A DNA stretch of 64,000 bases from Kaistella yonginensis (GTDB lineage Bacteria > Bacteroidota > Bacteroidia > Flavobacteriales > Weeksellaceae), in the NCBI RefSeq assembly GCF_030409525.1, contig NZ_JAUFQB010000002.1:1-64000 (forward strand), read 5' to 3'. Both the position numbers and the translations under genes were made by a program. Below, in pieces: positions 1 to 64,000 of this stretch. The notes beneath the pieces are model-generated. The model made no database searches and was not told the DNA's origin. It was given only the letters and a program-made list of their open reading frames with translations. Position 1 is the stretch's first letter; each line of letters starts with the position of its first letter.

Positions 1-2
1 GG

Positions 3-56
3 GGAATTGTATTAAATCAATTTATGCTTATATTTGAAGAAAGGCTCAAATTATAA
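3..56 (+). CDS. Possible C-terminal end of an upstream gene
   Basis: An open frame runs from the window edge to a TAA at 54-56 and encodes about 17 residues ending in EERLKL. It could be the tail of the gene before the coupling protein, which in Bacteroidota mobile elements is often a relaxase. The fragment is too short to assign and may be chance. Confidence 0.2.
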   Translation, partial: GIVLNQFMLIFEERLKL

Positions 57-119
57 AAATTCAAGCCTCAAACTTTTCAACTTACACACTTTACGGGATA
101 GTGTCGTTTTTTCCAAAAG

Positions 120-2060
120 ATGGTTTATTTTATCGTCTTATTGGACTGTGCTTCTTTGTTTTTCATCACTGCAAAAATTCCATTCGTAACAGAATTATTA
201 ACCAAATTTTCAAAGATGGGATTGTTTTATCCACCATTAAATGCGAAAATTTGCACGATAATTCTCATCACATTAGTTGCAATAGGAACTAGGGCGAAAA
301 AGAAAATCGATCTCAATATCGGTAAACAAATCATTACACCAATTTTGATTGGTTTGGGATTGATGTTCGGTTCACTCATTTTCACTTCGCAAGCAGGAAA
401 TAATAATTTGCCCAAGATTATTCCGCCTTTAAATTTCTTCCAAATAATCTACACAATATTATCTTTTTTAGGTGCATTAATCGCACAAGTGGGAGCCGAT
501 AATATTTCAAAATTGATGCAACAAAAAATGGGTAAAGACCGATGGAATATAGAAGAAGAGAGTTTTGCACAAAATCAAGAATTGGTAAAAACGGATACTT
601 CGGTAAATATTCCCTATTTGTTCAGATTTAATAAACGAACAAATAAAGGTTGGATTAACATTAATCCCTTCAGAGGAACAATGGTCATCGGAACACCAGG
701 ATCTGGAAAATCTTTCGGTGTAATCAATCCTGCAATTCGTCAGATGATTGACAAAGGATTCTGTCTTTGTATTTATGATTTCAAATTTCCTGATTTGGCA
801 AAAATCGCTTACTACCACTATTTATTGAAGAAAAATAAAGATGAAAATTACCAACATCAATTCCACGTTATTAATTTGAATGAAGTTGAAAAATCCAAAA
901 GGGTCAATCCTTTCAAGCAAGAATACATTCAAACATTAGCGGAAGCACAAGAAATGGCAGAATCTATGGTTTCATCTTTGCAAAAGGGAGGTTCCAGTTC
1001 TGGTGGTGGTTCGGAAGCATTTTTCACGCAATCTGCCATCAATTTTCTTTCCAGTTGCATCTACTTTTTTGCAAAATTTGAGAATGGAAAATATTCAGAT
1101 TTGCCACATATTCTCTCATTTATGAATAGAAGTTATCAGGATATTTTTGATACACTATTTTCCAACGAAGAAATTTATTCTTTGCTTTCTCCTTTTAAAA
1201 CTGCTTATGATAACAGAGCGTTTGATCAATTGGAAGGTCAGGTTGGAACTTTAAAAATATTCCTTTCAAGATTGGCAACCAAAGAAAGTTTTTGGGTTTT
1301 TTCTGGTGATGAAGTTCAATTAAAAATTACAGATACAGAAAATCCTTCCATCATCATTTTAGCATCTGATCCAAGTACACAAGATATAAATTCCGCTTTG
1401 TACTCTTCAGTTTTAAACAGAACTTTGAGATTAATCAATTCTAAAAATAATTTACCAGGAGGAATTATAGCCGATGAATTTCCCACCATTTACATTCATA
1501 AAATTGACAATGTAGTGGCAACTGCAAGAAGCAATAAAATTGCTGTTTTGCTAGGACTTCAAGAGATTCCTCAATTAAGACAGTTCTATAAAAAAGAAGT
1601 TGCAGATACGATTTCAGCAATTGTGGGAAATATAATTTCTGGCTCTGCAAGAGATAAAAACACTTTGGATTGGATGGAAAAAATGTTCGGAAAAATCAAA
1701 CAGAAAAGTTATTCCCAATCTATTTCCCAACAAGGAACTTCGACCAGTATCAATGAAAAAATGGATTTTATGATACCTGCAGGAAAAATTGCAGCATTGA
1801 AAACTGGTGAAATGGTTGGAATGATTGCACAAGGTGAAGAAAATAATACTGAAGAATATAAAACATCTGCAATCAGCGGAAAAATAAATCTAGATATGAA
1901 AGCGCTGAAAATAGAGGAAGAAAACTATGTTCCGATGCCCAATTATTACTCATTTATCGACAAACGCGGCATTGATAGAAAAGAAGAAGTTCTCATGACC
2001 AATTTTAGAAAGATAAATAAAGAAGTAGAACTGATTGTAAATGATACCGTTAAAAATTAG
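120..2060 (+). CDS. TraG/VirD4-type conjugative coupling protein (MobC-like)
   Basis: This is a membrane ATPase of the type IV coupling family, which brings relaxosome DNA to the conjugation channel. The N-terminal ~130 residues are hydrophobic with several likely membrane segments. A Walker A motif GTPGSGKS lies near residue 190 and a Walker B-like ADEFPT near residue 453, with the family pattern SDPSTQD before it. The 646-residue length fits. An in-frame TAG stands 18 nt upstream of the chosen ATG, so little sequence can be missing unless the gene is frameshifted at its start. The next gene overlaps or abuts the stop codon, so the two are probably cotranscribed. The gene marks the region as part of a conjugative or mobilisable element. 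The family is clear; the MobC name is inferred from the host phylum. Confidence 0.85.
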   Translation: MVYFIVLLDCASLFFITAKIPFVTELLTKFSKMGLFYPPLNAKICTIILITLVAIGTRAKKKIDLNIGKQIITPILIGLGLMFGSLIFTSQAGNNNLPKIIPPLNFFQIIYTILSFLGALIAQVGADNISKLMQQKMGKDRWNIEEESFAQNQELVKTDTSVNIPYLFRFNKRTNKGWININPFRGTMVIGTPGSGKSFGVINPAIRQMIDKGFCLCIYDFKFPDLAKIAYYHYLLKKNKDENYQHQFHVINLNEVEKSKRVNPFKQEYIQTLAEAQEMAESMVSSLQKGGSSSGGGSEAFFTQSAINFLSSCIYFFAKFENGKYSDLPHILSFMNRSYQDIFDTLFSNEEIYSLLSPFKTAYDNRAFDQLEGQVGTLKIFLSRLATKESFWVFSGDEVQLKITDTENPSIIILASDPSTQDINSALYSSVLNRTLRLINSKNNLPGGIIADEFPTIYIHKIDNVVATARSNKIAVLLGLQEIPQLRQFYKKEVADTISAIVGNIISGSARDKNTLDWMEKMFGKIKQKSYSQSISQQGTSTSINEKMDFMIPAGKIAALKTGEMVGMIAQGEENNTEEYKTSAISGKINLDMKALKIEEENYVPMPNYYSFIDKRGIDRKEEVLMTNFRKINKEVELIVNDTVKN

Positions 2061-2061
2061 A

Positions 2062-2919
2062 ATGATGAATATTAAAAAAAAATTCGTGCTGATTCTTACA
2101 GTTGTTTTCTCCTATTCAATTGCAAAAGGACAATTTAATACACTGACAAGAAATATAGGTCAAAAGGAAACCATTTCAGTACTTCCAAGCGAAAATAAAA
2201 TCACAAGAAGGGATTTTAAGAATGAAAAAAATAAGAATACTTCCTTCAAAAAACTTTTCAATATTACAACGAAAGGAGATTTAAAGAAGGAAATTGATTC
2301 TCTAAAAACAGTTGTATTTGAAAGTAAAAACAGCCAAAACAAGGAAGATAAATTCAATTTAAAAAAAATAGAAGATTCTTTGATACAATTACTCAAAAGT
2401 AAAATTGAATTTGAGAGCAAATCAACAACCTCTAAAAATATAAAAACATTTGAATTTTTGGACGATAATCCTTCAAACACAATATCCAAAATTTCTATGC
2501 CATTAAAGAACAGAATTTGGGTTACTTCTCCCTTTGGAAATCGCACACATCCCATTTTTGGTGGACAAAAATTTCATAAAGGAGCCGATTTAAAAGCAAA
2601 CTATGAAAAAGTATATGCAGTTCTAGATGGAAAAATAATTGATGCAGGTTATGATTCCAAAGGTGGCGGAAATTACATTAAAATAAAACATTCCAATTCA
2701 TTTGTCACTTCTTATCTCCATTTATCCGAAATCTACTACAAAGTTGGAGAATGGGTACATGCAGGGTTTATCATTGCAAAAAGTGGCAATTCTGGAAATT
2801 CCACTGGTCCACATTTACATTTTTCAGTGAGTGAAAACGGTAACTATATCAATCCAATACGATTTCTAAACGATTTAATTAAAGCAAACAATTTAATAGC
2901 AACACATTATGCAAACTAA
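2062..2919 (+). CDS. Exported M23 (LytM-type) peptidase of the mobile element
   Basis: The C-terminal ~120 residues form an M23 zinc endopeptidase domain: the entry motif SPFGNRTHP, the metal ligands H and D in FHKGAD, and the HLHF motif near the end. Such enzymes cut peptidoglycan cross-links, and in conjugative elements they probably open the wall for the transfer machine. I start at the ATG at 2062, just after the upstream stop, because MMNIKKKFVLIL begins a signal peptide ending near AKGQ. The upstream ATG at 2041 would place seven residues inside the coupling-protein gene. The region after the signal (about residues 25-150) is lysine- and serine-rich and may be coiled. The gene overlaps the next one by 11 nt. 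Confidence 0.8.
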   Translation: MMNIKKKFVLILTVVFSYSIAKGQFNTLTRNIGQKETISVLPSENKITRRDFKNEKNKNTSFKKLFNITTKGDLKKEIDSLKTVVFESKNSQNKEDKFNLKKIEDSLIQLLKSKIEFESKSTTSKNIKTFEFLDDNPSNTISKISMPLKNRIWVTSPFGNRTHPIFGGQKFHKGADLKANYEKVYAVLDGKIIDAGYDSKGGGNYIKIKHSNSFVTSYLHLSEIYYKVGEWVHAGFIIAKSGNSGNSTGPHLHFSVSENGNYINPIRFLNDLIKANNLIATHYAN

Positions 2920-3616
2920 CAATTTACCAACCGACGATTTAAAAAAATACGGAATTGTAGAGCCAGATAATTCCTTTTCCAAAAAACTTTCTGCGGAAGA
3001 TATTCAGAAATTCCTTCAAGGGTACACAATCGTAGCCGATAATGATAAAAACAGAGCAACTTTTCAACTGATTGAAAGTAATTCCAAACTGAAAGTCATC
3101 TTTTTGGAAAGAAATAAAAATATTTCAGAAATACTTGCCAATAGCAAAAATGGTATTGAATATTCGAACATTCAAGACCTTTCAAAAGAAGGAAACGAAA
3201 TGAATTTTGAAAAAAAGGCATTTGTTTTTGATAAAGAAACGGATAAGGTGGTGGAATTTGATTTAATCAAAAACTCAACTGAATTAACTGCAATAATCTT
3301 GGACAAAAAAGATGCAATAGAAATTGATAAATACAAAACCGAACTTTTAAAACTGAAAAGTTTTTTACAAGACAAAATTGACCAATTTCCAGAAATTGGG
3401 AAAGAAATCACCAATGATTTGAATATCGTTTCAAGAGAAATCAATTCTGTAAATAGTATTTCTCGAAATGAAAACCGTTCTCAAAAACAGGAAAAATCTA
3501 ACATTCAACTAGACGTAAATGATCCTGATTTATACGAAGATGCAAGCCGAAATCGGGAAGAAGAATCTCAAGAACAAGAGGAAGAAGTTCAAAAATCTAG
3601 AGGTTTTAGAAGATAA
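2909..3616 (+). CDS. Mobile-element protein of unknown function (DUF4099/DUF3945-like)
   Basis: I do not recognise a function. The 235-residue protein is hydrophilic, with no signal or membrane segment. Its N-terminal 60 residues (LPTDDLKKYGI..., then a phrase on 'the knob' of unknown role) resemble the DUF4099/DUF3945-type modules common in Bacteroidota conjugative elements; this is a by-eye resemblance. Residues ~130-180 look helical, and the C-terminal 50 residues are very acidic and glutamate/glutamine-rich, then end in a basic RGFRR. Its start overlaps the end of the peptidase gene and the next gene begins 12 nt later, so it belongs to the same transcription unit. Confidence 0.6.
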   Translation: MQTNNLPTDDLKKYGIVEPDNSFSKKLSAEDIQKFLQGYTIVADNDKNRATFQLIESNSKLKVIFLERNKNISEILANSKNGIEYSNIQDLSKEGNEMNFEKKAFVFDKETDKVVEFDLIKNSTELTAIILDKKDAIEIDKYKTELLKLKSFLQDKIDQFPEIGKEITNDLNIVSREINSVNSISRNENRSQKQEKSNIQLDVNDPDLYEDASRNREEESQEQEEEVQKSRGFRR

Positions 3617-3627
3617 AATATTTTAAA

Positions 3628-5838
3628 ATGAGCATCACATTAGAAATTAGCAAATACAATGAAAATCGGGAATCAGCAGGTTTTCAAAAAATGGATTTTT
3701 CTACCATAGATGAAGCAATCGCCAATCTGGAATTTATGAAAATGGGATATGATCATTTCAAAACGGGAGATTCTTTAATGGTAAGATTAAAGAAAGGCGA
3801 GAAAGTTCATCTCATAGATTACCATTCCGTTGTACCAATCAACGAAATTAGAAAAGAACTTGAAATAGCATTTCCTCAAATTTTAAAAGATGATGAAAAA
3901 TCAAATAATACATCTCAAGAAAAGAAAACGAAACTATCTGCAAACTCGAATTTTGCGTTTGAGGAAGATGAAAGCACAAGGTATGCTACAACATCTGCAG
4001 GTGAAAAATTACCCTTTAAATTGTTTAAGTCTGGCGATTTTGCTGCCGGATCCAATATTTTACGGGAACCGCAAGATTCACTTCAATCCACAGATTTTGC
4101 ATTAATTGAAAGGAGATTTGCAGAAAATAATACGTTGCAACTGTTTGGAAATGAAAAAATTACGAGTATCGATGATGTTGCTTGGCTTTTTAAATCTCTG
4201 GAAGATGAAGCCGTAGAACATGCTTTTTTAGTGTATGATTTTAAGGATAAAGGTTATTTTGTTCAGCATATTTCTACAGGAACTTTTGATGCAGCATTTG
4301 TAGATAACCGACTCATGATCGGAAATGTTTTAGAAGTTCAGCCAGATTCTATTACACTTGTTCACAATCATCCAAGTGGAAATTTGAAGGTTTCAAAAGC
4401 GGATATCAACTGTTTAGAAAAATTAAAAAATGCGCTGCAAGACACGAATATTACGGTAAATGATGGGATTATCATCAACTTAAGAAGTGGAAAATATGTG
4501 GTTTTCAATGAATTGGATTTATTTCACAGACACATGAAAGCAAACCATGATTCATTCAAACCAATTCAACCATATTCCTTCAGTAAACAAGTATTGGTAG
4601 AGAATTTTCAACCACAAAGCATTTCAAGTTCTGCGGATATTGCAAAATTCATCACGTCTCAAAAATTCGGAGTTTCCGATAAAACGGAACTGCTTTTAAT
4701 CAATAATCAACTGAATATTGTTGGAAAATTCATAATGCCACCAGAAAATCAAGCAGATTTTATCGTAGGAAAAGTGGTGAAGTTTGGTGGTGCAAAATGT
4801 ATTCTTTACGGAAACAATATCACGCCCGAAGAAATCAATTCCTACAATCAAAAGTTGAATTATTCAGGAATCGAAATTATAGATGCACTGCTTTTTAAAA
4901 GCGCAAATGGTAGAAAAATATATGATTCATTTGCTGACCAAGGTTTGCTAAAAGATATGTCAAAAGGAAGCAATATCAGTAATGAAGCAATCTCACAATA
5001 TGGCAACAAAATAAATAATACAAAATCCTATTCTCAAGTAAAACCCAATCAACAAAATAAAGAACTTAACAATTTAAACCCAAAAATTATGGAAAAGAAA
5101 GAATTCAATCAAGAAGAGTATTTACAAAATCAACTGAAATATCTTGGTTTTGGTGAAGGTGAAAAACTTCACAAAGATTTAGAGGCAGGAATAAATTCTG
5201 TGGAACAACAATTTGAAATCAAAACGAAATCAGATAAAGCAATGCCAGGAAATGAGGTAGATTTCACTTTAAAATTCAATAAAACTGAAAGTGGCGGTGT
5301 GTTTTTTAATTCATATCAAGCAGTTTTAAAAGACGATAGAGGAGAAGAAATATCTCATAATTTTCCTGTAAACCGAGAAAACACTTTTACAGCAAAAGAA
5401 GCAGTTAATCTATTGGAAGGTCGCACGGTAAAAATTGAATTCCACAATCCAAAGTCAGATCAGTTAGAACCTGCCTTTGTAAAACTAAACTTTGACGAAC
5501 CAAAAACCGAGAAGGGAAATTATATTTTTCAGAATTTTTATAAAAATTACGGAGTAGATACAGACCAAATTGTAGAAAAATCTAATCTGATTTTTGACAA
5601 GCCAGAATATCGAGAAAGTACCATAAAATCTTTAGAAAAAGGAAATATTGTTAAAGTGAAATATGAAATCGATGATCAGGTTTTAGAGGGAAAAGCCGTG
5701 CTCAATCCGCAATACAAAAACTTGAATATTTATGATCAGGATATGAACAGAATCAATACCAACAAACCACTTGAAGGTTTAGAAAATGATAATAAACACG
5801 ACAAAAGCAATGTAAAGGAACAAAGTATTAAACGTTAG
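3628..5838 (+). CDS. RadC-like JAMM-domain protein of the mobile element
   Basis: This 736-residue protein is modular. Residues ~195-305 form a RadC/JAB-type domain with a complete JAMM metal signature, HNHPSG followed by S and D at the expected spacing (HxH, seven residues, SxxD). A second, shorter RadC-like segment at ~335-440 lacks the HxH and looks degenerate. From residue 488 a different region begins at an internal methionine (MEKKEFNQEEYL, ATG at 5089). It resembles DUF3945-type modules, so the gene may be a fusion or may use an internal start. RadC-like proteins are frequent on mobile elements; some are linked to anti-restriction or repair roles, but none is shown here. A terminator follows at 5865-5897. 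Confidence 0.65.
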   Translation: MSITLEISKYNENRESAGFQKMDFSTIDEAIANLEFMKMGYDHFKTGDSLMVRLKKGEKVHLIDYHSVVPINEIRKELEIAFPQILKDDEKSNNTSQEKKTKLSANSNFAFEEDESTRYATTSAGEKLPFKLFKSGDFAAGSNILREPQDSLQSTDFALIERRFAENNTLQLFGNEKITSIDDVAWLFKSLEDEAVEHAFLVYDFKDKGYFVQHISTGTFDAAFVDNRLMIGNVLEVQPDSITLVHNHPSGNLKVSKADINCLEKLKNALQDTNITVNDGIIINLRSGKYVVFNELDLFHRHMKANHDSFKPIQPYSFSKQVLVENFQPQSISSSADIAKFITSQKFGVSDKTELLLINNQLNIVGKFIMPPENQADFIVGKVVKFGGAKCILYGNNITPEEINSYNQKLNYSGIEIIDALLFKSANGRKIYDSFADQGLLKDMSKGSNISNEAISQYGNKINNTKSYSQVKPNQQNKELNNLNPKIMEKKEFNQEEYLQNQLKYLGFGEGEKLHKDLEAGINSVEQQFEIKTKSDKAMPGNEVDFTLKFNKTESGGVFFNSYQAVLKDDRGEEISHNFPVNRENTFTAKEAVNLLEGRTVKIEFHNPKSDQLEPAFVKLNFDEPKTEKGNYIFQNFYKNYGVDTDQIVEKSNLIFDKPEYRESTIKSLEKGNIVKVKYEIDDQVLEGKAVLNPQYKNLNIYDQDMNRINTNKPLEGLENDNKHDKSNVKEQSIKR

Positions 5839-5864
5839 AAATTTATCCTTAAACAAAACAGAAT

Positions 5865-5897
5865 AGCGGTAAATTTTTGAAAGATTTATCGCTTTTT
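5865..5897 (+). terminator. Intrinsic terminator after the RadC-like gene
   Basis: A 10-bp stem (AGCGGTAAAT with ATTTATCGCT, one G-U pair) around a 9-nt loop is followed by a T run. It separates the first four genes of the element from the lipoprotein gene. Confidence 0.65.
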
Positions 5898-5914
5898 ATT
5901 TAATTCAAAAAATT

Positions 5915-6634
5915 ATGTTTAAAAATTTTAAAAGCAAATTGAAAAGAGAAGAATTCATTTTGAAGTATAAGATTATCGTATTTTCCTCTTTTTTATTTCT
6001 AGTAATCGCTTGTAATAAAGAAATTAAACCAGAAAAAGGTGGGATAGATCTCATCTCGAATGTTTATGTAGATGCTTCAAAAGGTTTAAATAAAGTGCAA
6101 AATTTTCATATTTCTCGATTGAATTATTTGCATGATGATTTAATTGAAGTGATACCCGATCTGACTTTTCCAGAAATAACTGCCCAAATTTTTTATATAA
6201 AAGATTCGCTCTGCTTCAAAATTAATCCCGAGCAAAGTAAAAGCACCATTCTTTCAGAAATTTTTAAAACGCAGAAGTCAATTTTAACAGTAAAAAAACA
6301 AACAGGAGCAATTTTTTCTAATGAATGGATTCCAAACTACTTACATCGAAAAAACATCAGCGATACGGTTTTATTCAAGAAAAATTATAAAAGGTTTGAG
6401 ATCAATTCCAAAGAAAGTTTTTCCAGATTTTACATTTACCCGACCGATACCATTTTGCCTTATTCAATTTATCGTCACGTTGAAAAAGACTATGGTGGAA
6501 GATTGGAACGCATAGATTCTTACAACAAAGAGAAAGATGTTTTCGTAACACTACAATTATTATCAAGAAAAAATTGGGACATTGAAGCCAAAGAAATCTT
6601 TGATTTTAATGAGTTTGTTAAAAAGAAAAAATAA
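5915..6634 (+). CDS. Hypothetical lipoprotein of the mobile element
   Basis: The N-terminus has a charged stretch, a hydrophobic segment (FSSFLFLVIAC) and a lipobox cysteine near residue 33, so the protein is probably exported and lipid-anchored. No family is recognised in the remaining ~205 residues, which are mixed alpha/beta in character. Its stop codon overlaps the start of the large helicase gene by one base (TAATG), suggesting translational coupling. A terminator lies just upstream, so this gene and the helicase may form a second unit of the element. Confidence 0.6.
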   Translation: MFKNFKSKLKREEFILKYKIIVFSSFLFLVIACNKEIKPEKGGIDLISNVYVDASKGLNKVQNFHISRLNYLHDDLIEVIPDLTFPEITAQIFYIKDSLCFKINPEQSKSTILSEIFKTQKSILTVKKQTGAIFSNEWIPNYLHRKNISDTVLFKKNYKRFEINSKESFSRFYIYPTDTILPYSIYRHVEKDYGGRLERIDSYNKEKDVFVTLQLLSRKNWDIEAKEIFDFNEFVKKKK

Positions 6635-9600
6635 TGCAAACCAATTCTAATTTTTTCACACCCATTGAAATAGTAGAAATTTCAAAAGAGGTTTCAGTAC
6701 TGGATTATTTCCAACATTTAGAATCTAAAAAGAAGGTCGTTTTCGATAAGAAAATTGGTAATGAATTTTATTTTAAAACAGATTACAATAAGTTTTCGGT
6801 TTCGGATAATGGCTATTTTGATTTTAAATCTGACGAAGGAGGACAAATCATAAAAGCAGTGATGGAATTTGAAAAATTAGATTGGAAAGATGCCATAAAA
6901 TTTTTAAAAAACTTTAATGGCCAGTCTCAAGTATCAATAAATAATATAAAAGAAGTGCAAATGAATTTAGATAATTTTGATGTAAAATCCTCAAAAGCAG
7001 AAATCACTAATATACTTCGACCAAATAATGAAAAACTGCTTTCCTATTTTGAAGAAAGAGGTATTTCTAAACAAGTTTTGGTGGACAATACCAAGCAAGT
7101 TCATTATCAAATTGGAGATAAAAAATATTTTGGAATTGGTATAGAAAATCTTTCAGGAGGTTTTGAAGTCCGAAATCCATTGATGAAAAGCAAAATTGGC
7201 GACAATGATATTATTGAATTAAAAGGTGAGAAAAACGAGGTAATTGTGTTTGAAGGAATTACTGATACTTTATCCTTTATACAATTGTTGAAAGCCAATA
7301 ATCAGAAAAATAATAGAACTTTGGTCACGCTCAATTCGGTAACAAATCTTGATAAATTTCTGGATAGGTATCAAAATTATGATGGAAAAATTTTTCTTTG
7401 CCTTGATGGTGATCGAGCTGGAGATTTGGCAACACAAAAAATTACCGAATCCCTTATTGGTAAAGAAATAAAAGATATTCGATTGTTGTACAGTATTTCA
7501 GAAAAAGGAAATAATGACCTGAATGATTATTTGCAAAATAAAATAAAAATTCAAAATAAAAATCTTAATTTAGTAGAACAAAAGATTCCATTAAATGAAA
7601 ACGATAGAACTCAATCAGAAAGAATTTCCAACGCTCAGCACTTGGGATCCCAATTTTCTAGAAGAAATTTTGGAGAATCTGGCAAAAGCAGCCAATCCGA
7701 GCAAAGCGAAAATTCTGGAAGCCGACAAATTTTGGGCAGCAACAATGTTGGAAATGGACTTACAAGCGGAAACGGGTTCGATTTATCAACAAGAAACGGA
7801 AATGAATCCATTGGAAATTCACAACAAAATGATGTTGAAAAAAATGAAGGCAGAGAAAACGAATTGGACGGAGGATTATTAAAATCTTCAAAAAATTTAC
7901 AATTATTAGAAGACCTTATTCAAAAATATAAAGGTCAAAAATTATCCAATGTGCAAGTCGCAGAAGTAGTTTCTGTGGCTTGTTTTGTTTCGGATGATAA
8001 GAAAATTTTGCTTTTAGAAAATTTAATAATCACAGATGATTTAAAAGACATTTGCAATCAATACAAATCTGGTGGAATAGCAAAAGATGGACGTGGAATT
8101 TTAGATGAATATTATACGGATAGCAGAATTGTAGATGCCGTTCAAAATTTAATTAAAGTTCATTTTAAAAATAAAGATGAAATTTCAGTTTTAGAACCGA
8201 GTGTAGGAACAGGAAATTTCATCAATGCTTCGGTAGGATTAGCAAAAAAAATTGAGATTACTGCTTTTGAAATTAATGATGTTACTGCTAAAATTGCTAA
8301 AATATTTAATCCAAAAATAGACATCAATCTTCGTTCTTTCGAAACTGAATTTATTGAAGAAAACGGAACAAAAAAAGAAGAAGCAGATTATCTTGAGAAA
8401 TACGATTTAATTCTCGGCAATCCTCCTTATGGCGAACATCGCGGTTTATACAAAGGTTTAGGAGAAGAACCAAAAATTTCTAAATATGAAGATTATTTTG
8501 TAAAACGTGGAATGGATTCTTTAAAGGAGGGCGGAATTTTAGCAATGGTTTTACCTTCTGGATGGCTCAATCGACAATCGAAATCAAATAATTTCGATTT
8601 AATAAATGCGTACCGTTTACCAAGTGGTGTATTTGCGGGAACACAAATCGGCGTTGATATCATTATTCTCAAAAAAAATCAACAAAATCGCAATCAAGAT
8701 TTATCTAATTATTTCGAGAAAAATCCTCAAAACATTTTAGGGGAAATCAGAGAAAAAACCAATCGATTTGGGAGCTTAGAAAACTACGTTTATGGTAGTT
8801 TGGATGAAGCACTTATTTTGTTGGAAAACCTTCAAAACAAAAAAGAAACCTATAGAATTGGAAATCTTTTCGATGATTTAGAGAATGAAGAATTCAATAT
8901 AGAGGAGAATAATTCTAAAAATATTCAACCAGAACAGATTAAAAAAGAATTAGAAAAGTTAGAAACTACTTCTGAAACTTCTACGAATTTTGTGATTGGC
9001 AAAATAGAGGAAGTGCTTTTAAAACTCAATGAGATTAAATTCAAATCTCCGTCTATCAATAGTGAGATCAAAAAATTTGAAAGATTTAAAAATCAGATTG
9101 CAGAAAACGCTAAAACATTTTCCGATGTCAAACTTAAAGAAATTGTTGAAAAAGCAGACAAAATTCTACAATCTCAAAATATACAAAGTGCTGAATATGA
9201 AGTTCAATCGCAACCTTTAATCAAGAAAGGTATTTTAAAATATCAATTTAGCAAAGAAGATCCAATTGTAGAAAGTTCGCTGCAAAATAATCCGAATATT
9301 TCTCCGGAACAAATTTCCGCATTTAGAGATACTTCCTATGATGGAACATTGAAAAATCATCAAAAGCATTTGCAATTTGCTAATTTTAGCGATGGAAAAT
9401 GGATTCACGATTTCTATTATGCAGAAGGAAATATTTATTCTAAACTGGAGCAATTAGAAGCAGATTTTCAAAAAAAGAATTACACTGACTTAAATCCGCT
9501 ACAATACCAGAAACAAAAAAAACTATTAGAAAATGTTTTACCAAAACATAAAAATTTAGATGAAATATCTGTGAATCCAAATCACGAATTTGTTCATCAA

Positions 9601-12309
9601 TTTAAATTGGGCAATATTGAAAAAGAGCAATACAATCATGAAAAAAGAGAAACTGAAACGGTAATTGTTGAATATAATCTTGCAGAAAAATTCAAAGATT
9701 TTGTCAGCAATCTTCCGAGCGATGCTTTTGCAGGTTCTTCATCCTGGGAAGTTAGAAGTTTCGTGGATAACGAAAGCGTTACAGGAAGCGATAAAGAAAG
9801 AAATGCATTAGTTCGGGAACGAAGAAAAGCCGCAGCAAATGATTTGTTTTCAAAATTTATTAGAGAAGAACTTTCTGATGATTTAAGAGAGCGATTTGTG
9901 AAAGACTTTAACCGGAATTACAATAATATTCACGTTCCAGATTATTCAAAATTTCCATTATTTTCTAAAATTCATCAAAATTTTAAAGGTGTAGCATTAA
10001 GATTGACGGAAGTTCAAAAATCAGGAATTGGACGGCAAACTACAAAAGGAGTGGGACTTTTAGCACACGAAGTAGGTTTTGGAAAAACTCTTTCTGGAAT
10101 TCTTTCAATGCACGAAGCAATGGAAAGGGGAAATGCGAAAAAACCATTAATTGTAGTCCCAAATGATAGTATTTTAAAACAATGGGTAGAAACTATTTTT
10201 GAAACCATTCCAAATGCAAAAGTGAATGTTTTAGGCAATCTTGGTAAAGATTATGACTTGTCAAAATTTGATAATAAAAAAGGAGAGATTACCATTGTTA
10301 CTTATGAAGGATTTAATAATATTGGATTTTCAAATGAAATCACCGAAGAATTATCGTCAAAATTCAATTACATTTCTGCCAATGAACTCAAAAGTGTAAC
10401 CAACACAGAAAGAGATTTTCAAATTGAATTACAGAAAGAAAAAGAAATTGAAGGCAAAATGAAACGTGGGAAAATTTACGATTGGGAAGATTTTGGATTT
10501 GACCATTTGACTTACGATGAAGTTCATAATGCCAATCACATCATTGGAAAAGTCAGAATTGAAGATCGTAGATTTTCTTCAGATTTTCGAAATCAAAACC
10601 AACAAACCTCGAAATTGGGAATCAATACTTGGATGGCTTGTCAATACATTCAAAAAAAGCAAAATGGCAGAAATGTAACGCTACTTTCAGCAACACCTTT
10701 TACCAACAAACCTTTGGAATATTATTCTATTTTGTCATTAATCGCCAATAAAAGATTAGAAGAATCAGGTTATTTTAACGTGAATACATTCTTTGAAACC
10801 TTTATGGAAGCGGATAACGATATGGAAATTGATGCGAAAGGTGATGTTAAGTTCAAACCAAATGTGCGAAGATTTAAAAACAATCAATTATTCCAACAAT
10901 TGCTTTCTGAATTTATCGATATTAAAGGGGAGGAAGATAATTTGGAGTTAATTCGTCCAAACAAAATAAATAAAGAATACAAAATTGAGCAAAATGATTT
11001 GACAAAAGAACAATATGATTTATTGAATCAAAATTTCGATGATGATGCAAAAGGTGCAATTCTAACTCATATTCTCAACGCACGATTAATTGCATTTTCT
11101 CCCTATCTATCAATCTATTATGAAGGGGTAGAACCAACCTTGAAAGAATTTATAGAAAACTCTCCAAAATTAAAAGAAACAATGAATCTCATTCGGCAAA
11201 ATAAAAATGACCTTCCAGATTCTGGACAGATTATTTATTCTGAATTAGCCGTAGCACAATTTCCGAAATTGAAAGAATATTTAATAAAAGAATTGAATTA
11301 CTCTCCTGAAGAAGTAGGAATAATTACAGGAAGCACACCTAAAAAACAGCGAGTAGCAATACAAGATAATTTCAATTCAGGAAAAATTAAAATAGTAATT
11401 GGAAGTGAAGCCATTCAAGAAGGAATGAATTTGCAAGAAAAGACAACCGATGTGTATCTCCTAACTTTACCTTACAATTTCACTTCTTTAAGACAAGTAG
11501 AAGGAAGAGCGTGGAGACAAGGTAACAAAAATGAAAATGTGAGAATCAATTTTATGCTGACCAATGATAGTATTGATGTTTTTATGTTGCAAAAATTGCA
11601 AGCAAAACAGGCAAGATATTTGGAAGCAATGAAAAAAGGTGCTAATGTTTTAGATATTTCGGATATAAGTACCCAAGAACTCAAAACTTCTATCATTACC
11701 AATCCGGAAACTAGAGCCAAAATTGAAATTGAATTGCTGAAGAAAAAGTTAGAAAGCGAGAAGAATAAATTTCTTGCAGATAATGCTTTTGTATTACGGA
11801 AATACGAAGATTTTACAAAAGTACAATCAGAGGTCTATAAAGCGGAAAATGCGTATCAGAGAATTTTAGAATATTCCAAAAATAGCGAAGACGTAAATGC
11901 GTCTTATTGGGAAACGCAATTGGTATCTTACCGACGAAATATAGATTTAGCAAAAGCAGAAGTACAAAGTACTATTTTTAAACTATCTGAAAAAGGTGTA
12001 AATGTAACTGAAATAGAAAAGCAAACTCAAACTACCGCCGAAAATATCGCCAAAATAGATGAAAAACTGGAAGCATTACCTTTTACGGAAGCAGATTTAA
12101 TTGAACAATATGAAGAGGAGAGAAAATTGAGATTGGAATTGAGTGATAATATGGATTTTGTAAAAGAAAGGAAACTTGAAAATGAAATGCTTTTTCAGAA
12201 TAATATTTCTGATGTAAAAATAGATTCAAAAAAGCAAACGGAGAATGATCAAGCAAAAAACAATTACATAAATACAGACAATTATTTTAGAAATTCTGCT
12301 CGGAGGTAG
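6634..12309 (+). CDS. Toprim / N6-adenine methyltransferase / SNF2-type helicase multidomain protein
   Basis: This 1891-residue protein contains three enzyme regions in order. Residues ~1-280 resemble the DUF3991/Toprim arrangement of plasmid primases: a CHC2-like region without clear zinc cysteines, then VFEGITD near 205 and DGDRAG near 255, the two Toprim acidic motifs. Residues ~510-680 are an N6-adenine methyltransferase with LEPSVGTGNF near 518 and NPPYGE near 595. Residues ~1120-1660 are an SF2/SNF2-like helicase: HEVGFGKT (motif I) near 1145, DEVH near 1294, LSATPF near 1350 and QVEGRAWRQG (motif VI) near 1621. The rest is largely predicted coiled coil. Methylase-helicase proteins of this sort (COG4646-like) are typical of conjugative elements and may protect or process incoming DNA; the role here is inferred. 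It is the last gene before the chromosomal tRNA. Confidence 0.8.
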   Translation: MQTNSNFFTPIEIVEISKEVSVLDYFQHLESKKKVVFDKKIGNEFYFKTDYNKFSVSDNGYFDFKSDEGGQIIKAVMEFEKLDWKDAIKFLKNFNGQSQVSINNIKEVQMNLDNFDVKSSKAEITNILRPNNEKLLSYFEERGISKQVLVDNTKQVHYQIGDKKYFGIGIENLSGGFEVRNPLMKSKIGDNDIIELKGEKNEVIVFEGITDTLSFIQLLKANNQKNNRTLVTLNSVTNLDKFLDRYQNYDGKIFLCLDGDRAGDLATQKITESLIGKEIKDIRLLYSISEKGNNDLNDYLQNKIKIQNKNLNLVEQKIPLNENDRTQSERISNAQHLGSQFSRRNFGESGKSSQSEQSENSGSRQILGSNNVGNGLTSGNGFDLSTRNGNESIGNSQQNDVEKNEGRENELDGGLLKSSKNLQLLEDLIQKYKGQKLSNVQVAEVVSVACFVSDDKKILLLENLIITDDLKDICNQYKSGGIAKDGRGILDEYYTDSRIVDAVQNLIKVHFKNKDEISVLEPSVGTGNFINASVGLAKKIEITAFEINDVTAKIAKIFNPKIDINLRSFETEFIEENGTKKEEADYLEKYDLILGNPPYGEHRGLYKGLGEEPKISKYEDYFVKRGMDSLKEGGILAMVLPSGWLNRQSKSNNFDLINAYRLPSGVFAGTQIGVDIIILKKNQQNRNQDLSNYFEKNPQNILGEIREKTNRFGSLENYVYGSLDEALILLENLQNKKETYRIGNLFDDLENEEFNIEENNSKNIQPEQIKKELEKLETTSETSTNFVIGKIEEVLLKLNEIKFKSPSINSEIKKFERFKNQIAENAKTFSDVKLKEIVEKADKILQSQNIQSAEYEVQSQPLIKKGILKYQFSKEDPIVESSLQNNPNISPEQISAFRDTSYDGTLKNHQKHLQFANFSDGKWIHDFYYAEGNIYSKLEQLEADFQKKNYTDLNPLQYQKQKKLLENVLPKHKNLDEISVNPNHEFVHQFKLGNIEKEQYNHEKRETETVIVEYNLAEKFKDFVSNLPSDAFAGSSSWEVRSFVDNESVTGSDKERNALVRERRKAAANDLFSKFIREELSDDLRERFVKDFNRNYNNIHVPDYSKFPLFSKIHQNFKGVALRLTEVQKSGIGRQTTKGVGLLAHEVGFGKTLSGILSMHEAMERGNAKKPLIVVPNDSILKQWVETIFETIPNAKVNVLGNLGKDYDLSKFDNKKGEITIVTYEGFNNIGFSNEITEELSSKFNYISANELKSVTNTERDFQIELQKEKEIEGKMKRGKIYDWEDFGFDHLTYDEVHNANHIIGKVRIEDRRFSSDFRNQNQQTSKLGINTWMACQYIQKKQNGRNVTLLSATPFTNKPLEYYSILSLIANKRLEESGYFNVNTFFETFMEADNDMEIDAKGDVKFKPNVRRFKNNQLFQQLLSEFIDIKGEEDNLELIRPNKINKEYKIEQNDLTKEQYDLLNQNFDDDAKGAILTHILNARLIAFSPYLSIYYEGVEPTLKEFIENSPKLKETMNLIRQNKNDLPDSGQIIYSELAVAQFPKLKEYLIKELNYSPEEVGIITGSTPKKQRVAIQDNFNSGKIKIVIGSEAIQEGMNLQEKTTDVYLLTLPYNFTSLRQVEGRAWRQGNKNENVRINFMLTNDSIDVFMLQKLQAKQARYLEAMKKGANVLDISDISTQELKTSIITNPETRAKIEIELLKKKLESEKNKFLADNAFVLRKYEDFTKVQSEVYKAENAYQRILEYSKNSEDVNASYWETQLVSYRRNIDLAKAEVQSTIFKLSEKGVNVTEIEKQTQTTAENIAKIDEKLEALPFTEADLIEQYEEERKLRLELSDNMDFVKERKLENEMLFQNNISDVKIDSKKQTENDQAKNNYINTDNYFRNSARR

Positions 12310-12340
12310 CATTCAATATTTTGATGCACAAAATTGTTAA

Positions 12341-12372
12341 AATAAAAAATCAGGAACGTTAGTCCCTGATTT
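12341..12372 (-). terminator. Terminator of the tRNA-Gln transcript
   Basis: Read on the minus strand, AAATCAGG pairs with CCTGATTT around a short loop with one internal mismatch, followed by TTTT, A, TTTT. It lies just beyond the 3' end of the tRNA. The sequence TTAGTCCCT occurs twice here with a 12-bp period (12359 and 12371). Confidence 0.55.
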
Positions 12373-12414
12373 AGTCCCTAATAATGTTAAGTTGCTGATT
12401 TACAGCGTTGTTTG

Positions 12415-12485
12415 TAGACCCACAGGGATTCGAACCCCAACTGACGGTACCAAAAACCGGAGTGCTACCGTTACACCATGGGTCT
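12415..12485 (-). tRNA. tRNA-Gln (anticodon TTG)
   Basis: The minus strand folds as a complete cloverleaf: acceptor AGACCCA/TGGGTCT, D stem GTG/CAC, anticodon loop TTTTGGT with TTG at 34-36, T loop TTCGAAT and discriminator A. CCA is not encoded. The anticodon stem has one C-T mismatch at its base (27-43). The 3' end faces the mobile element, so this is a plausible integration site, although no repeated tRNA end is visible inside the window. Confidence 0.92.
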
Positions 12486-12608
12486 GTCATTATTTTGGTG
12501 GTGCAAATCTAAAAAATATTTTCTTATCAAACAATTAATTCTAAACAATTATTTGAAAAAAGTAAGAATTATAATTTTAAATGATTTATTTTCAAATTTT
12601 AATTCCGT

Positions 12609-12616
12609 ATTTTTGA
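12609..12616 (+). promoter_or_regulatory. Possible recA -7 element (TATTTTTG)
   Basis: The sequence matches the Bacteroidota -7 consensus TAnnTTTG and ends 16 nt before the recA start. No TTG is seen at the expected -33 position, so the call is tentative. Confidence 0.35.
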
Positions 12617-12632
12617 AAAAATAATTTTACAA

Positions 12633-13640
12633 ATGAGCAGTATCGAAGATAAGAAAAAAGCACTGGCTTTGGTGCTTGAGAAATTGGATAAAACCTATGG
12701 CAAGGGAACCGTAATGACCTTGGGAGACGCCTCTGCGGATACTTCTATTGAGGTGATTCCGTCTGGGTCATTAGGATTGGATTTAGCCTTAGGAGTGGGT
12801 GGTTACCCAAGAGGAAGAGTGATTGAAATCTATGGGCCCGAATCTTCTGGTAAAACGACTTTAACTTTGCACGCCATTGCAGAAGCGCAAAAAGCGGGCG
12901 GAATTGCTGCTTTTATCGATGCTGAACATGCATTTGATAGAGGATATGCTAAAAAATTAGGAATTAATTTAGACGATTTAATAATTTCTCAGCCAGACAA
13001 TGGGGAACAAGCGTTGGAAATTGCCGATAACTTAATCCGTTCTGGAGCGGTCGATATTGTGGTGATTGACTCGGTGGCAGCTTTGACTCCGAAAGCGGAG
13101 ATTGAAGGCGAAATGGGCGATTCTAAAATGGGTCTTCATGCACGACTGATGTCTCAGGCATTGAGAAAATTAACAGGAACAATTTCTAAAACGAAATGTA
13201 CGGTGATTTTCATCAATCAGTTGAGAGAGAAAATTGGAGTAATGTTTGGAAATCCAGAAACGACTACGGGTGGAAATGCTTTGAAGTTTTACGCTTCGGT
13301 AAGGATTGACATTAGAAAAGCAAGTGCGCCGATTAAAACAGGCGATGAGGCAGTAGGTAGTCGTGTAAAAGTGAAGATTGTAAAAAACAAAGTCGCACCT
13401 CCATTTAAAATTGCAGAGTTTGATATTATGTACGGGGAAGGTATTTCTAAAACTGGTGAAATATTAGATGCAGCCGTGGACATGGGAATCGTTAAAAAAA
13501 GTGGTTCTTGGTTCAGTTATGCAGAGACGAAATTGGGTCAAGGTCGTGATGCAGTAAGAGATATGCTGAAAGATAATCCTGAACTTGCAGATGAACTGGA
13601 AGCAAAAATCAGAGAAGAGATTAAAAATAAAAAAGCATAA
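12633..13640 (+). CDS. recA: Recombinase RecA
   Basis: RecA forms filaments on single-stranded DNA, drives homologous pairing and triggers LexA-type self-cleavage where such repressors exist. Residues 68-75 are the Walker A motif [30 protein letters not shown] carries the Walker B and loop 1 regions; [21 protein letters not shown] is the conserved loop 2 region. The 335-residue length is normal. The gene stands alone, with a -7-like element upstream and a strong terminator at 13676-13700. It lies directly beside the tRNA-Gln and mobile element boundary but its own sequence looks intact and typical. Confidence 0.97.
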
Positions 13641-13675
13641 AATGTCGATTTGATATTTGAAAGACTTAGATTTAA

Positions 13676-13700
13676 GGCAGCGATTACGCTGTCTTTTTTT
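13676..13700 (+). terminator. recA terminator
   Basis: A 7-bp stem (GGCAGCG with CGCTGTC, one G-T pair) and ATTA loop are followed by seven T. Confidence 0.85.
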
Positions 13701-13710
13701 ATGTTGAATG

Positions 13711-13847
13711 AGGAGCAGTTAGATTTTGGTTTCTTTCCAAACCGGTCCCGCTTTCACTACTCGCTTTTTTTGCGACCAAAACTTTAGCATAAAAGAAAAG
13801 TGGTTATTCGCAAAAAAGAGCTCAAACAAACCGTTCAATCGGGGCTA
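13711..13847. repeat. Interspersed hairpin repeat, copy A
   Basis: The unit begins AGGAGC and ends GGGGCTA; on the minus strand it starts TAGCCCCGATTGAACGG and contains GTGAAAGCGGGACCGG. The same end sequences bound copies B (17785-17890) and C (30700-30796), with a different central part in each. Here the core has inverted GCAAAAAA / TTTTTTGC arms. A 67-codon frame beginning at GTG 13800 starts inside this unit and is probably not a gene. The 380-nt gap between recA and htpG holds nothing else I can name. Confidence 0.55.
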
Positions 13848-14020
13848 AAAGATCAGGCATTTATTCTTTTCAACGAAGAAATTAAAGCGCTTTCATTCGT
13901 TCAAAAAACTTACTCTTCAATCAAATCGGGGTTTGCCCAAAAAAAATTGACAATGTGTCACTTTGAGGAGATTGGTGTTTTATTTGAGAACTCAACTGCA
14001 TAATTTAAAAATCAATTAAC

Positions 14021-15913
14021 ATGACAAAAGGAAATATTAATGTATCGGTGGAAAATATTTTTCCCTTAATTAAGAAGTTTTTGTACAGCGATCACGAAAT
14101 ATTTTTGCGTGAACTGATTTCTAATGCAACGGATGCGACTTTGAAGTTGAAACATTTAACCAGCATTGGAGAAATTAAAACGGATTACGGCCAACCGAAA
14201 ATTGAAGTGAAAATTGATAAAGACGCAAAAACTTTAACCATCATTGACCAGGGAATTGGGATGACCGGAGCCGAAGTTGAAAAATACATCAATCAGGTTG
14301 CTTTTTCCGGAGCGGAAGAATTTTTAGAAAAATACAAAGATTCGGTAAAAGATTCTGGAATTATTGGTCATTTTGGTCTTGGATTTTACTCGGCTTTTAT
14401 GGTGGCTGAGAAAGTGGAGATTCTTACTAAATCTTACAAAGAGGAGCCAGCAGTTCGTTGGATCTGTGATGGAAGTCCACAATATACTTTGGAAGATACA
14501 AACGACAAAACGGACAGAGGAACTGAGATTGTTCTTCATATCGCCGAAGATTCTACAGAATTTTTGGAGGAATCAAGAATTCGTGAATTGCTTTTGAAGT
14601 ATAATAAATTCATGCCCGTTCCAATTAAATTTGGAACGAAAACGGAGACTTTACCTTTAGCGGAAGACGCTGCTGAAGATGCAAAAGCAGAAACGGTACA
14701 AGTTGATAATATCATTAATAATCCAACTCCGGCCTGGACAAAAACTCCTAGCGAACTTTCTGATGCTGATTACAAAGAATTCTACCATGAGTTGTATCCA
14801 ATGCAATTTGAGGAGCCTTTATTTAATATTCATTTGAATGTTGATTATCCGTTCAATTTAACTGGAATTCTTTATTTCCCGAAATTGACCAACGGTTTAA
14901 ATATTGAGAAAGATAAAATTCAATTGTACCAAAATCAGGTGTATGTAACCGATGAGGTGAAAGGAATTGTACCTGATTTCTTAATGCTATTGCGCGGTGT
15001 GATCGATTCTCCGGATATTCCGTTGAACGTTTCGCGTTCTTACTTACAAGCTGATGGTGCGGTGAAGAAAATATCTTCGTACATCACCAAAAAAGTTGGA
15101 GATAAAATGGCTTCTTTATTTAATGAAAACCGTGAAGATTACGAGAAAAAATGGAACGACATTAAAATCGTGATTGAATACGGAATGATCTCTGAAGATA
15201 AATTCTTTGATAAATCGGACAAGTTTGCATTATACCCAACAACCGAAGGAAAATATTATTTATGGTCAGAATTGGAAGAGCAAGTAAAACCAATGCAAAC
15301 TGATAAAGATGGAAATTTTGTGATTCTTTACTCAACCAACGCAGATGAGCAGCACAGTTATATTCAGTCTGCGAAAGATAAAGGTTATGAAGTATTGCTG
15401 TTGGATTCGCCAATCGTTCCTCATTTGATTCAAAAACTAGAACAAAGCAAGGAAAAAATTTCTTTTGCCAGAGTTGATGCCGATCACCTCAATAATTTAA
15501 TTAAAAAAGATGATGCTGCGATTTCTAAATTGAATGAAACTGAAAAAGAATCATTGAAGAAAAACATCGAAGAAGCAGTCAACGACACTAAATTCTCTGT
15601 TCAAGTAGAAGACTTGGGAAGTTCGGAAGCTCCGTTCATGATTACACAACCAGAATTTATGCGCAGAATGAAAGATATGCAGGCGACGGGTGGTGGCGGA
15701 ATGTTTGGAATGAGCGGCTTCCCGGAAATGTATAATTTGGTGGTGAATTCTAACAGCGAATTGGCCGCAGAAATTCTGAAAAATGATAATGCAGAAGAGA
15801 AAAATTCTAAAATTAAATATGCTTTAGATTTGGCGAAACTTTCTCAGAATTTGCTGAAAGGAAAAGATCTGACAGAATTTATTCAGAGAAGTTATCAGCA
15901 GTTGAGTAAGTAA
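14021..15913 (+). CDS. htpG: Chaperone HtpG (Hsp90 family)
   Basis: HtpG is the cytosolic ATP-dependent Hsp90 homologue, acting as a dimer on late folding intermediates. The N-terminal GHKL ATPase is clear: EIFLRELISNATDA near residue 28, the nucleotide motif DQGIGM near 77, and GHFGLGFYSAFMV near 117. The middle and dimerisation domains follow in normal order, and the 630 residues fit the family. The C-terminus lacks the eukaryotic MEEVD, as expected for bacteria. The gene is monocistronic: repeat copy A lies upstream and a near-perfect palindrome followed by six T ends the unit downstream. Confidence 0.97.
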   Translation: MTKGNINVSVENIFPLIKKFLYSDHEIFLRELISNATDATLKLKHLTSIGEIKTDYGQPKIEVKIDKDAKTLTIIDQGIGMTGAEVEKYINQVAFSGAEEFLEKYKDSVKDSGIIGHFGLGFYSAFMVAEKVEILTKSYKEEPAVRWICDGSPQYTLEDTNDKTDRGTEIVLHIAEDSTEFLEESRIRELLLKYNKFMPVPIKFGTKTETLPLAEDAAEDAKAETVQVDNIINNPTPAWTKTPSELSDADYKEFYHELYPMQFEEPLFNIHLNVDYPFNLTGILYFPKLTNGLNIEKDKIQLYQNQVYVTDEVKGIVPDFLMLLRGVIDSPDIPLNVSRSYLQADGAVKKISSYITKKVGDKMASLFNENREDYEKKWNDIKIVIEYGMISEDKFFDKSDKFALYPTTEGKYYLWSELEEQVKPMQTDKDGNFVILYSTNADEQHSYIQSAKDKGYEVLLLDSPIVPHLIQKLEQSKEKISFARVDADHLNNLIKKDDAAISKLNETEKESLKKNIEEAVNDTKFSVQVEDLGSSEAPFMITQPEFMRRMKDMQATGGGGMFGMSGFPEMYNLVVNSNSELAAEILKNDNAEEKNSKIKYALDLAKLSQNLLKGKDLTEFIQRSYQQLSK

Positions 15914-15966
15914 TTGGATAGCAGACAAAAACTAAAATATTTTTTTGTTTGGTACTTATAACTTAT

Positions 15967-16005
15967 AACCTTGTCAGGGTTTAAAACCCTGACAAGGTTT
16001 TTTAA
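15967..16005 (+). terminator. htpG terminator formed by a 33-nt palindrome
   Basis: AACCTTGTCAGGGTTT is followed, after one base, by its exact reverse complement and then six T. A 33-nt relative with paired substitutions lies at 17968-18000, so this is also a member of a small repeat family. Confidence 0.75.
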
Positions 16006-16061
16006 GGCTAATTTCCATGGTCCTGTTTCATATGATTTTCATTGTGAGTTTGGTTGAATTT

Positions 16062-16105
16062 CATAGGATTTTATCCTATGCTTTGTTAAGGCGCCACTTC
16101 GTGGC
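16062..16105. repeat. Two adjacent hairpins, probable intergenic repeat
   Basis: CATAGGAT/ATCCTATG (16062-16080) and GCCAC/GTGGC (16093-16105) are joined by CTTTGTTAAG. The pair sits just downstream of the convergent alkyltransferase-like gene. It lacks a T run and looks like a structured intergenic repeat, not a terminator. Confidence 0.4.
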
Positions 16106-16115
16106 TCGTGTATTT

Positions 16116-16421
16116 TTACAATTCTTCCAACGGATTCCAAAATACTTCTTTAAAATTCTGAATTTTTCCCTCGTTCACTTCCACGCCTTCAATTTTTAAT
16201 TTTCCTACAAAATCGCGAAGGCAACTTGCTGTAATTCTCCCAGACGCATTGCAAACGCGATGCGCCGGAAAATCTTCCTCATAATTCCGCAAAGCGTTTC
16301 CGACATGTCTTGCATGATTCGGATACCCAACCGCTCTTGCAATCGCGCCATAACTCGTCACTCTTCCTTCCGGAATCAGCATGATGATTTCAAAAACCTG
16401 TTTTTTGAATAGCTCGTTCAC
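16116..16421 (-). CDS. Alkyltransferase-like protein (MGMT family, no catalytic cysteine)
   Basis: The 101 residues cover only the C-terminal DNA-binding domain of the O6-alkylguanine-DNA alkyltransferase family, with the helix-turn-helix region (GRVTSYGAIARAVG) and the arginine finger in NHARHVGNALR. The active-site motif PCHR reads PAHR here, so the alkyl-accepting cysteine is replaced by alanine. Known alkyltransferase-like (ATL) proteins with such a change bind alkylated guanine without repairing it and recruit nucleotide excision repair. That role is inferred from the family. The gene is divergent from the 48-residue protein gene that starts at 16474. Confidence 0.85.
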   Translation of the reverse strand: MNELFKKQVFEIIMLIPEGRVTSYGAIARAVGYPNHARHVGNALRNYEEDFPAHRVCNASGRITASCLRDFVGKLKIEGVEVNEGKIQNFKEVFWNPLEEL

Positions 16422-16473
16422 TTTGTTAATTTAATGTTAATTTTGTACATTAGAATCTACAAATATAAAAGTT

Positions 16474-16620
16474 ATGAAAAAAAAATTCTTTATAATTCTT
16501 AATAAAATCAATAAGAAAGTTTTACCAAAACTAGGGGGACAAGATCCCTTGAAAATGAACAAATTTCAAAAAGGAATATTGGCTTATCGGTATTATGTGG
16601 TGATTAATTCTTTGGATTAG
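16474..16620 (+). CDS. Small conserved basic protein, 48 residues
   Basis: The frame from ATG 16474 to TAG 16618 encodes MKKKFFIILNKINKKVLP, then ends IAYRYYVVINSLD-like (AYRYYVVINSLD). It is strongly basic at the N-terminus with a short hydrophobic-aromatic tail. I recall similar ~50-residue proteins in flavobacteria, sometimes labelled SsrA-binding protein without good reason; function is unknown. A TAATTTTG -7-like element lies at 16438-16445. The coding evidence is the open frame, codon use like the neighbours and the isolated intergenic position. Confidence 0.6.
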   Translation: MKKKFFIILNKINKKVLPKLGGQDPLKMNKFQKGILAYRYYVVINSLD

Positions 16621-16764
16621 TTGATTTATCTTCATCATACTTTAAGCAGGAAACTAAAAGCAGCACAAGAAAATACGACAAAAAAAATACGCCTATTTAA
16701 AGGCGTAATTATAATTATAATTTAAAATTTAGTTTTCTAACATCTAACATCTAACATCTAAATT

Positions 16765-17739
16765 TTAAGAATTCTCCAATATATAAGAGAACATCAGCGG
16801 TGCACAAATCGTTGCATCGCTTTCAACGATAAACTTCGGTGTAGTGATGTCCAGTTTTCCCCACGTGATTTTTTCATTCGGAACAGCTCCTGAATACGAC
16901 CCGTAAGAAGTCGTAGAATCAGAAATCTGACAGAAATACGACCAAAATGGTGTATCCGTCATTTCCATATCTTGATACAACATCGGGACCACACAAATTG
17001 GGAAATCTCCAGCGATTCCACCACCAACTTGGAAGAATCCAACGCCTTTTCCACCTGAATTTTTAGGGTACCAATCTGCCAAATACATCATGTATTCAAT
17101 TCCAGATTTCACGGTAGAAGGCTTTAATTCACCTTTGATACAGTAGCTTGAGAAAATATTTCCCATCGTGGAATCTTCCCAGCCTGGAACAACAATCGGT
17201 AGGTTTTTCTCTGCCGCAGCAATCATCCAGGAGTTCTCTCTCGGAATTTCATAATACTGCTCCAAAACTCCGGACAAAATCATTTTGTACATATATTCAT
17301 GCGGGAAAAAACGCTCGCCAGCGGCTTCCGCATCTTTCCAAATCTTCACGATATGCTCTTGCAATCTTCGGAACGCTTCCTCTTCTGGAATGCACGTGTC
17401 CGTCACCCGATTCAATCCTTTTTCCATTAAATCCCACTCTTCCTGCGGTGTTAAATCACGATAATTTGGTACACGTTTGTAATGAGAGTGTGCGACCAAA
17501 TTCATTAAGTCCTCTTCTAAATTCGCTCCAGTACAAGAAATAATATGCACTTTATCTTCGCGAATCATTTCAGCTAAAATTTTTCCAATCTCCGCGGTGG
17601 ACATTGCACCCGCCAGAGTGATCATCATTTTTCCGCCATCTTTTAAATGGGCAACATATCCTTTTGAAGCATCTACCAAAGCTGCAGAATTAAAATGCAG
17701 GTAATATTTTTCGATAAATTCCGTAATCGGTTTACTCAT
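16765..17739 (-). CDS. Deoxyhypusine synthase family protein
   Basis: The protein (324 residues) belongs to the deoxyhypusine synthase family, NAD-dependent enzymes that transfer an aminobutyl group from spermidine. The nucleotide region (LAGAMSTAEIGKILAEMI, SCTGANLEEDL) and the motif ITWGKLD with the catalytic-type lysine at residue 295 are present. Bacteria lack eIF5A, the usual target, so the acceptor here may be a polyamine (homospermidine-synthase-like chemistry) or unknown. A TATCTTTG -7 element lies at 17756-17763, 16 nt before the start codon. No other polyamine gene is adjacent. Confidence 0.85.
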   Translation of the reverse strand: MSKPITEFIEKYYLHFNSAALVDASKGYVAHLKDGGKMMITLAGAMSTAEIGKILAEMIREDKVHIISCTGANLEEDLMNLVAHSHYKRVPNYRDLTPQEEWDLMEKGLNRVTDTCIPEEEAFRRLQEHIVKIWKDAEAAGERFFPHEYMYKMILSGVLEQYYEIPRENSWMIAAAEKNLPIVVPGWEDSTMGNIFSSYCIKGELKPSTVKSGIEYMMYLADWYPKNSGGKGVGFFQVGGGIAGDFPICVVPMLYQDMEMTDTPFWSYFCQISDSTTSYGSYSGAVPNEKITWGKLDITTPKFIVESDATICAPLMFSYILENS

Positions 17740-17755
17740 AATTTTTTGATTTTAG

Positions 17756-17763
17756 CAAAGATA
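17756..17763 (-). promoter_or_regulatory. Possible -7 element of the deoxyhypusine synthase-like gene
   Basis: The minus strand reads TATCTTTG, an exact TAnnTTTG match, 16 nt upstream of the start. No TTG lies at a good distance. Confidence 0.4.
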
Positions 17764-17784
17764 ATCAATTTTAAGAATTTCTTT

Positions 17785-17890
17785 AGGAGCATTGCCTTTT
17801 ATGCTTTTTATAGAGACCTGTCCAGCTTTCCGCTCTATCTCTGGCTCGTCCGAAAGACGAGCCAGAGGATGCCGCTGCAATCTGGGCTAG
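17785..17890. repeat. Interspersed hairpin repeat, copy B
   Basis: It starts AGGAGC and ends GGGCTA. The core is a perfect 10-bp stem, CTGGCTCGTC with GACGAGCCAG, flanked by CCAGCTTTCCGCT and GGATGCCGCTGCAATC. The outer parts match copy C in reverse orientation, while the stem sequence differs completely. It sits in the gap between the deoxyhypusine-synthase-like gene and arfB. Confidence 0.65.
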
Positions 17891-17967
17891 AATAAAGCGT
17901 AGTTTGTCTTTCGAGCAAATCTCTATTTATAAGATTAAAAACAAACTCCTGTTTTTGCAACGAGCAG

Positions 17968-18000
17968 AACCGTGTCAAAGTTTAAAATCTTGACACCATT
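17968..18000. repeat. 33-nt imperfect palindrome related to the htpG terminator
   Basis: The unit aligns without gaps to 15967-15999. Of the nine changes, two sets keep pairing (T-A to G-C at positions 5/29, G-C to A-T at 11/23). No T run follows on the plus strand. Confidence 0.45.
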
Positions 18001-18037
18001 AAAATATAATGAGTGTGACTGGTAAATAGGCTTTAGA

Positions 18038-18433
18038 TTAGTCTCCTTTAAACCTGCGATTTTCTTTTTTCTCAGAAAGTTGCTTTTTTGCTTTAATCCT
18101 TTTCTCGATTTTTGAGCGGGAAGGTTTGCTTGCTTTGCGAGATTTTGGAATAAAGAGCGATTTTTCTACGAGCAATAAAATCCGATCTGTGGCCATTTTT
18201 TTATTTTGAAGTTGCGTGCGACTTTCAGAAACCGTCAGTTGCAGAATTCCTTCACTGTTAATGCGGTTTTTGAGTTTATCGCAGATCATCTCTTTTGCTT
18301 CAATTGAAAAACTGCCACTCTCCCAAACATTCCACATCACGGTTACAGATGTCTCGACTTTATTCACGTTTTGACCACCTGCACCACTGCTGCGGGAGGT
18401 CTTGTACATCAATTCTTTGGTAAAATCTTTCAT
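18038..18433 (-). CDS. arfB: Peptidyl-tRNA hydrolase ArfB (ribosome rescue)
   Basis: ArfB (YaeJ) releases nascent chains from ribosomes stalled without a stop codon. Residues 15-25 (SSGAGGQNVNK) hold the GGQ motif that catalyses ester hydrolysis, and the C-terminal ~30 residues are highly basic (KIEKRIKAKKQ...), as needed to enter the empty mRNA channel. The 131-residue length fits. It lies 16 nt downstream of menE on the same strand, so the two may be cotranscribed although their functions are unrelated. Confidence 0.9.
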   Translation of the reverse strand: MKDFTKELMYKTSRSSGAGGQNVNKVETSVTVMWNVWESGSFSIEAKEMICDKLKNRINSEGILQLTVSESRTQLQNKKMATDRILLLVEKSLFIPKSRKASKPSRSKIEKRIKAKKQLSEKKENRRFKGD

Positions 18434-18449
18434 GCAACAACGATAAGGT

Positions 18450-19466
18450 CTAAAGCAAATGTAGTAATTCTTTACGATTTACTTTTCCATTCGGAATTCT
18501 GGGAAAATTTTTAATAAAGATAATTTCTTTGGGCTGATGGTTTTTTGTAGGATAGGAGATGTGGTCTAATCGTTTTGTAATAGATTCGTTTTCCTCGCCT
18601 TCAATGAGTAAAACTAATTTTTGTCCCAGTACTTCATCTGCAATTCCGAGAAAAACAAGTTCATTGTCAATTTCTTGTTTTACCAACGATTCTAGTTGTT
18701 CGGGATAAATCTTTAACCCAGCAGAATTAATAACGTGATCAATTCTTCCCAAAAATTTAAATGATTTTCGGTTTTTTACCTCAACTAAGTCATTCGTTAT
18801 AATGAGTTCTGGGTTGAGTTTCGGCGCAAATATTTGTAAACAACCCCTTTCATCTATTGAAATTTCAATATCATCTAAAACACTAAAATACTTCACTTGG
18901 GTGGGATAGATTTCCTTTAAAGCAATATGGGAAAGCGTTTCCGACATGCCGTAGGTTTCATAGAGACGGGTTGGTTCAATTTGAGAATTGAGCTGTTTTC
19001 TAATTTTATTTTTCAAAGTTTCAGAAACCGCTGCTCCACCGATGATGATAATTTTAATCAAATGAATTTTGTCCAGTGCATTTTCTACCTGAAGTGGCGA
19101 CATTGCGCAGAATGTAATTTTTTCGTTTAAATCGATGAGTGGATTTATAGAAGGCGTTTTTACCACCAATTTTAAGTTTCTTTCGATTGCCCGCACGACC
19201 ATCATTTTCCCCGAAATATAATCAACTGGCAGACAGAGTATTGCAGAATCCCCATTTTTTAAACCTAAAATATCATTCGTTTTTTTTGCTGAATGACGCA
19301 TTCTTTTTTTTTCAACGTCGAATACCTTGGGCGTTCCAGTTGAGCCTGAAGTTTGAACCTTAACGGTTGCAGAATCATCAAACCAAGTCGTTAAGTAAGA
19401 AAGAACTTGCTTTTCAAATTCGGTTTTAGGGGTGGGTAGGTGTTGTGTAGAAAAATCGATTATCAT
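18450..19466 (-). CDS. menE: 2-succinylbenzoate-CoA ligase (AMP-dependent synthetase)
   Basis: This 338-residue adenylate-forming enzyme is short for its superfamily, as is usual for MenE in Bacteroidota. Motifs: the P-loop-like TSGSTGTPK near residue 40, the YETYGMSET region near 165, LGRIDHVINSAGLKI near 240, and the terminal catalytic lysine in PNGKVNRKEL. MenE activates o-succinylbenzoate with CoA in menaquinone synthesis; no other men gene is in the window, so the assignment rests on size and motifs. A different small acyl-CoA ligase cannot be fully excluded. Confidence 0.8.
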   Translation of the reverse strand: MIIDFSTQHLPTPKTEFEKQVLSYLTTWFDDSATVKVQTSGSTGTPKVFDVEKKRMRHSAKKTNDILGLKNGDSAILCLPVDYISGKMMVVRAIERNLKLVVKTPSINPLIDLNEKITFCAMSPLQVENALDKIHLIKIIIIGGAAVSETLKNKIRKQLNSQIEPTRLYETYGMSETLSHIALKEIYPTQVKYFSVLDDIEISIDERGCLQIFAPKLNPELIITNDLVEVKNRKSFKFLGRIDHVINSAGLKIYPEQLESLVKQEIDNELVFLGIADEVLGQKLVLLIEGEENESITKRLDHISYPTKNHQPKEIIFIKNFPRIPNGKVNRKELLHLL

Positions 19467-19583
19467 TTTGATGGATCTTTTAAAAAAAGTGGAGATGCGA
19501 AGAACTATGCGAAGACGGAAGGGAAAAGTCCCCCTCCGCTGGAGAGGGATTTAAGGTGAGGATTAAAAGAGCACACCCAAAGA

Positions 19584-21362
19584 TTACATTCGATTCACCG
19601 TGCCGATTCCTAAAAGTTCTAATCCTTTCTTGATCGTTCTTCCCGTCAATTCAGACAATTCTAAACGGAAATTTTTGGCGTTTTCGTTTTCTTGATTGAG
19701 GATTGGATTGTTCTGATAGAAAGAGTTATACGACTTTACGACGTCATACACATAATTGGCTACGAGTGCCGGAGATAGCGTTTCTGCCGCTCTGGAAACC
19801 ACTTCTTTGAAATTGGAAAGATTCATAACCAGTTCTTTTTCAGAAGAGTTGAGCTCATAATCGGTCACGGTGGATTTTTGGTAGGCTGCTTTTGCCAATA
19901 ATGATTGAATTCTGGCGTACGTGTACTGAATAAAAGGTCCGGTATTTCCCGCAAAGTCGATACTTTCCGCGGGATTAAATAGCATTTTTTTCTTGGGATC
20001 CACTTTCAGCATAAAATATTTCAGTGCTCCTATGCCTACGGTTTCGTAAGATTTTTCTTTTTCATCGTCAGACAAAGTTTCTAATTTGCCGAGTTCCTGT
20101 GCTTTTTCTTTAGCTGTTTCGTACATTTCCTGCATCAAATCATCAGCATCTACAACGGTTCCTTCGCGGGATTTCATTTTACCAGCCGGAAGTTCAACCA
20201 TGCCATAGGAAAGGTGAAAAAGGTTTTCTGCCCATACATATCCTAATTTCTTTAGGATTTTAAACAAAACATCAAAATGATAGTCTTGCTCATTTCCTAC
20301 CGTATAAATTAATTTTTGAAGAGCGTTTTCTTTAAATCGCTGAACGGCTGTTCCTAAATCTTGAGTCATGTAAACTGAGGTTCCATCGGCGCGAAGCAGT
20401 AATTTATGATCTAAACCTTCCTCAGAAAGATCGCACCAAACGGAGCCATCTTCTTTTCTGTACAAAATTCCCTTAACTAATCCTTCCTGAATCAAATCTT
20501 TTCCTAACAAATAAGTATTGCTTTCATATAGAACTTGATCGAAATCTACGCCCAATCTTTTGTAGGTTTCTGCAAAACCTGCGTAAACCCAAGCGTTCAT
20601 TTCTGTCCAAAGGGTTTTTACAATTTCGTCGCCTTTTTCCCAATCGAGCAACATTTTTTGGGCTTCTAAAATGATTGGAGCCTGTTTTTTTGCTACTTCT
20701 TCTTCGTAACCCTGTTCAACTAATTCTGCGATTTCTTTTTTATAAGCTTTGTCAAAGGCAACATAATAGTTTCCGACGAGTTTATCACCTTTCAGCCCTG
20801 TTGAATCTGGAGTTTCATTTTTTCCAGATTTTTCCCAGGCAAGCATCGATTTGCAGATATGAATTCCACGGTCGTTGATGATTTGGGTTTTGATTACATT
20901 GTAACCATCTTCTTTTAAAATCTGCGCAACAGAATATCCCAAAAGGTTGTTTCGGATATGGCCAAGGTGCAATGGTTTATTGGTGTTTGGCGATGAATAT
21001 TCAACCATAACCGTTTGATGTTTTGGTTCTTTTTGATCAAATTTTTGGTAGATCGATTTTAAATTATCTAGAAAAAAATTGTTTTTTATTTTTAGATTAA
21101 GAAACCCTTTTACCACAGTATAGCTTTCCACGAAATCGGATTGCGTGGTAAATGCCTCGCCTAATTCAATGGCTATGGCATCTGGACTTTTTTTTAAAAT
21201 TTTAACCAGCGGAAAAGTCACAATGGTAAAGTCTCCTTCAAATTCGGTTTTATTTTGCTGAACGTCTAGGGTCAGATTGTTTCTTTGATTTACATCGTCA
21301 ATTTGAAAAACGGTTTGAATGATTTCTGCAAGTTTATTTTGGATGATTTCTTTAATATTCAT
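19584..21362 (-). CDS. argS: Arginyl-tRNA synthetase
   Basis: A class I synthetase charging tRNA-Arg, 592 residues. The N-terminal Add-1 domain occupies ~1-115. The HIGH motif appears as HLGH in NKPLHLGHIRNNLLG near residue 130, and the KMSK loop as KMKSREGT near 395, a typical ArgRS variant. The DALR anticodon-binding domain forms the last ~130 residues. A TATATTTG -7 element sits 18 nt upstream, right after the SusD terminator, so argS has its own promoter. Confidence 0.96.
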   Translation of the reverse strand: MNIKEIIQNKLAEIIQTVFQIDDVNQRNNLTLDVQQNKTEFEGDFTIVTFPLVKILKKSPDAIAIELGEAFTTQSDFVESYTVVKGFLNLKIKNNFFLDNLKSIYQKFDQKEPKHQTVMVEYSSPNTNKPLHLGHIRNNLLGYSVAQILKEDGYNVIKTQIINDRGIHICKSMLAWEKSGKNETPDSTGLKGDKLVGNYYVAFDKAYKKEIAELVEQGYEEEVAKKQAPIILEAQKMLLDWEKGDEIVKTLWTEMNAWVYAGFAETYKRLGVDFDQVLYESNTYLLGKDLIQEGLVKGILYRKEDGSVWCDLSEEGLDHKLLLRADGTSVYMTQDLGTAVQRFKENALQKLIYTVGNEQDYHFDVLFKILKKLGYVWAENLFHLSYGMVELPAGKMKSREGTVVDADDLMQEMYETAKEKAQELGKLETLSDDEKEKSYETVGIGALKYFMLKVDPKKKMLFNPAESIDFAGNTGPFIQYTYARIQSLLAKAAYQKSTVTDYELNSSEKELVMNLSNFKEVVSRAAETLSPALVANYVYDVVKSYNSFYQNNPILNQENENAKNFRLELSELTGRTIKKGLELLGIGTVNRM

Positions 21363-21379
21363 GGTATTATTTTGTTCTA

Positions 21380-21387
21380 CAAATATA
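21380..21387 (-). promoter_or_regulatory. argS -7 element (TATATTTG)
   Basis: An exact TAnnTTTG on the minus strand, between the SusD terminator and the argS start. The -33 TTG is not clear. Confidence 0.5.
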
Positions 21388-21392
21388 CGGAA

Positions 21393-21419
21393 ATAAAAAA
21401 ACCACTCCGAAGAGTGGTT
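21393..21419 (-). terminator. Terminator of the SusC/SusD operon
   Basis: On the minus strand AACCACTC, a TTCG tetraloop and GAGTGGTT are followed by a long T run. This is a near-ideal intrinsic terminator. Confidence 0.88.
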
Positions 21420-21441
21420 AAATTAAAATATATATTATATT

Positions 21442-23028
21442 TTAGTTTTTATCCCAAATTAATTTGGTATTCATTTTATCTCCTCCAATTGCAGTAGAAG
21501 CAGCCTGGTAATTTTCCTTATTCAATGTTTGGATTACCGTTGGATAATACAATCTTGTCGGAAGGTCAGTTAAATCAGCGATTAGTGGTTCGAAAACGTA
21601 TGTAGTCGCTCCTCCAACTGGTACATTTAAAGCATAAGATTCACCTGGTAGTAATAAAATACTTGTGTCTGGGAATCCTGTTCTTCTATATTCCGCCCAT
21701 GCTTCGTACGGTTGCATAAATAATGCTACGTATTTCTGGGTTAGAACATTTGCTTTACTTGCTGCTGGTAAGGCGCCGATAAACGAAACAATATTTGCTT
21801 CACTAACACCCCATTTTTCCATTGAAGCTCTTACTCCATTCACATAGTTGGTTTGATTCCAACCGTTAGCTTCGCTTAAAAGAAATTGTACTTCAGAATA
21901 TTCCATTAGAATCTCTGTATAGTCTTTCTTATATACAAATTTACTAAAGAAATTTGACTGACCAGATTGAGAAGTAGACATTGATTGGTCTAATCCGTAC
22001 GGTTGGCCCACGTAATCAGCCGGATTTGTAGATACGGCATAAGAACCATCTAAAATCGTTGCTTTTAATGTTCCCATAGGAGCAGCATATCTAAATAATC
22101 TTGCATCTAATCCAAAATTACCGTTAGTTCCTTTTAATAAGTCAATAAATGGTTTCGCAACAGAGAAGTCTGAACGGGTTAAGAAATCATTGTACATCGG
22201 TGAAGGATTCACCAAACTGTTTTCATATTTAACTCCTACGTTATCACTATTAGAAGTCATTACTCCTTTCGCGATCGCATCAGCTATATGTGCTTCTGCT
22301 CCTGGAACAACACCTTTTACTCTCGTTGCAACTCTTAATCTCAATGAATTTGCAAATTTTCTTAATTTATCTGCATCGCCATCAAATAGGACGTCTCCTT
22401 GAATAAATACAGGTTTATCCAGTTCCAACATTTCTGCTGTTTCTTTCAATTCCTTCATTATGTCTGCATAGATTTTTGCTTGAGAAGCAAACTTAGGCTT
22501 AAAGGTAGAGTTTACATTTAGTGCCTGAAAATCAGGATCGTTGCTACCATAAGAATAATAAGGGACATCTCCAAAAGTATCTGCTAAATTAAGAAAAATG
22601 TAAGATAACATCACTCTAGATGCCGCAATTTGATTTTTATTAGATCCATAAGCACTTGTTGGTCCTGCAGTTTTAGGATCAGTGTTCATTCTAATAATCT
22701 CTTTGTAGTTAGATGCCGCAGTATAAAGCTGTGTATATAAGGCGTCTCCACTTGTTAATCGATATTGGTATCTATCTTCTTCTGTGTAAGCAGTCTGTGC
22801 AGAATACTGCATCCATGGTAAAGTAACTCTTGCTGATTCGAAGGAATTTCTAGTTGCATCAGTTACAATTTTATTCGCTGCGTTCCAAATTCCATAACTT
22901 AAAGCTACCTCTGGTGAGTTTGGATTTGTATTTATTTCCTCGAAGTCTTGTCGACAACTTACTAAAGTTGCCGTCGAGGTGATTAAAACTGCGGCAAAAG
23001 CGTAAGCAATTTTTTTTATATTTTTCAT
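21442..23028 (-). CDS. SusD/RagB-like outer-membrane lipoprotein
   Basis: A 528-residue surface lipoprotein: signal sequence with lipobox cysteine near residue 25 (LVSC), then a helical SusD-type fold. It resembles the SusD_2 subgroup (FEEINTNPNSPEVA near the N-terminus, LLSEAN near 385, YVALFMQPYEAWAEYRRTGFP near 440). SusD proteins cap a partner SusC channel and bind the nutrient. The partner is the gene just upstream on the same strand (7-nt gap). No glycosidase, peptidase or sensor gene is next to the pair, so the substrate cannot be inferred. Confidence 0.9.
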   Translation of the reverse strand: MKNIKKIAYAFAAVLITSTATLVSCRQDFEEINTNPNSPEVALSYGIWNAANKIVTDATRNSFESARVTLPWMQYSAQTAYTEEDRYQYRLTSGDALYTQLYTAASNYKEIIRMNTDPKTAGPTSAYGSNKNQIAASRVMLSYIFLNLADTFGDVPYYSYGSNDPDFQALNVNSTFKPKFASQAKIYADIMKELKETAEMLELDKPVFIQGDVLFDGDADKLRKFANSLRLRVATRVKGVVPGAEAHIADAIAKGVMTSNSDNVGVKYENSLVNPSPMYNDFLTRSDFSVAKPFIDLLKGTNGNFGLDARLFRYAAPMGTLKATILDGSYAVSTNPADYVGQPYGLDQSMSTSQSGQSNFFSKFVYKKDYTEILMEYSEVQFLLSEANGWNQTNYVNGVRASMEKWGVSEANIVSFIGALPAASKANVLTQKYVALFMQPYEAWAEYRRTGFPDTSILLLPGESYALNVPVGGATTYVFEPLIADLTDLPTRLYYPTVIQTLNKENYQAASTAIGGDKMNTKLIWDKN

Positions 23029-23035
23029 CTTTTAA

Positions 23036-25957
23036 TTAAAATTTAAAGTTAACATTAAATCCATATTGTCTTGTTGATGGCAATGAACCACCCTCTAAAC
23101 CTTGGATATTACCTGAGCCATATGATGTATTCTCTGGGTCCATACCTTTCCAATCTAAATTCCAAGCAACTAGATTTCTACCAAATGCAGAAATTCTAAC
23201 TCCTTCCAAGAATCCACCGATTAATGATTTAGGTAAATCAAAACCTAAAGTAACGTCTCTTAATTTAATATAGCTGGCATCGAACACATTAAGTGCATCT
23301 ACCGTGTTATAGTGCATTGCCCCATAAGCTTGCGCTGAAATATTTCTTGTATTTGGATTTCCATTGGCTAAAACTCCATCCAATACTATTCCTCCTGCTC
23401 TATTTCCATCAAGTGTAGATTCTTCAATCATACCGGAGTACATTCCCCACATGTGTGAAGTTGAGAAGTACTTACCTCCCTGTTGCATATCAAACAAGAA
23501 TGATAGACTTAGGTTTTTGTATTTCAAAGAGTTTCTTAAACCCATGTTATAGTCTGGCAAAGTGGATCCTAGATTTTTGATTGCAGATGCTACATATCGG
23601 CCATTAGAACCAACTATTTTGTTGCCATTTGCATCGTAAACAAAGTCGGTACCGTAAATTGATCCATATGCTTCACCTTCTACAGCAAGTAAACGAGCTC
23701 TAAATGGAGCATTGGTCAATTGGTAGGTTGAAACTCCTTCGTAAAGTTTTACGATTTCGTTTTCATTTTTAGCAAAATTCCAGTTCATAGTCCAAGAGAA
23801 ATCTTTAGATTTTATTGGAGTTACAAATACCATTGCCTCGATTCCTTTGTTTCTGATTTCTCCTGCATTTACAACATTACTTCTAAACCCAGTTGCTGGA
23901 TCGATCGTTAATGGTAAGATCGCATCCTGCACGTTTACATCATAATAAGTTACATCAAAACCAAATCTGTTTTTAAAGAAATTTGCTTCAATCCCAATTT
24001 CTTTGGTTTCCTTCATTTCAGGCTTCAGATCAGGATTGTTATTTTGTGTACTTAATGTATATCTTGGTTGACCATTGAAGTTAATCGCTTGATTCATAAC
24101 GTTAACCACTTGATAAGGATTAGTGTCACTCGCAACTTTTGCCCATCCAGCTCTTAACTTACCAAAAGATAACCAATTTGCCTTAAATACATTGGAAAAT
24201 ACAAAACTACCAGTTACTGATGGGTAGAAGCCATCATGTACTGTTGTACTAAACCAGTCATTTCTTCCTGTAGCTTCAACAAATAAAGTTTCCTTAAATC
24301 CTAATGATAATGATCCGAAAACTGAATTCACTCTTCTCTCAGAATCTGTATTTTGAGCTAAAGGAGTTTCAATACTATTTCTTAAGTTATAAAAGTTCGG
24401 GATAATTAATCCACCAACGGTTTGTCCAAATAAACTGCTGATTTTTGAATTTCTTCTGTTTGCTCCTACGAAAGTTTGCACTGTAAAATCATCAGATACT
24501 CTTGGGTTCCAGTGAAGTCTCGCTTCATAGTTAAATTCTGAGAAATTTCTTGTACTTGTAGCGTACCCAGATGTAGATTGTGAACCGATAGCGACTCTTG
24601 AATCATTGTCCTGAGAATAGATATCAGCATAGACCTTACCTACTACAAATAAATTATCTAAAATGTCATAAGTCAGTCCTGCGTTACCGAAAAACCGATT
24701 TCTTTTGTCATTTGATACGTTTTCGTTGATGGTCCAATATGGGTTATCAGAGTATAGAGGTGTTCCGTCATCCCAACCTGTTCTGTTCCAGCTTCTCTGC
24801 ATGCCGTTTGCCAATTTATAATCTTTCAATTTTGAAAAATCAAGCTGTCTTTGTCCCCACTGATAGAATTTCTGAGCAACAGAATTGTCTCCATAGCCCT
24901 GTTCTGGTCTATTAAATCCATGAGTTTGCACAAAATTAATTCCGGTTTCTACCTTAAGTTTTTCGCTTAGTTCACTGTTCATATTGATAGCGAAGTTGTG
25001 CTTTTTAATACTACTTGTAGGTACAATTCCTGAAATATCTGTATTGGTATACGATACTCTTAGGTTGGATTTTTCAAATGATTTTGAAACCGAGATGTTA
25101 TTGGTAAGGGTAACTCCTACATCAAAGAATGAGTCAACATCATGCTCTGGTGCAACCCAAGCAATTGTTTTCATATAATCCGCTGCATATTCTGGGTCAA
25201 ATGCGTTCCACGGCAAATACATTAAATTTGGATCATATTTAGGACCCCATGATTCATCCATTCCATAATCAGCAATATTGTAGGTCTGGCCATTGATTAC
25301 TGCTGTAGGTAAAGTGTCGGCAAGACCACCACCATATTGGTTTTGTAACTGAGGTCGAATGTAAATTGTTTCAAAAGAAACACCAGTATTTAATTCCACA
25401 GAGGTTTTTCCTCGTTTAGCCTGCTTGGTAGTGTAAATAATTACACCATTTGAGGCTCTAGAACCATAAAGAGCGGCCGCAGGACCCCCTTTTAGCACGG
25501 TTACTGTTTCAATATCATCTGGATTAATGTCAAAGGTAGTATCACCATAATCTCTACCACCAGCACCTCTTTGGGTGTTTGTGTCATTGATGTTACTGTT
25601 ATCCAATGGTACACCATCCACGATGATTAATGGTCTGTTTTCACCGATGATTGAACTTATTCCACGCATTGTAATTCGCGTAGATCCACCCATTGATGAA
25701 GGGGAAGTAACGGTAACACCTGCTACGTTACCAGACAAAGCGCTTAGAGCGTTGTTTTGTCCTGCATCAGAAATGGTTTCACCTGAAACCTCTTGAGCTG
25801 CATACCCAATAGATTTTTTCTCTCTTTTGATACCTAAAGCCGTTACTACGACGCCTTCGATATCTTGCGTTTTAATCGTGTCTTTCTTCTGTGCATTTAC
25901 CAAAGCAAATGACGCAGTCAAAACTACCGCTAAAACGCTTGTTGTTAGTTTCTTCAT
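23036..25957 (-). CDS. SusC/RagA-type TonB-linked outer-membrane transporter
   Basis: The 973-residue protein has a signal peptide (ending near VNAQ), a TonB-box-like DIEGVVVTALG near residue 33, a plug domain with the family motif LIIVDGVPLDN near residue 111 and VLKGGPAAALYGSRASNGVI near 155, and a C-terminal beta barrel ending in an aromatic residue (FNVNFKF). The N-terminal carboxypeptidase-regulatory-like domain seen in many SusC proteins is absent, so this is the short form. It works with the SusD-like protein encoded 7 nt downstream to import a nutrient, probably an oligosaccharide or peptide. Confidence 0.93.
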   Translation of the reverse strand: MKKLTTSVLAVVLTASFALVNAQKKDTIKTQDIEGVVVTALGIKREKKSIGYAAQEVSGETISDAGQNNALSALSGNVAGVTVTSPSSMGGSTRITMRGISSIIGENRPLIIVDGVPLDNSNINDTNTQRGAGGRDYGDTTFDINPDDIETVTVLKGGPAAALYGSRASNGVIIYTTKQAKRGKTSVELNTGVSFETIYIRPQLQNQYGGGLADTLPTAVINGQTYNIADYGMDESWGPKYDPNLMYLPWNAFDPEYAADYMKTIAWVAPEHDVDSFFDVGVTLTNNISVSKSFEKSNLRVSYTNTDISGIVPTSSIKKHNFAINMNSELSEKLKVETGINFVQTHGFNRPEQGYGDNSVAQKFYQWGQRQLDFSKLKDYKLANGMQRSWNRTGWDDGTPLYSDNPYWTINENVSNDKRNRFFGNAGLTYDILDNLFVVGKVYADIYSQDNDSRVAIGSQSTSGYATSTRNFSEFNYEARLHWNPRVSDDFTVQTFVGANRRNSKISSLFGQTVGGLIIPNFYNLRNSIETPLAQNTDSERRVNSVFGSLSLGFKETLFVEATGRNDWFSTTVHDGFYPSVTGSFVFSNVFKANWLSFGKLRAGWAKVASDTNPYQVVNVMNQAINFNGQPRYTLSTQNNNPDLKPEMKETKEIGIEANFFKNRFGFDVTYYDVNVQDAILPLTIDPATGFRSNVVNAGEIRNKGIEAMVFVTPIKSKDFSWTMNWNFAKNENEIVKLYEGVSTYQLTNAPFRARLLAVEGEAYGSIYGTDFVYDANGNKIVGSNGRYVASAIKNLGSTLPDYNMGLRNSLKYKNLSLSFLFDMQQGGKYFSTSHMWGMYSGMIEESTLDGNRAGGIVLDGVLANGNPNTRNISAQAYGAMHYNTVDALNVFDASYIKLRDVTLGFDLPKSLIGGFLEGVRISAFGRNLVAWNLDWKGMDPENTSYGSGNIQGLEGGSLPSTRQYGFNVNFKF

Positions 25958-26069
25958 ATCAAATTAAATTTTTTCATTACAACAAAAGTGCAAATAATTT
26001 GTAAAACAACCAAACTATTTGTTAATTAATTCTTAAAAAATTTGTAATTTTAACTTATAAATATCATTA

Positions 26070-26654
26070 ATGGAATTATTGAAAACGGTCTCCGGGAAAT
26101 TTATAGAAGCTGGTTGCGATGAGGTTGGAAGAGGTTGTTTGTGCGGACCAGTGGTCGCTGCGGCCGTTATTCTCGATGAAAATTTTAACCAAAATTTGGT
26201 TAACGACTCTAAAAAATTAACATTTAAAACACGCCTCGAACTCGATTTTTATATTAAAGAAAATGTTAAAGATTTTGCTATTGCTGAGCGGTCGCCAGCT
26301 CATATTGATGAATTTAACATCCTGAATTCGAGTTTTCATGCCATGCATTTGGCTTTGGATCAACTGAAAATTAGACCAGAACTGCTACTAATTGATGGAA
26401 ACAGGTTTCATCCGTATCATTATATACCTCATCAATGCATTATTAAAGGAGATTCTAAAATCCTATCCATTGCATGTGCATCTATTTTAGCCAAGAATTA
26501 TCGGGATCAAATGATGATCCAATTGCATGAAGAATTTCCGGAGTATGGCTGGAATAAAAATATGGGCTATGCTACCAAGCAACATCGTGAGGCTCTTATC
26601 AAATTTGGACCAACGATTCATCACCGGCAATCATTTCGACTCAAGTATGACTGA
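26070..26654 (+). CDS. rnhB: Ribonuclease HII
   Basis: RNase HII cuts the RNA strand of RNA-DNA hybrids and removes misincorporated ribonucleotides. The first catalytic acids lie in GCDEVGRGCLCGP near residue 16-28; the third is in LLIDGN near 105, and DSKKL and SILAKNYRD are also conserved. The 194-residue length is typical. It is transcribed divergently from the SusC gene across a 112-nt gap. Confidence 0.95.
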   Translation: MELLKTVSGKFIEAGCDEVGRGCLCGPVVAAAVILDENFNQNLVNDSKKLTFKTRLELDFYIKENVKDFAIAERSPAHIDEFNILNSSFHAMHLALDQLKIRPELLLIDGNRFHPYHYIPHQCIIKGDSKILSIACASILAKNYRDQMMIQLHEEFPEYGWNKNMGYATKQHREALIKFGPTIHHRQSFRLKYD

Positions 26655-26792
26655 GCTTTAATAAGCAATGGAGTTGAAAAAATCAACATACAATTAGCCG
26701 TCTTTAAAGGATATAAAAATTCGTCAAAAGTATATCTTATAGGAATCGGTAATTATTTTTGATGACTATTAACAGAACAAAAGCAATAAAAA

Positions 26793-26820
26793 AGTGGAAA
26801 AAAACTCTTCCACTCTTTAT
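26793..26820 (-). terminator. yidC terminator
   Basis: The minus strand has AGTGGAA and TTCCACT arms followed by TTTTTTATT. The loop is A/T-rich. Confidence 0.65.
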
Positions 26821-26857
26821 TATGTATAAATAAATTGAACTTCGCTCAACTGCTTAA

Positions 26858-28666
26858 TTATTTCTTCTTTCCTCCCTGTTGCTGTTGTGCTTTTTGCTGC
26901 TCTTGTGCTTTCTCCATCATTTCGCGCATTCTCTTCTGGAATTTTCCTTCCGGTTTTGGACCTTTGGTTTTGTTTTCCTGAATTTGAGCATGGATTTTCT
27001 TTTCATCTAAAATCCAGTATTTAATAACTAAAATAATTAATATATTAATTGCATTAGAAACAAAATAATACCAAGAAAGTCCAGAAGCTGAAGTATTTAA
27101 GAAGAATAAAAATGTAATCGGGAAGATGTACATAATCACTTTCATATTGGGCATTCCTTCTTGCGTGGGTTGCTGAATATTTCCAGCCGTCATCACGGTG
27201 TAAATTAAAATAACCACCGTACACGCAATAGCGAAAATACTTAAGTGATCTCCTAATAATGGGATGTTAAAAGGCAATTTAATCACATCATCGTACGCCG
27301 TTAAATCTTTTGCAAACCAAAAACTCTTGCCTCGTAAATCAATCATATTCGGGAAGAAACGGAACAAGGCGTAGAAAATCGGGACCTGTATTAAACCCGG
27401 TAAGCAGCCTGCCATCTGGTTAACGCCGGCTTTTCGATAAACAGCCATTGTTTCCTGCTGTTTTTTCATGGCGTCTGCGCCTTTGTATTTTTCGTTTACG
27501 GCATCAATTTCTGGCCGAATAACTTTCATCATCGCACTCAGCTTATGTTGCTTGAACATTACGGGTGACAAAATTATTTTTACAATAATGGTCATTAAAA
27601 AAATAACCCACCCAGCAGCCAGCCCCCAACTGGAAATTAAATTATACATCGGGATGAAGAACCATCTGTTCAAAGAACCGATGAACGACCAACCTAAAGG
27701 AAGCAATTCATCGAAGTTTTTATCGTATGATTTTAATAATGGCAAATCCAAGGGCATAAAATACCATTTGAAATTTTGGTTCAATTCACCAGCTGCCAAA
27801 TCAACCTGACCATTAAAATTGAATTTTTTTACAAACTCGCCTTCATCGATCATTTCCTGTGAGCCGTGAGAATTTTTGAAACCATGTTGTGGCTCGATCA
27901 CCATGGAGAAAAACTGTTGTTTAATCGCAAGCCAGTTGAGTGTTTCTTTTGGTTCCTCCATTTCGGTTCTTCCATCATAGTCAAAACTGCTATAATTGTC
28001 GAACACATAATTAAATTCGGTGTGCGTTTGCTCCTGCGAGCGACCCTTTTCCATTTGACGGGCACTAAAATCCCAAACAAAATCTGCTTTAGAATCTGTT
28101 ACGAGTTGCGCTAAACCTTGGGTTTTAACATTGAAGTCGATTGTGTATTTATCTAATAAAGTATAAATAAATTGAATAACCGCACCATTTACATTGGCTT
28201 GCATGGTGACGGTATTTCCGGTTTGCGTAGGTGTGAAAATTAAATCTTTGGTATTGAAGGTTTTTCCAGTTTTATCTTTAAACTGAAAGCCATACGATGA
28301 ATTGTTTTTATCAAAAAGTAGAAGCTTCTTATCGTTAACATCGGTTTTTTTGTTGTATGCTTTATACGCGTTCAGTTCAACGGTTGAAAGCTGACCTCCC
28401 AATGTAGAAATAGCCAAAGTCAAGTCTTTGTTCTTCAATTCTACCTGCTGAATTGAGGTGGCTTTTACGCTATCGTTAAGGTTGGTTACAATCGCTGGTT
28501 TGGTAACCGGAGCAGTGGTGGTGACTTGGGTGGGGTTTTGAGCTTCCTTTAATTGCTGTTCGGTGGTCTGCTTATTTTGAAAATAAAACATTGCACCCAT
28601 AATAATCATTGAAAATAGTGCGAAAATGATCAATTGATTTTTATCTAAACCGTTATTTTGCTGCAT
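26858..28666 (-). CDS. yidC: Membrane protein insertase YidC
   Basis: YidC inserts and folds inner-membrane proteins with or without the Sec translocon. The 602-residue protein has an N-terminal membrane anchor (IIFALFSMIIMGAMFYF), a large periplasmic domain (~60-340), and the conserved C-terminal core of about five membrane segments (SWGLAAGWVIFLMTIIVK, then the GCLPGLIQVPIFYALFRF region). The basic, glutamine-rich tail (QQQQGGKKK) is usual for binding ribosomes. It follows pyrG on the same strand after a 251-nt gap. Confidence 0.95.
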   Translation of the reverse strand: MQQNNGLDKNQLIIFALFSMIIMGAMFYFQNKQTTEQQLKEAQNPTQVTTTAPVTKPAIVTNLNDSVKATSIQQVELKNKDLTLAISTLGGQLSTVELNAYKAYNKKTDVNDKKLLLFDKNNSSYGFQFKDKTGKTFNTKDLIFTPTQTGNTVTMQANVNGAVIQFIYTLLDKYTIDFNVKTQGLAQLVTDSKADFVWDFSARQMEKGRSQEQTHTEFNYVFDNYSSFDYDGRTEMEEPKETLNWLAIKQQFFSMVIEPQHGFKNSHGSQEMIDEGEFVKKFNFNGQVDLAAGELNQNFKWYFMPLDLPLLKSYDKNFDELLPLGWSFIGSLNRWFFIPMYNLISSWGLAAGWVIFLMTIIVKIILSPVMFKQHKLSAMMKVIRPEIDAVNEKYKGADAMKKQQETMAVYRKAGVNQMAGCLPGLIQVPIFYALFRFFPNMIDLRGKSFWFAKDLTAYDDVIKLPFNIPLLGDHLSIFAIACTVVILIYTVMTAGNIQQPTQEGMPNMKVIMYIFPITFLFFLNTSASGLSWYYFVSNAINILIILVIKYWILDEKKIHAQIQENKTKGPKPEGKFQKRMREMMEKAQEQQKAQQQQGGKKK

Positions 28667-28917
28667 TTTAATTTATTTGAATTTTAAAATTGAAGGTTCA
28701 AGATTTTGCAGTGCTGTACCTTTTAATTTTGGGTGACAAAAATACTGAAATTTTTTGCAATGAAGAGTTTTTAACAAATTTTCTTTTCCCCTTCCCTAAA
28801 GGGTGAATAATTTCTTAAAAAAGCATCAAAATTAAACCATTTAGAGATTGGGAAATTAATTTTGATGAAATTTTTACAAAGACTAAAAAATATATTTTGT
28901 CTTTGATCTTCTTCTTT

Positions 28918-30525
28918 CTATTTTGCAGTTGAGGCTTTTATCAGCGCCTTAAATAAAGGATGAGGTGAAGCCACCGTGCTCTTGTATTCTGGATGATACT
29001 GAACACCAATATAAAACGGATGATCTTTCAACTCCAAGGTTTCTACCAAGTCGGTTTCGGGATTAAATCCGGTTGGCACTAAGCCATTTTTCTCAAATTC
29101 ATCGCGGTATTCGGAATTGAATTCGTAGCGGTGCCGGTGTCTTTCGGAGATGTTTTTTGCACCATAAATTTCATGCAATTTTGAACCGCTTTTTAGGGAG
29201 CATTTCCAAGCTCCTAAGCGCATGGTTCCGCCTTTTTCAACCACATTTTTCTGGTCTTCCATCAAGGAAATTACCGGTTCTGGAGTCGAAGTGTCGAATT
29301 CCATCGAGTTGGCCTTTTTGTAGCCAAGAACGTTTCTGGCAAACTCAATCGTCATGATTTGCATACCCAAACAGATCCCGAGCAAAGGGATATTGTTTTC
29401 TCTGCTGTATTTTGCCGCCGCAATTTTCCCCTCAATTCCGCGGTCACCAAATCCTGGAGCGATGAGCATACCATCAATTCCTTCTAAAGTTTCAGCCATA
29501 TTGCTTTCTTCGAGTTCGCCACTATACACCCAGCGGATTTTCACCTCGGTTTCTAGATCGGCGCCTGCGTGAATAAAGGCCTCAGCAATTGATTTATAAG
29601 AATCCTGTAAGGAAACATATTTTCCAATCAAAGCAATTTCTACTTTTCTTTTTGGGTTTTTATATTTTTTAAGGAAGGTTTTCCAATCTTTTAAATCGGC
29701 TTGTTTGTCTGATTTTAAGTTGAGCTCCTTTAAGACCACGTCATCAAAATCCTGTTTCTGTAGGTAAAGAGGAACTTCGTAAATGGTTTCTAAATCTTTA
29801 CATTCGATTACATTTTCTAAGGCGACATTGCAGAATTGTGCTAATTTATTACGTTGTTCCTTTGGAATAACATGCTCGGTTCTACAGACCAAAACGTCAG
29901 CTTGGATCCCAGACTCCATCAACTGGCGCACAGAGTGTTGGGAGGGTTTTGTCTTTAATTCTCCACTGGAGGCCAAATAAGGCAATAGAGTTAAGTGAAT
30001 CACCATGGAGTTATGTTCCCCCAATTCCCATTTCAACTGACGAACAGATTCAATATAAGGAAGTGATTCTATATCGCCAACTGTTCCCCCAATTTCGGTG
30101 ATGATGATGTCGTAATTTTGCTTGGCCAGAATTTTAATCCGGCGTTTGATCTCATTCGTAATATGCGGAATCACCTGAACAGTTTTCCCCAAGAAATCGC
30201 CTTTCCTTTCTTTTTCGATGACGGTTTGGTAAATTTTACCGGTGGTTACATTGTTGTTTTGGGAAGTTTTAGAATCTAGAAATCGCTCATAATGCCCCAA
30301 GTCCAAATCGGTTTCTGCACCATCTTCGGTTACGTAGCATTCGCCATGTTCGTATGGATTGAGTGTTCCTGGGTCAATATTAATATAAGGATCAAGTTTT
30401 TGGATGGTGACATTGAATCCTCTGGATTTTAGCAGTAAGCCAAGTGAAGCCGAGACGATTCCTTTGCCTAAAGAGGAAGTTACACCGCCTGTTACGAAGA
30501 TGTATTTCGTGTTCTTTTTACTCAT
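28918..30525 (-). CDS. pyrG: CTP synthase
   Basis: CTP synthase converts UTP to CTP using ATP and glutamine. The N-terminal amidoligase domain begins KYIFVTGGVTSSLGKG, and the C-terminal class I glutaminase has its nucleophile in GICLGMQ and the HPE of QYHPEYK. I start at 30525 (MSKKNTKYIF, 535 residues). The upstream ATG at 30543 lies inside the -7 element at 30541-30548 and so cannot be transcribed from that promoter. yidC follows. Confidence 0.96.
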   Translation of the reverse strand: MSKKNTKYIFVTGGVTSSLGKGIVSASLGLLLKSRGFNVTIQKLDPYINIDPGTLNPYEHGECYVTEDGAETDLDLGHYERFLDSKTSQNNNVTTGKIYQTVIEKERKGDFLGKTVQVIPHITNEIKRRIKILAKQNYDIIITEIGGTVGDIESLPYIESVRQLKWELGEHNSMVIHLTLLPYLASSGELKTKPSQHSVRQLMESGIQADVLVCRTEHVIPKEQRNKLAQFCNVALENVIECKDLETIYEVPLYLQKQDFDDVVLKELNLKSDKQADLKDWKTFLKKYKNPKRKVEIALIGKYVSLQDSYKSIAEAFIHAGADLETEVKIRWVYSGELEESNMAETLEGIDGMLIAPGFGDRGIEGKIAAAKYSRENNIPLLGICLGMQIMTIEFARNVLGYKKANSMEFDTSTPEPVISLMEDQKNVVEKGGTMRLGAWKCSLKSGSKLHEIYGAKNISERHRHRYEFNSEYRDEFEKNGLVPTGFNPETDLVETLELKDHPFYIGVQYHPEYKSTVASPHPLFKALIKASTAK

Positions 30526-30540
30526 TAGATTAGGTTTGGG

Positions 30541-30571
30541 CAAAGTTAAGTGAATTTATAAGACAGGGCAA
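30541..30571 (-). promoter_or_regulatory. pyrG promoter (TTG-N20-TAACTTTG)
   Basis: On the minus strand TTG (30571-30569), 20 nt and TAACTTTG (30548-30541) give a full match to the Bacteroidota consensus. Transcription would begin about 10 nt before the start codon at 30525. Confidence 0.75.
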
Positions 30572-30699
30572 ATAAGATGTTATAAATTATTTTCTGAGCG
30601 AAACACCCGATCAGTCTGTAAATCATTAGGAATCATTATTTACAATCAAGGTAGCTATAAAACAAATCAAAGCTATGAAAATAGAAACTGAAAGTTATT

Positions 30700-30796
30700 C
30701 TAGCCCAGAGCGAAGCGGTATCCTTTTTTTTCAGAAAAAAAAGATATAGCGAAGAGCTGGACTGGTTTGGTATGAAGCAAAAATGGGGTTGCTCCA
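30700..30796. repeat. Interspersed hairpin repeat, copy C
   Basis: It begins TAGCCCAGAGCGAAGCGG and ends GCTCC. The core is an A/T stem (CTTTTTTTT with AAAAAAAAG). The outer parts TAGCCCAGA, AGCGG, ATCCT, AGATA, AGCTGGAC match copy B read on the other strand. Confidence 0.65.
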
Positions 30797-30811
30797 GAGA
30801 ATTCTTATGTT

Positions 30812-31408
30812 TTAGCTGGTTACTTCTCTTGTTTTCCAGGCGAAATAGGTTTGCAGTAAAAGAAATGGGATCGCAGATAGGAAATACGGATAAATACTGT
30901 CGTTAAATGATTCTGGGTAGAAATGACGAATGCCGAAATGTAAAAATGCACCCAAGACAATGGACATATGCAGGATAATGAGTTTTGGTGTAAAAATACC
31001 AGCATTTACCGAAACTTCAGGGTTTTTACTTCTCAATAAACTAAAGGTGGTAAGTCCTAAAAATAAAAGAATGTTGATTACAAATGACGTATTTCTGAAG
31101 GCGAAAACTTGAACGTTAATGGTGAATAAGTCTGAATTGGAATATGAAAAAATAATCCCGAATATGACCATGATAAAGATGAAGTAAATTCCTAATAAAA
31201 ATGCAACATGTTTTAGATGAGCAAAAGCGATTCTCAGGGGAAGTTTCAGGCGAAGCAGTTGAATGAAATTGGCGGCGATTTCGATTACTGCTTGCCACCA
31301 AAATAAATACAACATATAAAAAACGGTTATTTCCTTGTTCATCAAAGCAATGATACTGAAGGCAAATGTTCCTAAAATATTTAATCCAGTGAGTTGATTG
31401 TTATTCAT
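30812..31408 (-). CDS. Integral membrane protein, unknown (DUF6498-like)
   Basis: The 198-residue protein has about five or six hydrophobic segments: ILGTFAFSIIAL, VFYMLYLFWWQAVIEI, VAFLLGIYFIFIMVIFGIIF, FVINILLFLGLTTF, LIILHMSIVLGAFLHFGI and YPYFLSAIPFLLLQTYF. It resembles DUF6498-type membrane proteins by eye, but no function is known. The gene is alone on the minus strand, divergent from the secreted protein gene at 31530. Confidence 0.6.
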   Translation of the reverse strand: MNNNQLTGLNILGTFAFSIIALMNKEITVFYMLYLFWWQAVIEIAANFIQLLRLKLPLRIAFAHLKHVAFLLGIYFIFIMVIFGIIFSYSNSDLFTINVQVFAFRNTSFVINILLFLGLTTFSLLRSKNPEVSVNAGIFTPKLIILHMSIVLGAFLHFGIRHFYPESFNDSIYPYFLSAIPFLLLQTYFAWKTREVTS

Positions 31409-31476
31409 AGGGCAGAATGATCTAGGTGTCCAAATTACGAAATATTCTTAAATTGGCTTATAATATTGTTGTTTTG

Positions 31477-31507
31477 TTGGTTTTAAATGGAAAAATCAAT
31501 AGTTTTG
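31477..31507 (+). promoter_or_regulatory. Promoter of the 31530 gene (TTG-N20-TAGTTTTG)
   Basis: TTG at 31477-31479, 20 nt, then TAGTTTTG at 31500-31507 match the Bacteroidota consensus with the same spacing as the pyrG promoter. Confidence 0.7.
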
Positions 31508-31529
31508 TTTAAACTAATCGGCTAATATC

Positions 31530-32498
31530 ATGAAAAAACTCTTATTATTTCTTTTTCTACCAGGCGTCTTTTGTTTTTCGCAAGACACCAAGGAAATGTA
31601 CAAGACTTACCAAGACTTTGGTTTTCAAAAGCAACCCAAAAAAGTATCCTTAATTCAGTACGAGTTCAAGGATAAAGTGGTGATTGATCAATCCAAAGAA
31701 ACTTATCTCTTTAATGAATTGGGAAATATCTCCTCCATTGTTGAGGTTAATTATATGGATAATAATACTACAGAAACCAGCTACACCTACCAGAATGGTT
31801 TGTTGACGAAGGAATGTGCACAGTTACAAAAAACCTTGAGCCTCGCGCGCTGTATTGATTATACCTATAATGATAAAAAGCAGTTGGTTAAAAAAGTATT
31901 GCAATCTAATGAGTATACAGAAACAACGGTTTATGCTTACAAAAACGACCGTTTGGATCAAGTTGTGGCCGATTTTGAGTCAGATTCAAAATTGCTTCAG
32001 GAGTTTTTTTATAATGCTAAAGGAGACTTATACCTCATAAAATCTACTGAAACATTATCGGATGGGAAAAATTATTTTTCCACCGAAGCCTATCTAAAAG
32101 ACAAATTGCTTTTTCAGAGAGATCACCAAGGCCACAGCAGTTTTCTGTATCATGAAGAGCCTAATATGAAAATACAGTTTTTAATAAAAGGCAATAAAAT
32201 AATACAAAATTTACAAAAAATTGAGCAGCAATTGGCTAAAAATGATTCCGACGTGGCCAAAGACTTCTCCATGTTGATCGGTCAGAATTTTCTAAATGAT
32301 GCCGAAATGAAAACCCAAAATATAACCGTCTTTAAAAGAAATGAACATCAAGATTATGTTGCGACCGGAACAACCAATGACCCTAAAAAACCATTGCAAA
32401 ATATTGCATTTCGCGAAATAGAATATGCGGATGGAACCAAGTCTGGCACAGAGGATTTTGATTTTTTCATCTATAATGAACTTAATAAAATGAAATAA
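31530..32498 (+). CDS. Exported protein of unknown function
   Basis: A signal peptide (MKKLLLFLFLPGVFCFSQ) is followed by ~300 residues with several short beta-rich turns of the kind Y-N-D/G (YLFNELGN, YTYQNGLL, YTYNDKKQLV, YAYKNDRLD, YNAKGDL), which recall the YD-type repeats of RHS proteins but are few and irregular. No family is assigned. It is coupled to the next gene by a one-base TAATG overlap, so the two likely act together in the envelope. Confidence 0.6.
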   Translation: MKKLLLFLFLPGVFCFSQDTKEMYKTYQDFGFQKQPKKVSLIQYEFKDKVVIDQSKETYLFNELGNISSIVEVNYMDNNTTETSYTYQNGLLTKECAQLQKTLSLARCIDYTYNDKKQLVKKVLQSNEYTETTVYAYKNDRLDQVVADFESDSKLLQEFFYNAKGDLYLIKSTETLSDGKNYFSTEAYLKDKLLFQRDHQGHSSFLYHEEPNMKIQFLIKGNKIIQNLQKIEQQLAKNDSDVAKDFSMLIGQNFLNDAEMKTQNITVFKRNEHQDYVATGTTNDPKKPLQNIAFREIEYADGTKSGTEDFDFFIYNELNKMK

Positions 32499-33535
32499 TG
32501 AATAACATTTCTAAAATTCTGAAAAACTTTTTGGCGGCCACTTTTCTTATATTCTATGGAAATATCTTGCATGCAAACGCCACCCAACCTGGCATTTGGA
32601 GCGCTGGTGGAACTACCTTTACGATGCTTTACCCGGAAGATTCTGCGACCTTTAAAAAAGTGCAGATGCAAAGCGAGCAAATTTTCATTCAATTGTACAA
32701 AGGTTTTGCGGTTGTAAAAGGCGTGTATTTTTTTAAAAATCATTCCAATGAAAAATTAAACTTTAAAATGGGCTATCCCGTTAACGGGATTTATAGCGGG
32801 GGTGCTCAAAGTTTGAATCAAATAAATATTGACTCATTAAGTGCTTTTAAAATTTATGCAGATCAAATTCCACTTGCTGTTTTAAAAGAACCGCAAGAAG
32901 AATATGTGGGGAATTTTCAATCTTTTTCTGATAATTGGAAGGTTTGGGAAATGACTTTTGAGCCGAACCAAATAAAGAAAGTAGAGGTTTTTTTCATCGT
33001 TTCTACCAATGATGGAAGTGTTAGCAGAGGGTACAATAAAGAACATTATAATGCTTTTCTATATCTTTTGGAAAGTGGGAGTGTTTGGAAAAATCCCATC
33101 GAAAAAGGGAGTTTTTACATTCAACTGAGGGATGGACTGAGTGAAAAAGATATTCATGGGCTTTCCGATTCTTTTAATTTTCAATATAATGCGGCAAATA
33201 AAGTGTTTTCTGGTTTTAAAAATAATTTCAGTCCAACACCCACTGATAATTTAGCTGTTACCTATCTCGAACGACTAGAGCTTTTCGATTTTACCACGAT
33301 TTTAAAAAATCAAAAAAACTACGAAACGGTGATGGAAGAATTTTCTAAAATGGCCCTATCGAAATTGGTGTATGAAAAATTTGAAGCGCAGAATCCGTAT
33401 GAAATTTCAAGCAGTCTATTGAGTTATTTACCAGCTGCAATCATGTTTGTTGTTTTCGGCTTGCCATGGATTTTATTAGGCTTGATTGTAATTTTTGTGG
33501 GTTATTTTTTCTATAAGAAAATAAAAAAGAAGTAA
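32498..33535 (+). CDS. Exported membrane-anchored protein of unknown function
   Basis: The 345-residue protein has an N-terminal signal (FLAATFLIFYGNILHANA), a ~290-residue extracytoplasmic beta-rich domain and a C-terminal membrane helix (IMFVVFGLPWILLGLIVIFVGYFF) with a short lysine tail in the cytoplasm. I recognise no family. Its start overlaps the preceding gene by one base. The topology (large exposed domain, short tail) is well supported; function is not. Confidence 0.6.
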   Translation: MNNISKILKNFLAATFLIFYGNILHANATQPGIWSAGGTTFTMLYPEDSATFKKVQMQSEQIFIQLYKGFAVVKGVYFFKNHSNEKLNFKMGYPVNGIYSGGAQSLNQINIDSLSAFKIYADQIPLAVLKEPQEEYVGNFQSFSDNWKVWEMTFEPNQIKKVEVFFIVSTNDGSVSRGYNKEHYNAFLYLLESGSVWKNPIEKGSFYIQLRDGLSEKDIHGLSDSFNFQYNAANKVFSGFKNNFSPTPTDNLAVTYLERLELFDFTTILKNQKNYETVMEEFSKMALSKLVYEKFEAQNPYEISSSLLSYLPAAIMFVVFGLPWILLGLIVIFVGYFFYKKIKKK

Positions 33536-33688
33536 GTTTTCATAGAATTTCAATGATTTTATTTAATAGTAGGAGCGGACTTTAGTGCATTTTTTTAATT
33601 GTAATTAGGAACTGGCTTCGGCCAAAAACCATTTGTTTTTAAAAATTTAAATTATGGAAGTCTCATTTTTTTTCAGGAAATTCGCAAC

Positions 33689-35035
33689 ATGGCAAAAGTT
33701 AAAACAGCATATCTGTGTCAAAATTGTGGAACACAGCATCCACAATGGCTTGGGCAGTGTAAAAATTGTGGCGAGTGGAATACCTTGGTGGAAGAAATTG
33801 TGGAGAAATCGGGCACTAAATCATATTCTGATAAATCGAAACAACATATCATCAACATTATTGAAGTTGAAACTTTTGAAGAGCCCCGTATTACCACGCC
33901 TTCTGAAGAGTTAAATCGCGTGCTCGGCGGTGGGATTGTTTTAGGCTCAGTCACTTTAATCGGTGGTGAACCTGGAATCGGAAAGTCGACTTTGTTGTTG
34001 CAGCTTGCCTTGAAAATGAAGAAGAAAATTCTTTATGTTTCGGGTGAAGAAAGTGCGTCACAAATAAAAATGCGCGCCGATCGTTTAACCGAGCTGCAAA
34101 ACCCAAACTGCTTTCTTTTTACAGAAACTTCAGTGGAAAAGATTTTGCATGAAGCCAAAAAATTGAAACCCGATTTTATGATTATCGATTCTATACAAAC
34201 GCTTCAAAGTCAGTTGATTGAAAGTTCTCCTGGAACGGTTTCACAAATTCGAGAAACCTCTAATGAAATCATTAAATACGCCAAGGAAACCAATACACCG
34301 GTTTTTTTGGTAGGTCATATTACCAAAGACGGACAAATCGCAGGGCCAAAAGTTTTAGAACATATGGTGGATGTGGTTTTGAATTTTGATGGCGATCGAA
34401 ATCATTTATTCCGATTATTGCGGGCGAGTAAAAACCGATTTGGATCCACCGCAGAAATTGGGATTTATGAGATGGTTTCTCAAGGTTTGAAAGAGATAAA
34501 AAATCCGTCGGAAATATTAATTACCAAGAAATTTGAAGAACTTTCCGGAAATTCGGTCGCCGTTACCTTAGAGGGAAATCGCCCGATGTTGATTGAGATT
34601 CAAGCTTTGGTGAGTTCAGCGGTTTACGGGACTCCGCAAAGAAGTTGTACGGGCTTTGATTCAAAAAGATTAAATATGCTTCTGGCAGTTTTAGAAAAGA
34701 GAGCAGGTTTTCAACTGGGTGCGAAAGATGTTTTTCTGAATATTACAGGTGGAATAAAAACCGGCGATCCGGCTTTGGATTTGGCGGTTGTTGCCTCGAT
34801 TTTGTCTTCAAATGAAGATGTTGCAATTTCAGAACATTTTTGTTTTGCCGGTGAAATTGGGTTGAGTGGCGAAATTCGCCCGATTCCACAAATTGAGCAA
34901 CGGATTTCTGAAGCAGAGAAACTAGGATATGAAAAGATTTTTGTTTCTAACTTAAATAAAATTCCGAAGAAAAAATACGGAATCCAAATTGTGGAAGTTG
35001 CTAAGATTGAAGATTTTCATGAGTATTTGTTTTAA
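33689..35035 (+). CDS. radA: DNA repair protein RadA
   Basis: RadA (Sms) is a RecA-like motor that extends D-loops during recombinational repair. The N-terminal C4 zinc finger (CQNCG and CKNCGEW), Walker A GGEPGIGKST near residue 90, the family motif KNRFG near 250 and the Lon-like C-terminal domain (GEIGLSGEIRPI) are all visible. The start at MAKVKTAYLCQNCG gives the standard zinc-finger N-terminus. Length 448 fits. Confidence 0.95.
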   Translation: MAKVKTAYLCQNCGTQHPQWLGQCKNCGEWNTLVEEIVEKSGTKSYSDKSKQHIINIIEVETFEEPRITTPSEELNRVLGGGIVLGSVTLIGGEPGIGKSTLLLQLALKMKKKILYVSGEESASQIKMRADRLTELQNPNCFLFTETSVEKILHEAKKLKPDFMIIDSIQTLQSQLIESSPGTVSQIRETSNEIIKYAKETNTPVFLVGHITKDGQIAGPKVLEHMVDVVLNFDGDRNHLFRLLRASKNRFGSTAEIGIYEMVSQGLKEIKNPSEILITKKFEELSGNSVAVTLEGNRPMLIEIQALVSSAVYGTPQRSCTGFDSKRLNMLLAVLEKRAGFQLGAKDVFLNITGGIKTGDPALDLAVVASILSSNEDVAISEHFCFAGEIGLSGEIRPIPQIEQRISEAEKLGYEKIFVSNLNKIPKKKYGIQIVEVAKIEDFHEYLF

Positions 35036-35139
35036 GGGTTTACTTTGCGGTTTTGGTGTAAATTGAGTGATTTAACCCGTGATTTATTTGGCTCGTTTTT
35101 TTACATTTGTTCTAAACTAACCAGAAAACTTATGTAGTC

Positions 35140-36678
35140 ATGAAAACAAAATTATCTTTTTTAGCATTATTTTGCGTGTTGATGGCGTTTGCCCAGAATA
35201 GAATCTTTCAGCAAACAATCAGTGAAAATCAATTGGCAGAGAACCAAAAAGTCAGCAAATTGCTGTCCGATACCTATATTTCTACGAAGTATTATCAACA
35301 ATCATCTTTTAACTTAGCGTCTGCCCTAGAATTTGCTCTTCCCGATGGTAAAGTGATTAAGGCAAAATTTAAACGGGAATTTTTATACAGCAATAGAAGC
35401 AAATCGTTTGTTTATGACATTCAAAATGAGTCGCACGCCGAGTTGGTCTTATCTGCAGTAGATGATATTGTTACAGGAATGTATGTTTCTAGTGAAGGTG
35501 AAAAGATTATTTTTCATCAAACCGACAAGAGCGTTTTTGCCTTATCGGTGGTCAGCGAGTCGGCATTGATTAATAAAGATACTAGGCCTATTGTAGATTT
35601 AGATGAAACACTGCTCTCGCAAAAAGCCAATCCAAATGTTTGTTTAGCCACTACGCCAGCATGTGCTTCTGTAACGGTTGATGTGATGGTTGTTTTTACC
35701 CCGCAAGCAAAAACAGCCTGGGGTGGAGTTTCACAAAGTAAATCTTTTATAACTACTGCTATTACTAATTTCAACACTTCGTTAATCAATTCTGGGGTTT
35801 CTAATTTAACCATCAATTTGGTATATGCTGAAGAAATAGCCTACGTTGAATCTGGCAATATCAGCACTGATCTCAGTAGGTTCCGAACTGCAAATGACAC
35901 GTACATGGATGACGTGGCTTCTCTTAGATCGGCGTATGGCGCTGACCTTTGTGCTTTGATAACCAGTACGCCCACCAATACCTGCGGCTTAGGTAATCTC
36001 AATACCAATCCAACTAATTACTCGGCAAGCGCTGCTTACTCAGTCGGGATATTTAGCTGTGTGGTTTCTAATTATACCTTAGCTCATGAAATGGGACATA
36101 ATATGGGCTTGAATCATGATTGGTACGTGAACCAAAGTACGGCACCATGCGACCACACGCACGGTTATACAAATAAAACTGCGATTACATTGGGAAACAC
36201 CAGCGTAAGCAGTCAAAGATGGCGTACGATTATGGCGTATAATGATGAATGTTCGTCGAAAGGTTTTAGCTGTACAAGAATAAACAGATGGGCCAATCCT
36301 ATGGTGAATTACAATACAGAACCAACGGGAATTGCGATTGGAGACACCAAACCAGCGGATGAAGCGTCTGCGTATGCACGGTTTGCCTGTGTGGTTTCTG
36401 AGTTTATGCCAACCTCAACCCTGGCAACGACTGAAAATAATAGAATACAAATCGAAGACTTTACCCTGTATCCCATTCCAGCGAAAGAAGAATTGAATAT
36501 TCGTCTGAAAAAAGAAGGCAGTTACAGTTTCAGAATTACCAATCTCGCCGGACAGCAGGTTTTAATAAGCGAGCAGAGAAACATTAAATTGAAAGGTTTA
36601 AGTCCTGGGCAATATTTCTTAAGTATATATACTCACGATAATACATTGATCGGAACGAAAAAGTTCTTGGTCAAGTAA
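35140..36678 (+). CDS. Secreted reprolysin-like zinc metalloprotease with T9SS sorting domain
   Basis: A signal peptide (LALFCVLMAFAQ) precedes a propeptide-like region and a metzincin-type domain: HEMGHNMGLNHD near residue 316 is the HExxHxxGxxHD zinc motif, and TIMAYND downstream gives the Met-turn. The last ~75 residues (FTLYPIPAKEELNIRL... to KKFLVK) form a type A sorting domain for the type IX secretion system, so the enzyme is exported to the surface or medium. A TACATTTG -7 element lies at 35102-35109. Cleaved substrates are unknown. A terminator follows. Confidence 0.88.
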   Translation: MKTKLSFLALFCVLMAFAQNRIFQQTISENQLAENQKVSKLLSDTYISTKYYQQSSFNLASALEFALPDGKVIKAKFKREFLYSNRSKSFVYDIQNESHAELVLSAVDDIVTGMYVSSEGEKIIFHQTDKSVFALSVVSESALINKDTRPIVDLDETLLSQKANPNVCLATTPACASVTVDVMVVFTPQAKTAWGGVSQSKSFITTAITNFNTSLINSGVSNLTINLVYAEEIAYVESGNISTDLSRFRTANDTYMDDVASLRSAYGADLCALITSTPTNTCGLGNLNTNPTNYSASAAYSVGIFSCVVSNYTLAHEMGHNMGLNHDWYVNQSTAPCDHTHGYTNKTAITLGNTSVSSQRWRTIMAYNDECSSKGFSCTRINRWANPMVNYNTEPTGIAIGDTKPADEASAYARFACVVSEFMPTSTLATTENNRIQIEDFTLYPIPAKEELNIRLKKEGSYSFRITNLAGQQVLISEQRNIKLKGLSPGQYFLSIYTHDNTLIGTKKFLVK

Positions 36679-36698
36679 TTTAAATGAATTCGTAAACC

Positions 36699-36732
36699 AT
36701 CCTTCAAATATTTTTATCTGAAGGATTTTTTT
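36699..36732 (+). terminator. Terminator of the metalloprotease gene
   Basis: An 8-bp stem, ATCCTTCA with TGAAGGAT, around a 12-nt A/T-rich loop is followed by seven T. Confidence 0.75.
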
Positions 36733-36788
36733 GCATGTTATTCAAGAAGAAAGTCATATACTTCAATTAAGAATTTCTATATTCGTTT

Positions 36789-37361
36789 ATGAATTACCTT
36801 GCCCATTCTTATCTTGCATTTTCCGACGAACAGATCGTTGGGCAATTTTTGGAAGATGTGATCCCAAACCGAGACCGCTTTTCCTACCCCGAAAAAATGC
36901 AGCAAGGAATCACATTACATCGAGAAATCGATACTTTTACCGATTCACACGCTGAAATTAGTGAGGCCAAGAAAATATTCAGCCCCTTGGTGAGATTATA
37001 TGCGGGTGCATTTGTTGATGTGTCGATGGATTTTTTTCTGGCGAATTCTCTCGATGATCAAGATTTAAAAAATCATGCAGAAAAAGTATATTTGGTTTTG
37101 AGAAAATATCAAGAATTTCTCCCCGAAAAATTAATTCGCATGGTTAACGGAATGGAAAAAGATCAATGGCTGTATAACTACAAAGAAGAGTGGGGGATTC
37201 AATATTCTATGCAAAATGTGTTGAATAAAGCAAAATATTTAGATAAAGACCTACCCGTTTTCGAAATATTTCTGAGAAATAAACCTCAGCTTCAAAAGCA
37301 TTTTGATGTTTTCTTTCCGGAGCTTTTAGCGCATGCAAAATTAGTAAATTTCAGATTTTAA
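36789..37361 (+). CDS. Acyl carrier protein phosphodiesterase family protein
   Basis: The 190-residue protein matches the AcpH family, which removes the phosphopantetheine arm from acyl carrier protein. Recognisable features are the N-terminal NYLAHSYLA, the GITLHREIDTFTDSH stretch near residue 40 with metal-binding-type histidine and aspartates, and the ARLYAGAFVDVSMDFFLA-like segment (RLYAGAFVDVSMDFFLA). The stop overlaps the convergent DUF6702 gene by four bases. Substrate specificity is from family knowledge only. Confidence 0.8.
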   Translation: MNYLAHSYLAFSDEQIVGQFLEDVIPNRDRFSYPEKMQQGITLHREIDTFTDSHAEISEAKKIFSPLVRLYAGAFVDVSMDFFLANSLDDQDLKNHAEKVYLVLRKYQEFLPEKLIRMVNGMEKDQWLYNYKEEWGIQYSMQNVLNKAKYLDKDLPVFEIFLRNKPQLQKHFDVFFPELLAHAKLVNFRF

Positions 37362-37885
37362 AAAACTTTATACAAGTACCGATTCGGATAATTTAACTTT
37401 TCACTTTGGCGTTTTCCATTGACAATGATGTGGATGATGTTCATTTGGTCATCAAAATAATTATAAAGAAAACTTACCGCCGTTTCTACTTTTTTTGGGG
37501 GATTTGTGGTCTCTGATTCCAAATAAATATTCACCGCTTCGCTGTCTTCCTCGAAACCGATATAGTTAATTTTCAAAAAGGAATTGTCTGCTTTTAATTT
37601 TAAGTATTCGTCACAATACTTTTTCAGCAGCTCATTAATCTGGGTTTTATATTTTTCATCATTAAAGTGAATGGTTCTGCCATATTTTTTCTTGAGGGCG
37701 TTTTCTAAATCATCCAGAAAAAACTTCCCCGTTATTTCAAAAGTTTTCGATGTAGAATTGTAATTAAATTCTACCGAACCAACATGATAAGGATGAACTT
37801 TAACTACTGAAGCACTTGTGAAAGAACTTAAAGCAACAATTAAAAAAGTGCTTACAAGAAATAAAAGAAAGCGGTTACGACACAT
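37358..37885 (-). CDS. DUF6702-type exported protein
   Basis: The protein has a hydrophobic signal (FLLFLVSTFLIVALSSFTSA), the start HPYHVGSVEFNYNSTSKTFEITGKFFLDDLENAL that marks this family, and no known activity. I start at 37885 (MCRNRFLL). The longer frame from 37924 would begin inside the terminator at 37909-37940. Such genes often accompany peptidase or HupE-like genes in flavobacteria; here a protease gene lies upstream and a HupE-like gene is 3.5 kb away. Confidence 0.75.
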   Translation of the reverse strand: MCRNRFLLFLVSTFLIVALSSFTSASVVKVHPYHVGSVEFNYNSTSKTFEITGKFFLDDLENALKKKYGRTIHFNDEKYKTQINELLKKYCDEYLKLKADNSFLKINYIGFEEDSEAVNIYLESETTNPPKKVETAVSFLYNYFDDQMNIIHIIVNGKRQSEKLNYPNRYLYKVF

Positions 37886-37908
37886 GAAGATGCTATTTTC
37901 AACAAAGA

Positions 37909-37940
37909 TAAAAAAAGTGGCCATCTTTCGACTGCCACTT
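37909..37940 (-). terminator. Terminator of the subtilase gene
   Basis: On the minus strand AAGTGGC and GCCACTT pair around a 12-nt loop and are followed by a run of T. This rules out the longer start for the DUF6702 gene. Confidence 0.7.
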
Positions 37941-37964
37941 TAAGGTAAATTAAATAAAGATGGT

Positions 37965-40900
37965 TTATTCTTTAATCATTTTTTTGGTTACTTTATTATT
38001 TCCATTTGTAGTGATTTCAACAATATACAGACCTTTTGAAAGTTTTGAAACATTGATTGTTCCTGCGGTATTGATCGCTGCGGTTTTTACTACTTTGCCA
38101 GACATATCAAATATTTTTACCGCACCATTTTTAGATTTTACGGTAATGTTCAGAACCTCTTTCACTGGATTAGGATACATGGAAATTTCGTCTTTATTTA
38201 CAACAGCTGTTGCCATATTCGAAGAACTTGTTCTCACAAAAAAGCCGCTAAATCCTGTTGTGTCTACCGTAATTTCCCAATAATTATAGGTAGCGTTCCA
38301 TTTTACATTTTCTACCGTTGGTGAAATCGTTACAAAGCCGTTCGGATAAGAAGAGGTTGTTCCCGAGTTATCAGAACTTGTGCCCGAGAACTTATCAATT
38401 AAGATATTTCCTTTTCCGACAGCATCAGATGGCGAAGTCGGTAATTTTATTGCATTTGTTGCATTGTAAGCGTCAAATTCAGATTGGTTGAAATACAAAG
38501 TAACTCTTCCCGTTGCAGTAGTTGGGTCGGTAGCTGGCGTGATTTCAAATCTTCTTCCTACATAAGTTGGTTCTGCATTATTTACCCATACTTTTGCGGT
38601 TATGTTTCCGGTCAGATTGCTCGTTGTTGTTTTTTCTACCATCGCTACAAAATTACAGAGGGTAGTTGCATAATTTTTTCCGTTTGCAATTGCGAATGTT
38701 ACCGATTCATTTTGAGTGGCTAAGGCTTTAATCTGAGGCATGTCTTCATAAATCATTGCTCTAATTCTGTAATCAGTAGTTGAAGCGGTCCATGATGTTC
38801 CATTATCAGTAGAAAATGAACTTCTATTGTCCACATTTATGCTTTCTCTTCTCATTGACATTGTTCCGGTTGAGGCATCGATGGTTACAAAGAAATCTTC
38901 GCCATTTGTTACGGGAATCCCGAAAGATGTAAAATCAATTGCATTCCAAGCACTTCTTTGAACATCATTTAATAATGAATTAATTGTTTTCGAGGCCAAT
39001 ACTACTCCAGGATTTCCATTGGTATCGACTCCTCTTACTTGAATCGTAATAGGAATATCACTTGGGGTTCCCGATCCGGTATAAAAATTAACAGAACCTA
39101 ATTTACCTGTTTTTTTCGAGGTAAATTTAACCGCAAAAATTTGATTAGCCGAAGTTTGATTAAGGTCTTGCGAAGAAATATAAAATTGCTCATCATAACC
39201 AATCGTTTCTGTTTCTGAAGTTTGGCAACCCAATTCGTCAGCCACGGCTTGGTAAATGTCTAACTTACCAAAACCCCAACGTGGATTAGGAACTACGCTT
39301 GTTACAAAATCTTGTCTTGCATTTCCAGTGAGTCTAATTTTCACCTCTGCAGCAGTTAAATTTGGATTGGCTTGCAAAAGAAGCGCAATTGCTCCCGCAA
39401 CACCTGGAGAAGACATACTTGTACCTTGATTTTTTTTGTAATACGTTCCATCAACATTGTCCGTTGAAGTTGGTGCCAAAAGCGCATCCCCGGACATCGA
39501 TGAAACTACCGATTGACCAGATGCAGCGATATCTGGTTTTTGAAAACCATCTGCTCTCGGACCTTGTGCACTGAAAGAAGAAATCCCTTCCGCAGTGGTG
39601 TTTGAAATCGTATATCCTGCCGGTGGAGTAGTTCGGTAAGAGGTTAGTCTTCCAACGTACGACGCTACGGTTACTGCTGTAGTAGCATTTCCCGGAGAAC
39701 CTACAATATATTCGTTGTCTCCGTTTTGTAGAACCGTTGCTACACCTTCGCTTGCTTTCCAACCATGAAATAAGGTCGGCGTGGCTCCGTCATTTTGTAA
39801 ATCTATTTTATAAAGCCCTTGGCTATTTTCTGTCGTTCCAGAGTTTCTACTAATAACAACCTGAATGTATCTTTTTAGATTAACCGAAGAAACCCAGTTG
39901 TAAACCACTGCAGTGAATTTATTATTTAAAATTGAGTGTGTTGTTGTAGCTCCAGGCGGCGATAAATATTCGATGCCATCTGGTGTTGTTAATTTTGCGA
40001 CAACATCATTATCGTTATCGCTGTACATATAAAAAGAAAATACAGAAAGAGTTGTGTTACTCCCAGCCGTAAGACTGAAATTACCACTTTGACCGGGGTT
40101 AATATCTACTTTTCTATGCAAATTTTTACCGTAATCATTTCCTGCAGAAATTACAACTACTCGTCCTGGACCTGAAGTGGTGAACGCATCGATGGCGATT
40201 TCGTGTGGGCCACTTCCGTCGTGTGCGGTAGTTTGTCCCCCGATACTCATATTGACCACAATTGGTTTACCCATGGCAGTGGCTACATTTTGAAAATACG
40301 TCACGGCATCAATCGTGTTGGTCTGGGGGAAAGATCCATTGCCACCTTTTACAATGACAATTCCTGCTTTGGGCGCAAATCCTTGATGTCTGAAATCAGC
40401 CAAACCGGAACCGTTTCCTGTTACTGTTCCCGCAACGTGAGTACCATGTCCGCCAATATCTTGTTGTCTTACAAAATTCGTCGGCGTTCCATCCAATTCA
40501 TCATTGATATCTTCTTGTGTGTATTCAACCCCTTTCGCAAATCCGGTGGGACTAACTTCCGAACCAATTGGGCTAAGAGTTTGATCCCAAATTCTTACAA
40601 TTCTACTTTTCGTTGGGTCCATTGGATCGCGAAAATCTGGATGTTTCCAATCAATACCAGAATCGTAAATTCCAACCAAAACACCTTCTCCGGTGAAACT
40701 GGTGTTGTTTAATGCTCCTGTTTGTAGCAAATGTGCTCCAGATTGAATTCGGCTGATATCGTTATTTGCTTCTTCAAACTCAGGCGAGATGATAGAAATA
40801 ACATCATTCATTTCTGCCATTTTCTCAAGATCTTCAATGGTCGCCAAAACCGTTACGAATTTTGGATACGAACTTTGAACGAGTATTCCTCTTGCTTTTA

Positions 40901-41154
40901 AGCTTGCCGAATTCTCGGTGTATACAATTGCAGAATACATATTTTTTGCACCCTTTGCAGTCACTACAAGATGCTCATCTAATTGCAGTTCTTTCGCAAA
41001 TTTAGATAATCTCTCTGCCGCGTCTGTCCTTTGAGAAGTGCTTTTGCTTTCTCGGATCAGGGTCTCAAATTTATAATCTAGCTTTTGAAATTGTCCGAAG
41101 AAAAGTCCAAAAAATAATATAAAAACAGCGGTAAGGAATTTCTTGTTTTTCCAT
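37965..41154 (-). CDS. Subtilase (S8) with T9SS sorting domain, signal peptide out of frame
   Basis: The main open frame (37965-40964, from an internal GTG) encodes an I9-like propeptide, a subtilisin domain with the triad in GIYDSGID, GHGTHVAGT and GTSMSSPG, a long beta-rich region, and a C-terminal type A T9SS domain (SMYPNPVKEVLNI... KKMIKE). No signal peptide is in this frame. Translating further upstream in the same frame gives KNKKFLTAVFILFFGLFFGQ, a clear signal, but the only ATG, at 41154, is one base out of phase; removing one C from the CC at 41151-41152 would restore an unbroken 1062-residue preprotein. A TAGTTTTG -7 element lies at 41240-41247. The change is either a sequencing error or an inactivating mutation. 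Confidence 0.8.
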
Positions 41155-41380
41155 TTTTTTCAACAGAAAAATTTGTTCATAAATCTTTCCCAGCGTAAAA
41201 AATAAGTTTTTAGTCATAGCCGATATATTTAATTTTTGCCAAAACTATAAAATAAACTTCTTAATTCATAATAAAAAAATAAATAAACTAATAAATTATT
41301 AACGATCAGCTATTATTGCATGAAAACTGTTAATGGGCTTTGTTGTTGAGATAAGTTTTTTATTTTTACAAAAAAAATTT

Positions 41381-41953
41381 ATGCAAGACTTTTTATTTTA
41401 TGTAAAACTCGGGTGGGAACATATTATTTCTTGGGACGCTCTGGATCATCAGTTGTTTATTTTGGTTTTAGTAGCCGTTTATTTTTACAAAGACTGGCAG
41501 AAAATTTTAATTTTGATTACTGCGTTTACCGTTGGGCACTCGGTCACGCTGGCGCTAAGTGTTTTGGATGTTTTCCGTTTGCCGTCTGATTTGGTAGAAA
41601 CGCTTATTCCAATCACCATTTTGCTTACCGCAGTCGACAATATTTTATTCCGCAAAAATCAAAAGAAATTAATGAGAATTAATTACGCGCTCGCTTTGGT
41701 TTTTGGCTTAATTCATGGGATGGGTTTCGCCAATTTGGCCCGAATGACCATGGCTTCTGAGCAAAACATCGCGCTGCCACTTTTGGGTTTTAATATCGGC
41801 TTAGAACTGGGGCAAATCGCCGTCGTGCTAATCATTATGGGAGTTCTTTATTTGCTATCAACATTCCTAAAATTCAATCAAAAATACTGGATTATTGGCG
41901 TTTCAATCGTCGCAATTCTTCTGTCATTACAAATGATTTTGGAGCGGATTTAG
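41381..41953 (+). CDS. HupE/UreJ-like membrane protein
   Basis: A polytopic inner-membrane protein with about six segments. The N-terminal KLGWEHIISWDALDHQLFI carries the histidine-aspartate pattern of HupE/UreJ proteins, then GHSVTLAL and GLIHGMGFA follow; these residues are candidates for metal binding. Homologues are linked to nickel uptake or to hydrogenase and urease loci, but none of those enzymes is in the window, so the substrate is open. I start at ATG 41381 (MQDFLFYV), not 41333, because the longer version begins with a stretch that lies in the promoter region. Confidence 0.75.
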   Translation: MQDFLFYVKLGWEHIISWDALDHQLFILVLVAVYFYKDWQKILILITAFTVGHSVTLALSVLDVFRLPSDLVETLIPITILLTAVDNILFRKNQKKLMRINYALALVFGLIHGMGFANLARMTMASEQNIALPLLGFNIGLELGQIAVVLIIMGVLYLLSTFLKFNQKYWIIGVSIVAILLSLQMILERI

Positions 41954-41963
41954 ATTTTTATTT

Positions 41964-42066
41964 GGGCGCCTGATCCACCCTCCGTTCCCACTTTTTTATA
42001 GAATTTGCAAGCGCTGCGGCAGCTCCCAGAAATTCTATAAAAAGAGTTCCACTCAGGGTGGGGCGC
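41964..42066. repeat. Long imperfect inverted repeat
   Basis: The outer arms GCGCC...CCACCCT pair with AGGGTGGGGCGC, and the inner arms CTTTTTTATAGAATTT and AAATTCTATAAAAAG pair around a GC-rich loop. It may act as a terminator or repeat. It differs from repeat copies A-C. Confidence 0.5.
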
Positions 42067-42165
42067 GGTAGCATTATAAGAATAAAAATCATTTTAAATA
42101 AAATAAGTTTCCATTCGAATAAATTAATTAAATTTGAAAATTAACAGCTAACAATTTCTAAGACA

Positions 42166-44535
42166 ATGAAATTCAAAATACTTGCACTGTTTTTTTGCTC
42201 GGTTTTCCTTTTCGGGCAAAATATTCAAAACAATCCTACCAGCAATCATGGTAATAAATTCGAACAATTAGGAACGATTCTTCCCACCCCGAATTATTAC
42301 AGAACGGGTTCCGGAGCACCGGGACAGGGCTATTGGCAAAATCGTGCAGACTATGATATTACCGCATATTTAGATGAAGACAAAAGAAATCTAAGAGGCT
42401 CAGAAACCATCACCTATTACAATAATTCACCAGATGATTTAGATTATTTATGGTTACAACTTGATGAAAACGAACAGTCATCTGTAAATAATGCAGGCTA
42501 TGACAGCGAATCATTTCTTCCGAAACGAGCCAATGCAGATGAATTAAAAGTAACCGACTTACCCGCAAAAAATAATGGCTATGGCGTGAACTTAGAAAAA
42601 GTAACCGATGCAGCGGGGAAACCACTCTCTTATATGGTGAATAAAACCATGATGCGAATCGATCTTCCTAAAGTTTTGAAAAAAGGAGAGAAATTTACCT
42701 TTAAAATAGATTGGAATTATAATATCCCCGACCGAATTAAAATGGGCGGACGTGGCGGCTACGAATTCTTCCCAGAAGATGGCAACGATTTATACACCAT
42801 TACGCAGTGGTATCCTAGAATGTGCGTTTACAGCGATTTCAAGGGCTGGCAAAATAATCAATTTACCGGGCGTGCAGAATTTGCCCTGGCTTTTGGTGAT
42901 TTCAAAGTATCGATGAATGTGCCCGCAGATCATATTGTGGCTTCAACAGGAGCTGGCAAAAATTTCGAACAAGTCTTAACACCCACACAATGGTCGAGAT
43001 GGAAGCAAGCGCAAAACGCCAAAGAACCCATAGAAATTGTAACTTTAGAGGAAGCCAAGAAAGCCGAAAAATCAAAATCAAAAGAAAGAAAAATCTGGAA
43101 ATTTGAAGCGGACAATGTTCGTGATTTCGCCTGGACCTCATCACGTAAATTTATATGGGACGGTATGAAAGTAATTATTCCCGAAAATAACAATCACGTG
43201 ATGGCCATGAGTTTATATCCAAAAGAAGCCTACAATCTCTACCGTAAATTTTCGACCAAAGTTATTGCCCATACCATTTTAACCTATTCCGAATATACGA
43301 TACCGTACCCGTATCCTGTAGCGCAATCTGTTGAAGCAGCAAATGGAATGGAGTATCCGATGATTTGTTTCAATTTCGGTCGAACTGAAAAAGATGGAAC
43401 GTATTCTGAAGGAATAAAAAACGGAATGATCGGCGTAATTATTCATGAAGTCGGACATAACTTCTTTCCAATGATCATTAATTCAGATGAAAGACAATGG
43501 TCCTGGATGGATGAAGGTTTAAATACCTTTGTAGAATACCTGACCGAAGAAAAATGGGATAATAAATTCCCCTCCCGCCGTGGCCCTGCGCACACTATTG
43601 TTGATTATATGAAATTGCCGAAAGATCAGTTAGAACCGATCATGACCAATTCAGAAAATATCATTCTGTTTGGCCCAAATGCATACTCCAAACCAGCCAC
43701 AGGTTTAAATATTCTGCGCGAAACAATTGTAGGGCGGGAATTATTCGACAAAGCCTTTAAAACATATTCCAAAAGATGGGCTTTCAAACACCCTGAACCG
43801 GCAGATTTTTTCAGAACCATGAATGATGCGAGTGCAGAAAACCTCGATTGGTTTTGGCGAGGTTGGTTTTATGGTATTGATCCTGTGGATATTGCCATTA
43901 GCAAAGTCACTGCGGTGAAGCCAGATTTTGAGGCGGTTCCCCAAGGTCGAGAATTTACCTACACCGTTGATAAACCTTTGCAAAATGAGTTCGAAGATAT
44001 TTCTAAAATTAGAAACAAGAATGATAAAGACATTACTTTTTATACCGATACCGATAAAGAAACCCAAGATTTCTATTGGCGCTATAACCGCGGCCTGGAG
44101 AAAGTAGATGATAAGAAAGAATACAAAATGAAAGGCGGTGATTTTACGAAAGTGTCGCAAAAAGAGCAATCAAAATTAGAACACGTCTACGCCTACCAAA
44201 TAGATTTTGAAAATAAAGGCGGCTTGGTCATGCCGATAATTTTAGAATTTACTTTTGCCGACGGCTCAAAATTAAATGATAAATCGTCTGCACAAATTTG
44301 GAGAAAGAATGAGCAGAAAATTTCTAAAACCTATTATTTTGATAAAAAATTAAAATCGGTTCAACTGGATCCAATGCGTGAAACGGCAGATATTGATACC
44401 TCCAATAATTATTGGGGAGAAATCGCCGAACCAATATCGAAGTTCCAAGTATTCAAACAAAAGCAAGAAGGAGCTGCCAGAGGTGCCGCCAATGGAAAAA
44501 TAAATCCGATGCAAGCAGCGGGGAAAAAGAAATAG
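42166..44535 (+). CDS. Secreted M1-family metallopeptidase
   Basis: A signal peptide (LFFCSVFLFGQ) is followed by the M1 beta domain and a catalytic domain with HEVGH near residue 427 and the third zinc ligand glutamate 18 residues later (SWMDEGLNTFVE), the exact M1 spacing. The exopeptidase GAMEN motif appears as the variant AANGMEYP near 391, so aminopeptidase activity is plausible but not certain. The C-terminal ~200 residues are less conserved and end in a basic tail. No T9SS domain is evident. A TAAATTTG -7 element lies at 42129-42136 and a terminator follows. Confidence 0.9.
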   Translation: MKFKILALFFCSVFLFGQNIQNNPTSNHGNKFEQLGTILPTPNYYRTGSGAPGQGYWQNRADYDITAYLDEDKRNLRGSETITYYNNSPDDLDYLWLQLDENEQSSVNNAGYDSESFLPKRANADELKVTDLPAKNNGYGVNLEKVTDAAGKPLSYMVNKTMMRIDLPKVLKKGEKFTFKIDWNYNIPDRIKMGGRGGYEFFPEDGNDLYTITQWYPRMCVYSDFKGWQNNQFTGRAEFALAFGDFKVSMNVPADHIVASTGAGKNFEQVLTPTQWSRWKQAQNAKEPIEIVTLEEAKKAEKSKSKERKIWKFEADNVRDFAWTSSRKFIWDGMKVIIPENNNHVMAMSLYPKEAYNLYRKFSTKVIAHTILTYSEYTIPYPYPVAQSVEAANGMEYPMICFNFGRTEKDGTYSEGIKNGMIGVIIHEVGHNFFPMIINSDERQWSWMDEGLNTFVEYLTEEKWDNKFPSRRGPAHTIVDYMKLPKDQLEPIMTNSENIILFGPNAYSKPATGLNILRETIVGRELFDKAFKTYSKRWAFKHPEPADFFRTMNDASAENLDWFWRGWFYGIDPVDIAISKVTAVKPDFEAVPQGREFTYTVDKPLQNEFEDISKIRNKNDKDITFYTDTDKETQDFYWRYNRGLEKVDDKKEYKMKGGDFTKVSQKEQSKLEHVYAYQIDFENKGGLVMPIILEFTFADGSKLNDKSSAQIWRKNEQKISKTYYFDKKLKSVQLDPMRETADIDTSNNYWGEIAEPISKFQVFKQKQEGAARGAANGKINPMQAAGKKK

Positions 44536-44553
44536 ATTTAAAAACATTCATAC

Positions 44554-44584
44554 AAGCCATTCGAAAAAAAGAATGGCTTTTTTA
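44554..44584 (+). terminator. Terminator of the M1 peptidase gene
   Basis: A 9-bp stem AAGCCATTC/GAATGGCTT with an A-rich loop and a T run. Confidence 0.8.
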
Positions 44585-44640
44585 CTGCCAAAATTTCTGA
44601 TTGTTTGGAAGCCAAAATGACAATTTTTCCCATAAATTTC

Positions 44641-44658
44641 CATGGCATCGTTTTAGTG
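44641..44658 (+). promoter_or_regulatory. Possible sigma-54-like promoter of groESL
   Basis: TGGCATCGTTTTAGT near 44644 has the -24 TGGCA and a G at the -12 position, with the final C replaced by T, so the match to TGGCACG-N4-TTGC is partial. No CIRCE inverted repeat is visible upstream of groES. Confidence 0.2.
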
Positions 44659-44697
44659 AAACTGAGAACATCACATTAATAATTTAAAATAAATAAT

Positions 44698-44976
44698 ATG
44701 TCAGTAAATTTTAAACCATTAGCAGACCGCGTTCTAATTGAACCAACTGCTGCTGAAACCAAAACCGCCTCAGGAATTATCATTCCCGACACTGCAAAAG
44801 AAAAACCACAAGAAGGAATGGTCATTGCAGTTGGACCCGGAAAAGTAGATGAACCAACTACCGTAAAAGTAGGAGATAAAGTCCTTTACGGAAAATATGC
44901 AGGATCCGAATTAAAGCTAGATGGTAAAGATTACCTTATCGTAAAAGAAGGTGATATTTTAGGAATTATTGGCTAA
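44698..44976 (+). CDS. groES: Co-chaperonin GroES
   Basis: GroES caps the GroEL barrel during protein folding. The 92-residue protein has the standard form: [21 protein letters not shown] with the mobile loop, and [14 protein letters not shown] near the C-terminal half. In most flavobacteria groEL follows directly; here a small gene of the 23S-IVP type lies between them. Confidence 0.96.
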
Positions 44977-44978
44977 TA

Positions 44979-44997
44979 GCTTTTAGCTTCTGGCTTT
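44979..44997 (+). repeat. Left inverted repeat of the IVP cassette
   Basis: GCTTTTAGCTTCTGGCTTT pairs with the right copy at 45407-45425 with one mismatch in 19 bases. It begins two bases after the groES stop codon. Confidence 0.7.
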
Positions 44998-45020
44998 TGG
45001 CTTTATAGTAAATATTAGCG

Positions 45021-45362
45021 ATGAGAGATTTTAAAAAATTTGAAGTTTGGCAACTGAGTCATCAAATAACTTTAAAAATATATAGATCAACGAAAAATTT
45101 TCCTAAAGAGGAATTATTCGGATTAACTTCCCAAATCAGAAGATCTTTCGCCTCAATTGGATATAATATATCAGAGGGAAGCGGTAGAAATTCAGATAAA
45201 GAGTTTGCTAATTTTATCAATATTGCTTTAGGCTCTTCGAATGAAGCTGAAAACCAATTAATTTTAGCAAAAGATTTAGGATACATCAACGAAATTGATT
45301 TTAATAATCTTTTAGAGGAATTAATACTACTAAAAAAAGAAGCTAGTTTCTTTGTGGAATAA
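45021..45362 (+). CDS. Four-helix-bundle protein (23S rRNA intervening-sequence / Avd-like family)
   Basis: This 113-residue protein matches the family first seen inside 23S rRNA intervening sequences: the N-terminal FKKFEVWQLSHQITLKIY, the FGLTSQIRRSFASIGYNISEGSGR core and helical remainder. Members form pentamers of four-helix bundles; relatives such as Avd assist retroelement activity, but most have no known role. The gene sits between groES and groEL in the same direction, within 19-bp inverted repeats, and looks like an inserted cassette. Confidence 0.88.
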   Translation: MRDFKKFEVWQLSHQITLKIYRSTKNFPKEELFGLTSQIRRSFASIGYNISEGSGRNSDKEFANFINIALGSSNEAENQLILAKDLGYINEIDFNNLLEELILLKKEASFFVE

Positions 45363-45406
45363 GCTACGAATAAATTAAAAATATAAAATAAAAATTGCGA
45401 ATTACT

Positions 45407-47073
<1,667 letters not shown>

Positions 47074-47099
47074 TTTATTCGTCACTGCGAGGTTTGCCG

Positions 47100-47127
47100 C
47101 GTCATTGCGAGCATAGCGAAGCAATCC
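47100..47127. repeat. CGTCATTGCGAGC-type dispersed repeat
   Basis: CGTCATTGCGAGC followed by ATAGCGAAGCAATCC matches a short palindromic repeat known across many unrelated bacteria. A half copy, CGTCACTGCGAGG, precedes it at 47080. Confidence 0.55.
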
Positions 47128-47140
47128 CAAACTAATTATA

Positions 47141-47173
47141 AAATCCGTTCAGAGCCTTCTGAACGGATTTTTC
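47141..47173 (+). terminator. groEL terminator
   Basis: A perfect 13-bp stem, AAATCCGTTCAGA with TCTGAACGGATTT, around GCCT, followed by T. Confidence 0.88.
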
Positions 47174-47218
47174 CTTGCTTGCCATACCCCACAAGAAGGG
47201 TTTCTGCAAGTGATTCTT

Positions 47219-47842
47219 TTACTTCCCGCCCTTCATTCTATTGTCTTTTATGGCTAAATACTCATTTAGTTTTTTATATTCCAACTGCTTCATATAGTGT
47301 TCCATATACTCATAATCAGGTCCATTTTGGTCGTTTATTGGAAGCATTATTTTTTGTCTATTCATTCGTATTCCATTGAATTTGTAACCATATTGGTATT
47401 TAGCCTTCTGTTTTATAATTTGGGTTTTCACAAATAGAAATAAGTGCTTATTGCCTTCAATTTCTTTGAAACTTAAACGTTTTACATCATCTGAAAAAAT
47501 AGCTCTGTAAGGGTGATAAAAATTCTCAACTACACTGCCGTTGTAATTTACACCCAGAACATTTGAATCTTCAGAATTATTTGTATTGGAAACAAATCCA
47601 GTAATTCCATTATTAGAATCAGTAGCACCAATAAATGGTTTATTTCCTTTTTTCATACTAGCTTTTGTCAGACGCTTGCCTGCCTTAACTTTAAAGAGCT
47701 TTTTTATTTCAAACTCTCCCCATTCCTTTTCTTCAAGTGGCACAACAGTTATAAAGTCCTTTAACTCTGTAATTCTCTTGCTTATATAATTATTGTACTG
47801 CTCAAGTTTTTCTTGCTCTTTCTGCTGCATAAAGGCTGCCAT
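47219..47842 (-). CDS. Type IIB specificity subunit, C-terminal half (split gene)
   Basis: This frame (207 residues) begins MAAFMQQKEQEKLEQYNNYI, the central helical spacer of a restriction specificity subunit, and continues with a second target-recognition domain (EWGEFEIKKLFKVKAGKRL...) and a final helix. It overlaps the N-terminal half in another frame. Adding one A to the run of five at 47871-47875 would fuse the halves into a single 363-residue protein, near the size known for BcgI-type S subunits. As sequenced, this half would need separate initiation. Confidence 0.7.
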   Translation of the reverse strand: MAAFMQQKEQEKLEQYNNYISKRITELKDFITVVPLEEKEWGEFEIKKLFKVKAGKRLTKASMKKGNKPFIGATDSNNGITGFVSNTNNSEDSNVLGVNYNGSVVENFYHPYRAIFSDDVKRLSFKEIEGNKHLFLFVKTQIIKQKAKYQYGYKFNGIRMNRQKIMLPINDQNGPDYEYMEHYMKQLEYKKLNEYLAIKDNRMKGGK

Positions 47843-48309
47843 AAACTCAAAATCGGGTGCGCCTTTATCATTTTTGCTGGAAGCATTAAGATTTCGTTTT
47901 TTAAATGCGTTTCATTTCGTTTAAAACCAAAATTATATTTACTCCTAACAGTGTCTGCAATTGTTGTGATAAATGTTGCATTGTACTTGTTAAGGTTTTC
48001 ATTTCTACCGACTTTCACTGTTGTTGAACCAATAAAATCTTCGGACTTATAAATTGAATAACCAACTGAACCTTCCCCATCGCAAATAAATGCAATGCAA
48101 TTACCTTTGGTAACTAATTTTTTGTCTGCTTTAACAAAGTTCATTACTCCATTATTACGATTGGTTGCACCAACGTAAGGAGTTGTGCCTTTTTTAAGTC
48201 CTGAAACCTTTGAACATTTACAATTTTCAATTTTGAAAATCGTAGCGAGTTTAAACTGTTTCCACTCTCTATCCGACATTTTTAAGTTCATATTATTCAG
48301 CATTTTCAA
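47782..48309 (-). CDS. Type IIB specificity subunit, N-terminal half (frameshifted)
   Basis: The frame encodes the first target-recognition domain (SDREWKQFKLATIFKIENCKCSK... KNEILMLPA) and then, after residue ~143, reads an unrelated tail (KMIKAHPILSLWQPLC...) because of the frameshift at the run of A (plus strand T at 47871-47875). The true continuation, KNDKGAPDFEFMAAF, is in the next frame and leads into the other half. The start overlaps the end of the methylase-endonuclease gene by 17 nt, so the genes are coupled. Confidence 0.75.
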   Translation of the reverse strand: MKMLNNMNLKMSDREWKQFKLATIFKIENCKCSKVSGLKKGTTPYVGATNRNNGVMNFVKADKKLVTKGNCIAFICDGEGSVGYSIYKSEDFIGSTTVKVGRNENLNKYNATFITTIADTVRSKYNFGFKRNETHLKNEILMLPAKMIKAHPILSLWQPLCSRKSKKNLSSTIII

Positions 48310-50218
48310 ATAAGTAACTTTTGCCTTGCATTATCATATTAAACTCAAATGTTAGATAATCTGCTATGGTGTTTTCAAAATCTTCTGCTTTCGGTATTTC
48401 GTCATTGAAATAGTAGAAAGAGTGCAACCATTCGTCTTCGGGTTCTATGGTGGTTTTTACCATAAATTTACTTTCAGCAGGTGCGTCGTGTAGCCAGCAG
48501 TTGAGCAAATGCGCTTTTCTTTCTTTGGCTCTTTCGGTTTCTACCAAACCTACGTGTTTACGCACCACATAGCCATCATCATCATAATTGATGAATTTGC
48601 AGAATTTCTTTTTAGAATGTGGTTTGTGTGCGGTGAAAATTGCAATACATGGATTGGTGCCCACCCCGTAAAAAGTTTCTTTGTTTAATGTGATTACACC
48701 TTCCAAAGTATGCTTGGTAAGAATGCGTTTTTTCACTTTCTTATCTTCAGAGGTTTTACCTACCATTGTTGACTGTGGAATTATCACAGCACAACGCCCG
48801 TTATCTGCCAAACCATCTAATAAATGCTCTATAAAATGAATTTCAGACAAGTGAGCCATGTCTTTTCCTTTTGCTTGTGAATAAGGAGGATTCATAAAAC
48901 CTATAGAATAATTTTTACTTCGTAAATCTTCAATAGAAACTTTTAAAAAATCTTTATTTTCAAGATTGCTTTTACCATCACCACGCAAAATCATATTGGT
49001 TGTAGCAATGGAAAACATATCTTCTCTTATTTCAATACCGTGCAATTGGTTTTTCTTTATTTCATGTTGGTCATCTTCTGATTTCACCAACTGTAACATT
49101 TTGTGCAGGGCAGAAATTAGAAAAGCAGAGGTGCCACAACAGGGATCAAAAACCCTATCTTTTGCTTGTATATCTACTAGATCGCAAAAAAGATCTGTTA
49201 TATGACTTGGGGTTAAAACCACACCAAGCGTTTGGCCGTCTCCTCCGCTGAAGCGTATAAACTCACCATAAAATAAACCTAGCAGATCTTCATTTGTATT
49301 TGCTTTTACAGAAGCAAGAATATTTTTCTCAATAAATTCAGTAAAAAATTTAAGGGGTGTTTTTGCTAATTCACTGGTTTGGTTGGTGTTTTTGAGTCGA
49401 TCATCAATTTGATTAAGAAGAGTTCTGTCTTTAATAATAATAAATTGGTTGAGAACTTTTTCTTTTTTTGTATCTGGCGTAACTTCCACACGCTTCATGT
49501 AATCTTCAATGGCAGTAAATATTTTTTGTCCGTCTGTTCTTACATTATCACCTGTTAAATCTACAGTCTTAAAATTAGGGTCGCTTAAAGCTAAAAGTAT
49601 TGCAGAAACTACCAGTGGTTTTTCATCGTCACCTAATTGCCCATAATTTCTTAAATATTCATGCAGTTCTTTTGCTTTTGTAATCAATTCATCTTTTTCC
49701 AAAATTTCTGGCGGGGTTTCGCCAAGCACTTGCTCACGGTAATATTTTTCTATATTCATTTCCGAGAAGTTTTCAAAATTTTCTACGGGTTTTAGAAGCG
49801 TGTATCCGTTTTCATCTATAAAAATAGGACGTATCGTATGGTGTTTTACATTTCCAGAACAACCAAAGGCAAATATCTTTTTGAAATTTGTATTGTTCAC
49901 GATATGTTTACCATAATGCAATGCTCCATTTTCAGCATAATCTTTCAAAGATTTCAGGTCACCTGCTAATTTAGTTTCTTCATCATCTGCATAGTTTGCT
50001 TGTTTATCAAGATCTGCTTTATCTTCTACGACGATAATAAAATCTTTGGAAATTCCTACAAATTCAGGAAATCCCACATTACCAGTTCCTTTTTTAGAAG
50101 CTGTTTTCAAAGCATCATTAATTTCTTTTATGCTGCTTCCATCCGCACTATATTTTATTTTTGCAATGTCTAGTAGCTTACTGATGAATAGATCTAGATC
50201 TTTTTCTTTTTTACTCAT
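48293..50218 (-). CDS. BcgI-like type IIB restriction-modification subunit (endonuclease plus N6-adenine methylase)
   Basis: The 641-residue protein has a PD-(D/E)XK-like N-terminus (PEF at 51-53, EDK at 65-67, i.e. PE-x12-EDK) and an N6-adenine methyltransferase with FDPCCGTSAF near 356 and NPPYSQ near 444. This layout and size match the RM subunit of BcgI (about 640 residues), which cuts on both sides of its site when joined to an S subunit. No separate HsdR is present, which also favours type IIB over type I. The partner S gene downstream is split. The prediction of the nuclease domain is by motif only. Confidence 0.75.
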   Translation of the reverse strand: MSKKEKDLDLFISKLLDIAKIKYSADGSSIKEINDALKTASKKGTGNVGFPEFVGISKDFIIVVEDKADLDKQANYADDEETKLAGDLKSLKDYAENGALHYGKHIVNNTNFKKIFAFGCSGNVKHHTIRPIFIDENGYTLLKPVENFENFSEMNIEKYYREQVLGETPPEILEKDELITKAKELHEYLRNYGQLGDDEKPLVVSAILLALSDPNFKTVDLTGDNVRTDGQKIFTAIEDYMKRVEVTPDTKKEKVLNQFIIIKDRTLLNQIDDRLKNTNQTSELAKTPLKFFTEFIEKNILASVKANTNEDLLGLFYGEFIRFSGGDGQTLGVVLTPSHITDLFCDLVDIQAKDRVFDPCCGTSAFLISALHKMLQLVKSEDDQHEIKKNQLHGIEIREDMFSIATTNMILRGDGKSNLENKDFLKVSIEDLRSKNYSIGFMNPPYSQAKGKDMAHLSEIHFIEHLLDGLADNGRCAVIIPQSTMVGKTSEDKKVKKRILTKHTLEGVITLNKETFYGVGTNPCIAIFTAHKPHSKKKFCKFINYDDDGYVVRKHVGLVETERAKERKAHLLNCWLHDAPAESKFMVKTTIEPEDEWLHSFYYFNDEIPKAEDFENTIADYLTFEFNMIMQGKSYLFENAE

Positions 50219-50500
50219 TTGTTTAAAATATCGAGATTTTTTTATCTTTTCGCAAGTTGTTATTCAGTGAATTTGCCATAGCCCAAAGATAATTATTTGC
50301 AGCAAACCGCCCAAACCTATTTGCAAACCTATAATTTCTGGTCTTAGACCTCATAGATGAGGTCTGCCACCTCAACCATTACCCTTACCAACCTAAATTT
50401 TCCGGTCTGCAACCTCAATGATGGGGTTTGAGACCGGAAATTTCGGGTTCGCAACCTAATGCTTCGGCTCATCAACAGAAATCCATGCTCCCCGTTCCTA
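50219..50500. repeat. Cluster of AACCTCA/GACCGGAA palindromic repeats
   Basis: The 333-nt gap upstream of the restriction genes contains AGACCTCAT-AG-ATGAGGTCT (50346-50365, perfect), then a longer inverted repeat whose arms are TTCCGGTCT/AGACCGGAA and AACCTCA/TGGGGTT around 50400-50445. Related words (CAAACCTA, CAACCTAA, CACCTCAACC) recur between them. This is probably a flavobacterial intergenic repeat family. No gene is seen. Confidence 0.5.
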
Positions 50501-50538
50501 AAAAAAGCAGCCTGCGAAACCGCAGACTGCTTTTTTTT
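50500..50538 (-). terminator. Terminator of the 163-residue protein gene
   Basis: AAAGCAG, CTGCG and CGCAG, CTGCTTT form a stem with one mismatch and A/T runs on both sides, so it could work in both directions. Confidence 0.75.
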
Positions 50539-50551
50539 TAGAAAAACCCTT

Positions 50552-51043
50552 TCATGGGTTGGGTTCGGTTGGGTTTCCACCGCTCGTTTTCCCGCTGCGC
50601 GCAAAGAATTGTTTCAGCTCTGCCCGTTTCGTTTCGTAACCGGGTGATTGCGAACCTGCTTTGTAATTGGTATACGCATAATCATCCAGTGCGCTTTGGT
50701 AATTGTCGTAATCGTGCAAGATTTTGGTATTCTTGATGCGTTCTTGCAGTGCGCCCAAACGATTCTGAATACTTTCCATCAGCTCGCGGCTTTGGTAATC
50801 TTTTTCAAACTCTTCCCAATCAAGATCGGGAACGGAGAGACCGGGGCTGGTTTTACGGTAATCCCGCACTTTGTTTACGAACAGTTTATTTTGCTCGTTG
50901 ACGCTCCCATAGGATTGGCGCTCTTCGGGCGTTAAAGTTACGGTAAGCATTGCAAGCGCATTTTCTAAATCTGTAAGTGAATCATGAATTTGCGTAATCT
51001 GAGCTTCGGTCAGATGGCTGTTGTTGAGGTTGTTAATTGGCAT
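50552..51043 (-). CDS. Conserved hypothetical protein, 163 residues
   Basis: I do not recognise a function. The protein is soluble and mostly helical, with no signal peptide: N-terminal HLTEAQITQIHDSLTDLENAL, a middle region DLDWEEFEKDYQSRELMESIQNRL and a proline/asparagine-rich tail. A TACTTTTG -7 element lies at 51074-51081, about 30 nt upstream, and a terminator follows, so the gene is its own unit. Confidence 0.6.
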   Translation of the reverse strand: MPINNLNNSHLTEAQITQIHDSLTDLENALAMLTVTLTPEERQSYGSVNEQNKLFVNKVRDYRKTSPGLSVPDLDWEEFEKDYQSRELMESIQNRLGALQERIKNTKILHDYDNYQSALDDYAYTNYKAGSQSPGYETKRAELKQFFARSGKTSGGNPTEPNP

Positions 51044-51175
51044 AACTTTTTATTTTTTTTATGGTTATTAAGACAAAAGTAGTAAGTTATTTGCTCATAT
51101 TTTACCGTCAATTCACCCATTTTTTTTTGGATTAATGGCAAATGATTCATCTATAAAGCAGGGTCATTATTCTCC

Positions 51176-51208
51176 CAAAAAAAACTGCCGAAGAAAAACT
51201 CCGGCAGT
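51176..51208 (-). terminator. pyk terminator
   Basis: On the minus strand ACTGCCG and CGGCAGT are followed by eight T. Confidence 0.8.
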
Positions 51209-51240
51209 AGTATAGGGCAAGTGCATCGCTTGATGATTCA

Positions 51241-52686
51241 CTAAATCGTCGTCAATCGTAAAGTATTCGTTTTGCCATCTTCGTACGCTGGGGTAGCGTT
51301 GAGGTTCAGTACAAAATCGCCTTGCTGCACGTACCCGTGGGTATGCGCCAACATGTTCACTTGTATAATCGTTTCGTCGGTAGATTTTTGCATATCGTAA
51401 TAAAACGCCCGAACGCCCCATAATAAATTCAACATCGTGATTACGCGCTTGTTCGAGCTGAACACGATGATATTAGAATTTGGTCGGTGGGCAGCAATTT
51501 GAAAGGCCGTATACCCTGAATAGGTTAAAGTAATAATTCCTTCTACATTGGTCGTTTTGGCAATTCTTACCGCTGCCAGGCAAATTCTTTTGGTAATAAA
51601 ACGCTCATCGATACAGTCGAAATCATGCTCGATGGGCGAGTTTTTTGTTCTGTAAAAATGGGATTGTTCTATATTTTTAATGATCTTAGACATGTTTTTT
51701 ACCACGTCTACCGGGTAGCGCCCCACTGAAGTTTCCCCAGAAAGCATCACCGCATCGGCACCATCGAGCACAGAGTTGGCAACGTCGTTTACTTCGGCTC
51801 TGGTGGGTGTTAAGCTGGTAATCATTGTTTCCATCATTTGGGTGGCAATAATTACGGGTTTTGAATATTTACGGGCTTTTTCTACCAGGTTTTTTTGGAT
51901 GGCAGGAACTTCTTCCATAGGAACTTCGACCCCCAAATCGCCACGTGCAACCATTAACCCATCACATTCCATCAGGATTTCGTCAATATTTTTGACTCCT
52001 TCTGGTTTTTCAATTTTTGCAATGATTGGTGTTTTCTGCTTGTTGGTCGGATGGTTTTTAATGATTTCTTTCAAATCAATAATATCCTGTGCATGGCGTA
52101 CGAATGATAGTGCAATCCAATCCAACTCCAGATCTAAAATAAAATTGGCATCCTCGATATCCTTCTCTGTTAAAGCCGGTAATGACACATTCGTATTGGG
52201 AAGATTCACTCCCTTCTTGGAACTTAACGGTCCACCTTGAATGGTTTTCGCTTTTACGGTATCAATGTTATTGGTTTCGGTAACTTCTAAGACTAATTTT
52301 CCATCATCGATCAAAATTCTTTCGCCAACTTTTACATCTTGCGGGAATTTCTGGTAGGTCATATACACCTTGGTAGAATCTCCTTCTATTTTTTCATTAG
52401 TAAAGGTGAGGATGTCTCCCGGATTCAAATAAGATCCTTCTTTCACCACGCCTACCCGAAGTTTCGGACCTTGTAAATCTCCTAAGATTCCTACAGATTG
52501 CCCCAATTCTTGGTTTATTTCCCTAATCGTCTCTACATTTTTTCGTACGATATCGTAATCTGCATGCGAAAAATTTATTCTGAAAACATCAACTCCAGCT
52601 TGTACCAGTTGCATCATGGTTTCTTTGTCAGAAGATGCAGGTCCAAGGGTTGCGATTATTTTTGTCTTTTTTAAATATTTATTCAT
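51241..52686 (-). CDS. pyk: Pyruvate kinase
   Basis: Pyruvate kinase makes ATP and pyruvate from phosphoenolpyruvate, the last step of glycolysis. It begins TKIIATLGPASSDKE with the substrate-binding region, has IAKIEKPEGVKNIDEI near residue 221 and the signature MVARGDLGVEVPMEEVP near 250. The 481 residues are full length. Its start overlaps the IPExxxVDY gene by eight bases. It ends the acpP-fabF-rnc unit. Confidence 0.96.
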   Translation of the reverse strand: MNKYLKKTKIIATLGPASSDKETMMQLVQAGVDVFRINFSHADYDIVRKNVETIREINQELGQSVGILGDLQGPKLRVGVVKEGSYLNPGDILTFTNEKIEGDSTKVYMTYQKFPQDVKVGERILIDDGKLVLEVTETNNIDTVKAKTIQGGPLSSKKGVNLPNTNVSLPALTEKDIEDANFILDLELDWIALSFVRHAQDIIDLKEIIKNHPTNKQKTPIIAKIEKPEGVKNIDEILMECDGLMVARGDLGVEVPMEEVPAIQKNLVEKARKYSKPVIIATQMMETMITSLTPTRAEVNDVANSVLDGADAVMLSGETSVGRYPVDVVKNMSKIIKNIEQSHFYRTKNSPIEHDFDCIDERFITKRICLAAVRIAKTTNVEGIITLTYSGYTAFQIAAHRPNSNIIVFSSNKRVITMLNLLWGVRAFYYDMQKSTDETIIQVNMLAHTHGYVQQGDFVLNLNATPAYEDGKTNTLRLTTI

Positions 52687-53149
52687 AATATTGAATTAAT
52701 TGATAAAGCTCCTCGTTCGGGCTTAAAGGAAAATCCTGTATTTGAAACATTAGATTTTCAGGGAGCAAAATTACTGAAAAATCGCCAAATGGTTCTGATG
52801 TTTTAATAAGGTAATCAACATCGGGTGAATTTCCGAGTAAATACTTCGTATCTTCTTCTGTATTAAACAGTTCCGTTATTTTCTTTTTTTGAATGCTGTG
52901 ATGGGATCGGTTGGCAATGATGTGAATACAAATTTTGGAGTCGTGATGAAAAGCTTCAAATCGGGCGAAATGGTAGTCAAAATAAACCCCTTGGAAAATT
53001 AAATCTGAAATTCTCTTAAACTTGAAATCGTTCAATTCATTGATATGGTAAAAGAGTTCGTAGTCTGCAACTTCTTTAACCAGACGAACCAATCCTAAAG
53101 TAATGGTATCATCTTCATCAATCTCGAGGGTGAACTTTTGGGTTTTCAA
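52679..53149 (-). CDS. IPExxxVDY-family protein
   Basis: A 156-residue family limited to Bacteroidota and found between rnc and pyk, as here. Its name motif is degenerate, reading SPDVDY near residue 108 with the conserved VDY. The function is unknown. It overlaps rnc by 32 nt and pyk by eight, suggesting tight translational coupling. Confidence 0.75.
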   Translation of the reverse strand: MKTQKFTLEIDEDDTITLGLVRLVKEVADYELFYHINELNDFKFKRISDLIFQGVYFDYHFARFEAFHHDSKICIHIIANRSHHSIQKKKITELFNTEEDTKYLLGNSPDVDYLIKTSEPFGDFSVILLPENLMFQIQDFPLSPNEELYQLIQYYE

Positions 53150-53888
53150 GAATACTTTGTTTTTTGTTTAACATATAAAAAGCCCTTTGCGCAGCTTTTT
53201 CCTCGGCTTTTTTCTTTGATGTTTCGGTAGCATTAGAAATTTTTTCGTCATCAAGCCATACATAGGTTCTAAAAACCAAATGTTTATTTGGCTGTGTTTC
53301 TTCTAAAGTCTCGTATTTAATGACTACTTTTTTCTTTTGGCTCCATTCTAGCAAAAGACCTTTATAACTTACGATTTTATGTTCAAGTTTATTAATTTCT
53401 GAGGGCGTTAATAATCTTTCTAAGATAATTTTTCTACAGATGTCATATCCTTGATCCAAATAAATTGCGCCAACAAGTGCTTCAAAAAGATTTCCGGTAA
53501 GATTTTCACTGAGCGCAGTCTTCGATTCATTCTGTAGAAAACGAGTCAATGTAAGTTCTGTACCTAATTTATTAAGATTTTTTCTATTGACGATTTTCGA
53601 CTTCATTTGGGTGAGGTATCCTTCATTAGCTCCCGGATAAATTTCAAAAAGATGGCACGAAATAATGGTTCCCAATACCGAATCACCTAAAAACTCTAGT
53701 CGTTCATAGTTTTTGGTTTGCGTCTTTTTATTTGATGTTTTTAAAGAAAATGCTTCGCGGTAAAGATTAATATCTAAAACTGAACAACCGGTAATTTTGG
53801 TTATTTCATTGCTTAAATAATAGTCTTTCTCCGATAGATTTTTTTTTCTTTTGGCTAGGAATTTAGAAATGTATTTCTTTAACTCCAT
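53118..53888 (-). CDS. rnc: Ribonuclease III
   Basis: RNase III cuts double-stranded RNA, including rRNA precursors. The signature ERLEFLGDSVLG, the second acidic region NLFEALVGAIYLDQG and a C-terminal double-stranded RNA-binding domain (KGLLLEWSQKK... KKKAEEKAAQRAFYML) are present. I start at 53888 (MELKKYISKF, 256 residues), 13 nt after the fabF stop; the longer frame from 53924 would overlap fabF by 23 nt and add a non-family extension. Confidence 0.93.
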   Translation of the reverse strand: MELKKYISKFLAKRKKNLSEKDYYLSNEITKITGCSVLDINLYREAFSLKTSNKKTQTKNYERLEFLGDSVLGTIISCHLFEIYPGANEGYLTQMKSKIVNRKNLNKLGTELTLTRFLQNESKTALSENLTGNLFEALVGAIYLDQGYDICRKIILERLLTPSEINKLEHKIVSYKGLLLEWSQKKKVVIKYETLEETQPNKHLVFRTYVWLDDEKISNATETSKKKAEEKAAQRAFYMLNKKQSILENPKVHPRD

Positions 53889-53901
53889 AGAATGTAGAGG
53901 C

Positions 53902-55146
53902 TTAAAATTTGGTAAAGAGTACACAAGCGTTGTGACCGCCGAACCCGAAAGTATTACTCATCGCAACCTTCACTTCTTTTTTTACGGCATGATTAAAGGT
54001 GAAATTTAATCTGCTGTCAATTCTTTCATCATCTGTAAAATGATTGATGGTAGGAGGAACGATATTATGAATAATCGTGTGTATTGCAGCTATTGCTTCA
54101 ATAACTCCGGCTGCACCCAATAAATGGCCTGTCATCGATTTGGTTGAGTTGATCTGAATGTCGAAAGCGTGCTCTCCTAATAGCTTAGAAATTGCGTTCG
54201 ATTCTGCAATATCTCCCAATGGAGTAGAGGTGCCATGCATATTGATGTGGTCTACATCATTGGCAGAAAGTCCTGCATCTTCTAAACAGTTTTTCATGAC
54301 AAGATAAGCGCCCAAACCTTCAGGGTGGGGTGCCGTCATGTGATAGGCATCAGCACTCATTCCACCGCCTTTTAGTTCAGCATAAATTGTAGCGCCTCTT
54401 TTTACTGCATGTTCATATTCTTCCAAAATAATGGTTCCTGCTCCTTCGCCTAAGACAAAACCATCTCGGTCTTTATCAAAAGGTCTTGATGCTGTTGTGG
54501 GATCATCATTTCTGGTTGAAAGTGCCATCATTGCATTAAATCCACCTACGCCACTTGCAGTTACTGCTGCCTCCGATCCGCCGCATACGATCACATCTGC
54601 TTTTCCTAATTGGATGAGCATTTTTGCGTCGATAATTGCATTTGCAGAAGAAGCACAGGCTGAGACCGTAGTGTAGTTGGGACCATGAAATCCATATTCT
54701 ATTGAAATTTGTCCCCCAGTAATATCGGCAATCATCTTTGGAATAAAGAAGGGATTAAATCGGGGAATTTCTGTATTTGCCCAACCCAAAACTTCTTTTT
54801 CAAAAGTTTCTAAACCGCCAATTCCGGAACCCCAAATTACGCCGACACGGTTTTTGTCTACGTTGGCCTCCATAATTCCAGAGTGTGTTACGGCTTCTCT
54901 TGCTGCAACTACACCTAGCTGGGTATTTCTATCCATTTTTTTGGCTTCTTTCTTATCGAAATGTTCCAAAGGATCGAAATTTTTAACTTCGCAGGCAAAT
55001 TTGGTTTTGAAATTTGTGGCATCAAAAAGAGTAATAGGAGCGGCTCCGCTCTCACCTTTCACAAGGCTTTCCCAGAAATCTTTGGCGTTTTTCCCAACAG
55101 GTGTAATCGCGCCGAAACCAGTTACAACTACTCTTTTTAATTCCAT
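53902..55146 (-). CDS. fabF: 3-oxoacyl-ACP synthase II (FabF)
   Basis: This condensing enzyme extends fatty acids by two carbons from malonyl-ACP. The Cys-His-His triad is in SACASSANAI, HGTSTPLGD and GHLLGAAG. The 414-residue length fits. It follows acpP by 25 nt, so the carrier protein and enzyme are made together. Confidence 0.96.
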   Translation of the reverse strand: MELKRVVVTGFGAITPVGKNAKDFWESLVKGESGAAPITLFDATNFKTKFACEVKNFDPLEHFDKKEAKKMDRNTQLGVVAAREAVTHSGIMEANVDKNRVGVIWGSGIGGLETFEKEVLGWANTEIPRFNPFFIPKMIADITGGQISIEYGFHGPNYTTVSACASSANAIIDAKMLIQLGKADVIVCGGSEAAVTASGVGGFNAMMALSTRNDDPTTASRPFDKDRDGFVLGEGAGTIILEEYEHAVKRGATIYAELKGGGMSADAYHMTAPHPEGLGAYLVMKNCLEDAGLSANDVDHINMHGTSTPLGDIAESNAISKLLGEHAFDIQINSTKSMTGHLLGAAGVIEAIAAIHTIIHNIVPPTINHFTDDERIDSRLNFTFNHAVKKEVKVAMSNTFGFGGHNACVLFTKF

Positions 55147-55171
55147 AAATTTTTTCTTTGTTGATAGAATA

Positions 55172-55411
55172 TTATTTGTTCACTACTTCTTCAATGTAAG
55201 CAATAGCGTGTCCTACCGTAGTAATTTTTTCTGCTTGATCATCAGGAATCTGAATATTAAATTCTTTTTCGAATTCCATGATTAATTCTACAGTATCCAA
55301 AGAATCAGCTCCTAAATCGTTAGTGAAGCTAGCTTCTGGAGTTACTTCTGTTTCTTCAACGTCGAGTTTATCAGCGATAATGGCTTTTACTCTTGATGCA
55401 ATGTCTGACAT
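55172..55411 (-). CDS. acpP: Acyl carrier protein
   Basis: The 79-residue acidic four-helix carrier has the phosphopantetheine serine at residue 37 in [10 protein letters not shown]. It carries growing fatty acids for FabF, encoded just downstream. A TATCTTTG -7 element lies at 55444-55451. It heads the acpP-fabF-rnc-IPExxxVDY-pyk unit. Confidence 0.97.
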
Positions 55412-55443
55412 AGTAAATTATTTTAGTTAATTGTTAGTTGCTG

Positions 55444-55451
55444 CAAAGATA
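55444..55451 (-). promoter_or_regulatory. acpP -7 element (TATCTTTG)
   Basis: An exact TAnnTTTG on the minus strand, 32 nt upstream of acpP; the -33 position reads TTC, not TTG. The rest of the 324-nt gap up to 55735 shows nothing I can name. Confidence 0.5.
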
Positions 55452-55735
55452 TAAAATTCTTTAACATTTGAACTTTTTTTACCAAAATTTAAATAATTGG
55501 TGAATTGGTGTTTAATGATGCTTGAATTTCCCTCACATTATTTTTAATGCGGCTAATGTAATGTTATTATCACACAATGCCGGCTTTTTTGAGTGATTGT
55601 TTTGTGGTAGAAAGGCAGTTACTACTTTAGATATGTAATTTTTTCACTGTGAAAATTGTAGAAGAATACAAAGTATTTTGATTTGTTTTTCATGTTAAAT
55701 GCGGATTAATCTTTATGAAATGATCCTGATGCTAA

Positions 55736-56656
55736 TTAATTTTTGAGCATCAACCATTCATTAATCAAAGAAGCAGCTAGTCTGGCGGTAATTTCATTCG
55801 GGTCGTATGCGGGATTTACTTCAGCAACATCCATTGCGAGAAGCTTCTCCGAGTTCATCAGTTTTTTTAAGACATGCATAAAAGCAGCATCTGCAAAAAT
55901 CCCATTATAAGCCAAGGCAGAAACTCCTGGAGCAATCGAAACATTGAAAACATCCATGCAAATCGTGAGGTAAATTAGATCTGCTTCTTCTATAAATGCA
56001 TCGATTTTCGTATAAATAGTCGGAAGGTTTTCAAAGAATATTTCCTCAGCTAAAATATATTTCATTCCGTATTGATGTGCAGTATCAAAAAGTTTAAGCG
56101 TATTTGAATTTCTTTGAATTCCGATATGCAAAGAATGAATATCGCCTTCCTGCGTAATTTGCCAAAATCCTGTTCCAGAACTTGCGCCAATTTCCGGGTC
56201 GATTTCTCGATTATCGAAATGCGCATCAATATTAATAATACCGATTTTTTTAGTCGGAAATGTGTTTTTAATTCCAGAATAATGACCGAACATTACTTCG
56301 TGACCGCCTCCGAAAACGATTGATTTTCCGCCTTTTTCTAAAGTTTTTTGAACTTTTTCAGCGAGTTCGTTTTGAGATTTTTCCAGATTTCCATCTTCAC
56401 AAGAAACATTTCCAAAATCTTTTAATTTAAATTGAGGATTGATCACCGGAAAATTAGAAATATTTTTCCGAATAAGATCTGGAGCATCTTTCGCACCGAT
56501 TCTTCCTTTGTTTCTTTTCACGCCTTCATCAACCCCAAAACCATGTAACACGAAATCGTTCGTTGAAATGTTGTCATAATTTTCCTCCAAAGAAACTCTT
56601 TGAAAAATTCTATGATAGAGTGGTTCATCACCATCGAAACGTCCTGTCCAAATCAT
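55736..56656 (-). CDS. hutG: Formimidoylglutamase (arginase family)
   Basis: The protein belongs to the ureohydrolase family: GGGHEVMFGH and NIDAHFDNR hold the first manganese ligands, and CMDVFNVSIAPGVSA has the HutG-type pattern in place of the DxD of arginases and agmatinases. HutG splits N-formimidoyl-glutamate to glutamate and formamide in histidine breakdown. No other hut gene is near; instead it ends a cluster with paaE and paaA. An agmatinase-like role cannot be excluded. Confidence 0.75.
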   Translation of the reverse strand: MIWTGRFDGDEPLYHRIFQRVSLEENYDNISTNDFVLHGFGVDEGVKRNKGRIGAKDAPDLIRKNISNFPVINPQFKLKDFGNVSCEDGNLEKSQNELAEKVQKTLEKGGKSIVFGGGHEVMFGHYSGIKNTFPTKKIGIINIDAHFDNREIDPEIGASSGTGFWQITQEGDIHSLHIGIQRNSNTLKLFDTAHQYGMKYILAEEIFFENLPTIYTKIDAFIEEADLIYLTICMDVFNVSIAPGVSALAYNGIFADAAFMHVLKKLMNSEKLLAMDVAEVNPAYDPNEITARLAASLINEWLMLKN

Positions 56657-56659
56657 TCT

Positions 56660-57250
56660 TTAGAATTTTATTTTAAATTGGGTTTCTATGTAATTTAAGA
56701 TTTCAACAAAACTTTTCAGTTCATCAATTTCTGGAAATTTTTCTAAATAGGATTTAGGATTAGAATACATGAAGTTATTTATGAAGTTTCCATTTTTGTA
56801 TTTTACATCATAAACAGTTCCATCCATTACCATAATTTTCGCAGTTAAAATGGCATTTTCCTTTATATCCTCATCAAAAATAATTTCGCTTTTTTCCTTT
56901 TTATATTGAAAGGACTTTTCATCTGGTAAATATTGGATATTTCTGATTTGAAAATTCATGAAATCAGTTTCATCTGCTTTTAATTTAGTAATTCTTGGTT
57001 CAATTATTTTGAATTCATGAGCACCATACTCTGAAGGAAAGTTCCAACTTATTAATTCAGCATTCCACTTTTTATTTTGGAAATAAATTCTAAAAATTTC
57101 ACCACCATTTAGAATTGAATAAATTTTATAAATTCTTATTTCTTTTTCATTTTGAATTTTTTCTGGAATTTTCGCACAAAAATCTGCTCCTTTTTGCGCA
57201 TTACAAATCAAAGCGAATAAAATAAAAAATATGTGTAATGAACTTCTCAC
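56660..57250 (-). CDS. Exported protein of unknown function
   Basis: A signal peptide (HIFFILFALICNAQ) precedes ~175 residues with no recognised family; the middle is beta-rich and lysine-rich. It starts eight bases after the paaA stop and ends four before hutG, so it is in one transcript with both, though an exported protein is unexpected in a phenylacetate operon. Confidence 0.6.
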   Translation of the reverse strand: MRSSLHIFFILFALICNAQKGADFCAKIPEKIQNEKEIRIYKIYSILNGGEIFRIYFQNKKWNAELISWNFPSEYGAHEFKIIEPRITKLKADETDFMNFQIRNIQYLPDEKSFQYKKEKSEIIFDEDIKENAILTAKIMVMDGTVYDVKYKNGNFINNFMYSNPKSYLEKFPEIDELKSFVEILNYIETQFKIKF

Positions 57251-57257
57251 TAAAGAA

Positions 57258-58199
57258 TTATTTCAATTCAAATTCTTTCTCTTTCCCCGCAAAAGCCATC
57301 GCCGCATCTTTTACCCAAGAATGATCTTTCTGTGCTTTTCTTTTCGTTTCCAATCGTTTTTTATTACACGGTCCATTTCCTTTCAAAACTTCCATAAATT
57401 CATCCCATGGTAATTCTCCGAAATCGTAATGTTGCGTTTCTTCATTCCATTTCAAATTTTCATCGGGAATTTTTAAACCTAAAAACTCTGCTTGAGAAAC
57501 GGTAACATCTACAAAACGCTGTCGCAAATCATCATTGCTTTCTCTTTTTACGCGATAGTTCATCGATTTTTGAGAGTTCGGAGAATCAGCATCATTCGGT
57601 CCAAACATCATCAAAGCAGGCCACCAAAAACGGTTCAACGCTTCTTGTGCTAGATCTTTTTGTTCTTTTGTTCCACGGCAAAGTGTCATCAGAATTTCAT
57701 AACCTTGCCTTTGGTGAAAAGATTCTTCTTTGCAAATTCTGACCATCGCGCGGGAATAGGGTCCGTAAGAATTTCCCATCAACATTACTTGATTCATAAT
57801 TGCAGCACCATCAACCAGCCAACCAATCGCACCAATATCTGCCCAAGAAAGTGCAGGATAATTGAAAATACTGGAATATTTTGCTTTTCCAGAAAGCATA
57901 TCATTATAGGTGGAATCTCGATCTGCACCGTTTTCACCGTTGTTCAAAGTTTCGGTTGCGGCGTACAAATATAATCCATGACCTGCTTCATCTTGAATTT
58001 TGGCTAAAAGTGCCATTTTTCGCCTTAAAGTTGGTGCTCGCGAAATCCAGTTGGCTTCTGGCAACATCCCCACAATTTCGGAGTGGGCGTGTTGTGAAAT
58101 CTGGCGAACCAACAGTTTTCTGTAATCATCGGGCATTACATCTTTTGGTTCTACTTTATTTTCTGCTTGTACGTATTCTAAAAATTTTTCTTGATTCAT
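57258..58199 (-). CDS. paaA: 1,2-phenylacetyl-CoA epoxidase subunit PaaA
   Basis: PaaA is the catalytic, di-iron subunit of the monooxygenase that epoxidises phenylacetyl-CoA. The ferritin-like motifs include [17 protein letters not shown] near residue 36 and [13 protein letters not shown] near 67, with [13 protein letters not shown] near 158. The 313-residue length fits. In other bacteria PaaA needs PaaC for folding and PaaB, PaaE for electron flow; only paaE is seen here. Confidence 0.93.
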
Positions 58200-58228
58200 G
58201 TTGATTGATTTATTGCTCGTGATATGAG

Positions 58229-58495
58229 CTATTTTAGAGGAGTTGCCGCCATGGCATTTTCTTCTCTCAAATAAATTCCAATTTGACCTGTAGAAAATTC
58301 GCCTGCCACAAAAACTATTGTTTTTTCGGGAGTTCGAATTTCATATTCATTAAAGAAATAGATATTTCCTTCAAATGGACCTCTGACTTCGAGTTTACGT
58401 TCGGAGCAGTGCCAGTAATAATTCCAGATATTTAATCCGTCGATTTTAAATTCTTTGTCAATTTCGATGAGTGACGTAAATTTATAAGTTGCCAT
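58229..58495 (-). CDS. Small protein of unknown function in the paa cluster
   Basis: The 88-residue soluble protein lies between paaE and paaA (27 and 29 nt gaps), the place where paaB might be expected. Its sequence ([20 protein letters not shown]...) does not look like PaaB: the WPLYEVFVR start and the later motifs are missing. It is rich in aromatic residues and beta strands. Function is not inferred. Confidence 0.6.
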
Positions 58496-58522
58496 TTTCT
58501 GTTTTTTTTAATATTTCATCGA

Positions 58523-59611
58523 TTATACATCGTAATTCAACATCACCACATTGGTCGTTGGGTGACATTGACAAGTCAACACAAAACCTCGCGCCACCTC
58601 GTCCTCGGTCAATGCGAAGTTCTTTTCCATAAACACTTCTCCTTCCATCACCTGTGCTTTACACGTGCAGCAAACGCCACCTTTGCAGGCAAAAGGAACC
58701 GGAAGTTTTTCATCCAATGCTTGATCCAAAATGCTTTTCTTTTTCGAATTAAGGTGAAATGAATATTCATCATCATCAATAATTAAAGTAACCATGCTTT
58801 CTAAATTAGGGATCGCTTTGAATTCATCGCTCATTTCCGCATTACCTTCTTCATCAGGCGCAGCGTAATATTCGTACATGATTTGAAGCGAAGGAACTTT
58901 TTTTTCTTTTTTCAAATACTCAGAAATTCCCTTAATCATTTCTGAGGGGCCACAAATAAAATACGTTGATTCCTGCACAGGAATATCCGTAAATCGTTGG
59001 AAAAGGAGGTCTAGTTTTTCTGCTGAAATTCTTCCTTCAAAAAGCTCGTCTTCAAAATGTTTTTCTCTGGATAAAAGGAAAATAACTTTAAGTCTTCCTT
59101 CAAATTTCTCAACCAAATGATCGATTTCCTTTTTGAAAATAATATCGGTGAAGCTCTTATTGCTGAAAAATAAATAAGCCGAGCTTAAAGGTTCTTGATA
59201 AAGTGCTTCTTTGATATTCGATAAAACGGGAGAAATGCCACTTCCCGCAGCCAAGCCCACATACGTTTTTTGGTTGGAAGCGTGATAATGGGTATGGAAA
59301 TGTCCAGAGGGCGCCATTACTTCAACCAAATCACCTGGTTTTAATTTTTGATTAAGATAAGTTGACACTTTTCCTTGATCCAAGTGTTTAACCAGAATTT
59401 CAAGCGTAGCATTTTCTTCACTTGGCGCATTGATAATCGAATAGCTTCTGCGCAAATCTTCTTCCCCAAAAATAAACCGCACATTTAGATATTGGCCTTG
59501 CTTGAACGAAAATTCGTGTTTTAAGTCCTCGGGAATTTCAAAGGCAATATGAATGCAATCGTTGGTTTCCTTGGATACTTTAGTTGCTTTTAGTTGATGA
59601 AAATGATGCAT
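58523..59611 (-). CDS. paaE: Phenylacetyl-CoA epoxidase reductase PaaE
   Basis: PaaE passes electrons from NADPH to PaaA. The FAD domain (RRSYSIINAP near residue 54), the NAD-binding region (YVGLAAGSGISPVLSNIK) and a C-terminal plant-type [2Fe-2S] ferredoxin (CKGGVCCTCKAQV, then C in VLTCQCHP) are all in normal order. The 362-residue length fits. A TATATTTG -7 element lies at 59645-59652, so this starts the cluster. Confidence 0.93.
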   Translation of the reverse strand: MHHFHQLKATKVSKETNDCIHIAFEIPEDLKHEFSFKQGQYLNVRFIFGEEDLRRSYSIINAPSEENATLEILVKHLDQGKVSTYLNQKLKPGDLVEVMAPSGHFHTHYHASNQKTYVGLAAGSGISPVLSNIKEALYQEPLSSAYLFFSNKSFTDIIFKKEIDHLVEKFEGRLKVIFLLSREKHFEDELFEGRISAEKLDLLFQRFTDIPVQESTYFICGPSEMIKGISEYLKKEKKVPSLQIMYEYYAAPDEEGNAEMSDEFKAIPNLESMVTLIIDDDEYSFHLNSKKKSILDQALDEKLPVPFACKGGVCCTCKAQVMEGEVFMEKNFALTEDEVARGFVLTCQCHPTTNVVMLNYDV

Positions 59612-59955
59612 GTTATTTTAAAATATCGATAATAGTGAGTTCAACAAATATACTTATTTTTTGAAAGCGAAGAAAAGGTTTCATTTCATTGTTGATAATC
59701 GAATGATTAAAACGGTATTTTCTGCCATTTCGCTCTGTTCAAAATCATAAATAATTGAAATGCGGAAATTTCGACCGAATAAAAAGCGTTTTGTTTGTGA
59801 ATTTCGGAAATTATGACCGCATTTATTTAATTATTGGTAAAAGAATACTTTTTGAAGCTTAGGAATTAGAATAAATAAATAATTGAATAAGAAGAGTGAG
59901 AATTCGTAACTTTATAGGGATTCTTACTGTTTCTACAAATTAAAAAATAATTACG
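59612..59955. other. Divergent intergenic region, paaE and clpB promoters
   Basis: The paaE -7 element (minus, 59645-59652) and a clpB promoter-like pair, TTG (59883-59885), 21 nt, TAACTTTA (59907-59914), lie at opposite ends. Between them a 15-nt word beginning CGGAAATT and ending GACCG occurs twice, at 59763 and 59805, two bases apart in sequence. No gene is seen. Confidence 0.45.
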
Positions 59956-62547
59956 ATGAATTTAAATCAATATACCGTAAAATCACAGGAAGCTATTCAG
60001 AAAGCCCAACAAATCGCCATGGAATTCGGGAATCAGAGTATTGAGCCCCAACATTTATTGGAAGGTATTTTTCAAGTCGATGAGAATATCTCTCTGTTTT
60101 TGTTAAAGAAATCAGAGGCTGAATTGGCTTTGGTACGAGAGAGAAATCGCGAGAATATCGAAAAACTACCGAAAGTAGAAGGTGGAAATATTTACCTGTC
60201 CCAATCTGCCAATAAAGTTTTACTCGATGCGCCAAATGTGGCAAAAAAAATGGGCGATGAATTTGTAACCATCGAACATTTATGGCTGTCGCTTTTTGAG
60301 GTGGGTGCTGATGTTTCGAAAATGCTCAAAGATATGGGCATCACCAAAACTGGTTTAGAAATGGCCATAAAAGAACTGCGCAAAGGGTCGAAAGCAACTT
60401 CTGCAAGTTCCGAAGAAACCTACCAAAGTTTAAATAAATACGCCAAAAATTTTAATGACCTTGCCGCAGAAGGAAAATTGGATCCGGTGATTGGTCGGGA
60501 TGAAGAAATCCGCCGTGTTTTGCAAATTCTATCCCGAAGAACGAAAAATAATCCCATCCTAATCGGAGAGCCTGGCGTGGGTAAAACTGCGATTGCAGAA
60601 GGCATTGCCCACCGGATTATTTCCGGCGACATTCCTGAAAATCTCCAGGATAAAACTTTGTATTCTTTAGATATGGGTGCACTAATTGCGGGTGCAAAAT
60701 ATAAGGGTGAATTTGAAGAACGATTGAAATCGGTGATTAATGAAGTGATTAAGTCTGATGGACAAATTATTTTATTCATCGATGAAATCCACACTTTAGT
60801 TGGTGCGGGTGGTGGAGAAGGTGCAATGGATGCAGCGAATATTTTGAAACCTGCCTTAGCGAGAGGTGAACTTCGTGCCATTGGTGCAACCACTTTAAAT
60901 GAATATCAAAAATATTTTGAAAAAGATAAAGCCTTAGAAAGACGCTTCCAGAAAGTAATGGTGGAAGAGCCCGATACGGAATCTGCAATATCAATTTTGC
61001 GTGGAATTAAAGATAAATACGAAGCGCACCACAAAGTTCGCATCAAGGATGAAGCGATTATAGCTGCCGTAGAGCAATCTCAACGCTATATATCGGATCG
61101 TTTTTTACCGGATAAAGCCATCGATTTAATTGATGAAGCTTCTGCAAAATTACGAATGGAGATCAATTCAAAACCAGAAGCATTGGATGTTTTAGACCGA
61201 AAATTAATGCAGATGGAAATTGAGTTAGCCGCTATTTCTAGGGAGGGAAATGATATTAAAGTGGGTCATTTGAAAGAAGATATTTCCAAGGTTTCGGAAG
61301 AGCGAAATGAAATCAATGCGAAATGGCTCAAAGAGAAACAAAAATCAGAGGATCTAACTTCCATTAAGAAAGAAATTGAAGCACTAAAATTGGAAGCAGA
61401 ACGCGCTTCCAGAGCAGGTGATTATGCAAAAGTTGCCGAAATTCAGTACGGAAAAATTAAAGAAAAAGAAGCTGATTTACAAAAATTGGAGCTCGAAATG
61501 CAAAACCATCAAAATGAACTCATCAAAGAAGAGGTCACGGCGGAGAATATTTCTGAAGTTATTTCTAAATGGACGGGAATTCCTGTTACCAGATTAATTC
61601 AGTCTGAACGAGAAAAGTTACTCCATTTAGAAGACGAACTCCACAAAAGAGTTGTTGGCCAGGAAGAAGCCATAGAATCAGTAGCAGATGCAATCCGAAG
61701 AAATCGTGCAGGATTAAGCGATGAAAAAAAACCAATTGGTTCATTTTTATTCCTTGGAACAACCGGTGTTGGTAAAACGGAACTCGCAAAAGCGCTCGCA
61801 GAATATCTTTTTGATGATGAAAATAATATGACCAGAATTGATATGAGTGAATATCAGGAAAGACACTCTGTGTCGCGGTTGGTTGGCGCTCCCCCAGGAT
61901 ATGTTGGTTATGATGAAGGTGGGCAATTAACGGAAGCGGTGCGCAGAAGACCTTATTCTGTCGTACTTTTAGATGAAATTGAAAAAGCGCATCCCGATGT
62001 TTTCAACACTCTTTTACAAGTTTTGGATGATGGAAGATTGACCGATAATAAAGGTCGTGTGGTGAATTTTAAAAATGCTATTGTAATCATGACGTCGAAC
62101 TTAGGGTCTCATTTAATACAAGAAAATTTTGAAAATCTTACCGATGATAATGTTATTGAGGTCGTTGAAAAAACAAAAGAAGAGGTTTTTGCATTATTAA
62201 AGCAGACTTTAAGACCAGAGTTTTTAAATCGAATTGACGAGATTGTTCTCTTTCAACCTCTGAATAAAAAAGAAATAGGTAAAATTGTTAATTATCAGTT
62301 GCGTGGATTTAATGAAATGTTGGCTAAACGTGGAATCATTTTGACCGCTACAGAAGATGCAATTCAATATATTACCAACAAAGGGTACGATCCCAGCTAT
62401 GGTGCACGACCACTGAAGAGGGTTTTGCAGCATGAGGTTTTGAATAAATTATCAAAGGAAATTTTGGCAGGAGCCGTTAATGACGGCGATAGAATCACCT
62501 TGGATTATTTCGATGAAAGCGGGTTGGTCTTTCGGGCAATGGAATAA
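59956..62547 (+). CDS. clpB: ATP-dependent chaperone ClpB
   Basis: ClpB is a hexameric disaggregase that works with DnaK. Clear parts: the N-terminal repeat domain, AAA+ 1 with GEPGVGKT near residue 204, the coiled-coil middle domain (~400-530), and AAA+ 2 with GTTGVGKT near 600. The IGF/L loop for ClpP is absent, as expected for ClpB. Length 863 fits. The two candidate small RNAs lie downstream in the same direction. Confidence 0.97.
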   Translation: MNLNQYTVKSQEAIQKAQQIAMEFGNQSIEPQHLLEGIFQVDENISLFLLKKSEAELALVRERNRENIEKLPKVEGGNIYLSQSANKVLLDAPNVAKKMGDEFVTIEHLWLSLFEVGADVSKMLKDMGITKTGLEMAIKELRKGSKATSASSEETYQSLNKYAKNFNDLAAEGKLDPVIGRDEEIRRVLQILSRRTKNNPILIGEPGVGKTAIAEGIAHRIISGDIPENLQDKTLYSLDMGALIAGAKYKGEFEERLKSVINEVIKSDGQIILFIDEIHTLVGAGGGEGAMDAANILKPALARGELRAIGATTLNEYQKYFEKDKALERRFQKVMVEEPDTESAISILRGIKDKYEAHHKVRIKDEAIIAAVEQSQRYISDRFLPDKAIDLIDEASAKLRMEINSKPEALDVLDRKLMQMEIELAAISREGNDIKVGHLKEDISKVSEERNEINAKWLKEKQKSEDLTSIKKEIEALKLEAERASRAGDYAKVAEIQYGKIKEKEADLQKLELEMQNHQNELIKEEVTAENISEVISKWTGIPVTRLIQSEREKLLHLEDELHKRVVGQEEAIESVADAIRRNRAGLSDEKKPIGSFLFLGTTGVGKTELAKALAEYLFDDENNMTRIDMSEYQERHSVSRLVGAPPGYVGYDEGGQLTEAVRRRPYSVVLLDEIEKAHPDVFNTLLQVLDDGRLTDNKGRVVNFKNAIVIMTSNLGSHLIQENFENLTDDNVIEVVEKTKEEVFALLKQTLRPEFLNRIDEIVLFQPLNKKEIGKIVNYQLRGFNEMLAKRGIILTATEDAIQYITNKGYDPSYGARPLKRVLQHEVLNKLSKEILAGAVNDGDRITLDYFDESGLVFRAME

Positions 62548-62644
62548 TTAGGTTGAGCTGAATTAAAAATTATGTAATTTGAAATTTCAAAAAGGTGATA
62601 TAAATTTTTATGATAAATATTATGAAAAACTATCGTATTTAATT

Positions 62645-62768
62645 TTGAATTTCAAATAAAAAGATATTCCTTTGTGGTATTCTAAAACTGTAACAGGTAG
62701 AAGAATAAATTTTTTTTTCATCATTTGTGTTTTTAGAATCCACTTTCATCGGTGGATTCTTTTTTTTT
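62645..62768 (+). ncRNA. Candidate small RNA, unit 1
   Basis: Promoter-like TTG (62645-62647), 17 nt, TATTCCTTTG (62665-62674); then a hairpin TTCTA/TAGAA (62680-62702) with inner CTG/CAG; then a U-rich linker and a terminator AGAATCCAC/GTGGATTCT (62735-62760) with eight T. The expected RNA runs from about 62681 to 62768. Unit 2 has the same plan and an identical 3' half of ~55 nt. No coding potential is evident on the plus strand. Expression is not shown. Confidence 0.55.
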
Positions 62769-62822
62769 ACTTGTTATAGGAGTATGTCTATAATGAAAAT
62801 AGAAAAAAATCACTTAAAAATT

Positions 62823-62943
62823 TTGTAGTCTCATAAATATTATATTTCTTTGCTGCGTTCTAAAGCAATCAAATGCGATAGAACAAATTTTTTTTCATCA
62901 TTTGTGTTTTTAGAATCCACTTTCATCGGTGGATTCTTTTTTT
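62823..62943 (+). ncRNA. Candidate small RNA, unit 2
   Basis: TTG (62823-62825), 17 nt, TATTTCTTTG (62843-62852); hairpin GTTCTA/TAGAAC (62857-62884) with inner GCA/TGC; the same linker and terminator as unit 1 (stem 62912-62937). The inner hairpin pairs differ from unit 1 yet remain paired. The terminator ends at the stop codon of the convergent small gene (62942). Expected RNA about 62859-62943. Confidence 0.55.
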
Positions 62944-63139
62944 ATACAGAAAAATCAGTTTTTTCTTCTTCTAAAGTTACAAAGTCGGGAAATTCGATAA
63001 GTTTTAATTTTTTTTGACTCTCTATTTTCAAAACTTTTAATTTCGGATAATATTTTAGAATTTCTAAGCCTCTTTCTTGTAGATTTTTTTTTACTGAGCT
63101 GAATTGAGCTGTAGATCTTAAGGTGGCAAAATAAATCAT
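62942..63139 (-). CDS. Free-standing I9-like propeptide / subtilase inhibitor candidate
   Basis: The 65 residues (MIYFATLRSTAQFSSVKKNL, ... GLEILKYYPKLKVLKIES ... FPDFVTLEEEK) resemble the I9 propeptide fold: an initial strand, a helix, a YYP turn, strands and a final VTLEEEK-like edge, with no signal peptide. Such domains normally precede a subtilase and inhibit it. Here the small gene is separate and begins three bases after the subtilase stop codon, so the two are probably translated together. Stand-alone I9-like inhibitors are known in fungi and some bacteria. The match is by eye. Confidence 0.6.
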   Translation of the reverse strand: MIYFATLRSTAQFSSVKKNLQERGLEILKYYPKLKVLKIESQKKLKLIEFPDFVTLEEEKTDFSV

Positions 63140-63142
63140 AAC

Positions 63143-64000
63143 TCAATTTTTTTGAATTAAACCATTCCCAATATCTCGGTATTTCAGAGAAGTAATGCTT
63201 TTGGCACGATCCTCTAAAAGTTTCCAGATTTCAAGCGCAGAAAGTTGCGGGAATTCTTCCATATAAAGAGCTGCCATGCCAGAAACGTGGGGTGTTGCCA
63301 TACTTGTCCCGCTCATCAGCTTATAGCCAGACAGATTGCCTTTCTTCTGCGTATAGCTGCTAAAAATATCAACGCCTGGAGCAGCTACATTAATATTTCC
63401 ACCGTTTACTGCATTAATTCCACCATTAGAAAATGAAGCAACTCTCATTTGGCTATCAATCGCCGCAACAGCCATAAAACATTCAGAATTTGCAGGTGCA
63501 GAAACCGGTAAAGGTAAAGCTGGTCGTTTGCTATCGTTACCAGCAGCAGCAATTAATAAGCAATTACTCTCTAGGGCTCGTTTTCCGACCACATCAAATA
63601 ATGGAGAAGGAAATTCATTAAATTTAACTGGTGATGCCAGCGAAAGTGAAATGATTTTAAACTGTTTAGAAATTGCCCAATCAATCGCATCGATGATGCT
63701 AGAAGTAGAGCCTTTGCCATTATTATTTAGAACTTTTCCGATTTTAATGTTGCAATCTTTTGCTATACCATAGCGTTTTTGATTATCTAACCTGCAGTTT
63801 CCCGCCGCAATTCCTACGCAATGTGTACCGTGACCCAAAGGATCCTTGTCCCAATCCTCTCCTTCGATAAATGATTTACCCTCGATGTTTCTCCCTATAT
63901 AATCGGGATGAGACGCCTCAAAACCAGTATCTAATATACAAAGATCAATTCCTTTTCCGGAAAACTGTGTTTTATCGATTCCGATTGCTTTTAAGCCCCA
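63143..64000 (-). CDS. Subtilase (S8 peptidase), 5' end beyond the window
   Basis: The frame is open to the window edge, giving 285 residues. The triad is complete: aspartate in LCILDTGF, histidine in LGHGTHCVG, serine in SGTSMATPHVSG; the oxyanion asparagine is in IAAAGND. The visible end lacks a T9SS domain and the protein stops shortly after the catalytic core, which favours a cytoplasmic or simple subtilase, but the N-terminus, with any signal or propeptide, is missing. The small I9-like gene follows at once. Confidence 0.9.
   Translation of the reverse strand, partial: WGLKAIGIDKTQFSGKGIDLCILDTGFEASHPDYIGRNIEGKSFIEGEDWDKDPLGHGTHCVGIAAGNCRLDNQKRYGIAKDCNIKIGKVLNNNGKGSTSSIIDAIDWAISKQFKIISLSLASPVKFNEFPSPLFDVVGKRALESNCLLIAAAGNDSKRPALPLPVSAPANSECFMAVAAIDSQMRVASFSNGGINAVNGGNINVAAPGVDIFSSYTQKKGNLSGYKLMSGTSMATPHVSGMAALYMEEFPQLSALEIWKLLEDRAKSITSLKYRDIGNGLIQKN

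Follow-up and report, generated by a model that had tools for sequence, protein, structure and literature searches.

Two tandem units downstream of clpB

The window analysed here, a stretch of 64,000 nt of Kaistella yonginensis DNA, carries a gene that we take from its sequence to encode ClpB, followed by two short units (Table 1). These units are offset by 178 nt and are identical from the T-run through the terminator. Sequence and folds confirmed what a first-pass annotation had read there, namely promoter boxes with 17-nt spacers, a 5′ hairpin, a U-rich linker and one terminator per unit, and a 3′ part common to both. The promoter consensus is TTG/TAnnTTTG, and the boxes upstream of homologous units are arranged as in the window. 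Each unit is predicted to be transcribed from its own promoter and to end at its intrinsic terminator.

Table 1. Positions of the clpB gene and of the elements of both units in the window
Feature	Coordinates	Strand	Basis and remarks
clpB gene, upstream of units	59956..62547	+	clpB match within ~1.5 kb of unit in 17/24 unit-bearing genus genomes
Unit 1 promoter boxes	62645..62674	+	read directly; TTG 62645-62647, 17 nt, TATTCCTTTG 62665-62674
Unit 1 5′ hairpin, family-type register UAUUCU/AGAAUA	62678..62707	+	local fold, -4.5 kcal/mol; absent from full-length minimum-energy fold
Unit 1 core, T9-CATCATTTGTG-TTTTT	62710..62734	+	sequence and homologue alignment
Unit 1 intrinsic terminator	62735..62768	+	fold; stem covaries in homologues
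Unit 2 promoter boxes	62823..62852	+	read directly; TTG 62823-62825, 17 nt, TATTTCTTTG 62843-62852
Unit 2 5′ hairpin, GUUCUA/UAGAAC with inner GCA/UGC	62857..62884	+	minimum-energy fold
Unit 2 core, T8-CATCATTTGTG-TTTTT	62888..62911	+	sequence and homologue alignment
Unit 2 intrinsic terminator	62912..62943	+	fold

RNA folding of unit 2 yielded the 5′ hairpin and the terminator (z -4.4, with none of 200 shuffles as good), while unit 1 reached z -3.0 (1/200 shuffles as good). The TTCTA/TAGAA hairpin that had been assigned to both units belongs to the minimum-energy fold of unit 2. In unit 1 this register (with CTG/CAG) exists at -2.8 kcal/mol but is not the best one, as UAUUCU/AGAAUA with ACU/GGU reaches -4.5 kcal/mol over the same 35 nt; the full-length minimum-energy fold of unit 1 contains neither register. 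Of 24 distinct class-A hairpins, 15 folded locally better than shuffled loops at the 5% level; the other nine, that of window unit 1 included, did not stand out from them.

On the minus strand past unit 2 (62942-64000), a 65-aa ORF and a subtilase-family (Peptidase_S8) gene converge on the units, and no Peptidase_S8 gene was found beside the units of relatives among the genus loci examined. Elsewhere in the window lie two copies of Flavo-1 (RF01705), likewise a small structured RNA of Flavobacteriia, at 17815-17892 (-) and 30698-30767 (+), with 64.7 and 59.9 bits; at 62500-63100 Flavo-1 gave no match even at E up to 5. Rfam release 15 yielded no match at gathering score to the window units or to those of four related loci, and permissive searching at the units returned chance-level scores only. 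In the literature searched, no described small RNA from Weeksellaceae turned up, and the string CATCATTTGTG led, among the matches listed, to other subjects only. As far as Rfam and the literature could be checked, the RNA family is new, but its kind is already known.

A conserved core and covarying helices in Weeksellaceae

The conserved part of the units is the linker core UUUUUUUUCAUCAUUUGUGUUUUU, which is almost invariant in an alignment of 65 units while both flanks vary, and which stays free of pairing in seven of nine minimum-energy unit folds. This alignment derives from 92 sites read in the genus, 67 of them with a terminator, after L010 and L113 had been dropped as chance. Terminator stems change within it (pair 39-59 being CG in 27, GC in 24 and UA in 7 of the 65), and window-type units with the hairpin TTCTAATGC...AAGAATAAA account for 27 sequences. 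In alignment A1 the inner stem was misaligned by MAFFT, and RNAalifold folded the U-run onto the 5′ arm, so A1 was left out of the inner-pair counts.

The 18-mer of the core, TTTTTCATCATTTGTGTT, has seven exact sites in the genome of origin and 13 with at most two mismatches, compared to one for the reversed pattern. Four of the exact sites consist of core plus terminator (the two in the window, C11:5773 and C3:164205), and the remaining three are the complement in other contexts. A covariance model built from 27 units found exactly the same four places. In the C11 unit the 5′ hairpin and the terminator stem differ but the core is unchanged, and the C3 unit sits in the 3′ UTR of a 74-aa lipoprotein-like ORF without a Pfam match. 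Copies occur as stand-alone sRNAs, near clpB or beside DUF3810, or as 3′ UTR modules.

Unit 2 was matched (E ≤0.001) in 24 of 25 genomes of the same genus, its own included, and in 0 of 15 genomes of other families at E 0.001. Within a flank of up to about 1.5 kb, a clpB match was absent from seven of the 24 (L054, L055, L056, L061, L062, L063 and L067/L110). Tandem arrays of two to three units recur among genus genomes, some with decayed copies. Arrays with normal units also hold siblings that are diverging or decaying (L055 1396, L065 1378; L048 1372, L049 1346, - strand): cores of variant sequence (AATTTCAACATTTGTG) followed by good terminators, and degenerate ones that lack a terminator.

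Allowing one mismatch, the 18-mer occurred in 155 of 197 family genomes and in 27 of 33 genera, a count that pools units and complement sites, compared to seven matches of the reversed control in all 197. Of the 246 sampled genomes of the order, 36 have the exact 19-mer; these all belong to the 39 Weeksellaceae genomes, and none of the 207 genomes from other families has it. Among the matches listed, the core bearers were Chryseobacterium, Kaistella, Epilithonimonas, Cloacibacterium, Soonwooa and Cruoricaptor, and 117 loci from these matches held 116 sites with a terminator and six without. In 20 loci of four Chryseobacterium-type genomes, a script scored 20 of 23 sites as units with terminator, and L258, one of the remaining three, was unit-like by eye; many terminator stems and 5′ parts in these loci are unrelated, and some sites lie in 3′ UTRs. 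Some Epilithonimonas units have a TTTG box directly before core and terminator. Class-wide, the covariance model matched 3 of 149 genomes, being the genome of origin, one of Chryseobacterium type and a weak one elsewhere.

Several further elements were noted. In a genome of another family, a core-like TTTTTTTTACATCATTCAGTTTTTATA with a terminator lies just past a stop codon (L309 1534-1590; model E 3.3e-4), and is perhaps a distant cousin or chance. Epilithonimonas locus L306 (1414-2061) holds three intergenic units of ~160 nt, each with the imperfect palindrome AAGTATCA...TGATACTT and about three core-like copies 38 nt apart, and L180 (4121-4586) of the same genus is an intergenic array with core-like copies every 38-39 nt; no terminators were seen in these two arrays. 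A core with terminator also lies on a predicted provirus contig (L352 11918-11939, -).

The main unit type among the listed family loci has the hairpin CCTTGA...TCAAGG in Chryseobacterium, GCTTTTGAG...CTCAGGAGC in Epilithonimonas and GCTTTC...GAAAGC in Cloacibacterium. At all 13 loci chosen for a check, from several genera, the next gene was an opposite-strand homologue of the Pfam DUF3810 gene. Both helices covary: over 36 distinct sequences 88.6% of cells were paired, compared to 82.6% after shuffling (0/500 as high) and 34-54% with slid partners. Nine pairs of this class had changes on both sides, and 52 cells did so versus 21.8 in shuffled data. Over 22 arm pairs, counted separately, pairing held in 129 of 154 cases versus 110 after shuffling (maximum 121 in 2000).

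These homologues bear on how the locus had first been read. Two units alone cannot show the covariation of inner pairs that had been claimed for them, but the homologues do, and homologues that lose the pairing were looked for and not found, with paired cells above shuffled ones in this second class. As the letters of hairpin and terminator change in homologues but all four elements (core, terminator, 5′ hairpin and promoter box) are kept, the proposal of sibling small RNAs sharing a 3′ part was of the right kind; it was too small in scope, since the shared core recurs at other loci and across the family. We conclude that the two units are very probably sibling sRNAs within a conserved structured RNA family.

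Short minus-strand frames do cross both units, and a conserved short peptide encoded there would offer another explanation. However, no such peptide was found over 69 distinct units: in 39 of these the NTNDE frame lacks a start codon, and the MMKK frames vary in length between 8 and 97 aa and continue differently among those displayed, making this reading hardly credible. It is likewise very improbable that the units are a spreading repeat that does nothing for the cell. The multiple and tandem copies within genomes and the Epilithonimonas arrays would fit such a repeat, but the constant place of one class beside the DUF3810 gene at 13/13 loci of several genera, the compensatory changes, and the absence of a blastn match to the units in plasmid and phage collections argue against it. 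The covariation already points to purifying selection or a conserved function. The terminator that directly follows the core in nearly all clear units could further suggest that the core tunes only termination or 3′-end processing, with no action in trans. This we regard as unlikely, because independent genes, each with promoter boxes of its own and a covarying 5′ hairpin, persist across genera and because the ~20 fixed core letters go far beyond what a terminator needs.

Complement sites and candidate sponges

The units would then be tandem genes for ~90-nt trans-acting sRNAs of one multicopy Weeksellaceae family (Kaistella, Chryseobacterium, Epilithonimonas and relatives), in which the 5′ hairpin, varying between members, probably stabilises the RNA or allows its individual control. 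The working part would be the core left unpaired between that hairpin and the terminator, probably a long base-pairing seed. Its complement AACACAAAUGAUGAAA is predicted to lie over the start codons of a restricted group of mRNAs, of which many encode exported proteins; pairing in cells would block their translation.

At C58:14536 the genome of origin has a 27-nt perfect complement, placed in the leader of a gene for a 275-aa secreted-type protein; a second, imperfect complement site lies at the start of that gene. No long gene begins at any of the three exact 18-base sites outside units in this genome. Across the family, the pattern CACAAATGATGAAANNNB, built to skip most units, gave 99 listed sites in 44 of 120 genomes versus 6 for the reversed control. 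From the genus and 120-genome family searches we compiled 95 distinct CACAAATGATGAAA sites (90 loci, chosen by pattern and not at random), which fell into 17 units, 21 coding sites, 13 gene starts, 6 sites with an opposite-direction terminator and 38 with other or no clear context. With pairing to start regions of SusC-like transporter mRNAs as a mark of the FopS family of Bacteroides, no susC was identified among the 13 gene-start sites. Related proteins from more than one genome recur at complement sites (L281/L287/L359, L353/L357, L365/L366 and L289/L362).

With a looser terminator test, an opposite-direction terminator followed the complement at 11 of 93 sites compared to 3.3% of random positions (binomial p 0.0003), an excess that persisted without two hairpins inside genes (L358 and L388; p 0.004). 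In the same test a unit-direction terminator was found at 26 of 93 sites versus 1.7% at random positions, and an opposite-direction promoter box together with a terminator at 3 of 93 versus 0.28%. The Kaistella loci L399 and L401 have TATCTTTG immediately ahead of the complement, which a terminator follows, and a comparable layout is shared by L291 and L360, whose two genomes belong to one genus; all four have a TTTG box or box-like sequence upstream. Judged by their layout, these four look like sponge RNAs, and such short RNAs with the complement beside their own terminator would act by titrating the units. Since they look like sponges, they speak for base pairing. In other bacteria, 3′ UTR-derived sRNAs carry a seed beside the terminator and sponge RNAs titrate sRNAs, a similar layout to the one that is predicted here from sequence alone.

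The core as a generic complement of start regions was not supported as a general rule. Over 375 own-genome starts the mean duplex energy was -8.65, versus -8.10 ± 0.47 for 60 shuffled cores, and 38 starts reached -12 or below versus 26.6 ± 10 for shuffled cores. Of 30 loci that were read for the shorter complement AAAACACAAATGNV, three have it at a gene start. This complement outnumbered its reversed control in the core-bearing genera g24 (54 to 4) and g26 (49 to 6), and hardly in g1 (14 to 7); among core-free genera, g32 (5 to 7) and g37 (10 to 23) showed no excess, but g44 did (20 to 1), so that AAAACACAAATGNV counts do not settle the matter. In 420 sampled own-genome ORFs, the first ATG was marked by ACACAAATG in three and by ATGATGAAA in two.

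A type I toxin-antitoxin arrangement was also considered for a 68-aa membrane ORF (C11:41339) whose start is complementary to the core, and was rejected as it is not widespread: in the 120-genome family sample a full-length match was confined to the own genome, with three weak partial ones, and similar ORFs occur in G006 and G010. An AAA ATPase gene ends in GGATTCTAA, the stretch that extends the core match at this ORF. Separately, at L007 (~1500), L290 (1500) and L301 (1500) the core complement lies inside coding sequence, as (K/E)NTNDE in one protein of three genera.

Candidate protein partner and known systems

Hfq was found in none of the 16 genomes searched and in 5 of 14 control genomes, and an RRM_1 protein was present in 154 of 197 family genomes. 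The core (median of at least two sites) occurred in 15 of 20 genera with RRM versus 3 of 13 without (Fisher p 0.005, kinship ignored). RRM is not sufficient for the core: five genera have RRM without it (for example all nine g32 genomes), and in the own genus the same holds for G020 and G111. Three genera carry the core but no RRM; each is represented by a single genome with 2-4 matches, and L279 among them shows repeats unlike a normal unit.

These data bring in another reading, in which the core is a protein-binding site, most likely for an RRM-domain protein with a role in protecting or sorting the 3′ ends of RNAs, and any pairing falls to the variable 5′ halves; this would be why small RNAs and 3′ UTRs have the core in common. 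The failure to find Hfq, the prevalence of RRM_1 and its tracking of the core by genus would agree with this, as would an invariant core that is long for a seed and present in otherwise unrelated RNAs, including 3′ UTRs. Moreover, RbpB, an RRM-1 protein of Bacteroides, is reported to bind FopS sRNAs (PMC11697453). However, the association ignores kinship, five RRM genera are without the core, and short RNAs carrying the complement beside a terminator are unexpected from a protein site alone. We consider a protein site the less likely reading, and lean with moderate confidence towards base pairing with complementary sites as the main mode of the core. An RRM-domain protein may nevertheless bind the core or help pairing.

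The closest concept is FopS of Bacteroides thetaiotaomicron, with 14 members, a seed in the single-stranded 5′ part and pairing near start codons (PMC11697453), together with GibS of that species (PMC7366714). Both FopS and the Weeksellaceae units are multicopy sRNA families with a shared unpaired seed or core and an intrinsic terminator, in Hfq-free Bacteroidota with an RRM-1 protein. The four own-genome units, and the core left unpaired in 7/9 folds, agree with several copies sharing an unpaired seed and a terminator. Most Weeksellaceae units differ in having a 5′ hairpin and the core beside the terminator, whereas the FopS seed is described as 5′ and single-stranded. FopS pairs near start codons; 13/95 complement sites here lie at gene starts, and the targets and the RRM partner are candidates. 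The comparison with FopS and GibS (R1 seed) is by description, and the units' model had no strong match outside Weeksellaceae in the class sample.

Taken at its widest, the proposal is of an Hfq-free network built on one ~20-nt core, with sibling sRNAs and 3′ UTR modules, complement sponges, array decoys, exported-protein targets and an RRM partner; as a whole we put it forward tentatively, and it is rather doubtful that all its parts hold. For annotators, the gain is an RNA family with a simple signature. A near-invariant multicopy core with candidate targets, candidate sponges and a candidate protein partner would open RNA regulation without Hfq to direct testing beyond the gut Bacteroides.
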